Below, piece after piece: positions 1-64,000 of a stretch of 64,000 nt of DNA. The stretch is from the NCBI GenBank assembly GCA_021325635.1, contig JAJPGV010000051.1, positions 1 to 64,000 on the forward strand, written 5' to 3'. Positions within the stretch are counted from its first letter, which is position 1. Every line of letters starts with the position of its first letter. The notes below the pieces were generated by a model, which did no database searches, was not told the origin of the DNA, and saw nothing but the letters and a program-made list of their open reading frames with translations. Both the position numbers and the translations under genes were made by a program. This stretch comes from Chloroflexota bacterium (GTDB lineage Bacteria; Chloroflexota; JAJPGV01).

Positions 1-39
1 CAGATGGTAGCCGGCAATGGCAAGCGCCGGCCGCGACAT
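1..39 (-). CDS. possible 5' end of a gene running off the left edge
   Basis: On the minus strand an ATG at 37-39 opens MSRPALAIAGYHL with no stop before the window edge. No convincing Shine-Dalgarno sequence precedes it and 13 residues cannot name a family. It would be the next gene downstream of the BNR-repeat gene on the same strand. I see nothing else recognisable in 40-128. Confidence 0.25.
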   Translation of the reverse strand, partial: MSRPALAIAGYHL

Positions 40-128
40 ACCGCTTGGGTGCCGCTCAACATGACCGCAGCAGCGGGCTGCCTTCGGCGTCCGAGGTCGT
101 GCCTCCAACGCCCTGGCGTCCCGCGTCC

Positions 129-180
129 AGCGCCTTGCGCCCAGCGCCTCGCGCCTAGCGCCTAGCGCCTAGCGCCTAGC
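129..180. repeat. 7-bp tandem repeat (unit AGCGCCT, about 7 copies)
   Basis: Seven successive heptamers read AGCGCCT, TGCGCCC, AGCGCCT, CGCGCCT and then three exact AGCGCCT copies, ending in a partial unit. The last copies are identical and the first are degenerate. The array overlaps the 3' end of the BNR-repeat gene, and the TAG stop of that gene (176-178 on the minus strand) lies inside a repeat unit. It looks like a small minisatellite formed by slippage. Confidence 0.85.
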
Positions 181-1216
181 GAAGCGCGTGGCAGAACAGG
201 GCGGCGGGCTCGGGGATGTCGCTGACCTTGCGCCAGCTGTCGCCGGCGTCGAGGCTCTGGTAGACGCCGGCGTCGCTGGCGCTGAAGTCTCCGCGGCTGA
301 GGCCACCGCCGAAGAAGACGTGCCGTCCGTTTGCAGGGTCCACAGTGACGGCGGTGATATGGGACACGAGCTCATCGGGCAGGCCGCCGTGCAGCTTTTC
401 CCAGCTCTTGCCGCCGTTTCGGGTGCGGAACACCTCACCGTGCGCGGTCTTGGCCTTCCACCACTCGGGTGGATACCCTCGCGAAGTGCCCAGATAGATC
501 GTGTCGGAATCCGCGGGATCGACCGCAAATTGCACCACGAAGTTGCCGCAGCCCTGCGAGATCGCGGTCCAGCTGTCCCCGAAGTCGTCGCTGCGATACA
601 GACCGTCCGTGAGCAGCGACCGAGGGTCGTAGCCCGCCCCGGCCAGTACCCAGCCCGGCCGCTTCGGGTCCGTCTTGATGGTGTGCACGTCCAGGTTCAG
701 GTTGGTGCGCTCGAGCCACGTTTTGCCCCGATCCGGACTGAGCGCAATCCCGCCCACCTGGATAGCCGCGTAGACTCGCTCCGGCTTGGCGGGATCGACG
801 GCCACGTCCCGCACGTGGACCGCCACGCTGGGTACGGGGTACGACCACTCGCCGGATCCCGCGGTGCTCATGACGTCACCGACGGGCTCCCAGCTGCGGC
901 GGCTCACCCACTCGAATACGCCGGCCGGCTCGGTGCCGGCCAGCAGCGTTCCGTTGGCGGCGCACAGAGAGCGTATCTTCGTCAGCGCCGGCGGCGTTTC
1001 GATCTGCTCCCAAGCCTTCCCCGGACCCTGGGGACGGTGAAAGATGCCCGCGCCGCGGGTCCCCGCGTACATCTCCCCGTCGAGCTCGACGATCGTGGTG
1101 ACCTCCACGTCGGGGATGAACAGTTCCGCCTGGCCCCAGGTCTGTCCCCCGTCAGAGCTGCGCATGCCGCTCAAGCCATGGTCGTGGCCGATCAGCAGCC
1201 GCACGTTATCGGACAT
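176..1216 (-). CDS. BNR/Asp-box repeat beta-propeller protein (sialidase/VPS10-like fold)
   Basis: The 346-residue protein carries five Asp-box motifs of the form S-x-D-x-G-x-T/S-W at about residues 20-27, 160-167, 209-216, 264-272 and 321-328. They sit on the turns of a six- or seven-bladed propeller. Phrases such as AVDPADSDTIYLGT between boxes match the photosynthesis-stability-factor and exo-sialidase-like families. No signal peptide is visible, so it is probably cytoplasmic. The catalytic Arg triad and Tyr/Glu of true sialidases cannot be assigned, so an enzyme activity should not be assumed. The start is an ATG preceded by GAAGAGG at a normal distance. The stop lies in the heptamer repeat. 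Confidence 0.85.
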   Translation of the reverse strand: MSDNVRLLIGHDHGLSGMRSSDGGQTWGQAELFIPDVEVTTIVELDGEMYAGTRGAGIFHRPQGPGKAWEQIETPPALTKIRSLCAANGTLLAGTEPAGVFEWVSRRSWEPVGDVMSTAGSGEWSYPVPSVAVHVRDVAVDPAKPERVYAAIQVGGIALSPDRGKTWLERTNLNLDVHTIKTDPKRPGWVLAGAGYDPRSLLTDGLYRSDDFGDSWTAISQGCGNFVVQFAVDPADSDTIYLGTSRGYPPEWWKAKTAHGEVFRTRNGGKSWEKLHGGLPDELVSHITAVTVDPANGRHVFFGGGLSRGDFSASDAGVYQSLDAGDSWRKVSDIPEPAALFCHALR

Positions 1217-1281
1217 CTCTATGCCTCTTCACTCAGATTCGCGGCACCCATGGTACGACATGGAGGGCTTGAGGCCTGCCA

Positions 1282-2046
1282 TCAGTGAGCGTACTGGAAG
1301 GCCACCTGAACGTGGCCGGTCACCGTGAGCTGGCCGGTTTCGATTGGCGTCGCGGCGGCCGAGGCGGCGGGCTGCGCGGTGACGAACGGCCGCGGCGGAG
1401 TGGCGCCGGACTCAGTGATGGAGTAGGTCCCGGTCAGCTTCAGCCCCGCACCGGCGGCGATGGCCTCGGCCTTGGCTTTCGCCTGGCTCACCGCGTCCTT
1501 CAGCGCCTGCTGCTGCAGGGAGGTACTGTCCTTGAGGGCAAAGGAGACGCCAACCGCGCTGTTGGCTCGGGCACGCAGCCCGGCGTCCAGCACCTTCCCG
1601 ACGTTGCCGACGTTTTCGACGGTCACCCGCACCGTGTTCGACACCCGGTAGCCGGTGATCGTCGGCGGGCTGGAGTCGCCCGGCCGCTGGGTTGCATAGA
1701 CCGGGGTCACGGAAAAGCCCTGGGTTTGGACGTCCTTGTCGGCCACCCCTTGCGCCTTGATCGCGGCGATGACCCCGGCCATGGCCTGCGCATTGGCGTC
1801 CGTGGCCTCAGCGGCGGTGGGGGCCGGCGTCTGCACGCCAATCGTCACGTAGCCAACGTCCGGCGGCGCTGAGGCTTCGCCGTTCCCCTCGGCCACGATC
1901 GTGTACGGAGCAGTCGACAGCCCGCCGGCGACGGGGCTGCCGAGCTGCGGGCCACGAGCCACAGTTAAAGCCAATAGCAGAGCAAGAACCACAATCACGA
2001 AGCCGGCGGCAGCGCCGCCGAGCACTATTGCCCGACGCGTTTCCAT
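1282..2046 (-). CDS. SIMPL domain (DUF541) exported protein
   Basis: The 254-residue protein has an N-terminal membrane segment or uncleaved signal (about residues 8-30). It is followed by a SIMPL/DUF541 domain beginning near YTIVAEGNGEASAPPD and containing the family-typical stretch VADKDVQTQGFSVTPVY. The family includes E. coli YggE and Brucella BP26, periplasmic or envelope proteins linked to oxidative stress with no defined enzyme activity. GAGGAG abuts the ATG directly, which is an unusually short spacing, so a downstream GTG near codon 9 remains possible. It lies between the BNR gene and an oxidoreductase, all on the minus strand, but gaps of 65-80 bases argue against tight coupling. 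Confidence 0.85.
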   Translation of the reverse strand: METRRAIVLGGAAAGFVIVVLALLLALTVARGPQLGSPVAGGLSTAPYTIVAEGNGEASAPPDVGYVTIGVQTPAPTAAEATDANAQAMAGVIAAIKAQGVADKDVQTQGFSVTPVYATQRPGDSSPPTITGYRVSNTVRVTVENVGNVGKVLDAGLRARANSAVGVSFALKDSTSLQQQALKDAVSQAKAKAEAIAAGAGLKLTGTYSITESGATPPRPFVTAQPAASAAATPIETGQLTVTGHVQVAFQYAH

Positions 2047-2125
2047 CTCCTCGAACCCTTCTACTGATTAGACGCCCGAGCCCCGAACAAAGTTCCCTTG
2101 CTCGACGTCTCGGCTGAAGGGTCCG

Positions 2126-2977
2126 CTATGCTGGCTGCGTCTCGCTTAGAGCGTCGAGGACCTGTCGCCATTCGACGGCGTCCGTGCTGTTGCAGCGCTC
2201 GGCCACCATCTCCAGCACGTTCCGCGCGGCCCTGCCCATGTGCGCGGTCAGGCCCAGGCTCTCGAAGGTGTCGGCCAGCTCGCTCATCTCCTGAGCACGC
2301 CTCGCCGCCCGCGAGGCGAGGCCCGGGAGCGTCGACGCGAATGAGGCCGCGACTTCCGGGTTGGCGGCGCGGTATTTGGCCAGCAGGACGGGCAGCAGGT
2401 CGAGCCGCTGAGCCGCCAGGAGCAGCTCCACGCCGAGGGCTGCCAGACCCTTGGTGAGGCCGGCGTTCAGGATTTTGAGGCCCGAGGCTTGTCCCACGCT
2501 CGGACCCAAGACCTGTGTTTTCACCGCTGGCTCGATGAACGCCGCGGCGGCTCCAGCCTGCTCGCCCGCGAGATAGAAGGTTGCCCGGTCGAGGTTGCCG
2601 GCCGATCCGATGATGCAGCCGTCCACAGCCCGGCCGCCGGCCTGCTCGATAGTGGCCGCGATCTCCGCCGCCCGAGCGGGGTTGATGGAGTTCGCCTCGA
2701 CGAACAGCACGGCGCGCCCGCTCCGCTGCGCCGCCGCTGCCACGTCGCTCGCCAGCGGCGAAGCGCCGAAGGACGTCACCAGCGAGATGGCCAGGTCGGC
2801 TTCGCGCACCACAGCATCCATGTTCGGCAAACAGTCCACGCCGGCCTCCCGCGCACGTTTGGCCGTGGCTGAGCTTCGCCCGGCCAGACAGGTGACCACG
2901 CGGCTGCCGGCACGCCTCAGGCGCAGCGCCACGTTGCTGCCCATCTCACCCGTGCTCAGGATGGCGACGGTGCTCAT
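2126..2977 (-). CDS. NAD(P)-dependent oxidoreductase, 6-phosphogluconate/3-hydroxyisobutyrate dehydrogenase-like (DUF1932 type)
   Basis: The 283-residue protein begins with a Rossmann fold. STVAILSTGEMGSNVA matches the GxGxMG nucleotide-binding turn except that the first Gly is replaced. An all-alpha C-terminal domain of the DUF1932 kind follows, with the family-like phrase ASGLKILNAGLTKGLAAL near residues 166-184 holding the Lys of the catalytic region. The family reduces or oxidises beta-hydroxyacids with NAD(P); the substrate is unknown. It lies three bases after the molybdenum hydroxylase gene on the same strand, so the two are almost certainly co-transcribed and may act on successive intermediates. 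Confidence 0.85.
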   Translation of the reverse strand: MSTVAILSTGEMGSNVALRLRRAGSRVVTCLAGRSSATAKRAREAGVDCLPNMDAVVREADLAISLVTSFGASPLASDVAAAAQRSGRAVLFVEANSINPARAAEIAATIEQAGGRAVDGCIIGSAGNLDRATFYLAGEQAGAAAAFIEPAVKTQVLGPSVGQASGLKILNAGLTKGLAALGVELLLAAQRLDLLPVLLAKYRAANPEVAASFASTLPGLASRAARRAQEMSELADTFESLGLTAHMGRAARNVLEMVAERCNSTDAVEWRQVLDALSETQPA

Positions 2978-2980
2978 GGC

Positions 2981-5236
2981 CTATGCGGAAGCTTGTCGCT
3001 TCGCCTGCAGCGCGGCGAATACCTTTTCGGCCGTTACCGGGGTGGAGGTGATGCGCACTCCCACGGCGTCGCGGACGGCGTTGCCGATGGCGCCGCCGGT
3101 GATGATGAGTGAGTGCTCGGAGACGTTCCGGCCGCCATACGGCAGCGGGCCGGGGGCATCCTCGACCCAGGCTTCTCTCAATGGTGGAATGTCGGCGATG
3201 GTGGGGATCTTGTACTCGCCGAAGTTCGGATTGGCCACCTTGCCGTCTTCCAAGATCATCTCTTCCATCAGCGCGAAGCCCAGGCCCTGCACGACGCCGC
3301 CCTCGACCTGACCTTCGGCGGCCATGGGATTGATGAGCTTGCCGCTGTCGTGAGCCGTCGTCATCTGCAGCACGGTGATCTGGCCCGTTTCGGGGTCGAC
3401 CTCGACTTCGGCTACCTGGGCGCCGAAGCATTCCTGCTCGACTTTGCCCTTGGAATAGGTAGTGTGGAATTCGAGTGGCGCACACTTACGCCGAACCGCC
3501 TCCGCGGCGGCGAGCTGCAGCGACACCGGCTCGCCGGCCTCGCCCGGCGATGAGAACAGGCCGTGTTCCAACACGACGCCGTCCTCTGGCCAGCCGCGCA
3601 GCTCCGCCGCCCAGCCGCGCAGCTCCGCCACAGCCTGCTCCGCCGCCATCATGATCGCCCGTCCGGTGACGTGGGTAGTCTTCCCGCCGCCGATCCCGCC
3701 GTCGTAGACGGCCTCATCGGTGCCGCGGGCGACGACGTCGACCTGCGTTTCAGGAATCGTGAGCACGTCGGCCACGATCTGGCGCTGGATGGTGTGCGAG
3801 CCCTGGCCGGCGTCGGGTGTGCCGGTGACGACAGTCACCCGGCCGCCGGCGTCGATGCGCAGCAGGGCCTGGCTATCGCCCCCGCCGATGTGGCGGTTGG
3901 TGATCGCCATCCCGCGGCCGATATGGGGACGAGGCTTGGGCTGGCCGTAGTTGGAGCTGGCGATGGCCGCGTCCAGCACCTCGCGGGCGCGCAGATCCGC
4001 CCATACTTCGCCGGTGGCGTTGGCGTCGCCCTGGCGCAGAATGTTCTTGCGCCGGAATTCCAGGGGATCCATTCCCAGCTTGTGGGCGATCTCGTCGACG
4101 TGGCTCTCGAGCGCGAACAGCACTTGCGGGTCACCGGGCGCACGCATGAAGCCGCCGGGCACGTGGTTGGTGTACACGATGAACGACTCGATGCTGGAGG
4201 CGGGTACGCGGTAGGCCCCGCCGGCCTTGCGGGCGCCGCCCAGGTCGACTCCCGGGACCGGCTTAAAGGCCCCATAAGCCCCGCTGTCGAAGATGATCTT
4301 GACCTCATGGGCGGTGATCGTTCCGTCCCGCTTCACGCCGGTCTTGAGCTGCACATAGGATGGGTGGCGCGGGTTGGCCGCCAAGAACTCCTCGGTGTAG
4401 GTCATGACCATACGGACCGGGCGGCCGCAGGCCTTGGACAGGTAGTAGCACAGCGGCACGTCCATGAGCGCGCCCTTCCCGCCAAATTCGCCGCCCACCC
4501 GGCTGTACTCGTACACGACCATCTCGAGCGGCAGATCGAGCGCTTCGGCCAGCATCTCTCGCAGTCCGAACGGCTGCTTCTGAGCAGCCCAGACGTGGAC
4601 TCGGCCCTCCGCGTCGACCGAGACGGCCGCGGCGTGGGGCTCGATGTAGGCCTGGTGCACCATGGCGGTCGAATAGGTGCCCTCGACGATCTCGTCGGCG
4701 CTGGCGAAGCCGGCGGCCAGGTCCCCTCGCTCGATCCTGCTGTAGGCGTGCACGTTTCGCAGGTGCTCGGGCAGAGTCGGAGGCAGGCCCTTATAGCTGC
4801 GGAGATCGGGATGCAGCAGCGGTGCATCCGCATCCATCGCCTTCAACGGATCGAGCAGTGGCTCCAGCTCTTCGTATTCGACCTCAATGAGCTCCAGCGC
4901 CGCATCGGCCACGTCCTTGTCCTCGGCCGCCACAGCGGCCACGCGCTCGCCCATGAAGCGGACGACGTCGGCGGCCAGGATGTGCTGGTCCCGCAGCCGG
5001 CGGCCGACCAGCACATTCCTGATGTCACTGCCCGTGATCACCGCCAGGACACCGGGCAGCGCCCTGGCCTTGCTGGTGTTGAGGCGCTTGATGCGCGCAT
5101 AAGGGTAGGGGCTGCGCAGGCTCTTGCCCCAGACCATTCCCGGCAGCAGGACGTCGGCCGAATACAACGCGGCGCCGGTAACCTTTTCGACGCCCTCGAC
5201 GCGCGGCGCCCGCGTCCCTATAACCGTAGTGGACAT
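2981..5236 (-). CDS. xanthine dehydrogenase-family molybdopterin-binding large subunit
   Basis: The 751-residue protein covers the two large-subunit domains. An aldehyde oxidase/xanthine dehydrogenase hammerhead domain opens with GTRAPRVEGVEKVTG, and the Mo-cofactor domain contains VGGEFGGKGA, the variant of GGGFGGK seen in one clade, and GGFMRAPGDPQ. The catalytic Glu is most likely E707 in NVSEHSL, where the family usually has GEPP. The enzyme should hydroxylate an N-heterocycle or aldehyde using molybdopterin cytosine dinucleotide. There is no AYRCSFR loop, so it is not a form I CO dehydrogenase. No FAD or 2Fe-2S subunit gene is adjacent. TACTCT at 5243-5248 ends six bases before the ATG and no Shine-Dalgarno is seen, suggesting a leaderless transcript. 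Confidence 0.92.
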   Translation of the reverse strand: MSTTVIGTRAPRVEGVEKVTGAALYSADVLLPGMVWGKSLRSPYPYARIKRLNTSKARALPGVLAVITGSDIRNVLVGRRLRDQHILAADVVRFMGERVAAVAAEDKDVADAALELIEVEYEELEPLLDPLKAMDADAPLLHPDLRSYKGLPPTLPEHLRNVHAYSRIERGDLAAGFASADEIVEGTYSTAMVHQAYIEPHAAAVSVDAEGRVHVWAAQKQPFGLREMLAEALDLPLEMVVYEYSRVGGEFGGKGALMDVPLCYYLSKACGRPVRMVMTYTEEFLAANPRHPSYVQLKTGVKRDGTITAHEVKIIFDSGAYGAFKPVPGVDLGGARKAGGAYRVPASSIESFIVYTNHVPGGFMRAPGDPQVLFALESHVDEIAHKLGMDPLEFRRKNILRQGDANATGEVWADLRAREVLDAAIASSNYGQPKPRPHIGRGMAITNRHIGGGDSQALLRIDAGGRVTVVTGTPDAGQGSHTIQRQIVADVLTIPETQVDVVARGTDEAVYDGGIGGGKTTHVTGRAIMMAAEQAVAELRGWAAELRGWPEDGVVLEHGLFSSPGEAGEPVSLQLAAAEAVRRKCAPLEFHTTYSKGKVEQECFGAQVAEVEVDPETGQITVLQMTTAHDSGKLINPMAAEGQVEGGVVQGLGFALMEEMILEDGKVANPNFGEYKIPTIADIPPLREAWVEDAPGPLPYGGRNVSEHSLIITGGAIGNAVRDAVGVRITSTPVTAEKVFAALQAKRQASA

Positions 5237-5297
5237 GGCCTAAGAGTACGGGATCGAGCCTCGCCCGATAGGGTCGAAAAGCGCGCTGAAACGTCGC

Positions 5298-5326
5298 TTG
5301 ACAAGGACCGCTCAGAGGGCTACGTT
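5298..5326 (+). promoter_or_regulatory. sigma-70-type promoter (TTGACA-17-TACGTT)
   Basis: A perfect -35 TTGACA at 5298-5303 is separated by exactly 17 bases from a -10-like TACGTT at 5321-5326. It points into a 370-base stretch with no long gene and would transcribe the 18-codon ORF at 5373. The stretch 5237-5606 also contains a GCCCTC/GAGGGC hairpin shortly after that ORF. Confidence 0.5.
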
Positions 5327-5372
5327 GGAGGTATCCTGCGACACAGGACAGGTACCTTCCAAAGGAGGCTGT

Positions 5373-5429
5373 ATGAAGCGCAGTACTAACGCCAGGGTGC
5401 TTGAGGGGCGCTGGCAAATCGACAGATGA
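5373..5429 (+). CDS. 18-residue micro-ORF with a perfect Shine-Dalgarno sequence
   Basis: AAAGGAGG at 5361-5368 sits four bases before an ATG that opens MKRSTNARVLEGRWQIDR and then stops. It is one of the strongest ribosome binding sites in the window and lies 46 bases after a good promoter. The TGA stop overlaps a second ATG that opens a ten-codon ORF, and a small GC hairpin follows. A leader peptide, a toxin-like micropeptide or the remnant of a gene are all possible. I cannot name a function. Confidence 0.4.
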   Translation: MKRSTNARVLEGRWQIDR

Positions 5430-5493
5430 GGCCCTCCGTGGCGAGGGCGTCAGTCTGACGAAGCAGGGTTACCGCCCAAGCGTCGCTTGAAAG

Positions 5494-5667
5494 ATGTCCG
5501 GGAGCAACCGGACCTTCAAGGAAGTCGAGATGACTCAAGCAGTGGTGGTTCCCGACAATCCGTCAAACAAGAAGTGGTCCGTCCGTCGTGGCGGGCCATT
5601 TCCGTTTCAGGAGGAAGCTGGCTCGGTCCTCTTGGAGCTACCGCCCTTTCGGCCAATCTCGGAGTAG
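5494..5667 (+). CDS. possible 57-residue hypothetical protein
   Basis: ATG at 5494 opens a polar sequence starting MSGSNRTFKEVEMTQAVVVP, without signal peptide or known motif. Its last 20 codons run antisense to the end of the KGG gene. The ribosome binding site is weak. It may be the body of the transcript that begins at the 5298 promoter, or chance. Confidence 0.25.
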   Translation: MSGSNRTFKEVEMTQAVVVPDNPSNKKWSVRRGGPFPFQEEAGSVLLELPPFRPISE

Positions 5668-5876
5668 AAGGTGCTGCTGTGGCGCTCCTTCGTGGCGTTG
5701 CCCCCTTTGCGGCCGATCGAGGCATAGAAGTCCGCTCCGTGCTTCTCTCTCACCGCGCGGCCGCCCTTCTTGCCGATCTCGGTGTAGTAATCCTTGCCGT
5801 ACTTGCTGCTCACCGCCTGGCCGCCTCGCTTGGCTTGCGGGGAACCGGGCCGGGGCCCACGCTTCTGGTTAGCCAC
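5607..5876 (-). CDS. KGG-repeat stress-induced small protein (YciG/GsiB-like)
   Basis: The 89-residue, strongly hydrophilic protein contains three copies of a repeat of the form Y-x-E/S-I-G-R/K-K-G-G (YTEIGKKGG, YASIGRKGG, YSEIGRKGG), plus an N-terminal AKRGGQA. This is the KGG motif of the stress-induced proteins YciG, GsiB and ConC, hydrophilin-like proteins made in desiccation, stationary phase or general stress. The start is GTG, supported by AAAGGTGA five bases upstream. The gene is monocistronic and flanked by small ORFs. Confidence 0.9.
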   Translation of the reverse strand: MANQKRGPRPGSPQAKRGGQAVSSKYGKDYYTEIGKKGGRAVREKHGADFYASIGRKGGNATKERHSSTFYSEIGRKGGSSKRTEPASS

Positions 5877-6019
5877 CTGAACTCACCTTTCCGGAAGCGA
5901 TACGAATGCTCGTGGCGCGGCGCGGCAGCGCCGTCCGGTTCGGTATCGCCGTTTGGCAGTCACCATACACCTGGGGCAGGCAGGCGTCAATAAGCAAAGG
6001 GCCCGCGATGGCCGCGCGC

Positions 6020-6187
6020 TCAGGCTTCGGGATCTTGGGTGCTTCTCAGTATCTCGGCGAAGCTGGTGTCGGCCGCTGGGGTCGGAACGTCGAGATGCAA
6101 CGCCTGACGCTCCTCATTTTCGAGCAGCTTGCCGTCCTGCCATTGGCGGTAGAGCTGCTGCACGTCCACCACCGAATTCATTTCCAT
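6020..6187 (-). CDS. 55-residue hypothetical protein
   Basis: On the minus strand GAGGAG precedes an ATG at 6185-6187 by six bases. It opens an acidic protein of 55 residues starting MEMNSVVDVQQLYRQWQDGK. The composition is natural and the ribosome binding site is good, so it is probably real although very short. It has no membrane segment and no motif I recognise. It is divergent from the enoyl-CoA hydratase gene, 104 bases away. Confidence 0.5.
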   Translation of the reverse strand: MEMNSVVDVQQLYRQWQDGKLLENEERQALHLDVPTPAADTSFAEILRSTQDPEA

Positions 6188-6291
6188 CAGGAGCTCCTCA
6201 CCAAGAGCGCTCGATCGCGGAGATTAAGAGGCACACTAACATACCAGGCGCCGTTTTTGAAGGGGGGTAGTACCTTCTCCCCTGACGTACG

Positions 6292-7113
6292 ATGAAGAGC
6301 GCTGTGGCAGGTCATCCGCCGGTCCCAAGGGGCCTGCTGTTCGAGGTCTCAGACGGGGTGGCGACGCTCACGCTGAACCGCCCGGAGGCGCTCAATGCGC
6401 TGGACGCCGATCTGCGGGCCGAGCTGAGAGGGGCGCTCGATCGCGTCGAGACAGACGCGGCCATTCGGGCGGTCATCCTCACCGCGAACGGCCGGGGCTT
6501 CTGCGCCGGTCAGGATCTGCGGGAGCGCGCGTCTGCCTACGCTGCAGGAGCAGCGCCAACGCTGGGCCCGGCGCTGCGCGACGAATACAACCCGCTGATC
6601 CTGGCCATGCGCCAGCTGGCCAAGCCGATTGTGGGTGCCATCAACGGCATAGCCGCGGGCGCCGGCTGCAGCCTGGCCCTGGCCTGCGACCTCCGCGTCT
6701 GCTCGGAGCGGGCCAGCTTCCTGCAGGCGTTCGTGCGCGTCGGTCTCGTGCCGGACTCCGGCAGCAGCTTCTTCCTGCCGAGGCTGGTGGGCATGGCACG
6801 GGCAGCAGAGATGATCTTCCTGGGTGAGCCGCTGCCGGCCGCTGAGGCAGAAAGGATCGGCCTGGTGAACCGCGTCGTGCCGCACGACGACCTGCTGCGG
6901 GCTGCTCGCGAGCTGGCGCTCAAGCTCGCCAATCTGCCCACGACAGCCATCGGCCAGGCCAAGCGGCAGCTCAACCTGTCGCTCCAATCCGGGCTGGAGG
7001 CCGTCCTGGATGAAGAGGCGACGGGGCAGGCGCTGGCTTCGCAGACCCAGGATCACCTGGAAGGGGTCCGCGCCTTCCTGGAGAAGCGGGCGCCGCGCTT
7101 CATCGGCCGGTGA
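6292..7113 (+). CDS. enoyl-CoA hydratase/isomerase, PaaG-like
   Basis: The 273-residue protein is a single crotonase domain. NRPEALNALD near residue 30, the oxyanion-hole segment GRGFCAGQDL near residue 65 and NGIAAGAGCSLALACD near residue 120 are all canonical. AGQDLRER, YNPLI and GLVPDSGSSFFLPR match PaaG, the ring-epoxide CoA isomerase of phenylacetate breakdown, more closely than fatty-acid hydratases. No other paa gene is visible, so the substrate is inferred only from sequence likeness. A likely independent promoter starts 16 bases after its stop, so it is probably not in one operon with the lipoprotein that follows. Confidence 0.9.
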   Translation: MKSAVAGHPPVPRGLLFEVSDGVATLTLNRPEALNALDADLRAELRGALDRVETDAAIRAVILTANGRGFCAGQDLRERASAYAAGAAPTLGPALRDEYNPLILAMRQLAKPIVGAINGIAAGAGCSLALACDLRVCSERASFLQAFVRVGLVPDSGSSFFLPRLVGMARAAEMIFLGEPLPAAEAERIGLVNRVVPHDDLLRAARELALKLANLPTTAIGQAKRQLNLSLQSGLEAVLDEEATGQALASQTQDHLEGVRAFLEKRAPRFIGR

Positions 7114-7128
7114 GCGGCTGCCCGGCAC

Positions 7129-7158
7129 TTGACAGCCTTCAGTGGAGCCGTTTATGGT
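7129..7158 (+). promoter_or_regulatory. sigma-70-type promoter of the first beta-propeller lipoprotein gene
   Basis: TTGACA at 7129-7134 and TATGGT at 7153-7158 are separated by 18 bases. Transcription would start near 7165, leaving a leader of about 100 bases before the lipoprotein ATG at 7264. Confidence 0.5.
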
Positions 7159-7180
7159 GGGCCCCAGCCAAACCCACCAT
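7154..7180 (+). promoter_or_regulatory. inverted repeat over the -10 and start region
   Basis: ATGGTGGG (7154-7161) and CCCACCAT (7173-7180) are perfect inverted arms separated by 11 bases. The left arm overlaps the proposed -10 hexamer, a position typical of a repressor operator rather than of an RNA terminator. No regulator is known. Confidence 0.4.
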
Positions 7181-7263
7181 TGGGCTGCACCAAAAGTACC
7201 GCCCGGCGCAGTGAAGCTCGGGAGGCACGCGGGCAGCCAGAAACGTTTTTAAGGGAGGAAATC

Positions 7264-8553
7264 ATGCGCAGTCTCCGTTTCTTGCCCGCAGCAGCGGCGT
7301 CGCTGCTGCTCCTGGCCGCCTGCGGCGGGTCGTCCGCCCCGGCGTCCAGCGCGCCACCGCCGGCCTCCAGCGCAGCGCCCAAGCCGGCCTCGTCCGCCCC
7401 GGCGGCTTCAAGCGCACCTGCCTCGGCGAAACCGGCGGCCTCCAGCGCGGCGGCATCGGCCCAGCCCGCTGCGAGCGCCAGCGTTGCCCCCACCGCTACC
7501 ACGCTGCCTGTCGTAGCCGCGGACACGAGCACGGTGACCCTGAACAAGATCGCCATCCCGCCCATCGCCGGCAAGACACTGTCGGCGGACATCCTGGAAA
7601 TTGACCAGCAGGCCCATCTCCTGTACCTCACCGACCGTACTTCGGGCGGGATCGACATCTTTGACGTCTCGACGCCAACAGCGAAGTTCGTCAAGTCCGT
7701 TCCGGTCCCGGGAGGCGGAACGAACGGCGTCACCATCGCCAAGAACGTCAACAAGGTGCTGGCCGGCAGCAACGACAGCACGGTGTCGATCATCGACATC
7801 AATCCGTCCTCACCAACGGTGAACACGGTCATTGCCACGCTCAACACCGGCGGCAAGAAGCGGGCCGACGAAACTGATTACGACCCCAACACCAAGAAGA
7901 TGATGGTGGCCAACAGCGACGACCAGTTCGTAACCATCATCGACATGGACAAGAACACGATCGAAAAGAAGATCGACCTACCGGGCGGGGGCATCGAGCA
8001 GCCGCGCTACAACCCGTCGGACAAATTCATGTACCTCACCGGGTCCGGGGACAACGTGGTGTACCAGTTCGACATGACCAAGGACACGATGGTCAAAAAG
8101 TTCGACGTCGTGGACAAGTGCAACCCCAACGGCAATGCGATCAATCCGACCCTCAACATTGCCCTGCTGGACTGCAGCAGCACTGCCCAGCCTCAGCACT
8201 TCGTCATCTGGGACCTCAAGGCCGGCAAGGTAGCCTCGACTATTGAGAACGCCGGCTCCGGCGATGCCGCCATCTACGACGCCAAAGCGGACAAGTTCTT
8301 CGCCACCGCCCACCACTACTTCCGGGGCGCCCAGATGGCGATAGTCAGTGGCGCGGGCAAGTTCATCACCAACGTCCCGACTGACGTTGGGTCTCATGGC
8401 GTTGCCTACGACGAGACCAACAACGTGGTGTACACGCAAGATGCCCGCCCGAACGAAGCCGCGCTGTTCAGCTTCGTCGTACCGAGTGGCTCGGCAGCAG
8501 CAGGCGCCGCCGCAAAGCCAGCCGCCAGCGCGGCCGCGAAGCCCTCGGCGTAG
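7264..8553 (+). CDS. YVTN/YncE-like beta-propeller lipoprotein
   Basis: The ATG at 7264 is chosen because AGGGAGGAAATC precedes it and it gives a clean lipoprotein signal ending LLLAACGG. An in-frame start at 7129 lacks both. The mature 429-residue protein has an Ala/Ser/Pro linker of about 70 residues and then repeated blades with phrases such as LLYLTDRTSGGIDIFDVS and NNVVYTQDARPNEAALFSF, typical of YVTN/40-residue propeller repeats. It should be anchored to the outer face of the membrane. Such propellers bind ligands or partners and usually lack enzyme activity. The next gene is a paralogue with the same blade order, so this is a tandem duplication. Confidence 0.9.
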   Translation: MRSLRFLPAAAASLLLLAACGGSSAPASSAPPPASSAAPKPASSAPAASSAPASAKPAASSAAASAQPAASASVAPTATTLPVVAADTSTVTLNKIAIPPIAGKTLSADILEIDQQAHLLYLTDRTSGGIDIFDVSTPTAKFVKSVPVPGGGTNGVTIAKNVNKVLAGSNDSTVSIIDINPSSPTVNTVIATLNTGGKKRADETDYDPNTKKMMVANSDDQFVTIIDMDKNTIEKKIDLPGGGIEQPRYNPSDKFMYLTGSGDNVVYQFDMTKDTMVKKFDVVDKCNPNGNAINPTLNIALLDCSSTAQPQHFVIWDLKAGKVASTIENAGSGDAAIYDAKADKFFATAHHYFRGAQMAIVSGAGKFITNVPTDVGSHGVAYDETNNVVYTQDARPNEAALFSFVVPSGSAAAGAAAKPAASAAAKPSA

Positions 8554-8576
8554 GTCTTCCCCCGGCACTTCAGACG

Positions 8577-8614
8577 CTAGCCAGGCCCCGCTTCGAGACA
8601 GCGGGCCTGGCTAG
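8577..8614 (+). terminator. hairpin after the first propeller lipoprotein
   Basis: CTAGCCAGGCCC pairs with GGGCCTGGCTAG, with two further GC pairs after a one-base bulge and a nine-base loop. The run TGTCCTTT follows instead of a clean T tract. The position, 24 bases after the stop codon, fits intrinsic termination. Confidence 0.7.
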
Positions 8615-8685
8615 TGTCCTTTCGGCGCTCCCGTCCCAGCTTCGAGCTGGGCCGTCGTGCGGGTTGAGGTAGGTAGGATCCTCGG

Positions 8686-10239
8686 GTGCGACTCAGCCAC
8701 AAAGCGCTCTTCCGCGCGTGTCGCCTTGCACTCATCGTCGCTGCCGGCTCCGTACTCCTTGGCGCCTGCGGTGCCGCGCCTGCTCCACCAGCGCCCTCGT
8801 CCGGCGCAGCCGTTTCGCCGCCTGGCGCGCAACCGGCCGCGGAGGTCCCCGCGGCGGCCGCTTCGGCGGCACCGAGCGTCTCTGCCACGACGTTGCCTCC
8901 GATAGAGGGGGATACGACGCCCGTGCAGCTCGCTTCAATCCCTATCCCCGCCATCGGCCGCAAGGGAGCCGACGTCACTGCGCTCGAAGTCGACCGGGCC
9001 GGCCACATGCTGTACGTGGCGGATCGCACTGACGGTGGGGTGGACGTGTTCGACGTGTCCACGCCCAACGCGCGATACGTCACCTCCGTGCTCACCTCGG
9101 CCGCGCCCAATGGAGTCAGCGCCGCGAGCGACCTCAAGAAGGTCATCGCCGGCCTGGACAATGGACACGTGGCGGTGATCGAGACCGACCCGGCTTCCTC
9201 CAGAGCGGACACCGTGATTGAGGAGATCGATACCGGAAGCGCGCAGGCCGCGGGCCGGACTGAGTACGACCCCGCGGACAAGAAGGCCTACGTCGTGAGC
9301 CCTGCCGGCGGGCTGGTGACGGTCATCGACCTTTCCAGCCGTAAGGTGCTGCTTCACTTCGAGCACCTGGCCAAGAGCCTGGATCAGCCTCGCTACAACC
9401 CCGGCGACGGCATGATGTACGTTACCAGCGCAGAAGACAACGCCATCTTCCAGTTCGACCCGAGCCGGACGCCGGACGTGATGGTCCGGAGGTTCGACGT
9501 GCGCGATGCCTGCAACCCCAAGGGCATGGCCATCGATCCCGACACGAACCAGGCGTTATTGGGCTGCGCCAATCCTGCACAGCCCCAGCACATAGTGGTA
9601 TGGGATCTGAAGTCGGGCAGCGTGCTGCATACCGTAACCAAGACCGGCGGAGCGGACGGAGCGATGTACGCCGCGGCGCCCGATCGCTTCCTGGTTGCCG
9701 CGCCGAGCTTCTTTCGCGGTCCGCACCTGGCGGTTTTCAGCGGATCGCCGCTCGGCTTCGTGACCAACGTTCCCACGGTGGCCGGAAGCGGCGCCGTGGC
9801 CTACGACGAGCTCAACAACCTTGTCTACATGGCCGATACGCGGCCGGATCAGGGGGCATTGCTGTCGTTCCCGCTGCCCGGGGCTTTCGCGCAGCCGGCT
9901 ACCCCAACTCCCACGTCGACACCCACGCCGCGGCCCACGCTTCCGCCTGTCCGAGCCACGCCAAAGCCGCAGCCACCAACAGCCACGCCGGCGCCCAAGC
10001 CTGTCGCCACCGCGACCCCGGAGCCAGCCACGCCGACGCCTGCGGCGACCGCGACCGCTGCACCCCCACCGCCGCCGCCCGCGAGCGCTTCGGCCGGCGC
10101 CTCGGCTCAGCCATCACCGGCCGGCACGGCATCCCCCTCGCCCACGGCCCAGAGCTCGGCCAGCGCGTCGGCGAAGCCGAGCGCCTCCAGAGGGGCCGGA
10201 CAGGTGTCACCGACCGCCACCAAGGCGGCGGGGGCGTAA
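8686..10239 (+). CDS. YVTN/YncE-like beta-propeller lipoprotein with a long Pro/Thr/Ala tail
   Basis: The 517-residue paralogue of the preceding gene has a lipobox (VLLGACG, Cys near residue 28), a short linker and the same propeller blades (MLYVADRTDGGVDVFDVS, NLVYMADTRPDQGALLSF). It differs in a C-terminal tail of about 120 residues rich in Pro, Thr, Ala and Ser (repeats like PTPTSTPTP and PAPKPVATATP) that resembles a cell-wall-spanning stalk. The start is GTG. TAGGAT at 8674-8679 ends six bases upstream, so the message may be leaderless. The preceding hairpin separates it from the first paralogue, so the two are probably transcribed independently. Confidence 0.88.
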   Translation: MRLSHKALFRACRLALIVAAGSVLLGACGAAPAPPAPSSGAAVSPPGAQPAAEVPAAAASAAPSVSATTLPPIEGDTTPVQLASIPIPAIGRKGADVTALEVDRAGHMLYVADRTDGGVDVFDVSTPNARYVTSVLTSAAPNGVSAASDLKKVIAGLDNGHVAVIETDPASSRADTVIEEIDTGSAQAAGRTEYDPADKKAYVVSPAGGLVTVIDLSSRKVLLHFEHLAKSLDQPRYNPGDGMMYVTSAEDNAIFQFDPSRTPDVMVRRFDVRDACNPKGMAIDPDTNQALLGCANPAQPQHIVVWDLKSGSVLHTVTKTGGADGAMYAAAPDRFLVAAPSFFRGPHLAVFSGSPLGFVTNVPTVAGSGAVAYDELNNLVYMADTRPDQGALLSFPLPGAFAQPATPTPTSTPTPRPTLPPVRATPKPQPPTATPAPKPVATATPEPATPTPAATATAAPPPPPPASASAGASAQPSPAGTASPSPTAQSSASASAKPSASRGAGQVSPTATKAAGA

Positions 10240-10249
10240 ACTATGCGCC

Positions 10250-11002
10250 ATGTCATTTGACAGCTGGCGGGGAACCGTTGGGGTCATCAAGCCCACGTAC
10301 CGCCCGGGATCGCTCGAGGAATTCATCAAGCTGCTGCCCGACGGGATCTCCTGCATCCCGCTCTACGTCGGCTTCCAAGAAGGCACCGTGGACGAGTTCA
10401 AAAAGGCGCTGGAGGCCATCGAAGCAAAGGTGCAGGAGCTGGCCAAGATCGGCGTCGATCTCATCCATCCCGAAGGCGCGCCACCGTTCATGGTGCATGG
10501 CGCCAAGCGCGAGCGCGAGCTGCTGGACGAGTGGGAGCGGCGGTACGGCATTCCGGTGGTCACCAGCGGGACGACCCAGGCGGACGCGATGCGTGCCTTG
10601 GGCATGCGCCGGATCGTCGGTGTGACCTATTTCCAGGGCGCGATCAACGATATGTTCGCGCAGTACTTCACCGACGTCGGCTTCGAAGTGTTGAGCATGG
10701 AGGGGATCGACGTGCCCTTCAAAGACGTCGGCCGGCTGTCGAGCCATGAGATCTACGCGCACACGCGCGCCGCATTCCGCAAGCATCGAAACGTCGACGG
10801 CGTGTACATGCTGGGGGCGGGCTGGCGTGTCATGGACATCCTGGAGCCGCTGGAACAGGACCTCGAGGTGCCCCTGGCAGCTGCCAACACCGTACGGCTG
10901 TGGGCAGTCATGAGGCACTTCGGCGTGCGGCAGCGCATTCCCGGCTACGGCAGGCTCCTGGCCGAGCTGCCCAAGCTGGATGACGAATCTGAAGCACGCT
11001 AG
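10250..11002 (+). CDS. Asp/Glu racemase-fold protein (maleate isomerase/arylmalonate decarboxylase family) lacking catalytic cysteines
   Basis: The 250-residue protein has the two-lobe racemase fold. GIPVVTSGTTQADAMRALGM and VGVTYFQGAINDMF match the TTS and TPY segments of maleate cis-trans isomerases and arylmalonate decarboxylases. The family uses one or two cysteines for proton transfer. Here the first position reads HPEGAPPFMVHG and the second reads GVYMLGAGWR, and the only Cys is C35 in SCIPLY, far from both. A different chemistry or a binding role is therefore likely. ATG at 10250 is preceded by TAAACT (10237-10242) and no Shine-Dalgarno, so it is a leaderless candidate. It sits 10 bases after the propeller gene. 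Confidence 0.85.
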   Translation: MSFDSWRGTVGVIKPTYRPGSLEEFIKLLPDGISCIPLYVGFQEGTVDEFKKALEAIEAKVQELAKIGVDLIHPEGAPPFMVHGAKRERELLDEWERRYGIPVVTSGTTQADAMRALGMRRIVGVTYFQGAINDMFAQYFTDVGFEVLSMEGIDVPFKDVGRLSSHEIYAHTRAAFRKHRNVDGVYMLGAGWRVMDILEPLEQDLEVPLAAANTVRLWAVMRHFGVRQRIPGYGRLLAELPKLDDESEAR

Positions 11003-11081
11003 CTGTATTCTTGCTATCGCCGTGGTCGCCCAGGCCCGCAGTGTGCGGCAGGTGGCCCGGAACCGGAAACAGGAGGAACTC

Positions 11082-12248
11082 ATGAGGCTTTACCCGTATC
11101 AAGTCCCCCTTCCTAAGGGCTTGCGAGCGGCCGGCGGCGCGCTGGCGGCCGCCCTTGCGGCCGCCCTTGCCCTGGCGGCTTGCGGTGGAGCGGCGGCCCC
11201 AGCTTCTACGCCTGCCGCATCGGGCGCGGCGGCCAGCCCTGCCACATCGGCGAGCGCAGCCACGTCGGCCAAGCCGGCAGCTTCCACGGCGGCCAGCGCG
11301 GCTGCCTCGGCGTCGGCCAGCGCGGCCATCAAGCCCGCCGCTGCCGGGGCCATCCTGGTTTCATATAGCGAGCTCTCGGCTTCCAACCAGCAAGCCTACG
11401 TTGCGCAGGAGCAGGGCATCTTCCAGAAGAACGGCCTGAACGTCGACCTGCGTCTCATCCCAAGCACCACCGGCGTGCCGGCGTTGATTGCCGGCGAGAC
11501 CAACATCGCGCAGCTCGGCGGCTCAGAGGCGCTGGCGGCCGCCGTAGGCGGCGCCGACCTGGTTATCACCGCCTCGCTGGCGCCCGTCTTTCCCTACACC
11601 TTCGTCGTCGCTCCGAGCATCAAGACGAAGGCCGACCTCATCGGCAAGAAGGTTGGCGTGAGCCAGATCGGGTCATCCTCCGACGTCGCCCTGCGCACCG
11701 GGCTCAAGAAGTACGGGGTCACGCCCGACAAGGACGTGACGGTGCTGGCCGTCGGTTCGCGCGCGTCGCAGACGGCAGCGGCCTCGAATGGCGCCGTGCA
11801 GGGCGAGCTGACCCACCCACCGGATTCTCTGGATCTGGAGAAGCTGGGCTGGCACGAGCTGTTCGACCTGGCCTCGCTGGGGTTGCCGTCCGCCAACACC
11901 ACGGTTGTTGCCAGCCGCTCGTGGCTCAACGGCCACAAAGACGTGATGCAGAAGTACATCGACTCGGTGGTTACCGCCGAAGCTCTTGCCAAGAAGGACA
12001 AGACGGGCACGGAGGCGGTTCTGAAGAAGTACCTCAAGGTCGATGATCAGCAGGCGCTGGACGAGACCTACGACTTCTACACCAACAAAGTGCTGGCTGT
12101 CCTGCCCTACCCCAAAGCGGACCAGCTCTCCGACGCCATCGAGCAGCTGGGCGAGAAAAACGCCAACGCCAAGAGCTTCAACGTGGGCAAGATCCTGGAC
12201 GATTCGTTCGTCAAGAGCGCCGCGGATCGCGGCCTAGACAAGGCCTAG
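11082..12248 (+). CDS. ABC transporter substrate-binding lipoprotein, NMT1/SsuA-like
   Basis: ATG at 11082 is chosen because AGGAGGAACTC precedes it and a lipobox (ALALAACGG) follows. The 388-residue protein has an Ala/Ser/Pro linker of about 60 residues, then a type II periplasmic-binding fold of the NMT1/THI5-SsuA-TauA group. YVAQEQGIFQKNGLNVDLRL, NIAQLGGSEALAAA and DLIGKKVGVSQIGSSSD are the family signatures. Relatives capture sulfonates, nitrate, pyrimidine precursors or aromatic acids. No permease or ATPase gene is nearby, so its transporter must be encoded elsewhere. It follows the racemase-fold gene by 79 bases. Confidence 0.92.
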   Translation: MRLYPYQVPLPKGLRAAGGALAAALAAALALAACGGAAAPASTPAASGAAASPATSASAATSAKPAASTAASAAASASASAAIKPAAAGAILVSYSELSASNQQAYVAQEQGIFQKNGLNVDLRLIPSTTGVPALIAGETNIAQLGGSEALAAAVGGADLVITASLAPVFPYTFVVAPSIKTKADLIGKKVGVSQIGSSSDVALRTGLKKYGVTPDKDVTVLAVGSRASQTAAASNGAVQGELTHPPDSLDLEKLGWHELFDLASLGLPSANTTVVASRSWLNGHKDVMQKYIDSVVTAEALAKKDKTGTEAVLKKYLKVDDQQALDETYDFYTNKVLAVLPYPKADQLSDAIEQLGEKNANAKSFNVGKILDDSFVKSAADRGLDKA

Positions 12249-12286
12249 CCAGCCGCATCAAAACCCGTGCGGGGGGTGCCAGCCGT

Positions 12287-12313
12287 TCGGGCGGGCCTCC
12301 AGCCCGCCTGAAC
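12287..12313. terminator. bidirectional hairpin between convergent genes
   Basis: TTCGGGCGGGC pairs with GCCCGCCTGAA (one G-T wobble) around the loop CTCCA, giving an 11-bp stem. It lies 39 bases after the binding-protein stop and 12 bases from the end of the convergent small membrane protein gene. There is no T run. Confidence 0.65.
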
Positions 12314-12324
12314 CTGGCGAGCCT

Positions 12325-12513
12325 CTAGCGATCGCTCCGCAGGTATAGGCGGGCTCCGGCTATACAGGCGAACAGCACGATCGCGAGGACGAGCAGTCCA
12401 CTGATGAAGCGCAGGAACAGGAACATCCTGCCGAGCACCGATATCAGCAACAAGACCAACAGCACCACGATGATCCCGGTTATGACCAGCGGGTCACGCC
12501 GGGACAGCTTCAT
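12325..12513 (-). CDS. small two-helix membrane protein
   Basis: The 62-residue protein has a basic N-terminus (MKLSRRDP) and two hydrophobic helices, about residues 10-30 and 33-54, ending in Arg-rich residues. GAGGG precedes the ATG by four bases. No family is recognised. It is transcribed in the same direction as the RiPP-leader-like membrane protein gene that ends 55 bases upstream of it. Confidence 0.6.
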   Translation of the reverse strand: MKLSRRDPLVITGIIVVLLVLLLISVLGRMFLFLRFISGLLVLAIVLFACIAGARLYLRSDR

Positions 12514-12568
12514 AGAACCCTCACCGCCGGGCGAGGCTTTCCAGCGATAGGATCCGTGGCCTCAACGT

Positions 12569-13969
12569 CTAGTAGGGGACGACGGACGTGGCGCTCTGGC
12601 TGTTCCCGGAAGGCGCGTTGATGTAGATCTTGCTGCAGGAGTCCTGCCAGCTCGTCGATGCGGAGGCATCCGGCGGGCGAGCATCGGAGCTGCAGTACCA
12701 GTCGGCGGTCCCGGCCTGGCCAGCCACGTTGCCGTTGCTTTCCGTGAAGGCCACGACGTGCACCTGTCCGGCCTGCGGAAACGTTTGCCGAGCGGCAACA
12801 ATGCTGTGCCGCAGCGTGTCGGCAACCTCATCCGAGGAGGGGTTGGCGGACTGCAAGCCGATGCGCTGCTGGACGTTGGCCGGAGCGTTGTTCCGGGCAG
12901 TGACGCTCTGGCTCAGCACGTCGAAATTCAGAACGTGGGCCAGTGGCTGCACGCTGTTGATGGGCTGGTAGATCTCGGGATCGGGTGCGTTGGCAAAGGC
13001 CACCTCGTCGGGAGTCTGGTTCAGCACCGCGTCCATCTGGATGGCGACGAGCTGTGCCCGCACCGCATTCTTTTGGCTCAGGGCCGTCTTCATTTGATCG
13101 ACGTCGGCTTGAAGCACCGGAATGGCCTCGCCCAGCGTTTGATGCTGACGCTGCAGACGATCTGGCGGTGGGGCATCTCCCAGGTGCTGTTGAAGGTCGC
13201 TCAGCCTGCCGGACAGATCGTTCAGGTCCTTGCTGGGATCGTTGGACGCTCGAAGCGCGGTCACGACATTCGTGAAGGACTGCATTACGCCGGCGAGCCG
13301 CATGCCTACGGCCTGGTAGTACTGCCGATCGGCATCGGCCTGGGCTGCCTGGGAGGCAGCCGCGCTGGGAGCAGCGGAGCTGGCGGGCGACCGCAGCTGG
13401 GCCTGCCCGGAAGGACTGGATGCTGGGCTGGCACCGGCACGAGCGCTCGGCGCCGTGCTGGCTGTCCCAGCCGAGGCCGGGGCTCGCGCGGCGGAGCTGG
13501 CTTGGGCCGGGCCACTGGGCTTCGGCCGCGCACCCAGGCTGGGGACGGGAATCGTAGCCTGCGCGGTGCGGGTCAAGCCGAGCGCTTCCCACGGCCACTG
13601 CCTCTCGACGAAGCGGAATCCGCCCAGCCCAGCCCCGATAACCAGCAATCCGGCGAAAAAGCCTACGAGCCCGCCGACGGGCAATCGAGCCGGGGATGGA
13701 GCCGATGGCTGGGCAGCATTCGCCGGTGGCGGCGTGACCACGGCCGGAGCCGCGACCGCGGCGGGGGCCTTCTGGGGGGCCTGCTCTTCGCGCTCGCGAC
13801 GAGTAGCGCGCACGACCACGTTGTAGGCCCCGGCGCGTAATGCGCTCAGCTCCTGCGGATCGAGGGCATACCCTGCCACGGCCGCATCGGGGTTCGTCCG
13901 AAGCAGCTCGAAGTAGGTCTCGTCCGCCACTGCGCGGTCGATGATTTGGTTGACAGTTTCCCGGCTCAT
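12569..13969 (-). CDS. membrane protein with an N-terminal NHLP/Os1348-like (RiPP-leader-like) domain
   Basis: In the 466-residue protein, residues 1-50 (INQ-like start, FELLRTNPDAAVAGYALDPQ, LSALRAG) resemble the Os1348/nitrile-hydratase-leader clan that usually forms the leader of ribosomal peptide precursors. A Pro/Ala linker follows, then one membrane helix at about 97-119, a second Ala/Ser/Pro linker at about 135-225 and a C-terminal region that begins with helical, Gln-rich segments. The C-terminal half has no family I recognise; it holds two cysteines, in WYCSSD and DSCSKIY. GAGGA precedes the ATG. No modification enzyme, protease or exporter gene is nearby, so a peptide-natural-product role is not supported. 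Regulation or anchoring is as likely. Confidence 0.75.
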   Translation of the reverse strand: MSRETVNQIIDRAVADETYFELLRTNPDAAVAGYALDPQELSALRAGAYNVVVRATRREREEQAPQKAPAAVAAPAVVTPPPANAAQPSAPSPARLPVGGLVGFFAGLLVIGAGLGGFRFVERQWPWEALGLTRTAQATIPVPSLGARPKPSGPAQASSAARAPASAGTASTAPSARAGASPASSPSGQAQLRSPASSAAPSAAASQAAQADADRQYYQAVGMRLAGVMQSFTNVVTALRASNDPSKDLNDLSGRLSDLQQHLGDAPPPDRLQRQHQTLGEAIPVLQADVDQMKTALSQKNAVRAQLVAIQMDAVLNQTPDEVAFANAPDPEIYQPINSVQPLAHVLNFDVLSQSVTARNNAPANVQQRIGLQSANPSSDEVADTLRHSIVAARQTFPQAGQVHVVAFTESNGNVAGQAGTADWYCSSDARPPDASASTSWQDSCSKIYINAPSGNSQSATSVVPY

Positions 13970-14086
13970 ATACGTCCTCAGGCGCTGGTCGCGAAACAGC
14001 CTTCGAGCGACTGGTGAGTCAGATGATATCGTTGCGGGTCGGGCAGCGCGCCAAAAGGCTTAGCTGCTGCTCGGTATGTTCGGCCC

Positions 14087-15235
14087 ATGATCGATTTCGA
14101 GCTCAGCGACGACCAGCGCGCATTGCAGAGGCTATCGCGCGAGTTTACGGAACGCGAGATTACCCCGGTCGCCGCCGCTCTGGACCGAACGGGAGAATTT
14201 CCACTCGCGGTCCTGCAAAAGGCGTACGAGGCTGGGTTGCTGCATGTCTCCGTCCCCGAAAGATACGGAGGCGGCGGACTCTCGGCTGTGGATGAGCTGA
14301 TCGTGCGCGAAGAGAATGCGGCGGGCTGCACCGGTATCACCACTGCCATGGGCGCATCGGCGCTGGCGGTTCGGCCGCTGCTGCTGGCCGCCAGCGAAGA
14401 GCTGAAGCGAGCGTATCTGGGCCAGCTGTGTGACGAGTTTGGGCTCGCGTCCTACGCACTGACCGAGCCCGCGGCCGGCTCTGACGTTGCTGGCATCGGT
14501 ACGACGGCGGCCCGGCATGGCGACGAGTACGTGCTCAACGGCGCCAAACGCTGGATCACCGGCGCTCGTTATGCCCGTTGGATGGTGGTCTTTGCCTACA
14601 CCGATCCCGCCGCGCATCGCGACGGTATCAGCGCTTTCGTGGTGCCTGCCGGCACACCGGGCCTGTCCATCTCCCGAACGGAAGACATGATGGGCCAGCG
14701 AGCCTCGAACACCGCCGAAGTGCTGCTCCAAGACGTTCGTGTTCCGGCGAGCAACATCGTGGGTGGTGAGGGGCTTGGCTTCAAGCTGGCCATGGCCACG
14801 TTCAACTACACCCGGCCCGGGGTGGCCGTCGCGGCCGTCGGTCTGGCGCGCAGCGCCCTGGACCATGCCCTGGGCTACGCCAGGGAGCGGATGGCGTTCG
14901 GCCAGCCTATCGCCAGCTTCGAAGCGGTGCAGATGATGCTGGCCGACATGGCCATCGACATCGCCGCGGCGCGGCACCTGGCCATGCACGCCGCCTGGCT
15001 CAACGATCGCGGCCAGCCAAGCGCCAGGGAGTCCGCCAGCGCCAAAGCCTTCGCCGGCGACATGTGCATGCGCGCGGCGACGAACGCCGTCCAGATCTTC
15101 GGGGGCGCCGGCTACTCGCGCGATGCCCCGGTGGAGAAGCTGATGCGGGACGCCAAAATCTTCCAGATTTATGAAGGCACGTCCGAGATTCAGCGGCTGA
15201 CAATCGCCCGCGAGCTCCTGGGCCGAAGCGGATGA
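14087..15235 (+). CDS. acyl-CoA dehydrogenase
   Basis: The 382-residue protein has the complete three-domain fold. YALTEPAAGSDVAGI near residue 125 binds FAD and substrate, GAKRWITGARYA follows, and the C-terminal IYEGTSEIQR holds the catalytic base E363. It is a medium/short-chain or branched-chain type flavoprotein that passes electrons to ETF. The substrate range cannot be read from sequence. TATGTT at 14075-14080 ends six bases before the ATG and there is no Shine-Dalgarno, so the transcript is a leaderless candidate. It diverges from the leader-like membrane protein gene. Confidence 0.95.
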   Translation: MIDFELSDDQRALQRLSREFTEREITPVAAALDRTGEFPLAVLQKAYEAGLLHVSVPERYGGGGLSAVDELIVREENAAGCTGITTAMGASALAVRPLLLAASEELKRAYLGQLCDEFGLASYALTEPAAGSDVAGIGTTAARHGDEYVLNGAKRWITGARYARWMVVFAYTDPAAHRDGISAFVVPAGTPGLSISRTEDMMGQRASNTAEVLLQDVRVPASNIVGGEGLGFKLAMATFNYTRPGVAVAAVGLARSALDHALGYARERMAFGQPIASFEAVQMMLADMAIDIAAARHLAMHAAWLNDRGQPSARESASAKAFAGDMCMRAATNAVQIFGGAGYSRDAPVEKLMRDAKIFQIYEGTSEIQRLTIARELLGRSG

Positions 15236-15332
15236 GCACGGGGTAAAGGCCCTTGCGGCTCGCCCGCACCTGTTCGCTTACCGCTGCCCCGGCGAGGCAC
15301 AAGAGCCCGGCACAACATGATGAGCGGTGCTT

Positions 15333-15352
15333 GCGCCACGTACGTGTGGCGC
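15333..15352. terminator. hairpin between convergent genes
   Basis: GCGCCAC and GTGGCGC pair around a six-base GTACGT loop, between the acyl-CoA dehydrogenase stop and the end of the sugar-binding lipoprotein gene. There is no T tract. I see nothing else in 15236-15397. Confidence 0.45.
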
Positions 15353-15397
15353 GGGCCGCGAGGGCCGGCGTTGCACGACTTGCGGTAGGGCCAGCCC

Positions 15398-16564
15398 TCA
15401 ATTGAGCCCCGCCGCTGCACAGGCATCGGCGAAGACGGGCGTGCAAATCTGATCCTTGTCCCAGTAGCCGTCGGCGATCACGGTCGAGGCGATGCTGCCT
15501 CGGGTAACGGCCACCGGCCGCAGCAGCACTGACGGCACGTCCTTCTTGCCGTTGTTCGTTACCTTGCCCTGCGCGGCAGCCGGCCCATCGCTGGCTGCCC
15601 TAGCCAGCGTCAGGGCCACCGTGGCGGCAGCTTCCGCCTGGGGTTGAATTGGCTGGTAGACGGTCATGTACTGATCGCCGGCCACGATGCGTTGGATAGC
15701 CGCCAGCTCAGCGCCGCGCCCGGTGACCGGCCGTGGCGGCTTTACGCCGGCGGTCTTCAGCGCTGCGATGGCGCCCCCGGCCAGGCCGTCAGTCGCCGCG
15801 TACACGCCGTCAACCTTGTTGTTCAAGGCCGCCAGCGCCTGGCTCATCTCGCCCTGAGCCGCGTCCGGATCAAAGCCGGCAGTGTCGTACTCCTTGGCCA
15901 CCGCAACCTTCCCATCCAGGACGCTGTGCGCCCCCTGCTTCAGCAGCGTCGCGGCCGCATCTCCTGCCGGACCATCGATCATGACCACGGCCGGATTGGC
16001 GCCGCCGCCCAGGCTGTCCAGGAGGGCCGACCCCTGCAGCCTACCAGCCTCCTCCGGGTCGTAGCTGACGTAGCAATCGACGCCATCCGAGCCGTTGATG
16101 AGCTGGTCATAGGACACCACGGGGACCTTCTGTGCCTTGGCCCTGTCGGCGATTTCGGCCGCCGCGTCCCGATTCACCGGATCGATGACCAGCGCCGACG
16201 CTCCTCCGGCTATGGCCGCGTCTGCCTGCGCTCGCTGCAGCGACGCATCCTGATTCGCGTTGCTGTACAACACTACGCAGTCCGCGCAGAGCGACTTGAT
16301 CTTTGATTCGAAGACTGGCCGGTCCTTGGCGTCGTAGCGGGCCAGAGTGGAGTCGGGCAGCAGAAGAGCGATCTTCAGCGCGACCGGAGTGGCGGTGGGC
16401 GCAGGACTTGCCTCCGCTGTTGCCTGCGGGCTGGCGACAAGCGTTGGGGCCGGCCCTGCCGCCACCGACGGGGCCGCAGGCGCCTCCTCTTCGCACGCCG
16501 CGAGGATGCCCAACACAAGGAGCGGCGCGACGATTACGGGCCAGTGGAAGTTGGTGGGCCTCAT
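15398..16564 (-). CDS. sugar-type ABC transporter substrate-binding lipoprotein (XylF/RbsB-like)
   Basis: From the ATG at 16562-16564 the protein has 388 residues and a lipobox (LGILAACEE). An in-frame GTG 45 bases upstream would add an odd N-terminal extension. After a Pro/Ala linker comes a type I periplasmic-binding fold: KIALLLPDSTLARYDAKDRP, LYSNANQDASLQRAQADAAI, ALVIDPVN and VDGVYAATDGLAGGAIAAL are typical of the xylose/ribose group. Permease and ATPase genes are absent, so it is an orphan receptor or a subunit encoded away from its transporter. The C-terminal segment (DGYWDKDQICTPVFADACAA) matches XylF-like proteins, so D-xylose or a related sugar is a reasonable but unproven ligand. 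Confidence 0.9.
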   Translation of the reverse strand: MRPTNFHWPVIVAPLLVLGILAACEEEAPAAPSVAAGPAPTLVASPQATAEASPAPTATPVALKIALLLPDSTLARYDAKDRPVFESKIKSLCADCVVLYSNANQDASLQRAQADAAIAGGASALVIDPVNRDAAAEIADRAKAQKVPVVSYDQLINGSDGVDCYVSYDPEEAGRLQGSALLDSLGGGANPAVVMIDGPAGDAAATLLKQGAHSVLDGKVAVAKEYDTAGFDPDAAQGEMSQALAALNNKVDGVYAATDGLAGGAIAALKTAGVKPPRPVTGRGAELAAIQRIVAGDQYMTVYQPIQPQAEAAATVALTLARAASDGPAAAQGKVTNNGKKDVPSVLLRPVAVTRGSIASTVIADGYWDKDQICTPVFADACAAAGLN

Positions 16565-16644
16565 GCTCGATGCTGCTTTACAGAACAGCTTACTGCCTAA
16601 CTCGAGCACTACGGTACCGCCGCGCTGGGGCCGATGATGAGAGT

Positions 16645-16968
16645 GTGGCAGTTCCCGGGATCCTGACCTCGAGCGCGGGCTACAGCCAAGCGAAGCTGGC
16701 TCAAACCGAGCGAGACCTGACGCTCAATGGACGGAACCTGGCTGTTCCCATCAGGACTCAGAGCGGATCAGGTGGAGGGGCAGTGTTTGCCAAGAGCACC
16801 GCCACGATGAACGCTGCCATTCGCGCGCTGGATGCTCAGGGCTCTCATCTGCTCCGGCTCGCGCCGGCCCAGTTCCAGTCCGACTACACCGGCCACCTGC
16901 TGGCTGGCAGCTATCACCTTTTGGACCCACAGTTCACGCTGGGCGGCAGGGTGGATTTCCACGGCTGA
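16645..16968 (+). CDS. possible hypothetical protein of about 107 residues
   Basis: An open frame continues from the divergent intergenic region to 16968. A GTG at 16645 would open AVPGILTSSAGYSQAKLAQT and end LLDPQFTLGGRVDFHG. Codon composition looks natural and there is no competing gene on the other strand in this stretch. There is no clear ribosome binding site and no recognised family. It may equally be the remnant of a larger gene. Confidence 0.35.
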   Translation: MAVPGILTSSAGYSQAKLAQTERDLTLNGRNLAVPIRTQSGSGGGAVFAKSTATMNAAIRALDAQGSHLLRLAPAQFQSDYTGHLLAGSYHLLDPQFTLGGRVDFHG

Positions 16969-17005
16969 GCGCATTTGTGGCCCCGTCGCTCGCGGGGGCG
17001 CAGCC

Positions 17006-17320
17006 TCAGCCGGCGCGACGGTCCTCTCCCAAGCGGCGCCCGGCGCCGGCTCGCTCCGGGCTTCGACGCTCGCCTAGCCGGCGCTCGCCGCGCCGGCGGT
17101 CGAGCAGCCTGTACTTCGCCTGCCAGTACTCCAAACGCTGGCGAAGGTAGTCTTCCATCCCGGTGAGATGCTCGCGCTCCCCGCGCAGCATCTCCTCGCA
17201 CTCGGCTATCAGGTCTCGCGCGCCAAGCAGCTCCGAGACACGTTGACTGTCTGGGACTGAGGCCGAGGCCTTGGAGCCCATACTGGCATTGTAGGACGAC
17301 GCGGATCCGGACGCTATCAA
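17006..17320 (-). CDS. small coiled-coil, Arg-rich hypothetical protein
   Basis: A 104-residue frame starts at TTG; an ATG at 17279-17281 gives 91 residues and may be the true start. The middle (SELLGARDLIAECEEMLRGE, then a second helix to WQAKYRLLDRR) is predicted to form an alpha-helical hairpin. The tail is rich in Arg and Gly (RRRGERRLGERRSPERAG), suggesting nucleic-acid or membrane-surface contact. No family is recognised. It lies just upstream of the DUF1501 gene end on the minus strand. Confidence 0.5.
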   Translation of the reverse strand: MIASGSASSYNASMGSKASASVPDSQRVSELLGARDLIAECEEMLRGEREHLTGMEDYLRQRLEYWQAKYRLLDRRRGERRLGERRSPERAGAGRRLGEDRRAG

Positions 17321-17341
17321 GGAAGAGGCCGCCGGGCGATG

Positions 17342-18574
17342 CTAGGCCGCGTTGGCGAGCGCTGAGCCAGCAAACAGCGGCAGCCGCGAGAACGAGCCAC
17401 CCACAACGGGCGCCGGGTCCGCGCCCAGCCAATCGCCCACCAGGCTGCTGTAGACACTCCGAAAATCGGTGGTGAACTTGAGGTCGCCAACGTCGAGGTC
17501 GCTCATGCTGGGATAGGCGCCGTAGAGCCCGCCGTTCACGCTGCCGCCCAGCACGAACATGGGCTCGGCCGTCCCATGATCGGTGCCTCCCGAGCCGTTC
17601 TCGCGCACCCTGCGTCCGAACTCCGAGAAGGTCATCACCGTGGTGCTGGCGAAGTTGCCCTGCGCCTGCAGGTCCTTGACGAAGGCGTCCAGGCCATCGT
17701 CAAGAGTCTTCATGAGGGTGTCGTGCACTCGTTTCTCGCCTGAATGGGTATCGAATCCACCCAGAGACACGTAGTAGATGCGCGTTCCCAGGCTGCTGCC
17801 GATGAGCTGGCCGACCAGCTGCAGCTGCCGGCCCAGCGGGGTGGTTGGATACTGCGCGGTGGCCTTGGTGCCGTTCACGGCCGACTTCAAGTCAGCGGCC
17901 GTCTGAAATGCGTCGACGGCGGCCTGGCGGAAGAAGTCGGGCACGTCACGGCCGATTGGCGTGTTGAAGATCTTGTTGATGGTATCGATCTGCGCCTGGC
18001 TGTCTTCGCGCGCCCGAGGATCGGTCATGAACTGATACTCGTTGAGGTTGCCGATCGAGGGCACCACCGTGTGCTCGGTCCAAAACGTCCTGGGCAGCAG
18101 CGCGCCGAAGTTCAGGGCCCCGAGCCGCTGCCCCGGAAGATTGGCTTCGTCATACCGGCCGAGCCAGCCCGTTTGGAGCGAGCTGTCGGGAGAGGACGTC
18201 TGCCAGATCTGCATCGACTGGAAGTGGGAGCGGTTGGGGTTGGGGTAGCCTACGCCCTGGATCACCGCCACGGCCTTCTGGTCGTACAGCGCCTTGAGCT
18301 TGGCCAGGTTGGGATGCAGGCCAACGTTGGCGTCGAGCGGCAGCAGCTGGTCCTGCGGGATGGCCAGGGTGGGGCGTGACTGGGCGTACTGCGGGGTGCC
18401 GTACGGGATGACCGTGTTGACACCGTCGTTGCCGCCGCTGAGCTGTATCACGACCAGGCGGTTATTACCGCTCAGCGCCGCGTGGGCGGTCCGGGCGAGA
18501 AAGCTCGGGGCGAACGAGCTGCTTGCGGCCACGAGCGCCGCGCCCTTGAGGAAGCTTCGTCGGGTGATGAGCAT
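17342..18574 (-). CDS. DUF1501 domain protein with Tat signal
   Basis: The 410-residue protein starts MLITRRSFLKGAALVAASSS, a textbook twin-arginine signal, followed by the DUF1501 hallmark LVVIQLSGGNDGVNTV. DUF1501 proteins are predicted alkaline-phosphatase/sulfatase-fold exported proteins of unknown activity. They nearly always neighbour a DUF1800 gene, as here. The upstream DUF1800 gene ends 11 bases before this ATG, so the two are one operon. The Tat signal implies export in a folded, possibly cofactor-bound state. Confidence 0.93.
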   Translation of the reverse strand: MLITRRSFLKGAALVAASSSFAPSFLARTAHAALSGNNRLVVIQLSGGNDGVNTVIPYGTPQYAQSRPTLAIPQDQLLPLDANVGLHPNLAKLKALYDQKAVAVIQGVGYPNPNRSHFQSMQIWQTSSPDSSLQTGWLGRYDEANLPGQRLGALNFGALLPRTFWTEHTVVPSIGNLNEYQFMTDPRAREDSQAQIDTINKIFNTPIGRDVPDFFRQAAVDAFQTAADLKSAVNGTKATAQYPTTPLGRQLQLVGQLIGSSLGTRIYYVSLGGFDTHSGEKRVHDTLMKTLDDGLDAFVKDLQAQGNFASTTVMTFSEFGRRVRENGSGGTDHGTAEPMFVLGGSVNGGLYGAYPSMSDLDVGDLKFTTDFRSVYSSLVGDWLGADPAPVVGGSFSRLPLFAGSALANAA

Positions 18575-18585
18575 GGCTGAGTCTC

Positions 18586-19875
18586 CTAGCTGAGATGCGC
18601 CGTTGGCGTGCTGAGAATGAGGTGCAGCAGGCCTCGCAGCTTGGAATCAGCTGCCTTCGCCGGCGCGGCGAAATAGTCCTGCAGAGCCTGGCGGTTGGAG
18701 TCCGGCAGCAGGCCGTCGGTCAACAGCTCGACGAAGCGGCCAACGGCGTCGGTCGCTCCATTCAGCACCGCCTGGGGATCGAAGTACCAGGGCGCGTCGG
18801 TCCGCCGGTCAGAGGTCAGCCGATCGGCGAAGTTGAGCCGGGCGAAGATCGTGTCCGTATTGAGCCACGAGCGCCCACCCGGCCAGCCGGCCACGTTGGG
18901 GGGATTGAACAGCTCCTGCCCCATGGTACGCAGGCCCTGGAGTACCGCTTTGTCTGCCGAAGTGATGCCCAGCAGCCGCATGTTGGTGATGACGTACTCG
19001 ACCGGACTGGTGATCTTGTTCATGAACGAGCCGGGATCCTGGAAGGCCGGACTGGTCAGGACGGTTCGCATCACCTGGCGCATGTCGCCGTTAGCGCTGG
19101 AGAAGGTGCCCGCAATCGCCGCCACGGTCGCCGGATCCGGCGAGTCCGAGATGAAGAATCGGGCCAGCTTGGTGGCGAGGAAGTTGGCCGTATTGGGCGA
19201 AGCGCTGAGGATGCCGACGACGTCGTCGAGGCCCAGGTTTCCCGAGTGGCCCAGGTAGTTCTTAACGCCGTTGTCGAAGCGCTGGGCGACGAAGCGGCTG
19301 GTGCCGCTGGCGCGGTCCAGCGCCCAGCCGGTAAGGGCCCGAGCGCCCTCCTTCACATCCTGCTCGGTGTAATTGCCGATGCCCATGGTGAACAGCTCCA
19401 TGACTTCGCGCGCATAGTTCTCATTGGGCGAGCCCTTGCGGTTGGTCTGGGAGTCCAGCCAGAACATCATGGCGGGGTCCTTGGAGACCCCCGACAGCAG
19501 GGTGCTGAACGAGCCCAGCGCCGACTGGCGGAAGAGCTGATTCTGGTTGTACATCCACACGGCGTCATGGACCTTCGAGTCCGCCGTGGCGAAGTGGCCA
19601 TGCCAGAACAGGGTCATCTTCTCCTGGAGGGGTCGAGGCGTCGTGAGCAGCCGGTTGACCCACCACAGCTGGAGCTCTTCCAGCTTAGGGCGGCCCTTGG
19701 GATCGAGGTCCGTGGGAGTGTAATCGGGGTAGCTGTCCGGAACCTGCTCGAAATTCAGCAGCCGGTCGAGAGTGCCCTGATAGCCGAGTGCCACGTACTG
19801 GTCGAGCTCGGCCGGACTGGCGCCGAAACCCGCCCGCCGCAGCAGATGGCTGATGAGCTGTCGTTGTGTATCCAT
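18586..19875 (-). CDS. DUF1800 domain protein
   Basis: The 429-residue protein opens with ISHLLRRAGFGASPAELDQY and contains KMTLFWHGHFAT, NENYAREVMELFTMG and VAGWPGGRSWLNTDT, the conserved segments of DUF1800. The family is large, mostly environmental and uncharacterised. It is paired with DUF1501, and the pair is thought to act at or outside the membrane. No signal peptide is evident here, so it may be exported with its Tat-dependent partner. AGGCTTG lies near the start. Confidence 0.93.
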   Translation of the reverse strand: MDTQRQLISHLLRRAGFGASPAELDQYVALGYQGTLDRLLNFEQVPDSYPDYTPTDLDPKGRPKLEELQLWWVNRLLTTPRPLQEKMTLFWHGHFATADSKVHDAVWMYNQNQLFRQSALGSFSTLLSGVSKDPAMMFWLDSQTNRKGSPNENYAREVMELFTMGIGNYTEQDVKEGARALTGWALDRASGTSRFVAQRFDNGVKNYLGHSGNLGLDDVVGILSASPNTANFLATKLARFFISDSPDPATVAAIAGTFSSANGDMRQVMRTVLTSPAFQDPGSFMNKITSPVEYVITNMRLLGITSADKAVLQGLRTMGQELFNPPNVAGWPGGRSWLNTDTIFARLNFADRLTSDRRTDAPWYFDPQAVLNGATDAVGRFVELLTDGLLPDSNRQALQDYFAAPAKAADSKLRGLLHLILSTPTAHLS

Positions 19876-20051
19876 CTTTCAAGCCTCCGTTCCCGGCAAC
19901 ACCCTACTTGCCACGGGTTAAAACGCGGTTGAGTGACGCGTGAAGAACACGCTAAGAAGAAATACCTGTGCTTTCTCCGCGTGCATAGTCTGACTCTAGG
20001 GATCCGTGCTGAGCCAGCGCTGAAGGCCGGCTTAGGGAACGCTGTGAAAGA

Positions 20052-20071
20052 GCGGCGGCCTGGGCCGCCGC
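20052..20071. terminator. GC-rich hairpin downstream of fabH
   Basis: GCGGCGGCC and GGCCGCCGC form a near-perfect palindrome 22 bases beyond the fabH stop on the minus strand. It is the main structured element in 19876-20092. No gene is seen in that stretch. Confidence 0.55.
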
Positions 20072-20092
20072 AGACGCTAGCTCAGGGGCTAG

Positions 20093-21088
20093 CTAAACGT
20101 CCACACCCCAGCGCATGGCGACGCCGGCCCAGGTGAGACCAACCCCAAAAGCCACCATCACGATGTTCTGATCCTTCCGTATGAGCCCGGCGTCGATGGC
20201 CTCGACCATGGCCAGCGGAACGGAGGCGCTGGAGGTGTTGCCGTAGCGATCGACGTTCACGAAGATCTTGTCCATCGGCATCTCGAGACGCTTCTGCGCG
20301 GCCTCGATGATGCGCAGGTTGGCCTGGTGCGGGATGAAGACGTCGATCTCGTCCAGCTTCCAGCCGGCCTTGCTAGCCACCCGCTCGGCACATGAGCCGA
20401 GCGTCATCGTGGCGAATTTGAACACCTGATTGCCGGCCATGTGCACGTAGTGGTCGCCCGCGCGGACGGTCTCCTCGGTGGCGGGCCTGGCGCTGCCGCC
20501 GGCGGGCAGGATGATCAGCTCACAACCGGCGCCATCCGCCCCCAGCTCGAAGGCCTGCACACCGTAGGCGTCGTCGCAGGCGCGCAGCACCACCGCGCCC
20601 GCTCCGTCGCCGAACAGCACGCAGGTGGAGCGATCCGTGTAATCCATGAAGCGAGACAGCGTTTCCGCGCCGACCAGCAGCACGTTCTCATAGCCGCCGG
20701 CGGCAATCATTTGGCTGCCCACCACCAAGCCGTAGACGAAGCTGCTGCAGCCGGCCTCGAGGTCGAACGCGCCGCACTTCGCGCCAATGGCGTCCTGGAT
20801 GAGGCAGCCGGTGGCAGGGAACATGTAGTCCGGAGTAGCCGAAGCGCTGATGACCAGGTCGATGTCGCTGCCCTTCAAGCCCGCTCGGCACAGCGCCTTC
20901 TCGGCGGCGCGAATGCCCATCGTGGAGGTGGACTCGTCCGGGCCGGCGATGCGGCGCTCACGAATGCCGGAGCGGGTGGTAATCCACTCGTCCGACGTAT
21001 CCACCATGCGCTCGAGGTCGGCATTGGTAAGAACTCGTTCGGGAACGTACGTCCCCCAGCCGGCAATCTGGGCGGAACGTGGTTTCAA
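20093..21088 (-). CDS. fabH: beta-ketoacyl-ACP synthase III
   Basis: The 331-residue enzyme condenses acetyl-CoA (or a branched acyl-CoA) with malonyl-ACP to start fatty acid synthesis. The catalytic triad is complete: C114 in EAGCSSFVYG, H254 in PHQAN and N284 in YGNTSSAS. The start is TTG: TTGA overlaps the TGA stop of accB, so the two genes are translationally coupled. The N-terminus IAGWGTYVPERVLTN aligns well with FabH proteins from that TTG, and no later ATG keeps the first strand. Pairing with the biotin carrier links malonyl-CoA supply to initiation. Confidence 0.95.
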   Translation of the reverse strand: MKPRSAQIAGWGTYVPERVLTNADLERMVDTSDEWITTRSGIRERRIAGPDESTSTMGIRAAEKALCRAGLKGSDIDLVISASATPDYMFPATGCLIQDAIGAKCGAFDLEAGCSSFVYGLVVGSQMIAAGGYENVLLVGAETLSRFMDYTDRSTCVLFGDGAGAVVLRACDDAYGVQAFELGADGAGCELIILPAGGSARPATEETVRAGDHYVHMAGNQVFKFATMTLGSCAERVASKAGWKLDEIDVFIPHQANLRIIEAAQKRLEMPMDKIFVNVDRYGNTSSASVPLAMVEAIDAGLIRKDQNIVMVAFGVGLTWAGVAMRWGVDV

Positions 21089-21522
21089 GCGGACTGTTCC
21101 TCGCTGGCCTGGGTGTCGATGGCGATGAGGCGCTGGTCCGCTTCAACAAAAGCGCCATCCTCGGCGAGGACGGCTCGCACCTTACCGCTCACTTCGGCCT
21201 GAATCTCATTGAAGATCTTCATGGCCTCGATCAATCCTATCACCTGCCCTATCTCTACCTGGTCGCCTACGTGCACGAATGGCGGCGCTCCCGGCGAGGG
21301 TGAACGGTAGAAGACGCCCAGCAGTGGAGCGGAGACGTAGGCCAGGTCGTCGTCGAGTGGCGGCGGCAGGTGCTCGACGCCGCTGCCGGGACTGCTGGCA
21401 ACCGGCGGCGAGCGGCGCAAGGACACGTGCAGGTCGCCATCGTCCAGCTGGAGCTCGACAATGGGCGTGCCCGACAGGAGCTGTACCAGCTCCTCCACGG
21501 TCCGCAGCGTAACGTCGTCCAT
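21085..21522 (-). CDS. accB: acetyl-CoA carboxylase biotin carboxyl carrier protein
   Basis: The 145-residue protein has an N-terminal helical region, a Pro-rich linker at about 38-58 and a biotinyl domain with the attachment motif EAMK, biotinylated at K102. YVSAPLLGVFYRSPSPGAPP is the typical start of the AccB lipoyl-like fold. It carries carboxybiotin between the biotin carboxylase and carboxyltransferase subunits, whose genes are not in this window. The downstream fabH overlaps its stop codon. GAGGG lies just before the ATG. Confidence 0.95.
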   Translation of the reverse strand: MDDVTLRTVEELVQLLSGTPIVELQLDDGDLHVSLRRSPPVASSPGSGVEHLPPPLDDDLAYVSAPLLGVFYRSPSPGAPPFVHVGDQVEIGQVIGLIEAMKIFNEIQAEVSGKVRAVLAEDGAFVEADQRLIAIDTQASEEQSA

Positions 21523-21582
21523 ATCCCTCTACATCGCTCCCAGACCGCGGGTGCGGTCAGCCTAAGCTAACATGAAACGCCG

Positions 21583-22401
21583 ATGCGTGGTTGGGCCTAC
21601 GCCAAGATCAACCTGACGCTAGAGGTCTTGGGCAGGCGGGCTGACGGCTATCACGACCTCGTGTCCGTCATGCAAACCATCTCTCTGGCGGACGAGCTGA
21701 CGTTCGAGCCCGGGACTGATCTCACGCTCGACTGCGACGCGCCCAATCTGGCCGGGCCAGACAACCTGGTGTTGAAAGCCGCGCGACTGCTGAAGGCCAC
21801 AGGGCACTTCGTTTTGCGCAAGCGCATTCCCGAGGGCGGAGGCCTGGGCGGCGGGAGCAGTGACGCCGCGCTGGCGCTGCGGCTCATCGCCGCCAGTGGT
21901 TGGAGACTGTCGCCAGATGAGCTCCATGCCGCGGCCGCCCAGCTGGGCTCGGATGTGCCCTTCTTCCTGTACGGCGGCACCTGCCTGGTGGAGGGCCGCG
22001 GCGAGCGCGTACAGCCTCTGTCGGACCTGCCGCCGTACTGGTTGACACTGGTCAATCCTGGCGTGCCGCTCTCGACTGCGGCCGTGTTCGGGGATCTGCG
22101 GCCGGACGAATACGGCACTGGATCGCTCACCCGTGAGTGGCTGGCATCCGCCGCGCGAAGGGATGCGCTTCCACCGCCGGTCAACAGCCTTGAACCCGCG
22201 GCGGCGCGTCTTCAGGCCGCCGTCGGCGCTTGCCGGTCGAGGCTGATCGCGGCCGGCGCAGAGCGCGTGCTCCTGTCGGGCTCGGGCCCAACTGTCTTTG
22301 CCATAGGCCCTAATGAGTCGCAGGCAAGACGCCTCGCCCAAGCGAGCGGCGGCATCGCCGCTCGCTTTGTCTCCCGCGATGAGGCGCAAACCCTGTCCTA
22401 G
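21583..22401 (+). CDS. ispE: 4-diphosphocytidyl-2-C-methyl-D-erythritol kinase
   Basis: The 272-residue GHMP kinase of the MEP isoprenoid pathway phosphorylates CDP-methylerythritol. The N-terminal AYAKINLTLEVLGRRADGYH and the ATP loop IPEGGGLGGGSSDAALAL are canonical, and the C-terminal VLLSGSGPTVFAI completes the fold. Together with dxs at 41 kb it shows that the organism makes isoprenoids by MEP. TAACAT at 21568-21573 ends nine bases before the ATG and there is no Shine-Dalgarno. It is divergent from accB. Confidence 0.95.
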   Translation: MRGWAYAKINLTLEVLGRRADGYHDLVSVMQTISLADELTFEPGTDLTLDCDAPNLAGPDNLVLKAARLLKATGHFVLRKRIPEGGGLGGGSSDAALALRLIAASGWRLSPDELHAAAAQLGSDVPFFLYGGTCLVEGRGERVQPLSDLPPYWLTLVNPGVPLSTAAVFGDLRPDEYGTGSLTREWLASAARRDALPPPVNSLEPAAARLQAAVGACRSRLIAAGAERVLLSGSGPTVFAIGPNESQARRLAQASGGIAARFVSRDEAQTLS

Positions 22402-22461
22402 AGAAGGTTTGTGCGAGGAGCTTCCCGCGGGCAGGCTGCTCGAGATTCGAAGAGAGGTCTC

Positions 22462-23496
22462 TCAGGCGCCGCCGGCGACGGCCACACGCTGCATGGGCGT
22501 CTTCGTCACCCGGTCGAACCACCAGGCGCCGTTGGGAAGTGACGCGATGCCCTTGACGTTCGCATCCGCGGCAAGCACGTCAGTCGGCTGCAGCAGCGCC
22601 GCGCCGAAGGCGTCGGCCTGCCACGTCCGGTCCTGCTGCGCTTCCTGAGGAAAGGTCTTGGTCTGCGCCAGGAAGCCCTCTCCCGCCAGGGCCTGCGCTT
22701 GGGTCGCCTCGAGCTCGCACGCCACGTCCACCTGCAGGCTGGTCAGGGCCTCAGCCCGGCGGTCGGACGAATCGAACACTGCCAGCTCGAGCTTCTGCAG
22801 CGGAGAGGGGTCGGCTCCGCGCGCAGCTCGCCAGGTGTCCCGAAACATGTTGAACCGGGCAAGGCGTCGAGCGTCGAACTCCACGAGCTGCCAGAAGCCG
22901 GTGCCGACCGGCTGCTGGAGGAAGCCTGCCTCGCCAACCTGTCCGAAGTAGGTGGGTGGGAGCATGTACACCAGGCTCAACTTTCGGGGTAGCAGCGGGT
23001 CAGGCTCCTTGAGCAGCAGGTTCAGGGTCCAGGGATTCACGATGTCGACGCGGTCGATGCTGGATACCAGTGGGGCGAGAGCCAGCTTGCGGGAGGGATC
23101 CATCAGCCGCTCCAGGCTGAACTTGACGGATTCGGGGCCGAACAGCTCGCCATTGCTGAACTTGGCGTCGGCCACACGGAGCTTGAATTGCCAGCTGCTG
23201 GAGCTGAGCTGCGACCAGGACACCGCCAGGGATGGCCGCAGCTTGCCGTCGTCTTGCACAAAGGTGAGACTGTCGAACAGCGGCGCGAACGTTCGCGGCC
23301 CGGCGGGCGTGCGCCAGTCGTGCGGGTCCAGGCTGGGATTCAGCGCCGGATAGGCTACTCGCAGCGTGTCCTCGGGAACGTCGGATGCGGGCCCCGAAGG
23401 GCCGCCACAGGCAGCCAGCGATCCGCACAGCAGCGCTATCCCGGAGGCAGCGCAGCCTACCAGGAATCGACGGCGGGTGAGCGAAGACAACGGCAC
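22462..23496 (-). CDS. short peptide-type ABC substrate-binding lipoprotein (SBP_bac_5 family) with Tat signal
   Basis: The 344-residue protein has both a twin-arginine motif (TRRRFLVG, residues 7-14) and a lipobox (GSLAACGG, Cys30), so it is a Tat-exported lipoprotein. The first 200 residues match DppA/OppA proteins (LNPSLDPHDWRTPAGPRTFA, LRPSLAVSWSQ, VKFSLERLMDP). Family members usually have 500-600 residues. Here much of the second half is missing, yet there is no broken frame and ispE ends 60 bases away. It could bind a small ligand or act as a sensor. The receiver-domain gene just upstream (27 bases) is probably in the same operon. Confidence 0.8.
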   Translation of the reverse strand: MPLSSLTRRRFLVGCAASGIALLCGSLAACGGPSGPASDVPEDTLRVAYPALNPSLDPHDWRTPAGPRTFAPLFDSLTFVQDDGKLRPSLAVSWSQLSSSSWQFKLRVADAKFSNGELFGPESVKFSLERLMDPSRKLALAPLVSSIDRVDIVNPWTLNLLLKEPDPLLPRKLSLVYMLPPTYFGQVGEAGFLQQPVGTGFWQLVEFDARRLARFNMFRDTWRAARGADPSPLQKLELAVFDSSDRRAEALTSLQVDVACELEATQAQALAGEGFLAQTKTFPQEAQQDRTWQADAFGAALLQPTDVLAADANVKGIASLPNGAWWFDRVTKTPMQRVAVAGGA

Positions 23497-23523
23497 TTTG
23501 AGTGTAGTGCCGGATCGGTTGTA

Positions 23524-23970
23524 TCAGTCCAGCGACGGCTCGGCGCTGGAGGCTGCATCCGCGGCCGAGGACGCTCCAAGCGGCGGATACACCGATTCTC
23601 GCCTCGAAGTGAGGCCTCGCAATACCTCGATCTCGAGGCGCTCGAGGTCGAACGGTTTGTCCAGGGCGGAATAGGCCCCCAGACGATACGCCGCCGATCT
23701 CACCTCCTTGCTTGCCGAGAGCAGCAGGATCGGTAGATCATCGCCACAGAGCCGTCGCAACTCGGATCCGAGCTGCTCGCCGTCCACGCCGGGCAGCATC
23801 AGGTCCAGAACGACCAGATCGGGCCTCCTGTCTGCTGCTCTTAGGAGCGCCTGCTCCGCGCTGCCCGCGGTATCCACCGATAGACCCAGGCTTTCCAGCG
23901 TCCGCTGGATGAGCTCCACTATCGGAGGCTCATCGTCAACGACCAGCACGCTGACTCTCGGCCCCTCCAT
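23524..23970 (-). CDS. single-domain response regulator
   Basis: From the ATG at 23968-23970 the protein has 148 residues: one receiver domain with SVLVVDDEPP, the phospho-acceptor Asp in LVVLDLMLPG, LLLSAS and the Lys in ALDKPFD. A low-complexity Ser/Ala tail follows, with no DNA-binding output. A 17-residue longer start is possible. Such stand-alone receivers act in phosphorelays or by binding partner proteins. The next gene on the strand is the short peptide-binding lipoprotein. No cognate kinase gene is adjacent. Confidence 0.88.
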   Translation of the reverse strand: MEGPRVSVLVVDDEPPIVELIQRTLESLGLSVDTAGSAEQALLRAADRRPDLVVLDLMLPGVDGEQLGSELRRLCGDDLPILLLSASKEVRSAAYRLGAYSALDKPFDLERLEIEVLRGLTSRRESVYPPLGASSAADAASSAEPSLD

Positions 23971-24102
23971 ACACCTCGCCACCAATACAGGCTCACGACG
24001 CTCACGCACAATTCGTGCCAAGCGGCCTGCATGGGTTCTCGCTCAGCCTCAGCATCATCCTTGGGTGAGACCGCCCTGAGCGCTGAGCTACCATTCAGCT
24101 GC

Positions 24103-25002
24103 ATGGAGCACGTCCGGCTGATCGAGAGACCGGATTTGCGCAGCCCGATCCTGGTGGCTGCTTTTGCGGGCTGGAACGACGCCGCCTCCTGCGCAACCAC
24201 GGCGGTTCGGCTGTTGATCGAGCAGTGGCATGCGCGCAAGTTCGCCGACATCGATCCTGAGGAGTTCTACGACTTCTCCGTCAACCGCCCGCGCGTCCGG
24301 CTGGACGAGCAGCTCAACCGCCGCCTCGATTGGCCAGCCAACGACTTCTACTTTCACCGCGGGACGGATCGATCGCAGGACTTCGTGCTCTTCGTAGGGC
24401 AGGAGCCCAGCCTCAGATGGCGCACCTTCACCTCCGGCATCTCGCAGCTGGCGCAGGACATCGGCGTGAAGCACGTGGTGCTGGCGGGGGCGCTGATCGC
24501 GGACGTGATTCATACGCTGCCGGTCAACCTGAGTGGCTCGAGCAACGACCCCGACATGCGCGAGCGGATGGGCAAGCTGAACATCACCTTTTCGCGCTAC
24601 GAAGGGCCCACCGGTATCGTGGGGGCCATGCTGGATCGCTGCGTGCAGGACGGCCTCAAGGCCATCTCGGTGTGGGCCGCCGTGCCGCACTACATTCCCA
24701 CGACGCCCAATCCCAAGATCGTGGCGTCGCTGCTGCGGCATCTGCGCGACATCCTCAACTTCGATTTCGAGCTGAGCGAGCTGGACGCGGCCGCGCGAAG
24801 CTTCGAAGAGCAGGTCAACGACGCTGTGAGCTCCAACGAGCAGCTGCGCGACTACATCGCTGAGCGCGAACGCAAGGAAAGAAGCGAGACGGCTCCCTCG
24901 GAGCCCGCCCGGATCGACGATTTCCCCAGCGGGGAGACGGTGGTGCGGTCGCTCGAGGAGTTCCTGCGCCAGAACCGCCTTCGTCCTCCCGAGGAGCACT
25001 GA
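24103..25002 (+). CDS. PAC2 family protein
   Basis: From the ATG at 24103 the protein has 299 residues. AFAGWNDAASCATTAV, DFSVNRPRVRL and PNPKIVASLLRHLRDILNFD are the hallmarks of the PAC2 (proteasome assembly chaperone 2-like) family. Archaeal and actinobacterial relatives are proteasome-assembly or ATP-grasp-associated proteins. Its function in bacteria without a visible proteasome locus is unknown. The C-terminal 60 residues form a charged helix. TACCAT at 24089-24094 ends eight bases before the ATG. Confidence 0.9.
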   Translation: MEHVRLIERPDLRSPILVAAFAGWNDAASCATTAVRLLIEQWHARKFADIDPEEFYDFSVNRPRVRLDEQLNRRLDWPANDFYFHRGTDRSQDFVLFVGQEPSLRWRTFTSGISQLAQDIGVKHVVLAGALIADVIHTLPVNLSGSSNDPDMRERMGKLNITFSRYEGPTGIVGAMLDRCVQDGLKAISVWAAVPHYIPTTPNPKIVASLLRHLRDILNFDFELSELDAAARSFEEQVNDAVSSNEQLRDYIAERERKERSETAPSEPARIDDFPSGETVVRSLEEFLRQNRLRPPEEH

Positions 25003-25016
25003 GGGTAGAGACCCTC
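25001..25016. terminator. small hairpin overlapping the PAC2 stop codon
   Basis: GAGGGT and ACCCTC pair around AGAG, starting inside the TGA stop of the PAC2 gene. It lies between convergent genes and is followed by a C/G-rich run. The stem is only six pairs. Confidence 0.4.
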
Positions 25017-25031
25017 CCCCCGGGGCGCGGC

Positions 25032-25733
25032 TCAGTCGGTTGGGCGCGCTGCTTGGACGCCGAACAGCATGCGCCCCAGCGGATACGGCAGCTCACGCGT
25101 GATGCTGGCTCCAAGCCAGATGAGGCCAAAAGTCAGCGCATCCGCGAGCATGAAAAAGCTGCCTGCCCCGGCTCGCTCCAGCAGCCTGTAGACGGCGTCG
25201 GACCGGCCTAGGATGCCGATGACCACGATGGATAGGCCTATGGCCAGCGCCGCCCGCCCCGCATCCTGAAGGCGAAAGGCCCGCCACCAGGCGAAGAATG
25301 CCGCCACGGCCGCGAAGCCGAGACCGAAGGTGTTGAACAGCACCGTGGGTATCACCCAGGCATCCATCACCAGCACGCCGGCGCCGTTGCCGCCGTTCAG
25401 CGCCGCCAACCCGGCGGGGTTGACGCTGGCTGGCAGGACCGTGCCGATCTGCGCCGCGGACAGCAGCAGCACGAATATGGCCGGCCAGCGCACGAGCTTG
25501 CGGCTGAACACGGCCTGCAGGCTGCCAATGCCGATCCAGCCGGGCAGCATGGAGGCGCCGAGCGCATAGTACAGCTTGAAGCCGAGCGGGCTTCCAGCTG
25601 TCGCCGCGGCATACGCAACCGCCGCCAGGGCGCCGATGAGTAAGCCGCCCGACCAGAAAAACGATTGCCGCTTGAGGGCATGCCCTCCGAGCGCGCCCAC
25701 GATGGCGGCAGCCGCGCACAGCACATAAATCAC
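25032..25733 (-). CDS. seven-helix integral membrane protein, unknown function
   Basis: The 233-residue protein has about seven hydrophobic segments (near 1-20, 24-46, 55-73, 83-102, 123-149, 157-175 and 192-212) with short loops. No catalytic or transporter motif is recognised. A short polar C-terminus ends in QAARPTD. It is convergent with the PAC2 gene and follows the propeptide-like secreted protein gene on the same strand by about 100 bases, which hold nothing obvious. Confidence 0.7.
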   Translation of the reverse strand: MIYVLCAAAAIVGALGGHALKRQSFFWSGGLLIGALAAVAYAAATAGSPLGFKLYYALGASMLPGWIGIGSLQAVFSRKLVRWPAIFVLLLSAAQIGTVLPASVNPAGLAALNGGNGAGVLVMDAWVIPTVLFNTFGLGFAAVAAFFAWWRAFRLQDAGRAALAIGLSIVVIGILGRSDAVYRLLERAGAGSFFMLADALTFGLIWLGASITRELPYPLGRMLFGVQAARPTD

Positions 25734-25839
25734 GGCTGAAGGCTAGCGGCTCTGGGGCAGATGCCGGAAGCGTTCACGGAAGCGGCGCACACGGTGGAGC
25801 GCAGCGCCTCGTGTCCCGCCGGCACCCGTTCGCCTGGTG

Positions 25840-27189
25840 TTACTGGCCGAGGGCGTGCGACAAAGATGCATCCGTCATCTGGGCGCCGCTGGGACCGACC
25901 TCGATGGGCGTGAGCGTGGGTGGTGGGGCGGGCTGAGGGACCGCGGCCGAAGCGGGGATGAGGCCAGCATCCTTGGCGTTGTCGCCTCCGTTCGCCACCA
26001 GCACCTGGCCGGTGGTGGCGAATTGGGTGGCCACCTTCCACTGCTGGAACACGGCCCGTTGCGCTCGCAGCACTGCCACGGGGCCGAAATCGTTGTAGCC
26101 CATGGGCAGGCCGAAATGGTCGACGGCAAAGGGGTCCGCCTGGTAGGCGGCTTTGATCGCCGGGTTTGCGTCCAGCACTGCCAGGTGGTTGGCCAGCACT
26201 TTCTCCCACGGTTGGCCTTGATCGGCCGACCAGTCCCGAGATGGCGGGGTTTGCTTGAAGGCGCTGAGCCACGAATCGCGACCGGCGGCGCTGAGCTGAT
26301 CGAAGATGTTGCTGAAGCGCGCCGTCCGGACGGTGGGATCCCACTGCAAGATGGCTTTCTGGAAGGCCTGGTAGGTCAGACCGTCGGGCAAGCTGTAACG
26401 CTGGGAAATGGGATAGCCCAGGGCGCTTACACCGCCCAGGCGCTGAAACTCCGACCACATCGTGGCCTGGTCGTCGTCCAGCACGGAATACCCGCTTCCC
26501 CCGGCGCCGCCTTGGCCGTTGGCCTGGGTATAGAAATGGCCATTGGGAATGTCGTAGTCCGGCGTGGCCGGCGCCGGCTCGGCAAACGGGGCTCTGGCCG
26601 ATACCAGCAGGAGCGGCGTGGGATCCCACAATCGCCGGGTATCGGGGTGCGACGGCGCCGGGGCGGCGAGCAGCTTGGGGTTCGAGCAGTTGTCGAGCAG
26701 GACGTCCAGCCCGCCGGCATCGAGGGTGTAAGCCAGGCCGTGCGAGACGTTGCCGCTGTAGGAGAACTGCCCGTTGTTGAGATTGTTGGCCGGCAAGATC
26801 ATGAACTGGTACCACTGCAGCGTGCCGCCCGGGCCCTTGAGCCACTGATCTTTGGAGCTCAACTGGCCGGTCCAGCTGCTGTAGCAGAAGCCGGCCCGCC
26901 GCGTAGTGTCGCCCGTATCGCGGACGAACAGCTCGATGCCGGGAACGTTCAGCGCCGGCAGGAACTGCTTGACGGTGGCAACAATCTGCGCCCACGCCTG
27001 CAGGCTGGCCGGCAGGACCTGGAAGGCGGTGGACTGGTTATGGATGACGAATTTGTCGTTTTGGAGGCTGCCGTAATCGCCCGCGGAAGCCGCCTGGGCG
27101 AGCGCCGGAAGCGGTGCCGAGGCAAACAACCACAGGACGGGCAGGAGCACGACCAAGAGCCGCACGCAACGATGCGGACCCGTCTTCAC
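25840..27189 (-). CDS. secreted protein with a DYDIPNGHFYTQ module
   Basis: The 449-residue protein has a Sec signal (about residues 1-35). Residues 40-200 form a region of unknown fold with a probable disulphide (FCYSSW, DNCSNP). From residue 210 a module starts PDYDIPNGHFYTQANGQGG and continues with TMWSEFQRLGGVSALGYPIS, ILQWDPTVRTARFSNIFDQL and AVDHFGLPMGYNDFGPVAVL. The same module opens the glycoside hydrolase encoded just upstream. LGYP-containing segments recall LGFP-type cell-wall repeats. The start is GTG with a weak ribosome binding site. A strong hairpin in the 69-base gap separates it from the hydrolase gene. Confidence 0.8.
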   Translation of the reverse strand: MKTGPHRCVRLLVVLLPVLWLFASAPLPALAQAASAGDYGSLQNDKFVIHNQSTAFQVLPASLQAWAQIVATVKQFLPALNVPGIELFVRDTGDTTRRAGFCYSSWTGQLSSKDQWLKGPGGTLQWYQFMILPANNLNNGQFSYSGNVSHGLAYTLDAGGLDVLLDNCSNPKLLAAPAPSHPDTRRLWDPTPLLLVSARAPFAEPAPATPDYDIPNGHFYTQANGQGGAGGSGYSVLDDDQATMWSEFQRLGGVSALGYPISQRYSLPDGLTYQAFQKAILQWDPTVRTARFSNIFDQLSAAGRDSWLSAFKQTPPSRDWSADQGQPWEKVLANHLAVLDANPAIKAAYQADPFAVDHFGLPMGYNDFGPVAVLRAQRAVFQQWKVATQFATTGQVLVANGGDNAKDAGLIPASAAVPQPAPPPTLTPIEVGPSGAQMTDASLSHALGQ

Positions 27190-27203
27190 GCCCGCAAGTG
27201 TAG

Positions 27204-27233
27204 AGAAGGGGCGGCCAGCCGGCCGCCCCTTCT
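27204..27233. terminator. strong hairpin between the two DYDIPNGHFYTQ-module genes
   Basis: AGAAGGGGCGGCC and GGCCGCCCCTTCT are perfect 13-bp arms around a four-base loop. On the minus strand it lies 26 bases after the glycoside hydrolase stop and 15 bases before the GTG of the next gene. It can terminate or attenuate read-through between them. There is no T run. Confidence 0.75.
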
Positions 27234-27258
27234 GACCCCTATTCCCTAGCCCCTATCC

Positions 27259-29037
27259 TCATTTCGGCATCGCCGCCAGCGCCGAGTAGGCCGGCCGAGG
27301 CGAGTAGTCCGCTCGGAGCACGCCGAAGCCCCACTTTTCGTCGGACTGCGGGACGACGGCCTGGTAGTTGAGGTTCCAGACGAACATCACGCCCATCCAC
27401 GGATAGTTCTGTTTGGTGTAGTTGAATAGCGCGACGCTCCAGTCGGCCTGCTGCTGCTCGCTGATGCTCTGGGCGTAGGAGTAGCTGGCCGGAGCCTGAG
27501 GGTTGGAATCGTAACCAATCTCAGTTTCCCAGATGCCCTTGTTGCCGTCGCCATTCTGGACCATCAGGTTGCGGTAATCCTCCACCTGGCGGAAGAAGAA
27601 GCTCACGTCGGTGGAATAGCCTGGCGCGGTGTGATTCTGGACGGTTTCCTGCGGCTGGTTTCCGAAGGGCTCGTTGTGGGCGCCCAGCGCGTCGAAGTAG
27701 TTCTTCACCACGCCGCCCTGGTAGGCGTACATCTGCTGCAGATAGGTGATGTCGCGGAAGGCGATGTTGGGGTCATTCACGCCTGTGGGCGTGGGTGCGC
27801 CCGACACTACGACGACGGTCGGGTCCACCGCCTTGATGGCCGGATAGACCACCTTCAGCGTCTCGACGTACTGGCCGGCATTGATGTTGCCGGGGCCGAC
27901 CTCGGTAGCGAAATTCTCCTCGTTCCAGATCTCGTACGCCTGGACGCGCCCTTTGAAGTGCGTGGCCATCTGGGTCATGAAGCTGGCCAGATCTTGCGGG
28001 TTCTTGGGGAAATGCGAGCCGGGATTGGCGGCCCAGCCCGGCGCCGCCACGACGCTGAACAGCACCTTCAGCCCGGCACCCTGGGCGGCGTTCACCGCCC
28101 CGTCCAAACCGCCCCAGTTGATGGCCGCGCCGGGTGCCGGCTGCAGGCCATCCCAGCGAACCTGCTGCTTGATCCAGCCGAAGCCGGCGTTCTTGGTGGC
28201 CGAAACGGCGGGACCCGCGGGTACCGACACCAGCTCAGCCGCGAACCCGTACTGCAAGCCCTGCGTACCCGTTACAGGGCCAGCCGAGGCCGTGCTGGTG
28301 GTGCCGCTGGGCGGCGCCGACGGCTGGGCGGCGCTGGCCGGGTAGAAGTTGACCTGCTTGGCGATGTCCGAGCCCAAGGTTTCCGTCAGCTGGCCGGCCA
28401 CGATCCCGGCAGGGCCGTTCGTCTTCCATAGCTGGAAGGCCTTGCGCTGCAGACGAATGGAAATGAAGGGGCCATAATCCTTCAGCTGCGACGTGGGCAA
28501 TCCGTCGTGATCGATATGGAACGGATCGCCGAAGTAGTGATCCTTGAAGGCCGTGTTCGGGAAGTTGAGCCAGGGTTCGCGAATGGCCTTGATTTGATCG
28601 AAGGTGAGGCCTTTCTCGGCGGCCGAGTTGTCGATCTGAGCAGGAATCTGGTAGGTCGCTTCGAGCACGCTGTCCAGCCCCTGGTCGTGCAGCCGGTCGA
28701 AGATGTTGACGAAGGCCATGGTCTGGCTTTCGGGATGCCACTGCAGCAGGACGCGCTGGGTTCCCTGGACCACGAAGCCATCCAGCGTAAAGCGGCCGGT
28801 GTTCGGATAACCGAGCAGGTTCACTCCGCCGTAGCGCTGAAACCAGGTCCACATCGGCACGCCGCCGTCGTCGGTGATGGCGAAGCCGTTGCCGCCCTGT
28901 CCGCCGTTCGTCTGCGTGTAGAAGTGGCCATTGGGGATGTCGTAGTCTGGGCCAGCGGCAAACGTTGCCGTCGCGGCCGGGATAACGCTCAAGAACATCG
29001 CCAGCAGCGCCGCCAGCGCGAGGAATCTCTTTCTCAC
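27259..29037 (-). CDS. secreted glycoside hydrolase (clan GH-A-like) with an N-terminal DYDIPNGHFYTQ module
   Basis: The 592-residue protein has a Sec signal (residues 1-28). The module at about 29-235 carries GPDYDIPNGHFYTQTNGG, WFQRYGGVNLLGYPN, VLLQWHPESQTMAFVNIFDR and FGDPFHIDHDGLP, followed by a Ser/Ala linker to 260. A TIM-barrel hydrolase domain follows. AYEIWNEENF places the acid/base at E373, and GIWETEIGY gives the nucleophile, probably E506. The layout resembles GH39/GH5-like endo-acting enzymes, so a plant or microbial beta-glycan is a reasonable guess. It is divergent from the polysaccharide operon and may process or remodel what that operon makes. Confidence 0.85.
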   Translation of the reverse strand: MRKRFLALAALLAMFLSVIPAATATFAAGPDYDIPNGHFYTQTNGGQGGNGFAITDDGGVPMWTWFQRYGGVNLLGYPNTGRFTLDGFVVQGTQRVLLQWHPESQTMAFVNIFDRLHDQGLDSVLEATYQIPAQIDNSAAEKGLTFDQIKAIREPWLNFPNTAFKDHYFGDPFHIDHDGLPTSQLKDYGPFISIRLQRKAFQLWKTNGPAGIVAGQLTETLGSDIAKQVNFYPASAAQPSAPPSGTTSTASAGPVTGTQGLQYGFAAELVSVPAGPAVSATKNAGFGWIKQQVRWDGLQPAPGAAINWGGLDGAVNAAQGAGLKVLFSVVAAPGWAANPGSHFPKNPQDLASFMTQMATHFKGRVQAYEIWNEENFATEVGPGNINAGQYVETLKVVYPAIKAVDPTVVVVSGAPTPTGVNDPNIAFRDITYLQQMYAYQGGVVKNYFDALGAHNEPFGNQPQETVQNHTAPGYSTDVSFFFRQVEDYRNLMVQNGDGNKGIWETEIGYDSNPQAPASYSYAQSISEQQQADWSVALFNYTKQNYPWMGVMFVWNLNYQAVVPQSDEKWGFGVLRADYSPRPAYSALAAMPK

Positions 29038-29227
29038 GATGTCTCCTTGGATGGAACTGCACGGGCCGAGCGCCCTTTCGTCGGGCGGATTGTCACACTC
29101 CCGCTCGGAACCGCGCTGAGTATAACGATGCCGCTCATGAGGCTATTACGGGTCATGACCTCCGCTCGGAGTGCGTGCGGGTGGAAAGGGACTTCGCCAT
29201 AGGCAGGATCGCCTAATCTACAGCGGC

Positions 29228-30343
29228 ATGCGCATTGCCCTGGACTGCCGTATCGCGCACTACACCCGCGGAGGCACCGCCGTCTACACCGAGCGGCTGG
29301 TCGACGCCCTGCTCCGGCTGCCGCAGGCGGCGGCCCACCGCTGGCTGATACTGGAAGCCGGTAAGGCCGGCGCTTCGCCGTGGGATCGGCTGCCAGCGGG
29401 AAGCAGTCGCGGCCGCTTGTGGACGCCCAGCCATCACCGCTGGGAGCAGGCGCTGCTGCCGGTGGAGCTCGGCTGGCGGTCCATCGACGTGCTGCACTCG
29501 CCGGACTACATTCCACCGTTTCGGCGGCGCTGCCGATCGGTCATCACGGTGCACGACCTGGCGTTCCTGCGCTGGCCGGAGCTCCTCACGCCGGCCAGCC
29601 GCGCCTACTTCAATGGGCAGATCGACCGCGCCGTGCGCAGCGCTGACCGCATCATCGCCGTCTCTCATGCTACCAAGGCCGACCTGATGGAGCTGCTGCA
29701 CGTGCCGGCCGAGAAGATCGACGTCGTGCATGAGGCCGCTGGCCCCGGACTCACACCGCTGCACCGTTCGGTGGTCGAAGGCTGGCTCGACCGGAACGGG
29801 CTGCCGCGCGACTACGTGCTGTTCGTCGGCACCTTCGAGCCGCGCAAGAACCTGCCTAGGCTCGTGGCGGCTTTTGGCCTGCTGCGAGAGCGAGGTTATG
29901 AGGGCAAGCTGCTGCTGGCCGGATCGCCCGGCTGGTTAGCCGAGCCACTGTTCGAGGAGATCGAGCGCCGCCGGCTGGGAGCTGAAGTCGTGCAGCGGGA
30001 GATCACCGCCGAAAACCTGCCGTACCTCTATAACGGCGCCCGGCTGCTGGCCTTCCCGAGCTTATACGAAGGCTTCGGCTTGCCGGTCCTGCAGGCGATG
30101 GCGTGCGGGACGCCGGTCGTGACCGCCAGCTCGTCGTCGCTGCCCGAAGTGGCTGGCGACGCCGCCCTGCTGGTGGACCCGGAAGACGTGCAGGCGCTGG
30201 CGGACGCCATGGCTCGGGTGATCGGCGATGCGGCTCTGTCCGCGAGCCTGCGCAACCAGGGGCCGGCCCGCGCCGCGCAATTTTCCTGGGAGAGGACCGC
30301 CGTGGAAACCCTGGCGGTGTACGAGCGGGCAGCAGGCAGCTAA
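29228..30343 (+). CDS. glycosyltransferase family 4 (first gene of polysaccharide operon)
   Basis: From the ATG at 29228 the protein has 371 residues in the GT-B fold. The N-terminus IALDCRIAHYTRGGTAVYTE holds the acceptor-side glycine turn. VLFVGTFEPRKNLPRLVAAF and FPSLYEGFGLPVLQAMACG form the nucleotide-sugar site. The usual E-x7-E has Gln in the second place (EGFGLPVLQ). It probably uses GDP- or UDP-sugars in the cytoplasm. TAATCT at 29214-29219 ends eight bases before the ATG, so the operon message may be leaderless. The 190-base region upstream is shared with the divergent hydrolase gene. Confidence 0.93.
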   Translation: MRIALDCRIAHYTRGGTAVYTERLVDALLRLPQAAAHRWLILEAGKAGASPWDRLPAGSSRGRLWTPSHHRWEQALLPVELGWRSIDVLHSPDYIPPFRRRCRSVITVHDLAFLRWPELLTPASRAYFNGQIDRAVRSADRIIAVSHATKADLMELLHVPAEKIDVVHEAAGPGLTPLHRSVVEGWLDRNGLPRDYVLFVGTFEPRKNLPRLVAAFGLLRERGYEGKLLLAGSPGWLAEPLFEEIERRRLGAEVVQREITAENLPYLYNGARLLAFPSLYEGFGLPVLQAMACGTPVVTASSSSLPEVAGDAALLVDPEDVQALADAMARVIGDAALSASLRNQGPARAAQFSWERTAVETLAVYERAAGS

Positions 30344-30370
30344 CACGGCTAAACTGCGCGGTAGCCACCG

Positions 30371-31669
30371 ATGAGCCGGATCCTGTTCCTCACGCCGCAG
30401 ATGCCCTTCCCGCCGCATCAGGGCGCGGCTATCCGCAATCTGAACGTGGCCAGGCTGGCGGCGCAGCGCCATGAGGTCGCCATCTATGGCTTCGTTCGCG
30501 CGCCAGATGAGCAGCGGCAGGCAGAAGCCCTGCGCGAATGGGTATCTGAGGTTCGGACGTTCCCTGCTCCGCACAGGACCATGGCTGCTCGAGCTCTGCA
30601 AACCGCGCTGTCGCCGACGCCCGACATGGGCCGCCGCCTCAGCTCGGACGAGCTGGCGTCCGCCAGCCGCGAGGCCGAGGCCGACCTCGTGCAGGCCGAA
30701 GCCATCGAGATGGCCCAGTTCCTCAGCGGTGCTCCCGGATCGCACGTGCTCGACTGCCACAACGCCGAGTGGATGCTCCAGAAGCGCACCTTCCAGGTCG
30801 ATCTGCGTCGAGGCAATGCCGTCGGAGCGGCGTACTCGCTGCTGCAATGGTTGAAGCTCAGGCGTTATGAGCGGCTGGCGTGCCGTGCCAGCGACGCGGT
30901 CATCGCCGTTTCTGAGGACGATCGCCGAGCGCTCCTCGATCTCGATCGGCGGCTGACCATCGACGTTGTGCCGAACGCGGTCGACGCGGCCCTGTTCAGC
31001 CCGGCGACTGAGCCGCCGCGCCGGCACAGCTTCGTCTTCACCGGCACGCTCGACTTCCGTCCCAACGTCGATGCCATGACCTGGCTGAGCTCGCGGATCT
31101 GGCCGCTCATTCGCCGCTCGCTGCCCGACGCCCAGCTTACGCTGGCTGGCCGCGAACCGGTCTCGGCCATCCGGCAACTGCATGGCCGCGACGGCATCGA
31201 GGTGGCGGCCAGCCCCGCGGACATACGGCCGCTGCTGGCTCGTGCCGCGGTCTATCTCATTCCCGTGCGAGCTGGGGGCGGATCGCGCTTCAAGCTGCTG
31301 GAGGCCATGTCCATGGGCCTGGGGGTGGTGTCGACGACGATCGGCGCCGAAGGACTGGACGTCCGGGCCGGCGAGCACGTGCTGCTCGCTGATGAGCCTC
31401 AGAGCTTCGCGGCGGCGGCGGTGGAGCTGGCCGGCGATGCTGCCGAGCGCCAGCGACTGGGCGCCGCCGCCCGCGAGCTGGTGCTGCGCACGTACGACTG
31501 GCCGCTGCAGGGCCCGCGCTTGTGGGCCATCTGGGACCGGCTGCTGTCCAGGCGAACGGCAGCCGGCCGCGGATCGCGCCCGTCAGCCGGTACGGGGAGC
31601 GAGGGGACACAGGCTCGGCCGGCGGCGCCGCCACAAAACGCCACAGCCGAGCGCGTCGTTGGTGGCTGA
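30371..31669 (+). CDS. glycosyltransferase family 4
   Basis: The 432-residue GT-B enzyme starts RILFLTPQMPFPPHQGAAIR, typical of the sugar transferases in exopolysaccharide and PEP-CTERM loci. SFVFTGTLDFRPNVDAMTWL and RAGGGSRFKLLEAMSMGLGVV mark the donor-binding domain. A Gly/Arg/Ala tail of about 35 residues after 395 has no family match. Its stop codon lies inside the next gene, so the two are translationally coupled. It follows the first GT4 gene by 27 bases. Confidence 0.93.
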   Translation: MSRILFLTPQMPFPPHQGAAIRNLNVARLAAQRHEVAIYGFVRAPDEQRQAEALREWVSEVRTFPAPHRTMAARALQTALSPTPDMGRRLSSDELASASREAEADLVQAEAIEMAQFLSGAPGSHVLDCHNAEWMLQKRTFQVDLRRGNAVGAAYSLLQWLKLRRYERLACRASDAVIAVSEDDRRALLDLDRRLTIDVVPNAVDAALFSPATEPPRRHSFVFTGTLDFRPNVDAMTWLSSRIWPLIRRSLPDAQLTLAGREPVSAIRQLHGRDGIEVAASPADIRPLLARAAVYLIPVRAGGGSRFKLLEAMSMGLGVVSTTIGAEGLDVRAGEHVLLADEPQSFAAAAVELAGDAAERQRLGAAARELVLRTYDWPLQGPRLWAIWDRLLSRRTAAGRGSRPSAGTGSEGTQARPAAPPQNATAERVVGG

Positions 31670-32711
31670 GCCGCTGGCGAGAGCCGAGGAAGCCTTCGAA
31701 ACGTCCGGCTCCACGCCGGTCTCGGTAGTGCTCACCGTCCTGAATGAAGCGGGCACTATTTCGGGGCTGCTGGAGGAGCTCCTGGCGCAGGACCTGGCGG
31801 CCGATGAGATCATCGTCGTCGACGGCGGCTCACACGACGGGACGGTGGAAGCCGTGCGAAGGGTCAGTGAGCAGCATCGCCAGATTCGGCTCATCCGGGC
31901 ACCGGGTGCGAACATCTCCCAGGGCCGCAACCGGGGCATTGCCGAAGCGCGCTGTGAAGTCATTGCGGTGACCGATGCCGGCGTGCGCATCAATCCCGGC
32001 TGGCTGCGCCTCATCACGGAGCCTCTGCGCAGCGGCAGGGCCGACGTCGTGGCAGGTTCGTTCGAGCCAGACCCGCGCTCTCCGTTCGAGACCGCTATGG
32101 GCGCCACTGTCCTGCCCGAGCTGCGTGACATCGATCCGCGGACCTTCCTGCCGTCCAGCCGGTCGGTGGCCTTCCGCAAAGCTGCCTGGCAGGAAGTGGG
32201 CGGCTATCCGGAATGGCTGGACTACTGCGAGGACATCGTCTTCGATCTCAATCTGCGGGCGGGCTCCTCGCTGCGGGTGGCGTACGAGCCGTCGGCGCGG
32301 GTGCGTTTTCGGCCGAGGTCGAACATGCTGGCCTTCTTTCGACAGTATTTTCGCTATGCCAGGGGGGACGGCAAGGCCGACCTGTGGCGTCGCCGCCATG
32401 CCGCGCGGTACCTGGCCTATGCCTATTTCGCCGCGAACGTGATTTGTCTTCTGCTGCCTGACGTCAGGCGGCATCGCATGGCGGTTTTCGAGCTCAGCGC
32501 CGTCACCCTCGCCGGTACGGCGCTGTACCTGCGCAAGCCCTTGCGCCGCCTGCTGCGCCTGGGCCGGGGTGCTACGCCCGGACAGTGGCTGTGCATGCTG
32601 GCGCTGCTGCCGGCCATTCGCGTAACCGGCGACGTGGCCAAGATGGCGGGCTATCCGGCGGGCTGGCTGTGGCGCCTTCGGAACCGGCCACCGGATTGGC
32701 ACCGGCCGTGA
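31662..32711 (+). CDS. glycosyltransferase family 2, membrane-associated
   Basis: The proposed start is GTG at 31662, eight bases inside the preceding gene; a TTG one codon earlier is possible. The 349-residue protein has a GT-A domain (SVVLTVLNEAGTISGLLEEL, IIVVDGGSHDGT, NISQGRNRGIAEA, VTDAG as the DxD-like site). About two hydrophobic C-terminal helices after residue 245 suggest membrane attachment. This layout is common in exopolysaccharide polymer assembly. Its TGA overlaps the GTG start of the next gene. Confidence 0.9.
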   Translation: MAEPLARAEEAFETSGSTPVSVVLTVLNEAGTISGLLEELLAQDLAADEIIVVDGGSHDGTVEAVRRVSEQHRQIRLIRAPGANISQGRNRGIAEARCEVIAVTDAGVRINPGWLRLITEPLRSGRADVVAGSFEPDPRSPFETAMGATVLPELRDIDPRTFLPSSRSVAFRKAAWQEVGGYPEWLDYCEDIVFDLNLRAGSSLRVAYEPSARVRFRPRSNMLAFFRQYFRYARGDGKADLWRRRHAARYLAYAYFAANVICLLLPDVRRHRMAVFELSAVTLAGTALYLRKPLRRLLRLGRGATPGQWLCMLALLPAIRVTGDVAKMAGYPAGWLWRLRNRPPDWHRP

Positions 32712-33661
32712 GCCCGTCGGAGGAGCGTCCGCCCGAAACGCCGCTCGACCTCACCATCGTCGTGGTGAACTACAACGTGCGCGACCTGCTGCGCAACTGC
32801 CTGCAATCGCTGCGCGACAGCCAGTGCTCGTATCGCATCGAGACGATCGTGGTGGATAACTGCTCCACGGACGGCAGCGCCGCCATGGTGAAGGATGAGT
32901 TCCCCGAGGTGCGGGTCATCGTCAGCCCGAGCAATGACGGCTTTGGCGCAGCCAACAACCGCGGCCTCAGGGCTGCGCGGCCCTCGCGCTATGGCATGCT
33001 GCTGAACCCGGACACGGTGGTGCCGCCGCAAGCGCTGCAGCGCTTGATCGAGTTCATGGACGCCACGCCCGAAGCGGGCGTGGTGGGGCCGAAGCTGATC
33101 ATGGGCAACGGTGCTCTGGACCTGGCCTGCCGGCGCAGCTTTCCGGATCCGCGCATCGCCTTTTATCACGCCTTCGGGCTGGACCGCCTCTTTCCACGGA
33201 GCCGCGAATTCGCGCGCTATAACCTCACCTTTCTCGACGAGGACGCCCTGTCCGAGATCGATTGCGTCGTCGGCGCGGCCATGCTGGTGCGCTGGGAGGC
33301 TATCGAACGTGCCGGCCTGCTGGACGAGAGCTTCTTCATGTACGGGGAGGATCTGGACTGGGCATTCCGCATCAGGCAGGCGGGTTGGAAGGTTTTTTAT
33401 AATCCCGCCGTTGTCATCGTCCATTACAAGGGACAAAGCAGCAGGCAGCGGAGCGTTCGCTCCATCCTCGCCTTTTACGACGCGATGGTGATTTTTCACC
33501 GCAAGCATTACGCTTCGACTACGCCATTCGTCGTCAACTGGGTCATCTACTTAGGCATCGCCCTCAGGTGCTCGATAGCCCTGGCGGTCAACCTCTTCAA
33601 GCCGAGGCACCCGGCCATGCCGCCGCTGGCGACGAAGGCCGAGGGGATGGGGGCGCCGTGA
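32708..33661 (+). CDS. glycosyltransferase family 2, rhamnosyltransferase-like
   Basis: The start is GTG at 32708, sharing GTGA with the previous stop. The 317-residue protein has TIVVVNYNVRDLLRNCLQSL, VDNCSTDGSAAMV, NDGFGAANNRGLRAA and LLNPDTVV, the WbbL/dTDP-rhamnosyltransferase signatures of GT2. FFMYGEDLDWAFRIRQAGW carries the catalytic ED dyad. A hydrophobic C-terminal helix follows. Rhamnose is the likely but unproven donor sugar. Its stop overlaps the start of the polyprenyl transferase gene. Confidence 0.92.
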   Translation: MSPSEERPPETPLDLTIVVVNYNVRDLLRNCLQSLRDSQCSYRIETIVVDNCSTDGSAAMVKDEFPEVRVIVSPSNDGFGAANNRGLRAARPSRYGMLLNPDTVVPPQALQRLIEFMDATPEAGVVGPKLIMGNGALDLACRRSFPDPRIAFYHAFGLDRLFPRSREFARYNLTFLDEDALSEIDCVVGAAMLVRWEAIERAGLLDESFFMYGEDLDWAFRIRQAGWKVFYNPAVVIVHYKGQSSRQRSVRSILAFYDAMVIFHRKHYASTTPFVVNWVIYLGIALRCSIALAVNLFKPRHPAMPPLATKAEGMGAP

Positions 33662-35061
33662 ACAGATCGCGGCTCGACGTCATCGAGACCCTGGCGGTGC
33701 TGATTATCGACAGCCTGGCCATCCTGGCGGCGTACGTCATCGCCTACAAGCTGCGCTTCCAGACGGACATCATCCCCTTCCTGCGGCTGCCGTCGCGCTT
33801 CGTCCAGTACGGATCGGCGTTGGTCATTGTCAGCTGCTTCCTTGCGGCGTTCGCCATGAACCGGCTCTACTCGCACCGCCGCAGTCTCAGCCCGGTCGAC
33901 GAGTTCATTCGTGTCGTCGGTGGTGTGTCCGTGGGCACCCTGTTCGCGGTTGCCGTGGCGTCGTTCGCGTTCACCGGCATCCTCGAGCTGTCGCGCTTGA
34001 TGGTCATCTACGCCTGGTTTCTATCCGTGGTGCTGGTCAGCATTGGTCGGGCGCTGCTGTCGCTCATCGCGTCGATGCTGCGCCAGCGCGGCATTGGGAA
34101 CAAGCGCATCCTGATTGTTGGCAGCGGGGCGCCGGCGCAGGTCGTCCTGGAGAAAATTCGGCGCTCGCCCCAGCTGGGCTACGACGTGATCGGCTTCTTG
34201 GACGAGAGCGGGCTGCGCGGGGCCGTCTCAGGGGTGCCAATCGTGGGCAGCCTGAGCGAGGTCGCTTCGGTGGTGCAGAGCAACCGCGTGGACGAGGTGA
34301 TCGTGGCCCTCAGGCACTCCAGCTCCGACGCCGTGCTGGACATCATGGACCTGCTGGACGGCACCAACGTCGAGGTCAGGGTCTTCCCAGACGTGGTGCA
34401 GATGATCACCCAGGACGCCGGCATCGACGACCTCAACGGCTTGCCGCTGGTGGCCCTGCGCCAGAGCCGGCTGCGCGGCAACAACGTCATCATCAAGCGG
34501 GCGATGGATGTCGCGGTCAGCACGTTCGTGCTGGTGTTCGTTTCACCCATCCTGCTGCTGATCGCGCTGCTGGTGAAAATCGATTCGCCCGGTCCGGTGT
34601 TCTACATCCAGGAGCGCGTGGGCAAGGACGGGAAGGTGTTCCCGTGCATCAAGTTCCGTTCGATGGTCGAGGATGCCGAGGCCCGCACCGGTCCGGTGTG
34701 GGCACATCCTCAGGATCAGCGCAAGACCCGCTTGGGCGCGTTCCTGCGGCGCGTGTCGTTCGACGAGTTCCCACAGTTCGTGAACGTGCTGCTCGGGCAC
34801 ATGAGCGTGGTTGGACCCCGCCCGGAGCGGCCGGTGTTCGTGCAGGAGTTCAGCAGCCGCATCCCGCGCTATATGGAGCGCCACGCTGAGAAGTCGGGCA
34901 TCACGGGCTGGGCCCAGGTCAATGGCCTGCGCGGCAACACCTCCATCGAAGAGCGCACGCAGTACGACCTGTGGTACGTCGAGAACTGGTCGCCGGTGCT
35001 GGACCTGAAGATCATGCTCAAGACGATCTCCATCATCTTCAGCGACAAGCAGGCGTATTGA
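33658..35061 (+). CDS. polyprenyl glycosylphosphotransferase (exopolysaccharide initiation enzyme, WbaP/WcaJ-like)
   Basis: The start is GTG at 33658, again with a GTGA overlap. The 467-residue protein has four N-terminal membrane helices (residues about 8-125), a CoA-binding-like Rossmann domain (KRILIVGSGAPAQVVLEKI) and the C-terminal sugar transferase domain: KRAMDVAVSTFVLVFVSPIL, IKFRSMVEDAEA and VGPRPERPVFV. It transfers a sugar-1-phosphate to undecaprenyl phosphate to start repeat-unit synthesis. As the last of five coupled genes it shows that the operon builds a lipid-linked surface polysaccharide. No flippase or polymerase gene is visible. Confidence 0.95.
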   Translation: MNRSRLDVIETLAVLIIDSLAILAAYVIAYKLRFQTDIIPFLRLPSRFVQYGSALVIVSCFLAAFAMNRLYSHRRSLSPVDEFIRVVGGVSVGTLFAVAVASFAFTGILELSRLMVIYAWFLSVVLVSIGRALLSLIASMLRQRGIGNKRILIVGSGAPAQVVLEKIRRSPQLGYDVIGFLDESGLRGAVSGVPIVGSLSEVASVVQSNRVDEVIVALRHSSSDAVLDIMDLLDGTNVEVRVFPDVVQMITQDAGIDDLNGLPLVALRQSRLRGNNVIIKRAMDVAVSTFVLVFVSPILLLIALLVKIDSPGPVFYIQERVGKDGKVFPCIKFRSMVEDAEARTGPVWAHPQDQRKTRLGAFLRRVSFDEFPQFVNVLLGHMSVVGPRPERPVFVQEFSSRIPRYMERHAEKSGITGWAQVNGLRGNTSIEERTQYDLWYVENWSPVLDLKIMLKTISIIFSDKQAY

Positions 35062-35179
35062 GGGCCCCGTCCCAGCGTGGCATGCCGAGCATCGAGCGAA
35101 GCGTCTCCTCGTAGCTCGCCCGCAGACTGACCTCTAGCCGGCTGCACCTTGAGGTCCGCAGAGGTGGCAAGGCAGCGAC

Positions 35180-35431
35180 CTATGCGCCGTCTCGTGCACG
35201 GGCTTCGGCCAGCAGCGCCTCGATCTCGGCCAGCCGCCGCTCCATGCGGACGAGCTCGGATCGGGCGGACATCAAGTTGCGTTTGAGCGGCTCGGCCGGA
35301 ATCGGCCCAATGCCGTCTTCGGCGCGGGTGTAGCCCACCGTCAGGTTCGAAACTTCGCTGCGCTTGCGAACGAGCGACACCTGAAGCTCCGACAGCTCCT
35401 GCTGCAGTCCGTACAAGGCCTTGTCGTCCAT
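35180..35431 (-). CDS. 83-residue coiled-coil protein
   Basis: From the ATG at 35429-35431 the protein consists of two helical stretches: MDDKALYGLQQELSELQVSL, then KRNLMSARSELVRMERRLAE to the end. Regular heptad hydrophobics indicate a coiled coil. A short loop (GYTRAEDGIGPIPAEP) links them. It is divergent from the DUF3800 gene with 40 bases between the start codons, so the two could be co-regulated. No family is recognised. Confidence 0.55.
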   Translation of the reverse strand: MDDKALYGLQQELSELQVSLVRKRSEVSNLTVGYTRAEDGIGPIPAEPLKRNLMSARSELVRMERRLAEIEALLAEARARDGA

Positions 35432-35471
35432 CTCTTTCGCGAGTCCTAGCCGCCTACCATTATCTTCGGGC

Positions 35472-36206
35472 ATGTACGCCGTGTTCGTAGACGAATCAGG
35501 CGACCCTGGCCTGCGCACGGTCAACACCGAGTACCCCGTGTTCGCGGTTGGGGCCGTGATCTGCCTGGAGCGGGAATATGCGACCAGGATCGACCGCCAG
35601 GTCAAGCAGTTCAAGCACAGCGTCCTTGGCAGCCCCGACGTGCGGCTCGACTCGCGTGACATCGCCAAGCAGCAGGGGCCGTTTCGTGACCTCATCGCTC
35701 GCGACAGGCGCCGCGCCTTCAGTCAGCAGCTGACGGAGCTGCTGGCGTCGCTGCCGCTGACATTGGTTTCCGCCTGTCTGAACAAGGAGATGCACATGCG
35801 AGAGTACGGCAGGTTCCGGCGCAGCGCCTATTCGTTCACCCTGCCCTTCGTCATGGAGCGGCTCGTATACCTGCTGACCGATCGCCATGACGGCGCCGCC
35901 GTGATCGTGCAGACACATGGCAAGCGTGAGGATCGCATCTTCGCCCAGGTGTGGGAGGAGCAGCTCGAGGGCGGATCCTATTACCATGCTGCCAGCGAGT
36001 TCAGGAGCCGCCTGCCCCGGCTCGACTTTCGGCCGGCCAGCGACAACTTCTCGGGTTTGCAGCTGGCGGACCTTGCGGCGGCTGCCTGCGCGCGCTTCGT
36101 GCTGGATCCCAGCCGGCCCAATGACGTGTTCTCGGCGCTGTCAGCGAAGCTGTACCAGGGCAAGTTCACCGAACCGGATCGGTTCGGCCTCAAGGTCATC
36201 CCGTGA
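35472..36206 (+). CDS. DUF3800 domain protein (predicted RNase H-like fold)
   Basis: The ATG at 35472 gives 244 residues opening YAVFVDESGDPGLRTV, the DUF3800 signature with the acidic pair DE. Further acidic positions (DSRDIAK) and the C-terminal SGLQLADLAAAA complete the pattern. DUF3800 proteins are predicted metal-dependent nucleases of the RNase H class and are often found in accessory regions. TATCTT at 35461-35466 ends five bases before the ATG, so the message is a leaderless candidate. The adenosine-deaminase-like gene follows after 34 bases on the same strand. Confidence 0.88.
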   Translation: MYAVFVDESGDPGLRTVNTEYPVFAVGAVICLEREYATRIDRQVKQFKHSVLGSPDVRLDSRDIAKQQGPFRDLIARDRRRAFSQQLTELLASLPLTLVSACLNKEMHMREYGRFRRSAYSFTLPFVMERLVYLLTDRHDGAAVIVQTHGKREDRIFAQVWEEQLEGGSYYHAASEFRSRLPRLDFRPASDNFSGLQLADLAAAACARFVLDPSRPNDVFSALSAKLYQGKFTEPDRFGLKVIP

Positions 36207-36240
36207 GCCGCGTCACACTTGGTGGAGTGAGCCCGCAGCA

Positions 36241-37278
36241 TTGACACAGCCGGACTTCAAGGCGTCAGCGCTCGGCCCTCTGGCCGAGCTGCACGTCCAC
36301 GTCGGTGGCAGCGTGGATCCGGCTGTGATGTGGACCATCGCCCACGATCAGGGCATCCGGCTGCCGTCCAAGGACTACTGGGACTTCGTCGATCTCATCA
36401 CTGTGCCCAATGATGGGCGCATCAAGAACCTCGACGACTATGCGGCCCTGTTCCACTGGACCGAGCTCATCCAGTCCAGTCCCGAAGCGATCGAGCACAG
36501 CGTGCACCAGATCATCGGCGGCGGCTACCGCAAGTGCAACATCACCACCATGGAGCTGCGCTTCAATCCGATGAAGCGCAACCGCGGCGGCGAGCGCGAC
36601 CTCGACCACATCATTGCGGGCGCGATCCGCGGCATGGAGCGAGCCGAGCTGGAGTATCCTGCCGTGCGATGCGGGCTGATCCTCATGCTGGATCGCACCT
36701 TCAGCGTGGAGCTGAACGAAATCGTCGCTCGCAAGGCCATCACCTATCGCTCCCGCGGAATCATCGGCGTCGACATTGCCGGACCCCGGCATCCAGACTT
36801 CCGTTACCGCGACTACGGCCGCCCCATCGATGCCTGCCGGCGGGCTGGGCTGGGCGTCACCATCCACTGCGGCGAAGAGGGCGATCCGCGGGAGATGTGG
36901 GAGGTGCTGGAGCACCTGCGCCCGTCGCGCATAGGCCACGGCATCCTGGCGGCCGGCGACGAGCAGTTGATGCACGAGCTGGCGAAGCAGCGGGTAGTCC
37001 TGGAAATCTGCCCCACGTCCAACCTCAAGACCCACGCCGTGGCGAACCTCGAGGAGATGCGGCACATCCTGCGGCGCTTCATCGAATACGGCGTGCGCTT
37101 CAGCATCAGCACCGATGGGCCGGAGATGCTGCAGACGCATGTGGCCCAAGAGTTCGAGATCCTGGTCAACGAGGGGCTGCTGAGCGCCGAAGAGGCGGCG
37201 GCGTGCAACAAGTGCGCCCACGACGCCAGCTTTGTCAGACACCGAGCGTATCCTGGCATGGCGCTGGGTATCTTCTAG
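36241..37278 (+). CDS. adenosine/AMP deaminase-like amidohydrolase with altered active-site Asp
   Basis: The start is TTG at 36241, which is needed to include the metal motif; no ATG or GTG is available before it. The 345-residue protein has the expected zinc ligands and base: H18 and H20 (LHVHVGG), H209 and E212 (IHCGEE), H233 (RIGHG) and D292 (STDGP). True adenosine deaminases have a second Asp directly after this one (TDDP), which contacts purine N7. Here it is G293. Specificity is therefore likely to differ from adenosine. Its neighbour is the DUF3800 gene. About 100 bases with no features separate it from UPF0182. Confidence 0.85.
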   Translation: MTQPDFKASALGPLAELHVHVGGSVDPAVMWTIAHDQGIRLPSKDYWDFVDLITVPNDGRIKNLDDYAALFHWTELIQSSPEAIEHSVHQIIGGGYRKCNITTMELRFNPMKRNRGGERDLDHIIAGAIRGMERAELEYPAVRCGLILMLDRTFSVELNEIVARKAITYRSRGIIGVDIAGPRHPDFRYRDYGRPIDACRRAGLGVTIHCGEEGDPREMWEVLEHLRPSRIGHGILAAGDEQLMHELAKQRVVLEICPTSNLKTHAVANLEEMRHILRRFIEYGVRFSISTDGPEMLQTHVAQEFEILVNEGLLSAEEAAACNKCAHDASFVRHRAYPGMALGIF

Positions 37279-37429
37279 TCGGCGAACGGCGCCAGGGGCG
37301 CTCACCGTTCGGAAACCGCGGTCGAAGGGCGTCCGTACCCATGGGTGAGCCCCGACATGCATTTACAGCGAGCCGGCGCCGTTTATGGCCCGCGAGATAT
37401 CATTCGCGGAGCGTCGAAGGAGGGGAACA

Positions 37430-40378
37430 GTGTCGTTCTATGGTGGACCCGGCCGCGGCGGCCGGGACAGCATCGACATAGACTTCGAGCGCCTGTTCGG
37501 TCGGGGCGGCGGCAATGAGCCACCCATCGACTTCCATACCCCCTCCTGGCTTGGCAAGATCTTCGGCTTTGGTCTGGCGCTCATCGTCGTGCTGGTGCTG
37601 CTGGGCATTGGCGACGGTATCTACACCAACTACCTGTGGTTCGGCAGCCTTGGCCTGACGTCCGTCTACGTGACCCGCATCACGGCGCAGATCTACACCT
37701 TCCTGGCATTTGCCGCCGTGTTCCTGCTGTTCGTGAGCTTCAACGTGCTACTGGCCCGCCGGCTGCACAAAGCCCCGGTGGTGACACCGGCCGATGCTCC
37801 GGGTATCCAGGTTCCGCCGGCTCTGGCGCGCCTGCTGTGGGGTCTGGCCATCGCGCTGCAAACGCTGATCATGGCCTCGGCCGGCGGCGGCTTCTGGGAC
37901 ACCATCCTGAAGTTCAACAACGCCAGCTCCTTCGGTGTCAGCGACCCCTTCCTGAACAAGGACGTGGGCTTCTACGTCTTCGACCTGCCGCTGTTGCGGG
38001 ACCTCCAGGGCTGGTGTCTGTGGGCCCTGCTGCTGACGCTCGTCAACGTCGCCGTGGCCTACGGCCTGACGACCGACTTCCGCCAGCTGCGCACGTCACG
38101 GCCCGCGGGCATCCACCTATCGATCCTGGGGGCGGGCCTGCTGGGCATCGTTGCCTGGAACTATCAGCTGAGCATCTACGAGCTGCTGTTCTCTCATCGG
38201 GGGGTGACCGCGGGAGCCAGCTACACCGACGTGCACGCACAGTACGGGGCGTTCAAGGTGCTCATCGCCATCACTGCGGCAGCGGCCATCCTGCTGCTGG
38301 GCAACACCATGGTGCGAACCCTGCGGCTCGTGGCCGGAGCCGTCGGGCTGTGGTTCGTGGCGCAGATCGTGGCGGGCGGAATCATTCCCGCGTTCGTCCA
38401 GCAGTTCCAGGTGCGGCCCAACGAGCTCAATCTCGAGCGGCCCTACATCCAGGACAACATCGACGCCACCCGCCATGCGTTCAACCTGGACAAGATCGAC
38501 GTGCAGGACTTCAACGTCCAGGACCAGGTGAACCAGGCCGACGTGCAGCGCTCACAGGCCACCATCAAAAACATTCGCCTGCTGGACTACCGCCCGCTGC
38601 AGACGACCTACAACCAGATTCAATCAATCCGGCAGTATTACGTCTTCCCCACCATCGTGGTCGATCGCTACGTCATCGACAACCAGTACCAGCAGGTGAT
38701 GCTGGGCGGTCGTGAGCTGGACACCACCCGACTGCCGGCGAACGCCCAGACCTGGGTCAACCTCCATCTGCAGTACACCCATGGTTACGGCGTGGCCATG
38801 AGCCCGGTGGCGGACGTGACGTCGGAGGGCCTGCCAAACCTGATCGTGCGGGATCTGCCGCCGCAGGGTCCGGTGCCGATCAACCGGCCGGAAATCTACT
38901 ACGGGATGCAGACGGGTAACTGGGTCGTAGTCGATACCAGCCAGAAGGAATTCGATTACCCCAAGGGCGACGACAATGTCTTCTCGACCTACCAGGGTAA
39001 AAGCGGAGTGCAGGTCGACTCGCTGCTCAAACGGCTGGCCTTTGCATGGCGCTTCGGCGATTTGAACATTGTCATCAGCCCGGCGCTCAACGGTGAAAGT
39101 CAGCTGCTGTTCAACCGCCGGATCCAAACGCGCCTGGGGGCCATTGCCCCCTTCCTGTCCTACGACCGTGACCCCTACCTGGTGGTCGACGGCGGCAATC
39201 TGTACTGGCTGCAGGATGCCTACACCACCAGCGATCGCTACCCCTACAGCCAGCCCAGCGGCAATTACAACTACATCCGGAACTCGGTGAAGATCGTCGT
39301 CAATGCCTACGACGGCAGCACGACCTACTACGTGGCCGATCCCAGCGATCCGCTGGTTCAGACCTATCAGAAGATCTTTCCGGCGCTGTTCCATCCCCTG
39401 AGCGACATGCCGGCCGGGCTGCGGTCCCACATCCGCTATCCCGAGGACATGTTCCTGGCGCAGATGAGCCAGTACCGCACTTATCACATGACTGACCCCC
39501 AGGTGTTCTACAACCGCGAGGACGTATGGGCGCTGCCTGAGGAACGCTTTGCTCAGGGCAATAACCAGACGGCGACGTCCGCACAGCAGAGCATCGAGCC
39601 GTACTACGTGCTCATGCGCCTCCCCGGGGAGAGTCGGGACGAGTTCCTGCTGCTGCTGCCCTTCACGCCGAGCTCGCGCAGCAACATGATCTCGTGGGTC
39701 GTGGCCAGGTCGGACGGCGAGGATTACGGCAAGCTGTTGAACTACAAGCTGCCCAAGGACAAACTGATCTACGGCCCGCTGCAGATCGAATCGCTAATCG
39801 ATCAGAACCCCTCGATCTCGGGGCAGCTCACCCTGTGGAACCAGCAGGGATCGCACGTCCTTCGCGGTAACCTGCTGGTCATCCCCATCGGCGCCTCGTT
39901 CCTGTACGTAGAGCCACTGTACCTGCAGGCTCAGAGCAGTCCGCTGCCTGAGCTGAAGCGTGTCATCGTGGCCAATGGCAACAGGATCGCCATGACCGAG
40001 ACCCTGGACGATTCGCTCAAGCAGCTGTTCTCAAACGCTCCGACGAGTCCCACTGAGGTCGTGAGCTCGCTGCCGCCGCCGTCCGCCGTCTCGACGTCAC
40101 CCAGCCCTTCGGCATCCGGCGCGACCGTGGTTACGCCGCCCGCCGGCGCCACTACGGCATCCGCCTCCAGCTCTTCGAGGCCGGTTCCGGCAGCTAGCGT
40201 GATCCCTAACGTCCCGCCTCAGATCGCACAGCTGACGAAGGACGCCAACGACCACTACCTGCGCGCGCAGGATGCGCTGAAGTCCGGCGATTTCGAGGCG
40301 TACGGTCGCGAGATCAAGCAGGTGCAGCAGGATCTGGAGCAGCTCAACCAGCTCACCGGCAATGCGCCCTCAACGTAG
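37430..40378 (+). CDS. UPF0182 family large membrane protein
   Basis: An ATG at 37385 opens the frame, but GAAGGAGGGG sits six bases before an in-frame GTG at 37430, which I take as the true start (982 residues). Seven membrane helices lie in the first third (for example FGFGLALIVVLVLLGIGDGI). They are followed by a large extracellular domain (RPYIQDNIDATRHAFNLDKI, QTTYNQIQSIRQYYVF) and a Ser/Ala/Pro linker before a short C-terminal helix. UPF0182 proteins occur in Actinomycetota, Cyanobacteria and Chloroflexota and have no assigned function. The size is normal for the family. Confidence 0.93.
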   Translation: MSFYGGPGRGGRDSIDIDFERLFGRGGGNEPPIDFHTPSWLGKIFGFGLALIVVLVLLGIGDGIYTNYLWFGSLGLTSVYVTRITAQIYTFLAFAAVFLLFVSFNVLLARRLHKAPVVTPADAPGIQVPPALARLLWGLAIALQTLIMASAGGGFWDTILKFNNASSFGVSDPFLNKDVGFYVFDLPLLRDLQGWCLWALLLTLVNVAVAYGLTTDFRQLRTSRPAGIHLSILGAGLLGIVAWNYQLSIYELLFSHRGVTAGASYTDVHAQYGAFKVLIAITAAAAILLLGNTMVRTLRLVAGAVGLWFVAQIVAGGIIPAFVQQFQVRPNELNLERPYIQDNIDATRHAFNLDKIDVQDFNVQDQVNQADVQRSQATIKNIRLLDYRPLQTTYNQIQSIRQYYVFPTIVVDRYVIDNQYQQVMLGGRELDTTRLPANAQTWVNLHLQYTHGYGVAMSPVADVTSEGLPNLIVRDLPPQGPVPINRPEIYYGMQTGNWVVVDTSQKEFDYPKGDDNVFSTYQGKSGVQVDSLLKRLAFAWRFGDLNIVISPALNGESQLLFNRRIQTRLGAIAPFLSYDRDPYLVVDGGNLYWLQDAYTTSDRYPYSQPSGNYNYIRNSVKIVVNAYDGSTTYYVADPSDPLVQTYQKIFPALFHPLSDMPAGLRSHIRYPEDMFLAQMSQYRTYHMTDPQVFYNREDVWALPEERFAQGNNQTATSAQQSIEPYYVLMRLPGESRDEFLLLLPFTPSSRSNMISWVVARSDGEDYGKLLNYKLPKDKLIYGPLQIESLIDQNPSISGQLTLWNQQGSHVLRGNLLVIPIGASFLYVEPLYLQAQSSPLPELKRVIVANGNRIAMTETLDDSLKQLFSNAPTSPTEVVSSLPPPSAVSTSPSPSASGATVVTPPAGATTASASSSSRPVPAASVIPNVPPQIAQLTKDANDHYLRAQDALKSGDFEAYGREIKQVQQDLEQLNQLTGNAPST

Positions 40379-40402
40379 CCGCATGGCGGCCCTGAGGCGG
40401 TG

Positions 40403-41038
40403 ATGCTGCTGGCCATCGTGGTCGTGGCGGGGATGGCCTCCCTTGCGTTGGAAATGGCAGCTTCGCGGCTGCTGGCGCCGTTCTTCGGTACGTCGCTCTA
40501 CAGCTGGGCGATCCTCATCGGCCTGATACTGACCTACCTGACGGCCGGCTACTGGCTCGGCGGAAGGGTCGCGGACAGGTACCCCCGCTGGTCGTTGTTC
40601 CTCACTGTCAACGTGGTGGCGGCGTTGGCTATGGCGCTGGTGGGATTGCTGGCGACACCGGTGCTGGGAGGCTTGCTGTCGGCAACGGCCACTCTGCCCC
40701 AAGGGCTGTTCGCCGGCACGGTCGCCGGCTGCCTGGCGCTGTTCGCTGTTCCCACGGTGCTGCTTGGCAGCGTCAACCCGTTTGCCATTCGGCTGAGGGT
40801 GAGCGGCGTGTCGGACTCTGGCAGCGCGGCCGGGATGGTCTTCGGGCTGACCACGATCGGCAGCTTGGCAGGGACCTTCTTGGCCGTGTTCTTGCTCATC
40901 CCCGCGCTAGGCACGCGGATGACGCTGTACGTGTTTGCCGCGCTTTTGTTGGGCGCCTCCGCCGCTGGCTCCCTGGTCCGCCAGCGGTCGGCGGGCGGCC
41001 CATCCCCACAGCCGGAGAGCGACCAGCTGCTTCGATAG
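40403..41038 (+). CDS. lone membrane domain of a fused spermidine synthase-like protein
   Basis: The 211-residue protein has about six helices. It begins LLAIVVVAGMASLALEMAAS and contains SRLLAPFFGTSLYSWAILIG and YWLGGRVADRYP, which match the N-terminal membrane half of the fused transporter/spermidine synthase proteins. Those proteins continue into a methyltransferase-fold synthase domain. Here the frame ends after a polar tail (QPESDQLLR), and the next gene is dxs. Such stand-alone halves occur elsewhere, sometimes beside a separate synthase gene, but none is seen here. The start is ATG at 40403, or the adjacent GTG one codon earlier. Confidence 0.8.
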   Translation: MLLAIVVVAGMASLALEMAASRLLAPFFGTSLYSWAILIGLILTYLTAGYWLGGRVADRYPRWSLFLTVNVVAALAMALVGLLATPVLGGLLSATATLPQGLFAGTVAGCLALFAVPTVLLGSVNPFAIRLRVSGVSDSGSAAGMVFGLTTIGSLAGTFLAVFLLIPALGTRMTLYVFAALLLGASAAGSLVRQRSAGGPSPQPESDQLLR

Positions 41039-41077
41039 CAAGGAAGCGCCTTTTCATACGGAGATAGAATTACGACC

Positions 41078-42982
41078 ATGCTGCTCGACACCATCGCTTC
41101 CCCAGCCGACCTCCGGAAACTCACCGACGAGCAGCTCACCGAGCTTGCCGCCGAGATCCGGCAGGAGATCCTGGACACGATCCTGCAAATCGGCGGGCAC
41201 TTCGCACCAAGCCTGGGCGCGGTTGAGCTGACTATTGCCCTGCACCTGGTGTTCGACGCTCCACACGATCAGCTGATCTGGGACGTGGGTCATCAGTGCT
41301 ATCCGCACAAGATGCTTACCGGGCGGCGACCGATGCTCGACACGGTCAAGAAGTTCGGAGGCATCAGTGGCTTCCCGCTGCGCAGTGAGAGCGAGTACGA
41401 CACGTTCGGCACGGGCCACGCCAGCACGGCAGTGTCGGCGGCCTTGGGTATGGCCAAGGCGCGTGATCTGCTGGGCAAGAAATACTCAGTGGTGGCAGTG
41501 GTCGGCGACGGGGCGCTAACCGGCGGGCTGGCTTACGAGGGCCTCAATAACGCCGGCACGCTCAGATCGCCGCTGATCGTGGTCTTGAACGACAACGGCA
41601 TGAGCATCTCGCCCAACGTGGGGGCCATCTCGCAGCACCTCTACCGCATCACCTCCGACCCCATGTACCTGCACACGAAGCGCGACGTGGAACGGGTGAT
41701 GCTGAGGCTGCCGCTGGGCGAACGAGCCTTCAACCTGGCTAAGCGCATGAAGAAGTCGCTGCGCCAGGTCGTGCTCCCGGGCAACATCTGGGAAGAGCTG
41801 GGTTTCGTGTACATGGGGCCCATCGACGGCCACGACATCCCCACGCTGCGCTGGGCGTTGGAGCGCGCCAAGCACGCCGAGGTGCCGGTCTTCCTGCACG
41901 TTCGCACGGTGAAAGGCAAGGGCTACGAGCCGGCCGAGAAGGATCCGACGACCTATCACGGCGTCAGCGCGGCCAAGAAGCCCACGGCCGTCGGCCCGGA
42001 TGGCGAGGTCGTGGTCAACCCCAAGCCGGCGGCGCCGAGCTACACCAGCGTATTCGGCAGCACGGCCGTCGAGATCGCCCGAGAGGATCCGCGCGTTGTG
42101 GCGATCACCGCGGCCATGTGCGACAACACTGGGCTGACGCAGTTCGCACGCCAGTTTCCCGAGCGCTTCTTCGACGTGGGCATCGCCGAGCAGCATGCCG
42201 TGTGTTTCGCCGCTGGCCTGGCCACGAAGGGCCTGCGCCCGCTGGTGGCCATCTACTCGACCTTCCTGCAGCGTGCCTACGACCAGGTGATCCACGACGT
42301 AGCCACCCAGGACCTGCCCATGGTGTTCTGCATCGATCGGGCCGGACTGGTTGGCGACGACGGGGTGGGTTTCCAGGGCGTATTCGACGTAGGCTTCCTG
42401 CGCATGCTGCCGAACGTCGAGGTGCTGATGCCCAGGGATCAGCTGGAGCTGCCGCCGATGCTGCGCTACGCTGCCCAGCAGCCGCATCCCGTCGCGGTCC
42501 GCTATCCCCGGGGCAATGGCTTGGACGAGCCCCTGCCGTTCCACCAGCCAATAGCGCGGGGCAAAGCCGAGGTGCTGCGCCATGGGGACGACGTCACGCT
42601 GGTGGCATTCGGTCCATGCGTGTACTGGGCGCTGGAAGCCGCGGCCAAGCTGGAGGCACAGGACGTTCAGGCGACGGTTATCAACGCCCGCTTTGCCAAG
42701 CCGTTGGATGAGACCCTCATCCTCGAGCAGGCAGCCCGAACCGGTCGCGTGGTCACCGTGGAGGAGCATGTGCTGGCGGGAGGCTTCGGCAGCGCGGTGC
42801 TGGAGCTGCTTACGGACCGCGGGCTGAGCAGCGTGAAAATCGCTCGTGTAGGCCTTCCCGACCACTTCGTGGAACATGGCTCCCCGGCCCAGCTCCTGGC
42901 CAAGTATGGGGTAACGGTCGACGCTATCGAGCGGGAAACGCTGAGGCTGGTGCAGCGGAAGGGGACAGCGCCCAAGGCGTAG
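41078..42982 (+). CDS. dxs: 1-deoxy-D-xylulose-5-phosphate synthase
   Basis: The 634-residue thiamine diphosphate enzyme starts the MEP pathway. DVGHQCYPHKMLTGR, VVGDGALTGGLAYEGLNNAG (Mg/ThDP site) and FFDVGIAEQHAV with E371 are all present. One difference: the segment that reads DGxTHQG in most DXS proteins reads DGVGFQG here, so the conserved His (H431 in E. coli) is F432. The His has been linked to substrate binding, so kinetics or substrate contacts may differ. TAGAAT at 41065-41070 ends seven bases before the ATG. It ends in a hairpin shared with the convergent gene. Confidence 0.95.
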   Translation: MLLDTIASPADLRKLTDEQLTELAAEIRQEILDTILQIGGHFAPSLGAVELTIALHLVFDAPHDQLIWDVGHQCYPHKMLTGRRPMLDTVKKFGGISGFPLRSESEYDTFGTGHASTAVSAALGMAKARDLLGKKYSVVAVVGDGALTGGLAYEGLNNAGTLRSPLIVVLNDNGMSISPNVGAISQHLYRITSDPMYLHTKRDVERVMLRLPLGERAFNLAKRMKKSLRQVVLPGNIWEELGFVYMGPIDGHDIPTLRWALERAKHAEVPVFLHVRTVKGKGYEPAEKDPTTYHGVSAAKKPTAVGPDGEVVVNPKPAAPSYTSVFGSTAVEIAREDPRVVAITAAMCDNTGLTQFARQFPERFFDVGIAEQHAVCFAAGLATKGLRPLVAIYSTFLQRAYDQVIHDVATQDLPMVFCIDRAGLVGDDGVGFQGVFDVGFLRMLPNVEVLMPRDQLELPPMLRYAAQQPHPVAVRYPRGNGLDEPLPFHQPIARGKAEVLRHGDDVTLVAFGPCVYWALEAAAKLEAQDVQATVINARFAKPLDETLILEQAARTGRVVTVEEHVLAGGFGSAVLELLTDRGLSSVKIARVGLPDHFVEHGSPAQLLAKYGVTVDAIERETLRLVQRKGTAPKA

Positions 42983-42991
42983 CGTCTTCGA

Positions 42992-43011
42992 TGGCCCGGT
43001 GTGCCGGGCTA
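42992..43011. terminator. bidirectional hairpin overlapping the nicotinate phosphoribosyltransferase stop
   Basis: TGGCCCGG and CCGGGCTA form an eight-pair stem (one G-T wobble) around TGTG, ten bases after the dxs stop. The right arm includes the TAG stop of the convergent gene (43009-43011). Confidence 0.6.
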
Positions 43012-44001
43012 CAGTACCCGCTTGAGTCGGGTGCTGCCCGAGCGACCGGGGAGCCGTCCCCGCTTGGCGACCGGCCGGCCATCGATCTCACGAAGGTCGC
43101 CGGTGAAGTCGATGGGGCGGGCACCGGAGATGTAGCTGCCGACGCCAAAGCCGTCGATAGGCGCGCCGCGCTCCAGGAAACGCTCGATCTTGTCAGGGTC
43201 GAGCCCGCTGCTGACGAAGATCCGGACGTGCCCGTAGCCGGCCAGATCCAGCTTGGCGCGCAGCTCGATCACCAGTTCGGGAGTGACGCCGCCGCGCTCG
43301 GAGGGCGTGTCCACGCGCACTCCCCAAAGGTGCTCGCCAAGCGCGCCGGCAACGCGCAGGCTCTCCTCGATCTCATCACGGAACGTGTCTACCAGCACGG
43401 TTCGCATGACGCCCGGATCGATATGCCGGTCGAACGCCTGGGCCGCGGCCACCGTGTCGCCCATGACCAGGATCAGCGCGTGGGGCATGGTGCCGGAGGG
43501 CTCCAGGTCGTGCAGCTGCGATCCGGCCGGTGTCGATCCGGTAGCGCAGCCGCCGACGATGGCTGCGTAGTCCATGACGTCGGCCACCTTCGGATGGACG
43601 TGTCGCGCGCCGAAGCTGACCACCGGGATGCCGCGAGCGACCCGGACGCAGCGGCTGGCGGCGCTGGCCCAACCGCTGCAGCTTGCCAAGATGCCGAGGA
43701 TTGCGGTCTCGTACAAGCCGAAGCTCTGATAGGGGCCGATGATGCGCATCACCGTCTCCTTGGCAGTGAACGGCTCCGCTTCGTCAAGGGACCACAGCTC
43801 GCCGGCGAAGCCGGCGGTTGAAAGCAGCTGGCGTACTTCGGCTCGTCCGCACAAGATGCCGTCTTCGCGCGGAAAGATCTCCATGGTCACGATCGGGTTC
43901 CTGCTTTCGGCCTGCAGGATTCGGAGGGTGCGCCGGAAATACACGTCGGCGGTCTCTCCGGCCAGCACCGACGCGGGAATGTCGAACGTCGGATCGCTCA
44001 T
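43009..44001 (-). CDS. nicotinate phosphoribosyltransferase family protein
   Basis: The 330-residue protein converts nicotinate and PRPP to nicotinate mononucleotide in NAD salvage. VSFGARHVHPKVADVMDYAA, PSGTMPHALILVMGDTVAA and FVSSGLDPDKI are the family signatures, and GFGVGSYISGARPID holds the phosphate-binding loop. It belongs to the shorter archaeal-like class rather than the long PncB class. Its ATG overlaps the stop of the SAM hydrolase gene (ATGA), so it is coupled to that gene and, through it, to ftsH. Quinolinate phosphoribosyltransferase is a less likely alternative. Confidence 0.9.
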   Translation of the reverse strand: MSDPTFDIPASVLAGETADVYFRRTLRILQAESRNPIVTMEIFPREDGILCGRAEVRQLLSTAGFAGELWSLDEAEPFTAKETVMRIIGPYQSFGLYETAILGILASCSGWASAASRCVRVARGIPVVSFGARHVHPKVADVMDYAAIVGGCATGSTPAGSQLHDLEPSGTMPHALILVMGDTVAAAQAFDRHIDPGVMRTVLVDTFRDEIEESLRVAGALGEHLWGVRVDTPSERGGVTPELVIELRAKLDLAGYGHVRIFVSSGLDPDKIERFLERGAPIDGFGVGSYISGARPIDFTGDLREIDGRPVAKRGRLPGRSGSTRLKRVL

Positions 44002-44760
44002 GCCGGCGGAGGGATCCAGATCAGCCGCTCGCCAAGTCGAGCGCCCAGACTGGCGGCGGCGCTGCCGTCACGCTGCGCAATCTCCACCTCGCCCTCGCTG
44101 CCGACCAGCGCCAGGAGCTCGTTGGGGCCGGTCTCGGCATAGGTGTGCCTCAGCGGCAGATTCAGATCGCGAAAGCGGATGCTGCCGCCCGTGACGCGGG
44201 CGATGTTGGAAATCAGGTTGCCGAAGTGATCCACGTAGACAAGCTCCCCCTCGATTGTCCCATCACTCCTCAGCAGGGGACTGGGAGGCAGCAGCCGGAC
44301 GGGATCGTGCAGCTCGGGTCCCAGCTCGAGCAGGGGCACCCCAGTGGCGAGGTAGGCTGCTGCCGGTGCGAAGATGTCTCGGCCGTGAAACGTGGATGAG
44401 ACGCTGGGTAGCTGGTAGTGTGACGCTGTCAGCTCGACGGCTAGCCATTCCCCCGTGGTCCAGGGGGTAAATAGGCCGTTGTCGGGGCCGACGAAGATCT
44501 GCCCGCCGTGGCTCAGGGCCATGCCCCTGCGCCGGCTCCCGACACCCGGGTCGACAATGGCCAGGAAGATCGTTCCCGCCGGGAAGTAAGGCTGGCTGGC
44601 TCGCAGCAGCCGTTGGCCGGCCAGGAGGTCCTGCGGGGGCACCTCATGCGTGACGTCGATGACCAGGGCCTGCGGCACTATGCCGGCAAGCACGGCCTTG
44701 ACCACGCCCACGTAATGGTCCTGCTGACCGAAATCGGTTAGCAGGCCGACGATGGGCCGC

Positions 44761-44780
<20 letters not shown>
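43998..44780 (-). CDS. SAM hydrolase/SAM hydroxide adenosyltransferase (DUF62)
   Basis: The 260-residue protein has [33 protein letters not shown] and [17 protein letters not shown], the DUF62 signatures. Enzymes of this family split S-adenosylmethionine into adenosine and methionine using an activated water. The start is TTG at 44780, 20 bases inside ftsH, and there is no later candidate that keeps the LTDFG strand. It is thus translationally coupled to ftsH and overlaps the next gene by four bases. Adenosine made here could feed purine salvage, which fits hpt in the same cluster. Confidence 0.9.
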
Positions 44781-46725
<1,945 letters not shown>

Positions 46726-46786
46726 TGATCACTCTCTGCAGGGGCTGGCGGTAACGCTGGTACGGGACCCTCTTTACCTTTCGGGC

Positions 46787-46795
46787 ATTATATCA
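46787..46795 (-). promoter_or_regulatory. extended -10 promoter of ftsH (TGATATAAT)
   Basis: On the minus strand TGATATAAT is a perfect extended -10 element. A start about 55 bases before the ftsH ATG is predicted. No good -35 lies 17 bases upstream, as is usual with TGn promoters. It lets ftsH be expressed apart from tilS-hpt. Confidence 0.6.
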
Positions 46796-46869
46796 CTCGG
46801 CCTTGCTCGCTTGCTTGGCCGGGAGCTGTCCTAGCCTATTCGGTGGAATCAAGCGCGGGCGACGCTTCG

Positions 46870-47394
46870 TCAGGCGCTCAGGACGCCTACGTACGGCAGG
46901 TTGCGATAGCACTCGTCGTAGTCCAGCCCGTACCCGACCACGAACTCATTGGGAATGGTGAAGCCGACGTAGTCCGCCTTCAATCCGGCTTCGGCGGCCT
47001 TGGTCTTCACCAGCAAAGCGCATATTTTGAGCGAGGCCGGGCCGCGCCGGCGCAACATGTCCAGCACGTAGGCGATGGTCAGGCCGCTGTCGATGATGTC
47101 CTCCACGAGGATGATGTCGCGGCCCTCGATGGGACCGTCGAGGTCCTTGAGGATGCGTACCACGCCGCTGGACTCGGTGGCCTGGCCATAGCTGGATACG
47201 GCCATGAAGTCGATCTCCAGCGGCAGGTCGATCGCTCGAATCAGGTCCATCAGGAACATCGCCCCGCCCTTGAGAACGCCGATGAGGAGCGGCTGGCGGC
47301 CCACGTAATCCTCGGCGATCTGGCGCCCCAGCTCGGCTACCCGAGCGCGCAGCGCTGCCTCACTGATGAGGATCTCGCGAATGCTGCCGGTCAG
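46870..47394 (-). CDS. hpt: hypoxanthine phosphoribosyltransferase (probable CTG start)
   Basis: PLLIGVLKGGAMFLMDLIRA, IDFMAVSSYG, the PRPP loop LVEDIIDSGLT and VGYGLDYDECYRNLPYVGVL identify the purine-salvage enzyme that makes IMP and GMP. A GTG at 47304 would remove about 30 conserved N-terminal residues. In the same frame the sequence upstream reads SIREILISEAALRARVAELG, which matches the family N-terminus. The only start-like codon before it is CTG at 47392-47394, which shares CTGA with the tilS stop. I therefore place the start there, giving 174 residues. ATT a few codons later is an alternative. The order tilS-hpt-ftsH is widely conserved. Confidence 0.85.
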   Translation of the reverse strand: MTGSIREILISEAALRARVAELGRQIAEDYVGRQPLLIGVLKGGAMFLMDLIRAIDLPLEIDFMAVSSYGQATESSGVVRILKDLDGPIEGRDIILVEDIIDSGLTIAYVLDMLRRRGPASLKICALLVKTKAAEAGLKADYVGFTIPNEFVVGYGLDYDECYRNLPYVGVLSA

Positions 47395-48668
47395 GAGCCG
47401 CCATCCACGGGAACAAATCGGAGTCGGATGGCTGTGCGCGTGGTCGGCGCTATTTTGAAACGCTCGTCCATTCGCATGCCGGCAACCCAGACAATACTAC
47501 CCGCGTCGACGACAAGCGGAATACGGCCCCGCTGGCTGCGTGGAACGTGGGAGTCGACGAAAAAGTCCTGCAGCTTCCTGGGGTCCTTCATGCCCAGCGG
47601 AATGAACCGATCCCCGGGCTTCCAGCTGCGCACTCGCAGCCCGCCGCTGACCGCGGCCGCGTCAATGATCTCAGTCGACCGATCGCTTCCGCTTCCGTGT
47701 GGTGCCCGGGCTGGCGCCTGAAGCTGCAGCAGGTCGGCTTCTACGGTTCCAACGTCCGGCACCTCGGCCACACCCGGCACCGGCAGCTCGACGTCGAACT
47801 TAGGAGGCAGCTCCGTGGGCGACTCGCCTAGCAGGTCTGTCCACAGGCGGCGGGAGTCGAGCCTCCGGCCTCCACGCAGCACGACGGCTTCGCCGCGCAG
47901 CGCCGCGGCGATCTGCCGGCCCTGGAGGCCAAGCTGGCGCAGGAGCTCGGCCTCGACGTGCTGATGCTGCTGCCCAAGGGTGGCCGCCTCGCGCAGCAGC
48001 ACGTGCTTGATGCCCGGATTCATGCTCAGGAGCAGCGGCAGGAGCTCGTGGCGAACTCGGTTGCGCAGGAAACGCCGGTCCCGATTGCTGGCATCCTCGC
48101 GCCAGCTGACCTGTCGCGACCGGAGATAGCGTTCCACGTCGGTGCGCCATAGGCTCAGCATCGGGCGGCACAGCAGAAGTCCCAGGTCGCGTCGCTCCTC
48201 GATGGGTCGCATAGCGCTGAGCCCGGCCGCCCCGGCGCCGCGGATGAGCCGCAGCAGGAACGTCTCGATCTGGTCGTCGGCGGTGTGCGCCAGGAACAGT
48301 CCTTCGTGGCCCTGCGACGCCTCACTCAAGAAGGCGTAGCGCAGCTCGCGCGCGGCGGCTTCCAATGACAGCCGCCGACGCTTCGCGTAGGCCGGCGCAT
48401 CGCCGCGATCGAGGACGCATTCCAACCCCAGCGAGGACGCCAGATCGCGGACGAACGCAGCGTCGTCGGCGGCCTCGGCCCGAATGCCGTGGTCGAGGTG
48501 CGCCACACGTGGCCGGTAGCCCAGCTCGACCAGGGCATGCAGCAGGCACACGGAGTCGGCGCCGCCCGAGATGGCGGCCACCACCGGCCGGGCGTCGCCG
48601 GGCATCCCGGCCGCCTCGATGCTGGCAGCGATCTCACGCACGACCTCGCGCGTGTGAGAAGCAGCCAT
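47391..48668 (-). CDS. tilS: tRNA(Ile)-lysidine synthetase
   Basis: From the ATG at 48666-48668 the protein has 425 residues. The PP-loop ATPase motif AAISGGADSVCLLHAL, HLDHGIR and LAHTADDQIETFLLRLIRGA identify TilS, which converts the wobble C of tRNA-Ile(CAU) to lysidine. The C-terminal domain (SGGLRVRSWKPGDRFIPLGM, KLQDFFVDSHVPRSQRGRIP) is complete. TAGACT at 48676-48681 on the minus strand ends seven bases before the ATG. A longer in-frame start at 48734 would overlap the divergent gene and is unlikely. Its TGA stop overlaps the hpt start. Confidence 0.95.
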   Translation of the reverse strand: MAASHTREVVREIAASIEAAGMPGDARPVVAAISGGADSVCLLHALVELGYRPRVAHLDHGIRAEAADDAAFVRDLASSLGLECVLDRGDAPAYAKRRRLSLEAAARELRYAFLSEASQGHEGLFLAHTADDQIETFLLRLIRGAGAAGLSAMRPIEERRDLGLLLCRPMLSLWRTDVERYLRSRQVSWREDASNRDRRFLRNRVRHELLPLLLSMNPGIKHVLLREAATLGQQHQHVEAELLRQLGLQGRQIAAALRGEAVVLRGGRRLDSRRLWTDLLGESPTELPPKFDVELPVPGVAEVPDVGTVEADLLQLQAPARAPHGSGSDRSTEIIDAAAVSGGLRVRSWKPGDRFIPLGMKDPRKLQDFFVDSHVPRSQRGRIPLVVDAGSIVWVAGMRMDERFKIAPTTRTAIRLRFVPVDGGS

Positions 48669-48724
48669 TCTGGGCAGTCTATCGTTCGAGCAGCCCCGCT
48701 TGGGCCCCGTAAAATTGGGAGCTG

Positions 48725-49684
48725 GTGCCAACAACCGACATTCTGTTCGTCCGGCACGCCGACGTCCACAACCCGGACAACGTGTTCTACGCGCGGCTGC
48801 CGCGGTTTCGGTTGAGCGAGCAGGGCGTGAAGGACGCAGACATCACTGCCCAGGCGCTGCTCGAGGAGCCGCTGGCGGCCATCTACACCAGCCCGATGCT
48901 GCGAGCGAAGCAGACCGCGCGGGTCATAGCTCGGCTGCACCCTCGGGTGCCGGTTGTCGAGAGCAGGCTGCTGCTCGAAATCAAGACGCATTACCAGGGC
49001 GAGCGCTGGGCCAGCATGCCTCGTCACCCCGACTACTACGATTCGACCTCCGGCGACGAGACCGTGGCCCAGGTGTTCGCCCGCATGCAGCGGCTGATGT
49101 TTCGCCTGATCGAGCGCTACCCCGGACAGAGCGTGGTCTGCGTCAGCCACGGGGATCCGATCAAGATCCTGCGCATGGGTTATCTCGGCCGGCCGCTCAC
49201 GCGAGATTCGGCCCACGAGCCCGATCCTGCCAAGGGGTCCATTACCCGCTTCCGCTGGACCGATCCCTCAGCGCCGCCGGTCATTACGCAGCTCGAGCCC
49301 CATACCGGTCGCTACCTCGAGGGATACTGGGAACGGGTCGGCAGCCGATCCGAGGTGCAGCCGGGTCAGATGAAACCGGCCACCGTCGAAGGCCAGCCGG
49401 TGCTGATGGCCAACGTCGACGGGACGATCTTCGTGATGACCGATCATTGCGGCCACATGGGCAGCCTGCTCCACCAGGGCAGGCTCGAAGGCAAAACCGT
49501 GACCTGCCCGCTGCACGAGAGCCAGTTCGACGTCGAAAGCGGCCAGGTGGTGCGTGAGGCGCAGCATGCGCGGGCGTTGCGCTCCCGGCTGGATGGCCGG
49601 CCGCTGCAAAAGCTGAAGACGGAGCCCCGCCGCACGTACGACGTCCGCCTGCAAGGCGACGACGTGTTCGCCAGGATTCGCTAA
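48725..49684 (+). CDS. histidine phosphatase fused to a Rieske [2Fe-2S] domain
   Basis: In the 319-residue protein, residues 1-190 are a phosphoglycerate-mutase-like histidine phosphatase: FVRHADV with catalytic H11, TSPMLRAKQTARVIAR, and VSHGDP with the second His, H142. Residues 205-319 are a Rieske ferredoxin domain. The cluster ligands C242 and H244 (DHCGHMG) and C261 and H264 (TCPLHES) have the C-x-H-x16-C-x2-H spacing. There is no frameshift or internal stop between the halves. The combination suggests redox control of a phosphatase, or a phosphatase tied to an electron-transfer partner. TAAAAT at 48710-48715 ends nine bases before the GTG. It diverges from tilS. Confidence 0.92.
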   Translation: MPTTDILFVRHADVHNPDNVFYARLPRFRLSEQGVKDADITAQALLEEPLAAIYTSPMLRAKQTARVIARLHPRVPVVESRLLLEIKTHYQGERWASMPRHPDYYDSTSGDETVAQVFARMQRLMFRLIERYPGQSVVCVSHGDPIKILRMGYLGRPLTRDSAHEPDPAKGSITRFRWTDPSAPPVITQLEPHTGRYLEGYWERVGSRSEVQPGQMKPATVEGQPVLMANVDGTIFVMTDHCGHMGSLLHQGRLEGKTVTCPLHESQFDVESGQVVREAQHARALRSRLDGRPLQKLKTEPRRTYDVRLQGDDVFARIR

Positions 49685-49700
49685 GAAGCCTGGACAGGGG

Positions 49701-49735
49701 TGGCGGCCGCCGCGGTGTTCTTGCGGCGGCCGCCA
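49701..49735. terminator. bidirectional hairpin between the phosphatase-Rieske gene and hsp20
   Basis: TGGCGGCCGCCGC and GCGGCGGCCGCCA are perfect 13-bp arms around a nine-base loop (GGTGTTCTT). It sits 16 bases after one stop and six bases from the other, between convergent genes. Confidence 0.8.
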
Positions 49736-49741
49736 TCGAGC

Positions 49742-50224
49742 TTACTTCGAGGCTGTCTGGCCTTCGATGGCGCTCTGAACGTTGACCTTGATCTGCTTCG
49801 GCTTGGCTTCCTCCGCCTTGGGCAGGCGGATGGTCAGGATGCCGTGCTCGAAGTGAGCCTGGGCCTTATCGGCTTGAACCTGGAAAGGCAGCTCGAAGGA
49901 GCGCTCGAACGCGCCGTAAGGGATCTCCTGCCGCAGGTACTGGCCCTGGCCGTTGGCCTCCTGGAGCTTGTGCTCGCCGCGCAACATCAAGACGCCGTTG
50001 AGCACGGAGATGTTGATGTCTTCGGGCTGGAGACCCGGCACGGACGCTCGAACGACGAGCTCGTTTTCCGTTTGGTAGATGTCGACCGGGAACGCGCGGG
50101 CCCCGCCAGCTTGAAGTTGGCTCAACGCCGTGAAGGGGCGCACGAAGCTGTCCTCCAACAGGCTGTTCATCGCTTCACGCAGGGATACGAAATCGCGGAA
50201 CGGTTCGAGATGCATGGTCGCCAT
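49742..50224 (-). CDS. Hsp20/alpha-crystallin small heat shock protein
   Basis: The 160-residue protein has an N-terminal arm (MHLEPFRDFVSLREAMNSLL), a crystallin domain (FPVDIYQTENELVVRASVPG, FERSFELPFQVQADKAQAHF) and the ending GILTIRLPKAEEAKP typical of class A small chaperones. It holds unfolding proteins during heat stress. The promoter carries a CIRCE operator, so HrcA repression is expected. An in-frame ATG three codons later is also possible. AGGG sits close to the start. Confidence 0.95.
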   Translation of the reverse strand: MATMHLEPFRDFVSLREAMNSLLEDSFVRPFTALSQLQAGGARAFPVDIYQTENELVVRASVPGLQPEDINISVLNGVLMLRGEHKLQEANGQGQYLRQEIPYGAFERSFELPFQVQADKAQAHFEHGILTIRLPKAEEAKPKQIKVNVQSAIEGQTASK

Positions 50225-50272
50225 TGTCTTACCCTATTGCCTCCTCATCAAAGGAAGTTGCTTGCATATCTA

Positions 50273-50302
50273 TCAATATCACATCTGTTAGCAGTCTGTC
50301 AA
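50273..50302 (-). promoter_or_regulatory. sigma-A-type promoter of hsp20
   Basis: On the minus strand a perfect TTGACA (50297-50302) is followed after 18 bases by TATTGA (50273-50278). The -35 lies inside the spacer of the CIRCE element, so a bound HrcA dimer would block RNA polymerase. Confidence 0.65.
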
Positions 50303-50314
50303 TAGGAGTGCTAA
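50288..50314. promoter_or_regulatory. CIRCE operator (HrcA binding site)
   Basis: TTAGCAGTC-N9-GAGTGCTAA differs from the CIRCE consensus (TTAGCACTC-N9-GAGTGCTAA) at one base. The symmetry continues outwards: ATCTG on the left and CAGAT on the right extend the arms to 14 bases each (50283-50319). It is placed over the hsp20 -35 and lies 45 bases before the leuB start. hrcA itself is not in the window. Confidence 0.9.
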
Positions 50315-50358
50315 CAGATCCGTTCGCGATCGCCGACGCTTACCGTATGCTCTCTGTC

Positions 50359-51450
50359 ATGCCCAAAATCGCTGTTCTTGCCGGGGACGGAATTGGTCCG
50401 GAAGTCTGCGCCGAAGCCGTCAAGGTGCTTCAGGCCGTCGACCAGCAGCACGAGCTGAACTTGACCTTCGAGCGTGCCGTCATCGGCGGCGCGGCCATCG
50501 ATCAGTACGGCGTGGCCATCACCGATAGCGACTTCGCGATGTGCGAGAAGTGCGACGCCATCCTGTTGGGCGCCGTAGGCGGACCGAAGTGGGACGATCC
50601 CGAAGCTACCGTACGGCCGGAGCAGGCGCTGTTCAGGCTGCGCTTTGGCTTCAAGCTGTACGCCAACCTACGCCCGGTCAAGGTCAACTCAACACTCATT
50701 GGCGCCTCACCCATCCGGCAGGAAGTGCTGGAGGGCACCGATCTGCTTGTCGTCCGCGAGCTGACCGGCGGCCTTTATTTCGGCAAGCCGAGCAAAATTT
50801 TCAAGGCTCCCAATGGCGTCACCAAAGCGGTGGACACCATGGCGTACTCGCAGCCCGAGATCGAGCGCATCGTCGACACTGCCTTCAAACTGGCACGGGA
50901 GCGGCGCAAGAAGGTCACCTCGGTAGACAAAGCCAACGTGCTGTCCACGTCACGCCTGTGGCGCCAGGTCGCGACCGCGGTGGCGAAGCGCTATCCCGAC
51001 GTCGAGTACGGCAACATGCTGGTGGACAACTGCTCGATGCAGCTCATTCGCGATCCCCGACAGTTCGACGTAATCGTCACCGAGAACATGTTCGGCGACA
51101 TCCTCACGGACGAGGCGTCGCAGCTCACCGGATCGATGGGCTTGCTGCCATCGGCCAGCCTGGGCACCGGCAAGTTCGGGCTGTACGAGCCGATCCACGG
51201 CTCGGCCCCGGACATCGCCGGCAAAGGCATCGCCAATCCGCTGGCCACCATCCTCAGCTCGGCGCTGATGCTGCGCCTGTCGCTCAACCGTCCGGACGCG
51301 GCGGAGACCATCGAGACGGCCGTTCAGCGGGTGCTGGACAGCGGTTATCGAACGGTCGATATCGTCGCTCCCGGAACCAAGCAGGTGCCAACCGACGAAA
51401 TGGGCAACCTGGTGGTCGAGGCGCTCCGGGAAGCAGTCGCCGCGGCCTGA
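50359..51450 (+). CDS. leuB: 3-isopropylmalate dehydrogenase
   Basis: From the ATG at 50359 the protein has 363 residues; an ATG four codons earlier is possible. KIAVLAGDGIGPEVCAEAVK, GAVGGPKWDD, VVRELTGGLYFG and SVDKANVLSTSRLWRQV are the diagnostic segments of LeuB (NAD-dependent oxidative decarboxylation of 3-isopropylmalate in leucine synthesis). EPIHGSAPDIAGKGIANPLA closes the active site. No other leu gene is nearby. TATGCT at 50346-50351 ends seven bases before the ATG. The CIRCE site is close enough that heat shock might influence it. Confidence 0.95.
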   Translation: MPKIAVLAGDGIGPEVCAEAVKVLQAVDQQHELNLTFERAVIGGAAIDQYGVAITDSDFAMCEKCDAILLGAVGGPKWDDPEATVRPEQALFRLRFGFKLYANLRPVKVNSTLIGASPIRQEVLEGTDLLVVRELTGGLYFGKPSKIFKAPNGVTKAVDTMAYSQPEIERIVDTAFKLARERRKKVTSVDKANVLSTSRLWRQVATAVAKRYPDVEYGNMLVDNCSMQLIRDPRQFDVIVTENMFGDILTDEASQLTGSMGLLPSASLGTGKFGLYEPIHGSAPDIAGKGIANPLATILSSALMLRLSLNRPDAAETIETAVQRVLDSGYRTVDIVAPGTKQVPTDEMGNLVVEALREAVAAA

Positions 51451-51503
51451 CAAGCGGGCTCCCAAAGCCACAGACAACATTGCTAGGATAGGCGTAGAGC
51501 GGC

Positions 51504-52199
51504 ATGCCTACCGAGGTCGTCGAGGACTATCTCGACCAGATCTACCTGATGGAGCAGAACGGCCTCAAGGTCATCAGCGCTCGCCTGGCTGAGCGCATGC
51601 ACACGGCTGTGCCAACCGTCACCGAGACGCTGCGCAGAATGGTCCGCGAGGACCTCATCGCGGTGAACGAGCGCAAAGAGGTACGGCTCACCGTTCGCGG
51701 TCGCGACGTGGCCGAATCCCTGGTCCGCCGCCATGCCCTGTCCGAACGGCTGCTGACCGACATCCTGGGGCTCAGCTGGGTCGAAGCCCATGCCGAGGCG
51801 CACAAGTTTGAGCACATCATCTCACCCAAAGTCGAAGCCCGGCTGATGGCTCTTCTAGGCAATCCTGATACCTGTCCGCACGGCAACCCAATCCCGGGAA
51901 CCGGGTCCATGGCGCAGCCCCGCGGCACGGCCCTATCACAGGTGGATCGGCCCGGCCGATACCACATCGTGCGCGTGCTCGAGGACGCCGAAAGCAACGT
52001 CGATCTCATGGCCTACATCGAGCAGCGGAACCTCAAGCCGGGTACCGGCGTGCGCCTGCTCGAGCACGTGCCATTCGAGGGGCCCACGCTGATAGAGGTC
52101 GAAGACGATGGCGAGCAGCATTCGCTCGGCCGGGCCGTGGCCGATGCCATTTTCGTCACGCCCGATTCCCCCGACGGGCGCAGTCTTGACGAACGTTAA
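51504..52199 (+). CDS. DtxR/MntR family metal-dependent repressor
   Basis: The 231-residue protein has an N-terminal winged helix (AERMHTAVPTVTETLRRMVR), a dimerisation domain (RRHALSERLLTDILGLSWVE, FEHIISPKVEARLMALLGNP, CPHGNPIPG) and a C-terminal SH3-like FeoA domain from about 150. DtxR metal ligands are partly changed. The position of Met10 in DtxR is Asp here (EDYLDQIY, as in MntR), and the Cys102 position is His in EAHKFEH. An iron-type operator and the FTR1 permease lie directly downstream, so iron or manganese control of uptake is expected. The iron box is placed to act on the ftr1 promoter. Confidence 0.92.
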   Translation: MPTEVVEDYLDQIYLMEQNGLKVISARLAERMHTAVPTVTETLRRMVREDLIAVNERKEVRLTVRGRDVAESLVRRHALSERLLTDILGLSWVEAHAEAHKFEHIISPKVEARLMALLGNPDTCPHGNPIPGTGSMAQPRGTALSQVDRPGRYHIVRVLEDAESNVDLMAYIEQRNLKPGTGVRLLEHVPFEGPTLIEVEDDGEQHSLGRAVADAIFVTPDSPDGRSLDER

Positions 52200-52214
52200 A
52201 AGTTAGGTTAGCCT
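52186..52214 (+). promoter_or_regulatory. promoter of the FTR1 gene
   Basis: TTGACG at 52186-52191, in the last codons of the regulator gene, is separated by 17 bases from TAGCCT at 52209-52214. The -10 is inside the DtxR-type box, so metal-bound regulator would exclude polymerase. Confidence 0.45.
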
Positions 52215-52221
52215 AAAACCA
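52203..52221. promoter_or_regulatory. DtxR/IdeR-type iron box
   Basis: TTAGGTTAGCCTAAAACCA matches the 19-bp DtxR/IdeR consensus (TTAGGTTAGSCTAACCTAA) at 15 positions; the first 14 bases are exact. It begins three bases after the regulator stop codon and ends 54 bases before the FTR1 ATG. Confidence 0.8.
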
Positions 52222-52224
52222 CGG

Positions 52225-52240
52225 GTAAGCCGGGGCTTAC
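52225..52240 (+). other. hairpin in the FTR1 leader
   Basis: GTAAGCC and GGCTTAC are perfect 7-bp arms with two bases between them. It follows the iron box in the short untranslated leader. It could stabilise the message or end transcription from the regulator gene. Confidence 0.4.
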
Positions 52241-52275
52241 GCAAGGCCCTCGGGAATACAACAGGTGGTTTGGGC

Positions 52276-53805
52276 ATGTCGGTTCGAGTGTTCGCGGCGC
52301 TGGCGCTGATCTCTGTCGTCATTCTGGGGGCGCCCATGGCGGCCCTGGCGCAGTCCACGACTGCCGCCCAGGACGTCAAGGCCCTGAGCGCGCACGTCGA
52401 TGCGGCGCTGAGCCAGCTGCACGCTGGAAACGTGGCGCAGTCCGCGAGCGAATACGACGCGTTCGAGCAGGGCTGGCCCACCATCGAACGAGCCGTGCGT
52501 ACGCAGGATCGCGATCTCTATCGCCAGATCGAGGCGGGCATGACTGACAGCAAGGCTGCCTTCACCGCGCAGCCAGCCGACCCCGCTCGTATCGACACCG
52601 CCCTCGATGCGCTGCAAGCCAGCACCAATACGTTTGTCACCCGTTACAGCTCGGCCGCAGGGGGAGCAGCGGCAGCCGAGCCAACCGCGGTCCCGAACGG
52701 CATGTCCGGACAGCTGCGGTACCTCGATACGGCGCAGCAGCGCATCGCGGCCAACGACGCGGCCGGCGCCGCGGCCCAGATCAAGGCGTTCATCGCCGGC
52801 TGGCCCGAGGTCGAAGGGACGGTTGCCACCAAGGCGCCGGAAACGTACACCCGAACCGAGAATGAGATGGCCCAGGCCTACGGCTACCTGACGTCGACGC
52901 CCCCCGCGCTCTCTCAGGCCGCGGCCGTGATCGGCGACATGCAAACGAGCCTGAGCGCCTTTGCCGGCCCCACGGTGCAGTACGGCGTTTTTGACGCAGC
53001 CATCATCCTGCTGCGCGAAGGGTTCGAGGCGCTGCTGGTGTTTGCCGCCCTGCTGGCCTTCCTCAAACGCTCCGGCAATGGCGCCAAGCAGACCTGGGTG
53101 TGGATGGGAGGCGGCGCCGGCTTGGCGCTGAGCGTCGTCATCGCCGTCATCGTCAACGTGGCCTTTGCCAAGGCGGGCGGCTCGAACCGAGAGCTGCTGG
53201 AAGGCGTGACCGGCCTGGTCGCGGCCTGCATGCTGGTGTGGATGATGTTCTGGCTGCACAGCAAGTCGAACGTCAGCACCTGGAACCGTTACATCTCGCA
53301 CCAGACCAGCCGGGCGCTGGCTACCAACAGCCTGCTATCCCTGGCGGCCATCGCCTTCCTGGCGGTGCTGCGCGAGGGAGCAGAGACCGTGCTGTTCTAC
53401 GTGGGTATCGCGCCGGCTATCAATACCTCGGATCTGCTGCTCGGGCTAGGCGCCGGAGCCGCCGGGCTGGCCGTCGTGGCCACGCTGATGCTCGCCGTCG
53501 GCGTGCGTATTCCCATTCGGCCCTTCTTCCTGCTGACCAGCGTGCTGGTGTTCTTCCTGGCCTTCAAGTTCTCGGGCATGGGAGTGCATTCGCTGCAGGT
53601 GGCCGGCAAGCTGCAGGCGCATACGCCGGGCTTCCTGCCGAGCATGGACTTCTTCGGCGTGTTCCCAACCTGGGAGACGACCATCGTCCAGATGGTGCTG
53701 GTGATCGGCACCGCCGCCGGCTTGGCGCTGACCCGCCACCATGAGGAGGCGCCGGCTGTGGCCAGCTCACAGGCTGAGACGAGCGGCGTTCCCCGCACCG
53801 CCTAG
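52276..53805 (+). CDS. FTR1 family iron permease
   Basis: ATG at 52276 is chosen because AGGTGG lies seven bases before it. The 509-residue protein has a signal peptide (VFAALALISVVILGAPMAAL), an extracellular helical region to about residue 235, then seven membrane helices. Two REXXE iron motifs are present: REGFE in LLREGFEALLVF and REGAE in LREGAETVLFYVG. In relatives such as EfeU/Ftr1 these Glu residues carry Fe3+. No copper oxidase or EfeB partner gene is adjacent; the large N-terminal domain may replace EfeO. Control by the neighbouring DtxR-type box is likely. Confidence 0.95.
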   Translation: MSVRVFAALALISVVILGAPMAALAQSTTAAQDVKALSAHVDAALSQLHAGNVAQSASEYDAFEQGWPTIERAVRTQDRDLYRQIEAGMTDSKAAFTAQPADPARIDTALDALQASTNTFVTRYSSAAGGAAAAEPTAVPNGMSGQLRYLDTAQQRIAANDAAGAAAQIKAFIAGWPEVEGTVATKAPETYTRTENEMAQAYGYLTSTPPALSQAAAVIGDMQTSLSAFAGPTVQYGVFDAAIILLREGFEALLVFAALLAFLKRSGNGAKQTWVWMGGGAGLALSVVIAVIVNVAFAKAGGSNRELLEGVTGLVAACMLVWMMFWLHSKSNVSTWNRYISHQTSRALATNSLLSLAAIAFLAVLREGAETVLFYVGIAPAINTSDLLLGLGAGAAGLAVVATLMLAVGVRIPIRPFFLLTSVLVFFLAFKFSGMGVHSLQVAGKLQAHTPGFLPSMDFFGVFPTWETTIVQMVLVIGTAAGLALTRHHEEAPAVASSQAETSGVPRTA

Positions 53806-53821
53806 GCAACCGTTCCGCTTC

Positions 53822-53870
53822 TCAGCGCTTCTCGGCCGCCTCTCAGCGCTTCTTCAGCGTTTTCTCAGCG
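53822..53870 (+). promoter_or_regulatory. 11-bp-phased direct repeats (TCAGCG) before a response regulator gene
   Basis: TCAGCG occurs at 53822, 53843, 53854 and 53865, spaced 21, 11 and 11 bases, in the extended form CTTCTCAGCGC. OmpR/PhoB-type regulators bind direct repeats at 11-bp phase on one face of DNA. The array ends 21 bases before the regulator GTG, just upstream of TAGCCT (53879-53884). Autoregulation is the simplest reading. Confidence 0.6.
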
Positions 53871-53890
53871 CCGGCCCATAGCCTATCCTC

Positions 53891-54604
53891 GTGGAACAGG
53901 TGACGGTGGATCGCGCTGAGCCGCGTCTCAAGGCGCTGGTGGTCGACGATGAGCCCAGCATCGTGGACTTCATCAAATTGGGCTTGGGCTACGAAGGCTT
54001 CGAGGTCAGGACCGCGAACGATGGCATGAAGGCCCTGGCGCTAGCGCGGGAGTACGCGCCTGACGTCATCGTGCTCGACGTGATGCTGCCTGGTATGGAT
54101 GGCATGGAGGTGTGCAAGCGCATCCGCGGTCAGAGCGACGCCGGCATCATCATGCTCACCGCGCGAGACGAGCTGCAGGATCGCGTGCGGGGCCTGGACC
54201 ATGGGGCAGACGATTACGTCATCAAGCCGTTTCGCTTCGAGGAGCTCATCGCACGCATTCGGGCGGTGCTGCGCCGCCGCGGCAGCACCCGCCAGCAGGT
54301 TCTCAACGTGGCCGGCGTCACGTTGGACCAGGATACGCACGAAGTGCGGCGCGACGGCAGGCCGATCGAGCTGACTCCGCGCGAGTACGACCTCCTCAAG
54401 CTGTTCATGTTCAATCCCCGCCAGGTGCTGAGCAAGGAGTCGATCATCGAGCGCGTGTGGGGCTACGACTTCGACGGTGACTCCAACATCGTGGAGGTCT
54501 ACGTCCGCTACCTGCGCGAGAAGCTGGAAGACATCCCGCCAAAGCTCCTGCAGACCGTGCGAGGAGCCGGCTACATCCTCCGAGATGATGCTGCCGAGCG
54601 CTGA
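53891..54604 (+). CDS. OmpR/PhoB family response regulator
   Basis: In the 237-residue protein the receiver domain has KALVVDDEPSIVDF, the phospho-acceptor D63 in VIVLDVMLPGMDG, a switch Thr in IIMLTARDE and Lys in YVIKPF. A winged-helix output domain follows (ELTPREYDLLKLFMFNPRQV, VEVYVRYLREKLEDIPPKLL, TVRGAGYILR). It binds DNA direct repeats when phosphorylated. The gene is preceded by such repeats and followed after 60 bases by its kinase. The start is GTG with no clear Shine-Dalgarno. Confidence 0.96.
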   Translation: MEQVTVDRAEPRLKALVVDDEPSIVDFIKLGLGYEGFEVRTANDGMKALALAREYAPDVIVLDVMLPGMDGMEVCKRIRGQSDAGIIMLTARDELQDRVRGLDHGADDYVIKPFRFEELIARIRAVLRRRGSTRQQVLNVAGVTLDQDTHEVRRDGRPIELTPREYDLLKLFMFNPRQVLSKESIIERVWGYDFDGDSNIVEVYVRYLREKLEDIPPKLLQTVRGAGYILRDDAAER

Positions 54605-54664
54605 CGAGGGTCTCCCGGCCCCTGCTCTCGCCGGCGGCGCTGAAGGGGGCCGGCGGCTGAGCCG

Positions 54665-56053
54665 ATGAGAAGCCTGGCGGTCCGTCTGGCGGTGTGGTAC
54701 GGCGGAGGAATCGCCCTGGTGCTGCTGCTGCTGGCGGGCTTCCTGTACGCGGCGTTGGACACGTACCTGACGGGTCAGGCCCTGACGCTGCTGCGCGCCC
54801 AGGCGCTGCCGCTGCAGCGGCTGGCCGAACAGGAGCGGACCGTGGCCGATTTGAGGGCGTTGACCAGCCAGATCACCGAGCGTCCCGCCGCCACGGGCGT
54901 GGGCGTGTTCGTCCTGGGCCCCAACGCCCAGCTGCTGGCCCAGTCTCGGCAGGCGGCCCAGCAATCGCTGCCGGAAGCGTTGATTGCCCAGCTCCGCGGC
55001 TTGAGCAGAGGCAAGCAGGAGGACGTCACCAAGGTCAACGTCAACGGGCAGCGCTTCCTGCTGCTCTACCGGCCGCTCCCTTTGGGGACTCGCAGCGGCG
55101 CGCTGGTGCTGTCGACCTCACTCGAGCCGGTGGACGCAACGTTGAGCGGCTTTCTGAGGATCCTGGCCATCGGCTTTGGCTCGACGCTGCTGGTCACCAG
55201 CCTGGTGGTGATTTTCATCACCCGCGCGAAGCTGCGGCCTCTGCGAGACATTGCCGCCAAGTACCGCCGCCTCGGTGAGGGCGACCTGGCGCAGCGTATT
55301 GACGTGGACCAGCCGACCACGGAGCTCCACCAGCTGCAGGAGTCATTCAACTACATGGCGCAGAAGCTGGAGGAGAGCTGGCACCGGCAGCGGCAGTTCG
55401 CCGCCGATGCCTCGCACGAGCTACGGACCCCGTTGACCTCGCTGGCCGGCTACATCGACGTGCTCAAGAAGGGCGCCAAGAACGATGCCGCGACGCTCGA
55501 TCGCATCCTGGACACCATGCGCGGCGAGGTGGACCGCATGACCGGCCTGGTGCGCGACCTGGTGTCGCTGGCTCGGCTCGACGCTGGCGACGACCTGAGG
55601 CTGCGGCGAGTCGACCTCTCGCGGCTGGTGGAGGACGTGTACGAGCAGACCAAGGCCCTGGCGCCGGAGCGGGAGGTGAACTTGCGCAGCGGCGAGGGGG
55701 CGTGGGTGGAGGTGGACGTCGACCGGATGCGGCAGGTGCTGCTGAACCTGGCCGACAACGCCATCAAGTACACGCCGCGGGAGGCGCACATCAACTTCGC
55801 GGTGCAGCGCTATGACTCCACCGTCCAGGTGTCCGTTGCCGACAACGGACCGGGCATCAGCCCGGCCGACCGCGAGCACCTGTTCGATCGCTTCTACCGG
55901 GCGGAGCAGTCGCGCTCGAGGGAGAAGGGTGGCGCCGGTCTGGGCCTGGCCATCGCCAAGAAGATCGTGGAAGCCCACAAGGGGACGATCGACGTCGTCT
56001 CGCCGGCGGAAGGTGGAAGCATCTTCGCCATTCGTTTGCCGTTGGCAAGCTGA
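54665..56053 (+). CDS. sensor histidine kinase (HAMP, HisKA, HATPase)
   Basis: In the 462-residue protein two membrane helices (about 8-32 and 164-186) bracket a 130-residue extracellular sensor region without a known fold. HAMP follows (KLRPLRDIAAKYRRLGEGDL), then the H-box DASHELRTPLTSLAGY with H251, and an ATPase domain with N-, G1- and G2-boxes (LLNLADNAIKYT, VADNGPGIS, KGGAGLGLAIAKKIVE). It is the cognate kinase of the adjacent response regulator. The signal is unknown. The position after dtxR-ftr1 hints at an envelope or metal cue, but this is only context. Confidence 0.96.
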   Translation: MRSLAVRLAVWYGGGIALVLLLLAGFLYAALDTYLTGQALTLLRAQALPLQRLAEQERTVADLRALTSQITERPAATGVGVFVLGPNAQLLAQSRQAAQQSLPEALIAQLRGLSRGKQEDVTKVNVNGQRFLLLYRPLPLGTRSGALVLSTSLEPVDATLSGFLRILAIGFGSTLLVTSLVVIFITRAKLRPLRDIAAKYRRLGEGDLAQRIDVDQPTTELHQLQESFNYMAQKLEESWHRQRQFAADASHELRTPLTSLAGYIDVLKKGAKNDAATLDRILDTMRGEVDRMTGLVRDLVSLARLDAGDDLRLRRVDLSRLVEDVYEQTKALAPEREVNLRSGEGAWVEVDVDRMRQVLLNLADNAIKYTPREAHINFAVQRYDSTVQVSVADNGPGISPADREHLFDRFYRAEQSRSREKGGAGLGLAIAKKIVEAHKGTIDVVSPAEGGSIFAIRLPLAS

Positions 56054-56095
56054 GGCGCCCCGACGCGCGCGCCTCCCACTACTATTCAGGGGCAC

Positions 56096-57976
56096 ATGGC
56101 GCAGCCGCAGCTGACACCGCTCGAAGCGCTGCGCCACCACTGGGGCTACGATAGCTTCCGGCCTCTGCAGGAAGAGGCGGTGACGGCGGTCATGTCCGCC
56201 TGTGACTGCCTGCTGGTGCTGCCTACCGGTGGGGGGAAGAGCCTGTGTTACCAGACACCGGCGGCCTGCGGCCGGGGATTGGTGCTGGTAGTTTCCCCGC
56301 TGATCTCGCTGATGGACGATCAGGTCGCGGCGGCCCGGCAGGCCGGCCTGCGGGCCGCCGCGCTGCACAGCCAGGTCGAGGAGAGCGAGCGCCGTTCGAT
56401 CCGGCGCCAGGCGTCCGCCGGCGAGCTCCAGGTGCTGTACGTCAGCCCTGAGCGGCTCATGATCGGCGACCTGGCGGCGGGTCTGCGGTCCGAGCTGGCG
56501 CTGTTCGCCATCGACGAGGCGCACTGTGTCTCGCACTGGGGGCACGACTTCCGTCCGGAATACCGCCAGCTCCGCTCGGTGCTGGACCAGGCGCCCGAGG
56601 TGCCGCGCATGGCCCTTACGGCCACGGCGACGCCTCAGGTGCAGGAGGACATCTGCGCGCAGCTGGGCTTGCGCGGGCCGCGGCGGCTGATCGGCCACGT
56701 GGACCGTCCCAACCTGACGTATCGTGCGCTTCCACGCCACGACATGCTCGCCCAGGTCCTGCAGGTCATCCGCCGCCACGCCGGCGAAGGCGGCATCGTC
56801 TACGGTCAGACTCGCCGGGACGTCGAGCAGCTGGCCGAAGGAGCCGCCCGTCACGGCGTCAGCTGCGCGGCCTATCACGCTGGCCTGCCCGGCGCCAAGC
56901 GTCGAGCGGTGCAGTCGGACTTCGTGGCCGAGCGGCTGGAAGTGGTGGTGGCCACGATCGCCTTCGGCATGGGAATCGATCGCTCCAACGTCCGCTACGT
57001 GGTGCACGCCAGCTCGCCCAAGAGCATCGAGAACTACCAGCAGGAGGCGGGGCGCGCCGGTCGCGACGGATTGCCCGCCGAATGCGTGCTGCTGTTCAGC
57101 GGCGCCGATCTGGTGAAGCATCGCTTCCTGGCGACGGCCGATGGGCCGCTTCAACCTGAACGGCAGCGGGCCCTGGAGCGGCAGCTGCGGGAGATTGGCC
57201 AGTTCGCCGTTGCCCCGGTGTGCCGCCATCGCATCCTCACCGAGCACTTCGGCCAGCGCTACCCGGCGCTCCCCGGCGAGCAAGCGAGCGAGAGCTGCGG
57301 GGCGTGCGACGTGTGCCTCGGCGAAACCCAGCAGCTCGAATCGCAGGAGGCGTTGGTGACGGCGCAGAAGATCATCTCGGCGGTATGGCGCACCGGCGGG
57401 CGGTTCGGCCCGGCACACGTTGCCCAGGTGCTCCTCGGCCGCGCGTCGGAGATGATCCAGCGCCACCGCCATGACGAGCTGAGCGTCTTCGGCCTGCTGG
57501 CGCACGACGGGGAGGTGGCGGTACGCAGCTGGATCGACCAGCTGGTGGTCCAGGGCTACCTGGAGCTGGTTGAGCGCGACCAGTTCACGTTCCTGACGAT
57601 GACCGAAGCCGGCAGGGCCTTGTGCCGGGAGCGAGTCAATCCGCCCGACGGCGCTCGTCTTGGCCGCTATACACGGCCCCGCGCTCGCCGCGGAGGGCAG
57701 CGCTCCGGCGCAGAGGCGGCGGTTCGAGGCGGAGAGCTGTTCGAGCGGCTGCGGTCGCTGCGCCGGCTCCTGGCCGACCGCCAGGGCGTACCGCCCTACG
57801 TCGTGTTCACCGACCTGACGCTATCGGAGCTCGCCGCGCGCCGGCCAAGCAGCCTCATTGACATGCGCGCCGTGCGGGGCATCGGCGACGCCAAGCTGGA
57901 GCGCTACGGCCAGGCCTTTCTGGCGGTGTTGGGGGGCGCTTCTTCGGAGGACGCGGCGGGCATGTGGGCCGGCTGA
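56096..57976 (+). CDS. recQ: ATP-dependent DNA helicase RecQ
   Basis: The 626-residue superfamily 2 helicase contains FRPLQEEAV (Q motif), LPTGGGKS (Walker A, K48), IDEAHCVSHWGHDFRPEY (DEAH at 140-143), AYHAGLPGAKR and QEAGRAGRDG. The RQC zinc site is complete (CRHRIL, CGACDVC). A C-terminal HRDC domain ends the protein (PPYVVFTDLTLSELAARRPS, MRAVRGIGDAKLERYG). It unwinds recombination and replication intermediates. TACTAT at 56080-56085 ends ten bases before the ATG. It follows the kinase gene by 42 bases. Confidence 0.96.
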   Translation: MAQPQLTPLEALRHHWGYDSFRPLQEEAVTAVMSACDCLLVLPTGGGKSLCYQTPAACGRGLVLVVSPLISLMDDQVAAARQAGLRAAALHSQVEESERRSIRRQASAGELQVLYVSPERLMIGDLAAGLRSELALFAIDEAHCVSHWGHDFRPEYRQLRSVLDQAPEVPRMALTATATPQVQEDICAQLGLRGPRRLIGHVDRPNLTYRALPRHDMLAQVLQVIRRHAGEGGIVYGQTRRDVEQLAEGAARHGVSCAAYHAGLPGAKRRAVQSDFVAERLEVVVATIAFGMGIDRSNVRYVVHASSPKSIENYQQEAGRAGRDGLPAECVLLFSGADLVKHRFLATADGPLQPERQRALERQLREIGQFAVAPVCRHRILTEHFGQRYPALPGEQASESCGACDVCLGETQQLESQEALVTAQKIISAVWRTGGRFGPAHVAQVLLGRASEMIQRHRHDELSVFGLLAHDGEVAVRSWIDQLVVQGYLELVERDQFTFLTMTEAGRALCRERVNPPDGARLGRYTRPRARRGGQRSGAEAAVRGGELFERLRSLRRLLADRQGVPPYVVFTDLTLSELAARRPSSLIDMRAVRGIGDAKLERYGQAFLAVLGGASSEDAAGMWAG

Positions 57977-57986
57977 GCCGAAGGAC

Positions 57987-58559
57987 CTACCTGGACTCTG
58001 TCTGGAAGTCCATGTACAGCCGGCTGGCTGTAGGAAGCTGCTGTCCGCTGTATTTGCTGCCGCGCTGACTGCCGTAAGGACGGTCGGCAGGGGTGGTCAT
58101 CTTGATGAACGACAGCTGGCCGATGCGCATGCCCGGATAGACCGCGATCGGCAGGTTGGCCAGGTTGCTGATCTCGAGCGTCACGTGGCCCTCGAAGCCG
58201 GGGTCGATAAATCCGGCTGTTGAGTGGATGACGATGCCCAGCCGGCCCAGCGAGCTGCGGCCTTCGAGCCGGGCTACGATGTCTTCCGGCATGCGCACCG
58301 ACTCGACCGTGCTGCCCAGCATGAATTCGCCGGGGTGCAGGAACATCGGCTCTTCGCGGCCGACCTCGATCAGCTCCATCAGGTCGTCTGCGGGCTGCTT
58401 CACGTCGATGAAAGCGCGCTTGGAGTTGCGAAAGACCAGGAATTTGTTATCGAGGCGGACGTCGACGCTGGCCGGCTGAACCAGCGCCGGATCGTACGGA
58501 TCGATGCCTATGCGGCCGGCTTCGATCTCCTCGCGGATGGAGCGGTCGCTTAGGATCAT
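57987..58559 (-). CDS. dcd: dCTP deaminase (probably bifunctional deaminase/dUTPase type)
   Basis: From the ATG at 58557-58559 the protein has 190 residues. MILSDRSIREEIEAGRIGID, QPASVDVRLDN and EGRSSLGRLGIVIHSTAGFI are diagnostic, and E129 in HVTLEIS is the catalytic Glu. HSTAGFIDPGFEGH resembles the bifunctional enzymes that turn dCTP directly into dUMP, whereas E. coli-type enzymes have HVTAHRIDPGW. TACGAT at 58569-58574 on the minus strand ends nine bases before the ATG. The start is only 19 bases from that of the divergent thioesterase gene. Confidence 0.95.
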   Translation of the reverse strand: MILSDRSIREEIEAGRIGIDPYDPALVQPASVDVRLDNKFLVFRNSKRAFIDVKQPADDLMELIEVGREEPMFLHPGEFMLGSTVESVRMPEDIVARLEGRSSLGRLGIVIHSTAGFIDPGFEGHVTLEISNLANLPIAVYPGMRIGQLSFIKMTTPADRPYGSQRGSKYSGQQLPTASRLYMDFQTESR

Positions 58560-58578
58560 TGGGAATGAATCGTAGCCG

Positions 58579-58998
58579 ATGCCGCTAGTCGCTCCGCTGG
58601 CCAACCAGGGCTGCTTCGGCTGCGGTCCCGGCAACCCTATTGGCCTGCACCTCGACTTCGAGCTCCATCCCGACGGCGGCGTGGCGGCGCGATTCACGCC
58701 CGCGGCGGAGCACCAGGGCTGGGACGGAGTCATGCACGGCGGCCTGGTGACGGTGCTGCTGGACGAAGCTATGGCCTGGGCGGCGGCGCAGAAGACGGAG
58801 ATGTATTACACCGGCCGGCTGGAGGTGCGCTACCGCCGCCCGGTCCGGACCAGCCAGGAGCTGCTGCTGCGCGGCTGGATCACTCGCGATCGAGGCAGCC
58901 GTCTTGAAACCGAAGCTCAGGTGCAGGACGCCGGTGGACAGGTCCTGGCCGAAGCCAGCGCGCTGTTCGTCCGTGCGCCCAGGCCAGCGGACGGATGA
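58579..58998 (+). CDS. hotdog-fold thioesterase (PaaI/THEM4-like)
   Basis: The 139-residue protein starts with a Cys-containing segment (NQGCFGCGPGNPIGLHLDFE) found in THEM4-like acyl-CoA thioesterases, then the hotdog helix with its catalytic Asp/Glu region (DGVMHGGLVTVLLDEAMAWA). The rest is the beta sheet of the fold. It likely hydrolyses an acyl-CoA; the substrate is unknown. No Shine-Dalgarno is visible. The start codon is 19 bases from the divergent dcd start, so the two promoters must overlap. Confidence 0.9.
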   Translation: MPLVAPLANQGCFGCGPGNPIGLHLDFELHPDGGVAARFTPAAEHQGWDGVMHGGLVTVLLDEAMAWAAAQKTEMYYTGRLEVRYRRPVRTSQELLLRGWITRDRGSRLETEAQVQDAGGQVLAEASALFVRAPRPADG

Positions 58999-59010
58999 GC
59001 AGCGCCGCCA

Positions 59011-59967
59011 TTACCGTTCGGCGATCCCCGCTAGAGCCTCGTTGAGGCGGCCAACGAGGTCTTGCTCGACGGCCTGGGCGGCGAGTCCGATAGCGTATTC
59101 CAGGGCGTTCGCGTCGGCGCGACCGTGGGCTTTCACCACCAGCCCGTTCAGGCCGAACAGCGGGGCGCAGCCGCCGTAATCGGCGTAGGCCAGCCGCTTC
59201 CGAACGCGGTCAAAGGCCGGTTTGAGCAGCAGCGCGCCGATGGGGGCCAGCCTCTCTTTGCGGATCTCCTCGCGGATCCAGCCGCCCAGCACGCCGGCCA
59301 AGCCTTCGCTGAGCTTGGCGATGACGTTGCCGGTGAAGCCGTCGCACACCACCACGTCCACGGCCCCTTCGGGCACGTCCTTGCCCTCGATGTTGCCGGC
59401 GAAGTTCAGACCACTGGCTTTGATCAGTCCGTAGGCCTCCTGGGTGACCTGGTTGCCCTTGCCCTTTTCGTGGCCGACGTTGAGCAGACCGACGCGGGGA
59501 TTGGGCACCCCGAAGATGCGCTCCATGTAGACGCTGCCCATGATGGCGAACTGCTGCAGGTAGGCAGGCTTCACGTCGGCGTTGGCGCCGGCGTCGATCA
59601 GCAGCGTGCGGCCCTCGCGGGTGGGGAAGACACCGCCCAGCGCGGGCCGATCGATGCCCGGCAGGCGGCCCAGCGTGAACAGGCCGATGGCCATCAGCGC
59701 CCCGGTGTTGCCGGCGCTCACGGCGCCACCGGCCTTACCGTCGAGGACCTGCTGGACGGCAATTCTCATGGACGAATCCGGCTTCTCGCGCATGATGCGC
59801 CCGGGTTTGTCATCCATGGCCACCACCTCGGTGGCGGCCACGTAGTCGAAGCCCTGGCCGGCAACGGTGGACTCCGGGCCCACCAGCAGCAGGTCGGCCC
59901 GGCCGCTGGCCTGGATGGTCCTGGCCGCCGCGAGGGTGGCGGTGGGAGCGTTGTCGCCGCCCATCAC
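59011..59967 (-). CDS. plsX: phosphate acyltransferase PlsX
   Basis: MGGDNAPTATLAAAR, SAGNTGALMAIGLFTLGRLP, LLIDAGANADVKPAYLQQFA and VVVCDGFTGNVIAKLSEG identify PlsX, which makes acyl-phosphate from acyl-ACP for phospholipid synthesis. The boundary given starts at GTG/ATG (318 residues), but it omits the first strand of the fold. In frame the DNA upstream encodes QRPRIALDV, which matches the usual PlsX N-terminus. Between it and a TAG stop at 60022-60024 the only start-like codons are CTG (60016-60018) or ATC. The true start is therefore probably a rare codon upstream. Confidence 0.93.
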   Translation of the reverse strand: MMGGDNAPTATLAAARTIQASGRADLLLVGPESTVAGQGFDYVAATEVVAMDDKPGRIMREKPDSSMRIAVQQVLDGKAGGAVSAGNTGALMAIGLFTLGRLPGIDRPALGGVFPTREGRTLLIDAGANADVKPAYLQQFAIMGSVYMERIFGVPNPRVGLLNVGHEKGKGNQVTQEAYGLIKASGLNFAGNIEGKDVPEGAVDVVVCDGFTGNVIAKLSEGLAGVLGGWIREEIRKERLAPIGALLLKPAFDRVRKRLAYADYGGCAPLFGLNGLVVKAHGRADANALEYAIGLAAQAVEQDLVGRLNEALAGIAER

Positions 59968-60061
59968 GTCTAGCGCGATGCGCGGGCGTTGCGATTGACT
60001 GCTGGGGGCCGTGGACAGATCCTACCGTCAGCCGGCCCTTGCTGCTGTACGATGCTGTGCG

Positions 60062-61045
60062 ATGGCGCGCATCGTGCTCGGTCTCGGCACCTCGCACACG
60101 CCGCAGCTGAGCACCGGGCCGGAGACCTGGCCGCGACACGGCCAGCGCGATACGGGCAGCCCGTGGCTGTTCGACCACCAGGGCAAGCAGGTGACCTACG
60201 CCCGGCTGCTGGCGAACGCCGATCCGCGGCTGGTCGAGGAGCTGGGGCCGGCTCGCCAGCAGGCGCGCCATCGGGCTGCCCAGGAAGCGATGACCCGGCT
60301 GCGGCAGGCGTTCGAGGAGGCGCGCCCGGACGTGGTGGTGGTGTTCGGCGACGACCAGGGGGAAATCTTCCCGCGCGAATACCGGCCTGCGCTGATGGTC
60401 TACTGGGGCGAGCGCATCCTGAACATGCCGCAGATGTTCTCCCGAGCGGCCGACGAGGCGGCGCGCGCCTCGGGTTGGGCGTACGGCCCGGAAGATACGT
60501 GGTATGCGGTGCCGTCGGCCCTGGGCAAGCACGTCATCGAACAGCTCGTAGAGGCGGGCTTCGACATCGCCCAGGCGCGGGAGCTGGATGAAGGAATAGG
60601 CATGGGGCACGCCTTCGGCTTCGTGGTGGGGCGGATCATGAGCCCTCGGCCGGTGCCGCTGCTGCCGGTGGTCATCAACACGCTGTACGCGCCGAACCAG
60701 CCGACGCCGCACCGCTGCTGGCAGCTGGGCCAGGCGGTGGCCGCTGCCATCGCCTGCTGGCCGGGCGAGGAGCGGGTGGCCGTCGTCGGGTCGGGCGGGC
60801 TGAGCCACTTCGTGATCGACGAGGAGCTCGATCGGCGCTTCATCGAGGCGCTGCAGGCGCGAGACGCGGAGGCGATCTGCAGCCTGCCGCCCGAGCGGCT
60901 GAGCTCGGGGACCGGCGAGATCCGCAGCTGGATCGCGGCGGCGGCCACGGTGGAGGGCCTCCAGCTGCGGTCGCTGGAGTACTTCCCGTGTTACCGCTCG
61001 ACGGCCGGGACCGGGGTCGGGATGGGCTTCGCCATCTGGAGTTGA
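60062..61045 (+). CDS. class III extradiol dioxygenase (LigB-like)
   Basis: From the ATG at 60062 the protein has 327 residues. IVLGLGTSHTPQ (H12, as in LigB), PDVVVVFGDDQGEIF, EGIGMGHAFGF and AVVGSGGLSHFVIDEELDRR fit the Fe(II) extradiol ring-cleavage enzymes of the LigB/PhnC family. The exact aromatic substrate is unknown. No LigA-like small subunit gene is adjacent. TACGAT at 60048-60053 ends eight bases before the ATG, suggesting a leaderless message. A hairpin follows the stop. Confidence 0.88.
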   Translation: MARIVLGLGTSHTPQLSTGPETWPRHGQRDTGSPWLFDHQGKQVTYARLLANADPRLVEELGPARQQARHRAAQEAMTRLRQAFEEARPDVVVVFGDDQGEIFPREYRPALMVYWGERILNMPQMFSRAADEAARASGWAYGPEDTWYAVPSALGKHVIEQLVEAGFDIAQARELDEGIGMGHAFGFVVGRIMSPRPVPLLPVVINTLYAPNQPTPHRCWQLGQAVAAAIACWPGEERVAVVGSGGLSHFVIDEELDRRFIEALQARDAEAICSLPPERLSSGTGEIRSWIAAAATVEGLQLRSLEYFPCYRSTAGTGVGMGFAIWS

Positions 61046-61067
61046 TGGGCCGAGGGGGAAGCGGCCT

Positions 61068-61090
61068 GACACCTCACGAATTGGGGTGTC
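61068..61090 (+). terminator. hairpin after the LigB-like gene
   Basis: GACACCTC and GGGGTGTC form an eight-pair stem (one T-G wobble) with a seven-base loop, 22 bases after the stop. It is followed by GATTTGGTT. Confidence 0.55.
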
Positions 61091-61110
61091 GATTTGGTTG
61101 ACAGGGAAGA

Positions 61111-61124
61111 CGGGCTTGGGCCCG
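61111..61124 (-). terminator. small hairpin after hemH
   Basis: CGGGC and GCCCG pair around TTGG, just downstream of the hemH stop on the minus strand. The stem is short. Confidence 0.35.
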
Positions 61125-61136
61125 CCCTGCATCGGG

Positions 61137-62024
61137 TTACGTGAGAGCTTCGAGGACGGCGGCCTTGAGGGCGTCGATGAGGGCCGGGCTGTCGTTGAGG
61201 GATTCGATGCGGCGGAGGTCTATCCCCAGGCCGGCGGCAGCGTTCTTGGCCTGGACGTCGAGGTCGTACAGGATCTCCAGGTGATCGGCAATGAAGCCGA
61301 TGGGGGTGACCAGGACGCGGCGAACGTCCTCGCCCGCAAGGCGTGAAAGGGTTTGGAGGATGTCCGGACCGAGCCAGGCGTCGCCGGTGGCCCCGGCGCT
61401 CTGGAAGGCAAATTCCCAGTGCTCCAGGCGAAGATCGGCGGCCAGGGCTGCGCCGGTCTCCTGCAGCTGGCTCACGTAAGGATCGCCGGAGTCCAGGATG
61501 CGGCGAGGCAGGCTGTGCGCGGTGAAGACGACGGTCTGCGCGCCGAAGTCCTTCAGGGCGGCCCGAGCGCGATCGGCGATCGCCTGGAGATACCGCGGCT
61601 GCAGATGCCAGCAGTGGACGGGGCGCAAGCCGAAGGCGCTTCCGATTGCCTGCCGGGCTTCGTCCACCTCTTGGAGGTAGGCGCCGACACTCATCGCGGA
61701 GTAGTGCGGCGCCAGCGCCAGGGCAACGGTTTCACCGACACCGGCCGCCGCCAGCTGCTCCACCGCCTCGCGGATGTATGGATACCAATGCTTCATGCCC
61801 ACCACGACGTGAAAGTCCGGGCCCAGCGCGGCTTGGAGGGCCGCGCCCTGGCGGCGAGTGATCTCCAGCAGCGGGGTGCTGCCGCCGACGGCGCGATAGC
61901 GGTTGCGGAGCTGTTCCACCAGCTGCGGCGCGGGCGTCCGGCCGCCGCGGATGTCCGTGTAGAAGGCTTCGACCTCGTCCAGGTTGCGGGGCGTGCCGTA
62001 AGCCATGAGCAGCACGCCCGTCAT
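61137..62024 (-). CDS. hemH: ferrochelatase (coproporphyrin/protoporphyrin)
   Basis: The 295-residue enzyme inserts Fe2+ into a porphyrin. GVLLMAYGTPRNLDEVEAFY opens it, H170 in FTAHSLP is the metal-binding His, and E250 in IADHLEILYDLD is the partner Glu. It is soluble and lacks the Cys-rich C-terminal cluster of animal enzymes. Gram-positive-type relatives use coproporphyrin III; which substrate applies here cannot be told from the window. Its ATG overlaps the hemE stop (ATGA), so the two enzymes are co-translated. Confidence 0.95.
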   Translation of the reverse strand: MTGVLLMAYGTPRNLDEVEAFYTDIRGGRTPAPQLVEQLRNRYRAVGGSTPLLEITRRQGAALQAALGPDFHVVVGMKHWYPYIREAVEQLAAAGVGETVALALAPHYSAMSVGAYLQEVDEARQAIGSAFGLRPVHCWHLQPRYLQAIADRARAALKDFGAQTVVFTAHSLPRRILDSGDPYVSQLQETGAALAADLRLEHWEFAFQSAGATGDAWLGPDILQTLSRLAGEDVRRVLVTPIGFIADHLEILYDLDVQAKNAAAGLGIDLRRIESLNDSPALIDALKAAVLEALT

Positions 62025-63055
62025 GGCCGCACCGGCTCGATCTCATGCACCAGCTCGACCAGGCGCTCGAGGTTGTCCAAGGGCGTCTCGGGGTGCAGGC
62101 CGTGCCCCAGGTTGAAGATGTGCCCCGGCCTTCCGCCGGCTTGATCGAGCACCCGGCGAGCAGCCTCTTCGACGGCGGGCCAGGGCCCCAGCAGAGTCAG
62201 CGGGTCGAGGTTGCCCTGGATGCCCCGTTCGGGGCCGATGGCGGCCCAGGCCGCGTCAAGAGGCACGCGCCAGTCCACGCCAATGGTGCTGCCCCCAGCT
62301 TCGGCCATGGGCGCCAGCAGCCAGCCGGTGTCGGTCCCGAAATGGATGGTGGGCACGTCGTGCGCCTGCAGCGACTGGAAGATGCCGCGCGAGTAAGGCT
62401 GAACGTGGCGGCAGTAGTCGGCTGGGCTCAGACAGCCGACCCAGCTGTCGAAGAGCTGCAGCACCTGCGCCCCGGCCCGGGCCTGCGCGGCCAGATAGGT
62501 AGCGACCACGTCCGCTAGGCGGCTCATGAGCCTGTCCCACAGGTCGGGCCGCGAATACATCAGCCGCTTGGTCTGCTCGAAGGTGCGCGAGGCCCTGCCC
62601 TCGACCAGGTAGCTGGCCAGGGTGAACGGGGCGCCGGCAAAGCCGATCAGGGCCGATTCCGGCGAAAGCTGCTGGCGCACCAGGCGGATCGTCTCCAGCA
62701 CGAAGGGCACGTCCTGGTCCGGCTCGAGCGGCCGCAGCCGGGCCAGGTCGGCCTCGGTGCGGACGGGCTGCTCCAGCACCGGCCCTGCATGCTCCACGAT
62801 GCGCACGTCGAGGCCAATGGCGATGAGCGGGGTCATGATGTCGGCGAAGAGGATGGCGGCATCCACGCCCAGCCGGCGCAGCGGCTGGAGCGTCACCTCG
62901 GCGCACAGCTCGGGCTGGTGGGTGATGGCCAGCAGGTCGTGACGTTCTCGGATGCGGCGGTACTCCGGCAGCGCCCGGCCGGCCTGGCGCATGAACCAGA
63001 TGGGCGTGCGGTCTACCGGCTGCCGAGCGCAGGCACGCAGGAGGCGGCTGGTCAC
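62021..63055 (-). CDS. hemE: uroporphyrinogen decarboxylase
   Basis: The 344-residue TIM-barrel enzyme contains TPIWFMRQAGRALPEYRRIR, the anionic-pocket motif with conserved Arg residues, and ILFADIMTPL with the catalytic Asp. GFAGAPFTLASYLVEG and HFGTDTGWLL complete the signature. It decarboxylates uroporphyrinogen III to coproporphyrinogen III, the step before branch points of haem synthesis. The start is GTG. It forms an operon with hemH. No coproporphyrinogen oxidase gene is present in the window. Confidence 0.96.
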   Translation of the reverse strand: MTSRLLRACARQPVDRTPIWFMRQAGRALPEYRRIRERHDLLAITHQPELCAEVTLQPLRRLGVDAAILFADIMTPLIAIGLDVRIVEHAGPVLEQPVRTEADLARLRPLEPDQDVPFVLETIRLVRQQLSPESALIGFAGAPFTLASYLVEGRASRTFEQTKRLMYSRPDLWDRLMSRLADVVATYLAAQARAGAQVLQLFDSWVGCLSPADYCRHVQPYSRGIFQSLQAHDVPTIHFGTDTGWLLAPMAEAGGSTIGVDWRVPLDAAWAAIGPERGIQGNLDPLTLLGPWPAVEEAARRVLDQAGGRPGHIFNLGHGLHPETPLDNLERLVELVHEIEPVRP

Positions 63056-63079
63056 CCCTAGAGCGTACCGGCTGTACTC

Positions 63080-63085
63080 TATATA
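63080..63085. promoter_or_regulatory. TATATA element in the divergent hemE/isochorismatase promoter region
   Basis: The 56-base gap between the two divergent starts contains TATATA, which can serve as the -10 of either direction because it is a palindrome. No good -35 is seen. The following GGAGG, seven bases before the ATG at 63112, is the ribosome binding site of the plus-strand gene. Confidence 0.35.
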
Positions 63086-63111
63086 GGCACCACACTGATG
63101 GAGGCTCAGCT

Positions 63112-63795
63112 ATGAGCAGTGAGGCCTTTGCCTCGGTGACCCTGGAGGAGCTGGTCGACCCTCGCCGCGCGGCCCTGCTGGTCGTTGACATGCAGAATGA
63201 CTTCTGCGACTCCAACGGCGCGCTGCCCAAGGCCGGCGTCAATGCCGGCTTCATTCAAGCCATGGCGCCACGGCTGCGCGGGCTGATCGGCCTGGCCCGC
63301 GAGGTGAAGCTGCCCATCGTGCACATCCGCACCCATCACAGTCCGTGGACTAATTCGCCGGCGTGGACCAGAAGACGTTTGGGCGCCAGTCCGCGCTGCT
63401 TCCCGGGCACGTGGGGCGCCGATTGGTACGAGGGCTTCGAGCCCAGGCTCAACGATGCCTGGACCCCGGAGACGCATGAGTACGTCGTGACCAAGCATCG
63501 CTACAGCGGCTTCCTGGACACCGACCTGGACCTGATCCTGCGGTCGCATGGGGTCGAGTCGCTGATTATGACCGGCGAGGCCACCAACGTGTGCGTAGAG
63601 TCGACCGCCCGCGACGGCTACATGAAGGACTATTTCATCGTGTTCGTGTCCGACTGCACCGCTACGGCCAGCCTGGAGGATCACGAAGCAACGCTGCGCA
63701 ACATGCGCAATCACTTTGGCGCAGTGGTGGCAGCCGAGGACGTCACGTCCGCCTGGCGCACGCTGGGAGTACTCGCGCAACCTGTCGCCGTCTAG
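63112..63795 (+). CDS. isochorismatase-family cysteine hydrolase
   Basis: The 227-residue protein has the complete catalytic triad: D26 (LLVVDMQNDFCD), K128 (TKHRYSGF) and C161 (TGEATNVCVESTARDG). The fold covers isochorismatases, N-carbamoylsarcosine amidases, nicotinamidases and related hydrolases. The zinc-site His cluster of nicotinamidases is not evident, so an N-carbamoyl or amide substrate is more likely. ATGGAGG gives a good ribosome binding site. It is divergent from hemE with 56 bases between the starts. Confidence 0.9.
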   Translation: MSSEAFASVTLEELVDPRRAALLVVDMQNDFCDSNGALPKAGVNAGFIQAMAPRLRGLIGLAREVKLPIVHIRTHHSPWTNSPAWTRRRLGASPRCFPGTWGADWYEGFEPRLNDAWTPETHEYVVTKHRYSGFLDTDLDLILRSHGVESLIMTGEATNVCVESTARDGYMKDYFIVFVSDCTATASLEDHEATLRNMRNHFGAVVAAEDVTSAWRTLGVLAQPVAV

Positions 63796-63888
63796 TCCCG
63801 ACGTGTTCGTCCCGCTCACAGCAGTGGAGGGAATGTCCAGCGGCATCATGGCGTCGCCGCGCCGCGCCTCGACGCGTCCGAGGCCATC

Positions 63889-64000
63889 ATGACGGCCCCC
63901 TTCGGCCGCCTCGAGCGAGAGCCGTTCGCGCTCCGACGGCTGGGCGTAATCATGCAGCCCGACCGGAGCAACCCGGCCGAAGTCGAAGGGGTGCTCAACC
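63889..64000 (+). CDS. GH130-family glycoside phosphorylase, 5' end
   Basis: The ATG at 63889 opens 37 codons before the right edge, starting MTAPFGRLEREPFALRRLGV, continuing IMQPDRSNPAEVEGVLN. RLGVIM-P-x-EVEGVLN matches the N-terminus of GH130 beta-1,4-mannooligosaccharide phosphorylases and related enzymes. GAGG lies seven bases upstream. The gene continues outside the window. Confidence 0.65.
   Translation, partial: MTAPFGRLEREPFALRRLGVIMQPDRSNPAEVEGVLN

Follow-up and report, generated by a model that had tools for sequence, protein, structure and literature searches.

A gene in a Chloroflexota genome joins a histidine phosphatase to a Rieske iron-sulphur domain within one protein, and this phosphatase-Rieske fusion is a real, rare protein design that recurs in two further, deep-branching members of the phylum. 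The gene lies in the 64,000-nucleotide stretch of DNA analyzed here, referred to as the window. What is new is the combination of domains; both domains are already well known. Rieske clusters function in quinol oxidation, in oxygenases, and in the small subunits of arsenite oxidase and nitrite reductase, and covalent attachment to a phosphate-ester hydrolase, conserved as it is here, would be a new setting for them. No published description of a phosphatase-Rieske fusion was found in open-access full text, a body of literature in which subscription papers are mostly absent.

The coding frame begins with GTG and its only stop codon is the terminal one (49682-49684), which bears out the single uninterrupted frame of 319 residues described in a first-pass annotation of this DNA. 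The residue numbers assigned there to H11, H142, C242, H244, C261, and H264 are all exact, and the histidine phosphatase plus Rieske architecture is upheld by clear margins over the Pfam cut-offs for both domains, namely 93 bits versus 21.7 for PF00300 (residues 6-180) and 60.6 bits versus 20.3 for PF00355 (match over residues 202-280). The G+C contents of the three codon positions are alike in the phosphatase (0.67/0.45/0.85) and Rieske (0.71/0.44/0.86) domains, indicating that the frame is coding on either side of the junction. Other strands and frames at this locus also hold long overlapping frames, as is typical for G+C-rich DNA. We propose that the product is a two-domain soluble protein, with the features collected in Table 1.

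Table 1. Positions in the window of the fusion gene, its domains, and its conserved residues.
Feature	Position	Strand	Basis or conservation
Fusion gene, 319 residues	48725..49684	+	Collinear counterparts in G024 and G001
Histidine phosphatase branch 1 domain, residues 6-180	48740..49264	+	PF00300 E 2.4e-26; PhoE 1h2e
R10-H11, RH catalytic motif	48752..48757	+	Invariant in 3 fusions and aligned unfused relatives
R60	48902..48904	+	Invariant in 3 fusions
E85	48977..48979	+	Invariant in 3 fusions and aligned unfused relatives
H142, second catalytic histidine (SHGDP)	49148..49150	+	Invariant in fusions and aligned unfused relatives
Linker, residues 181-201	49265..49327	+	Poor conservation; 25-44% identity among fusions
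Rieske ferredoxin domain, residues 202-319	49328..49681	+	PF00355 E 1.4e-16; 2qpz
First ligand pair C242-G-H244	49448..49456	+	Invariant in 12 aligned Rieske domains
Second ligand pair C261-P-L-H264	49505..49516	+	Invariant in 12 aligned Rieske domains
Insert of ~20 residues before the last two strands	49565..49633	+	Alignments

Relatives were sought in 400 genomes of the same phylum. The same domain order was found in two of them, here called G024 (41% identity, E 1e-73) and G001 (39% identity, E 6e-65), as full-length, collinear matches far beyond chance in which both domains again pass the Pfam cut-offs. R10, H11, R60, E85, H142, and the four Rieske ligands are invariant in all three fusions. 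The first-pass annotation had allowed that the fusion might prove unique to this assembly; its recurrence disposes of that suggestion. It also argues against an artefact of assembly or sequencing that joined two adjacent genes, to which we give a negligible chance: although the assembly of the window genome is a draft broken into 63 contigs, the presence of these landmarks in collinear order, with a similar linker length, in two other, separate genomes excludes a frameshift or a false join. G024 and G001 belong to one class, of which three genomes were sampled (the third, in which no fusion was found, is ~57% complete), and the window genome is the sole one sampled for its own, different class. 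At least two class-level lineages therefore carry the fusion. A full-protein scan of genome contigs returned Rieske proteins only and no additional fusion, and no place in the plasmid records covered 80% of the fusion query.

The N-terminal half has the residues of a branch 1 histidine phosphatase (R10, H11, R60, and H142), reading RHA where RHG is usual in the motif. We take H11 to be the phosphorylated nucleophile and R60 presumably to be the phosphate-pocket arginine, and E85 is, judging by its position, probably the general acid/base. In a whole-protein model computed with AlphaFold2 from a 24-sequence alignment (mean pLDDT 94.1), residues 3-195 superpose on PhoE (1h2e) with a Z of 24.6 and an rmsd of 2.1 over 188 aligned residues, and the phosphatase half matches the phosphoserine phosphatase 4ij5 with a Z of 23.7 (both VIA-align 2). 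From the conservation of this catalytic set and fold we infer that the phosphatase half is catalytically active. Its solved relatives act on phosphoserine, glucosyl-3-phosphoglycerate, and flavin-type phosphates (RosC), and they also include a riboflavin-precursor enzyme, 9mmh (PMC12051542 offers a comparison for such phosphatases). Scores fall short of the NCBIfam equivalog or subfamily cut-offs for PspA phosphoserine phosphatase (54.7/350 bits), CobC (55.5/162.9 bits), the MSMEG_4193 family (48.6/203.85 bits), and archaeal dPGM (62.6/225 bits), so that no substrate can be assigned from family membership.

The C-terminal half contains all four cluster ligands named in the first-pass annotation, in the arrangement CxH-x16-CxxH. 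The only cysteines of the protein are residues 139, 242, and 261, and the extra disulphide of bc1/b6f-type Rieske proteins is thus absent. Modelled alone (pLDDT 93.1, pTM 0.83), this half superposes on 2qpz, the ferredoxin of naphthalene dioxygenase (Z 19.0, rmsd 1.2, 103 aligned residues) and on BphA3 (Z 18.7); together with the lack of disulphide cysteines, the 2qpz match identifies a dioxygenase-type Rieske ferredoxin fold. It does not resemble a Rieske non-heme iron oxygenase, since the Pfam search finds no catalytic iron domain beyond the Rieske domain, which forms the C-terminus; PF00300 and Rieske families are the only matches of the whole protein. An insert of ~20 residues, the least confident stretch of the models (pLDDT 73-83), also occurs in the other two fusions and in certain free-standing Rieske proteins.

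Among the three fusions, the Rieske halves share 30-37% identity and the phosphatase halves 45-58%. The four ligands nevertheless fall among the 24 positions invariant in the Rieske halves (p ~0.0013 for random placement), and they make up four of the seven invariant columns in an alignment of 12 diverse Rieske domains. Because these sequences were collected by similarity, which favours such columns, the invariance is support for, rather than proof of, cluster binding. On this sequence evidence the Rieske half probably carries a [2Fe-2S] cluster held by C242, H244, C261, and H264. The linker is partly predicted as strands (lowest-block pLDDT 83), and the whole-protein pTM of 0.74 leaves the relative placement of the two domains uncertain.

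The same phosphatase also exists on its own. About 30 more of the 400 genomes match the phosphatase half alone, with a best identity of 51%, and these proteins end shortly past the phosphatase. Longer stretches read around eight of the unfused phosphatases contain no Rieske motif or gene, and searches through whole classes, centred on unfused relatives (29, 158, and 7 genomes, two of the searches taking in one and the same class) yield more unfused copies and no fusion. Since relatives carry the phosphatase without a Rieske domain, the latter most likely serves as an accessory redox module that is not needed for phosphatase chemistry.

Phylogenetic analyses place the phosphatase of the window protein beside unfused members of one family, and those of G024 and G001 with a different unfused protein. 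The three fusions are united in 0% of phosphatase-tree bootstraps, and a single clade is not rejected by the AU test (p 0.164). Most of the Rieske tree lacks resolution (AU test p 0.391); the insert common to the fusions and some free Rieske proteins suggests that the Rieske halves may share a general subfamily. Two separate fusions of like parts are possible, and so is a single fusion followed by losses.

Gene neighbourhoods differ between the loci. In the window, tilS, a phosphoribosyltransferase gene (hpt), and ftsH lie to one side of the fusion gene, and hsp20 and leuB lie to its other side. In both G024 and G001 a D-Ala-D-Ala carboxypeptidase gene lies directly upstream. No neighbour is common to the window and the other two fusion loci, and none of the three loci has an oxygenase or reductase gene beside the fusion. 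At one of these two loci, L043:4621-6704 (-), the carboxypeptidase gene shares its last 4 bases with the fusion gene, which suggests a single transcript. In both of these genomes a gene for a protein of 430-490 residues, at L042:3813-5105 (+) and L043:3012-4481 (+), is convergent with the fusion; the two copies are alike, and the L042 copy has no Pfam match. Further downstream in the window, past hsp20 and leuB, positions 51504-53805 (+) encode a DtxR-type iron-dependent repressor with a FeoA domain and then an FTR1-like permease with REGFE and REGAE motifs (identified by eye), probably an iron-uptake unit.

We tentatively favour, at somewhat below an even chance, a reading in which the Rieske half, as a redox module, does the sensing for a phosphatase of small metabolites or tethers it. 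The conserved ligands, the confident models, the unfused relatives without Rieske domains, and the precedent of the ferredoxin ThnA3 argue for it. The PhoE/PspA-like N-terminal half would remove phosphate from a small metabolite by way of a phosphohistidine formed at H11, and the C-terminal half would bind [2Fe-2S] as a low-potential-type Rieske ferredoxin. We propose that the oxidation state of the cluster, or docking to a redox partner, would set the place or time of phosphatase action. Against an accessory redox module stand the variable linker, the uncertain domain placement, the lack of a conserved neighbour indicating a redox partner or substrate at the three loci, and the fact that the closest solved Rieske folds serve oxygenases and not sensors. 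These same folds and the best sequence matches, all dioxygenase ferredoxins, point to the nearest rival, a somewhat unlikely one, in which the Rieske half would carry electrons to a separate oxidoreductase or oxygenase that oxidises or reduces the substrate freed by the phosphatase, so that the fusion couples successive steps. Consistent with electron transfer, Rieske matches number 60 in the window genome, many of them in frames of oxygenase size, and G001 encodes a free Rieske ferredoxin whose gene adjoins a ferredoxin-reductase-like gene. However, that free ferredoxin and the fusion are the only two Rieske matches in G001 (~66% complete), which has no Rieske oxygenase; this weakens, without excluding, a role in feeding such an enzyme, as does the absence of oxygenase or reductase genes adjoining any of the fusions.

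In a further reading, which is quite unlikely, the Rieske fold would serve only for structure or docking and its cluster would take no redox part in phosphatase function. In its favour, unfused relatives do without the domain and the Rieske halves diverge faster than the phosphatase halves; against it, all three fusions have kept the four ligands despite that divergence. Oxidation-dependent control of a metabolite or a new electron-transfer-coupled reaction, the two roles suggested in the first-pass annotation, would both be compatible with the conserved ligands and the unfused relatives. The most specific version of the redox-module reading, a phosphatase on a small metabolite that is gated by the oxidation state of its joined Rieske cluster and was possibly acquired twice in the phylum, is unlikely to hold in full, and we know of no such redox switch in any histidine phosphatase. 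Were the cluster to gate activity, redox state and dephosphorylation would be tied directly. Both halves are small and soluble-looking and the unfused relatives provide a natural control, so the idea is easily testable.

Rieske domains are very numerous in G000, G184, and G037, with 60, 150, and 132 matches, respectively, mostly in oxygenase-sized frames. A second fusion from the same genome, at L005:628-1785 (+), has a membrane-type N-terminal region and a C-terminal Rieske domain. A tandem pair of free-standing Rieske proteins is encoded at L009:629-1363 (+) in an Actinomycetes MAG, and the second of the pair, which has a long insert, comes closest to the fused Rieske domain among the free-standing relatives found.

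PhoE/PspA-type phosphatases (1h2e and 4ij5) share the fold, the RH motif, the second histidine, and the phosphate-pocket arginine with the fusion; in contrast, they are 23-26% identical to it and have no Rieske domain of their own. Unfused phosphatases of the same phylum (e.g., G184 and G301) are closer, at ~51% identity and with the shared signature RHxxVHNPxxxxYGRLPRxxLS, but end soon after the phosphatase, with no adjacent Rieske gene read. The dioxygenase Rieske ferredoxins (NdoA 2qpz, BphA3 2e4q, and toluene dioxygenase 3dqy) match the C-terminal half in fold (Z 18.5-19.0, rmsd 1.2), in CxH-x16-CxxH ligands, and in lacking extra disulphide cysteines, whereas the fused domain has its ~20-residue insert before the last strands and a covalently attached phosphatase. 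Finally, ThnA3, the Rieske ferredoxin of tetralin dioxygenase, is likewise proposed to report redox state (PMC4814904); unlike the fusion, it is a separate protein that acts on a regulator, with no enzyme joined to it.
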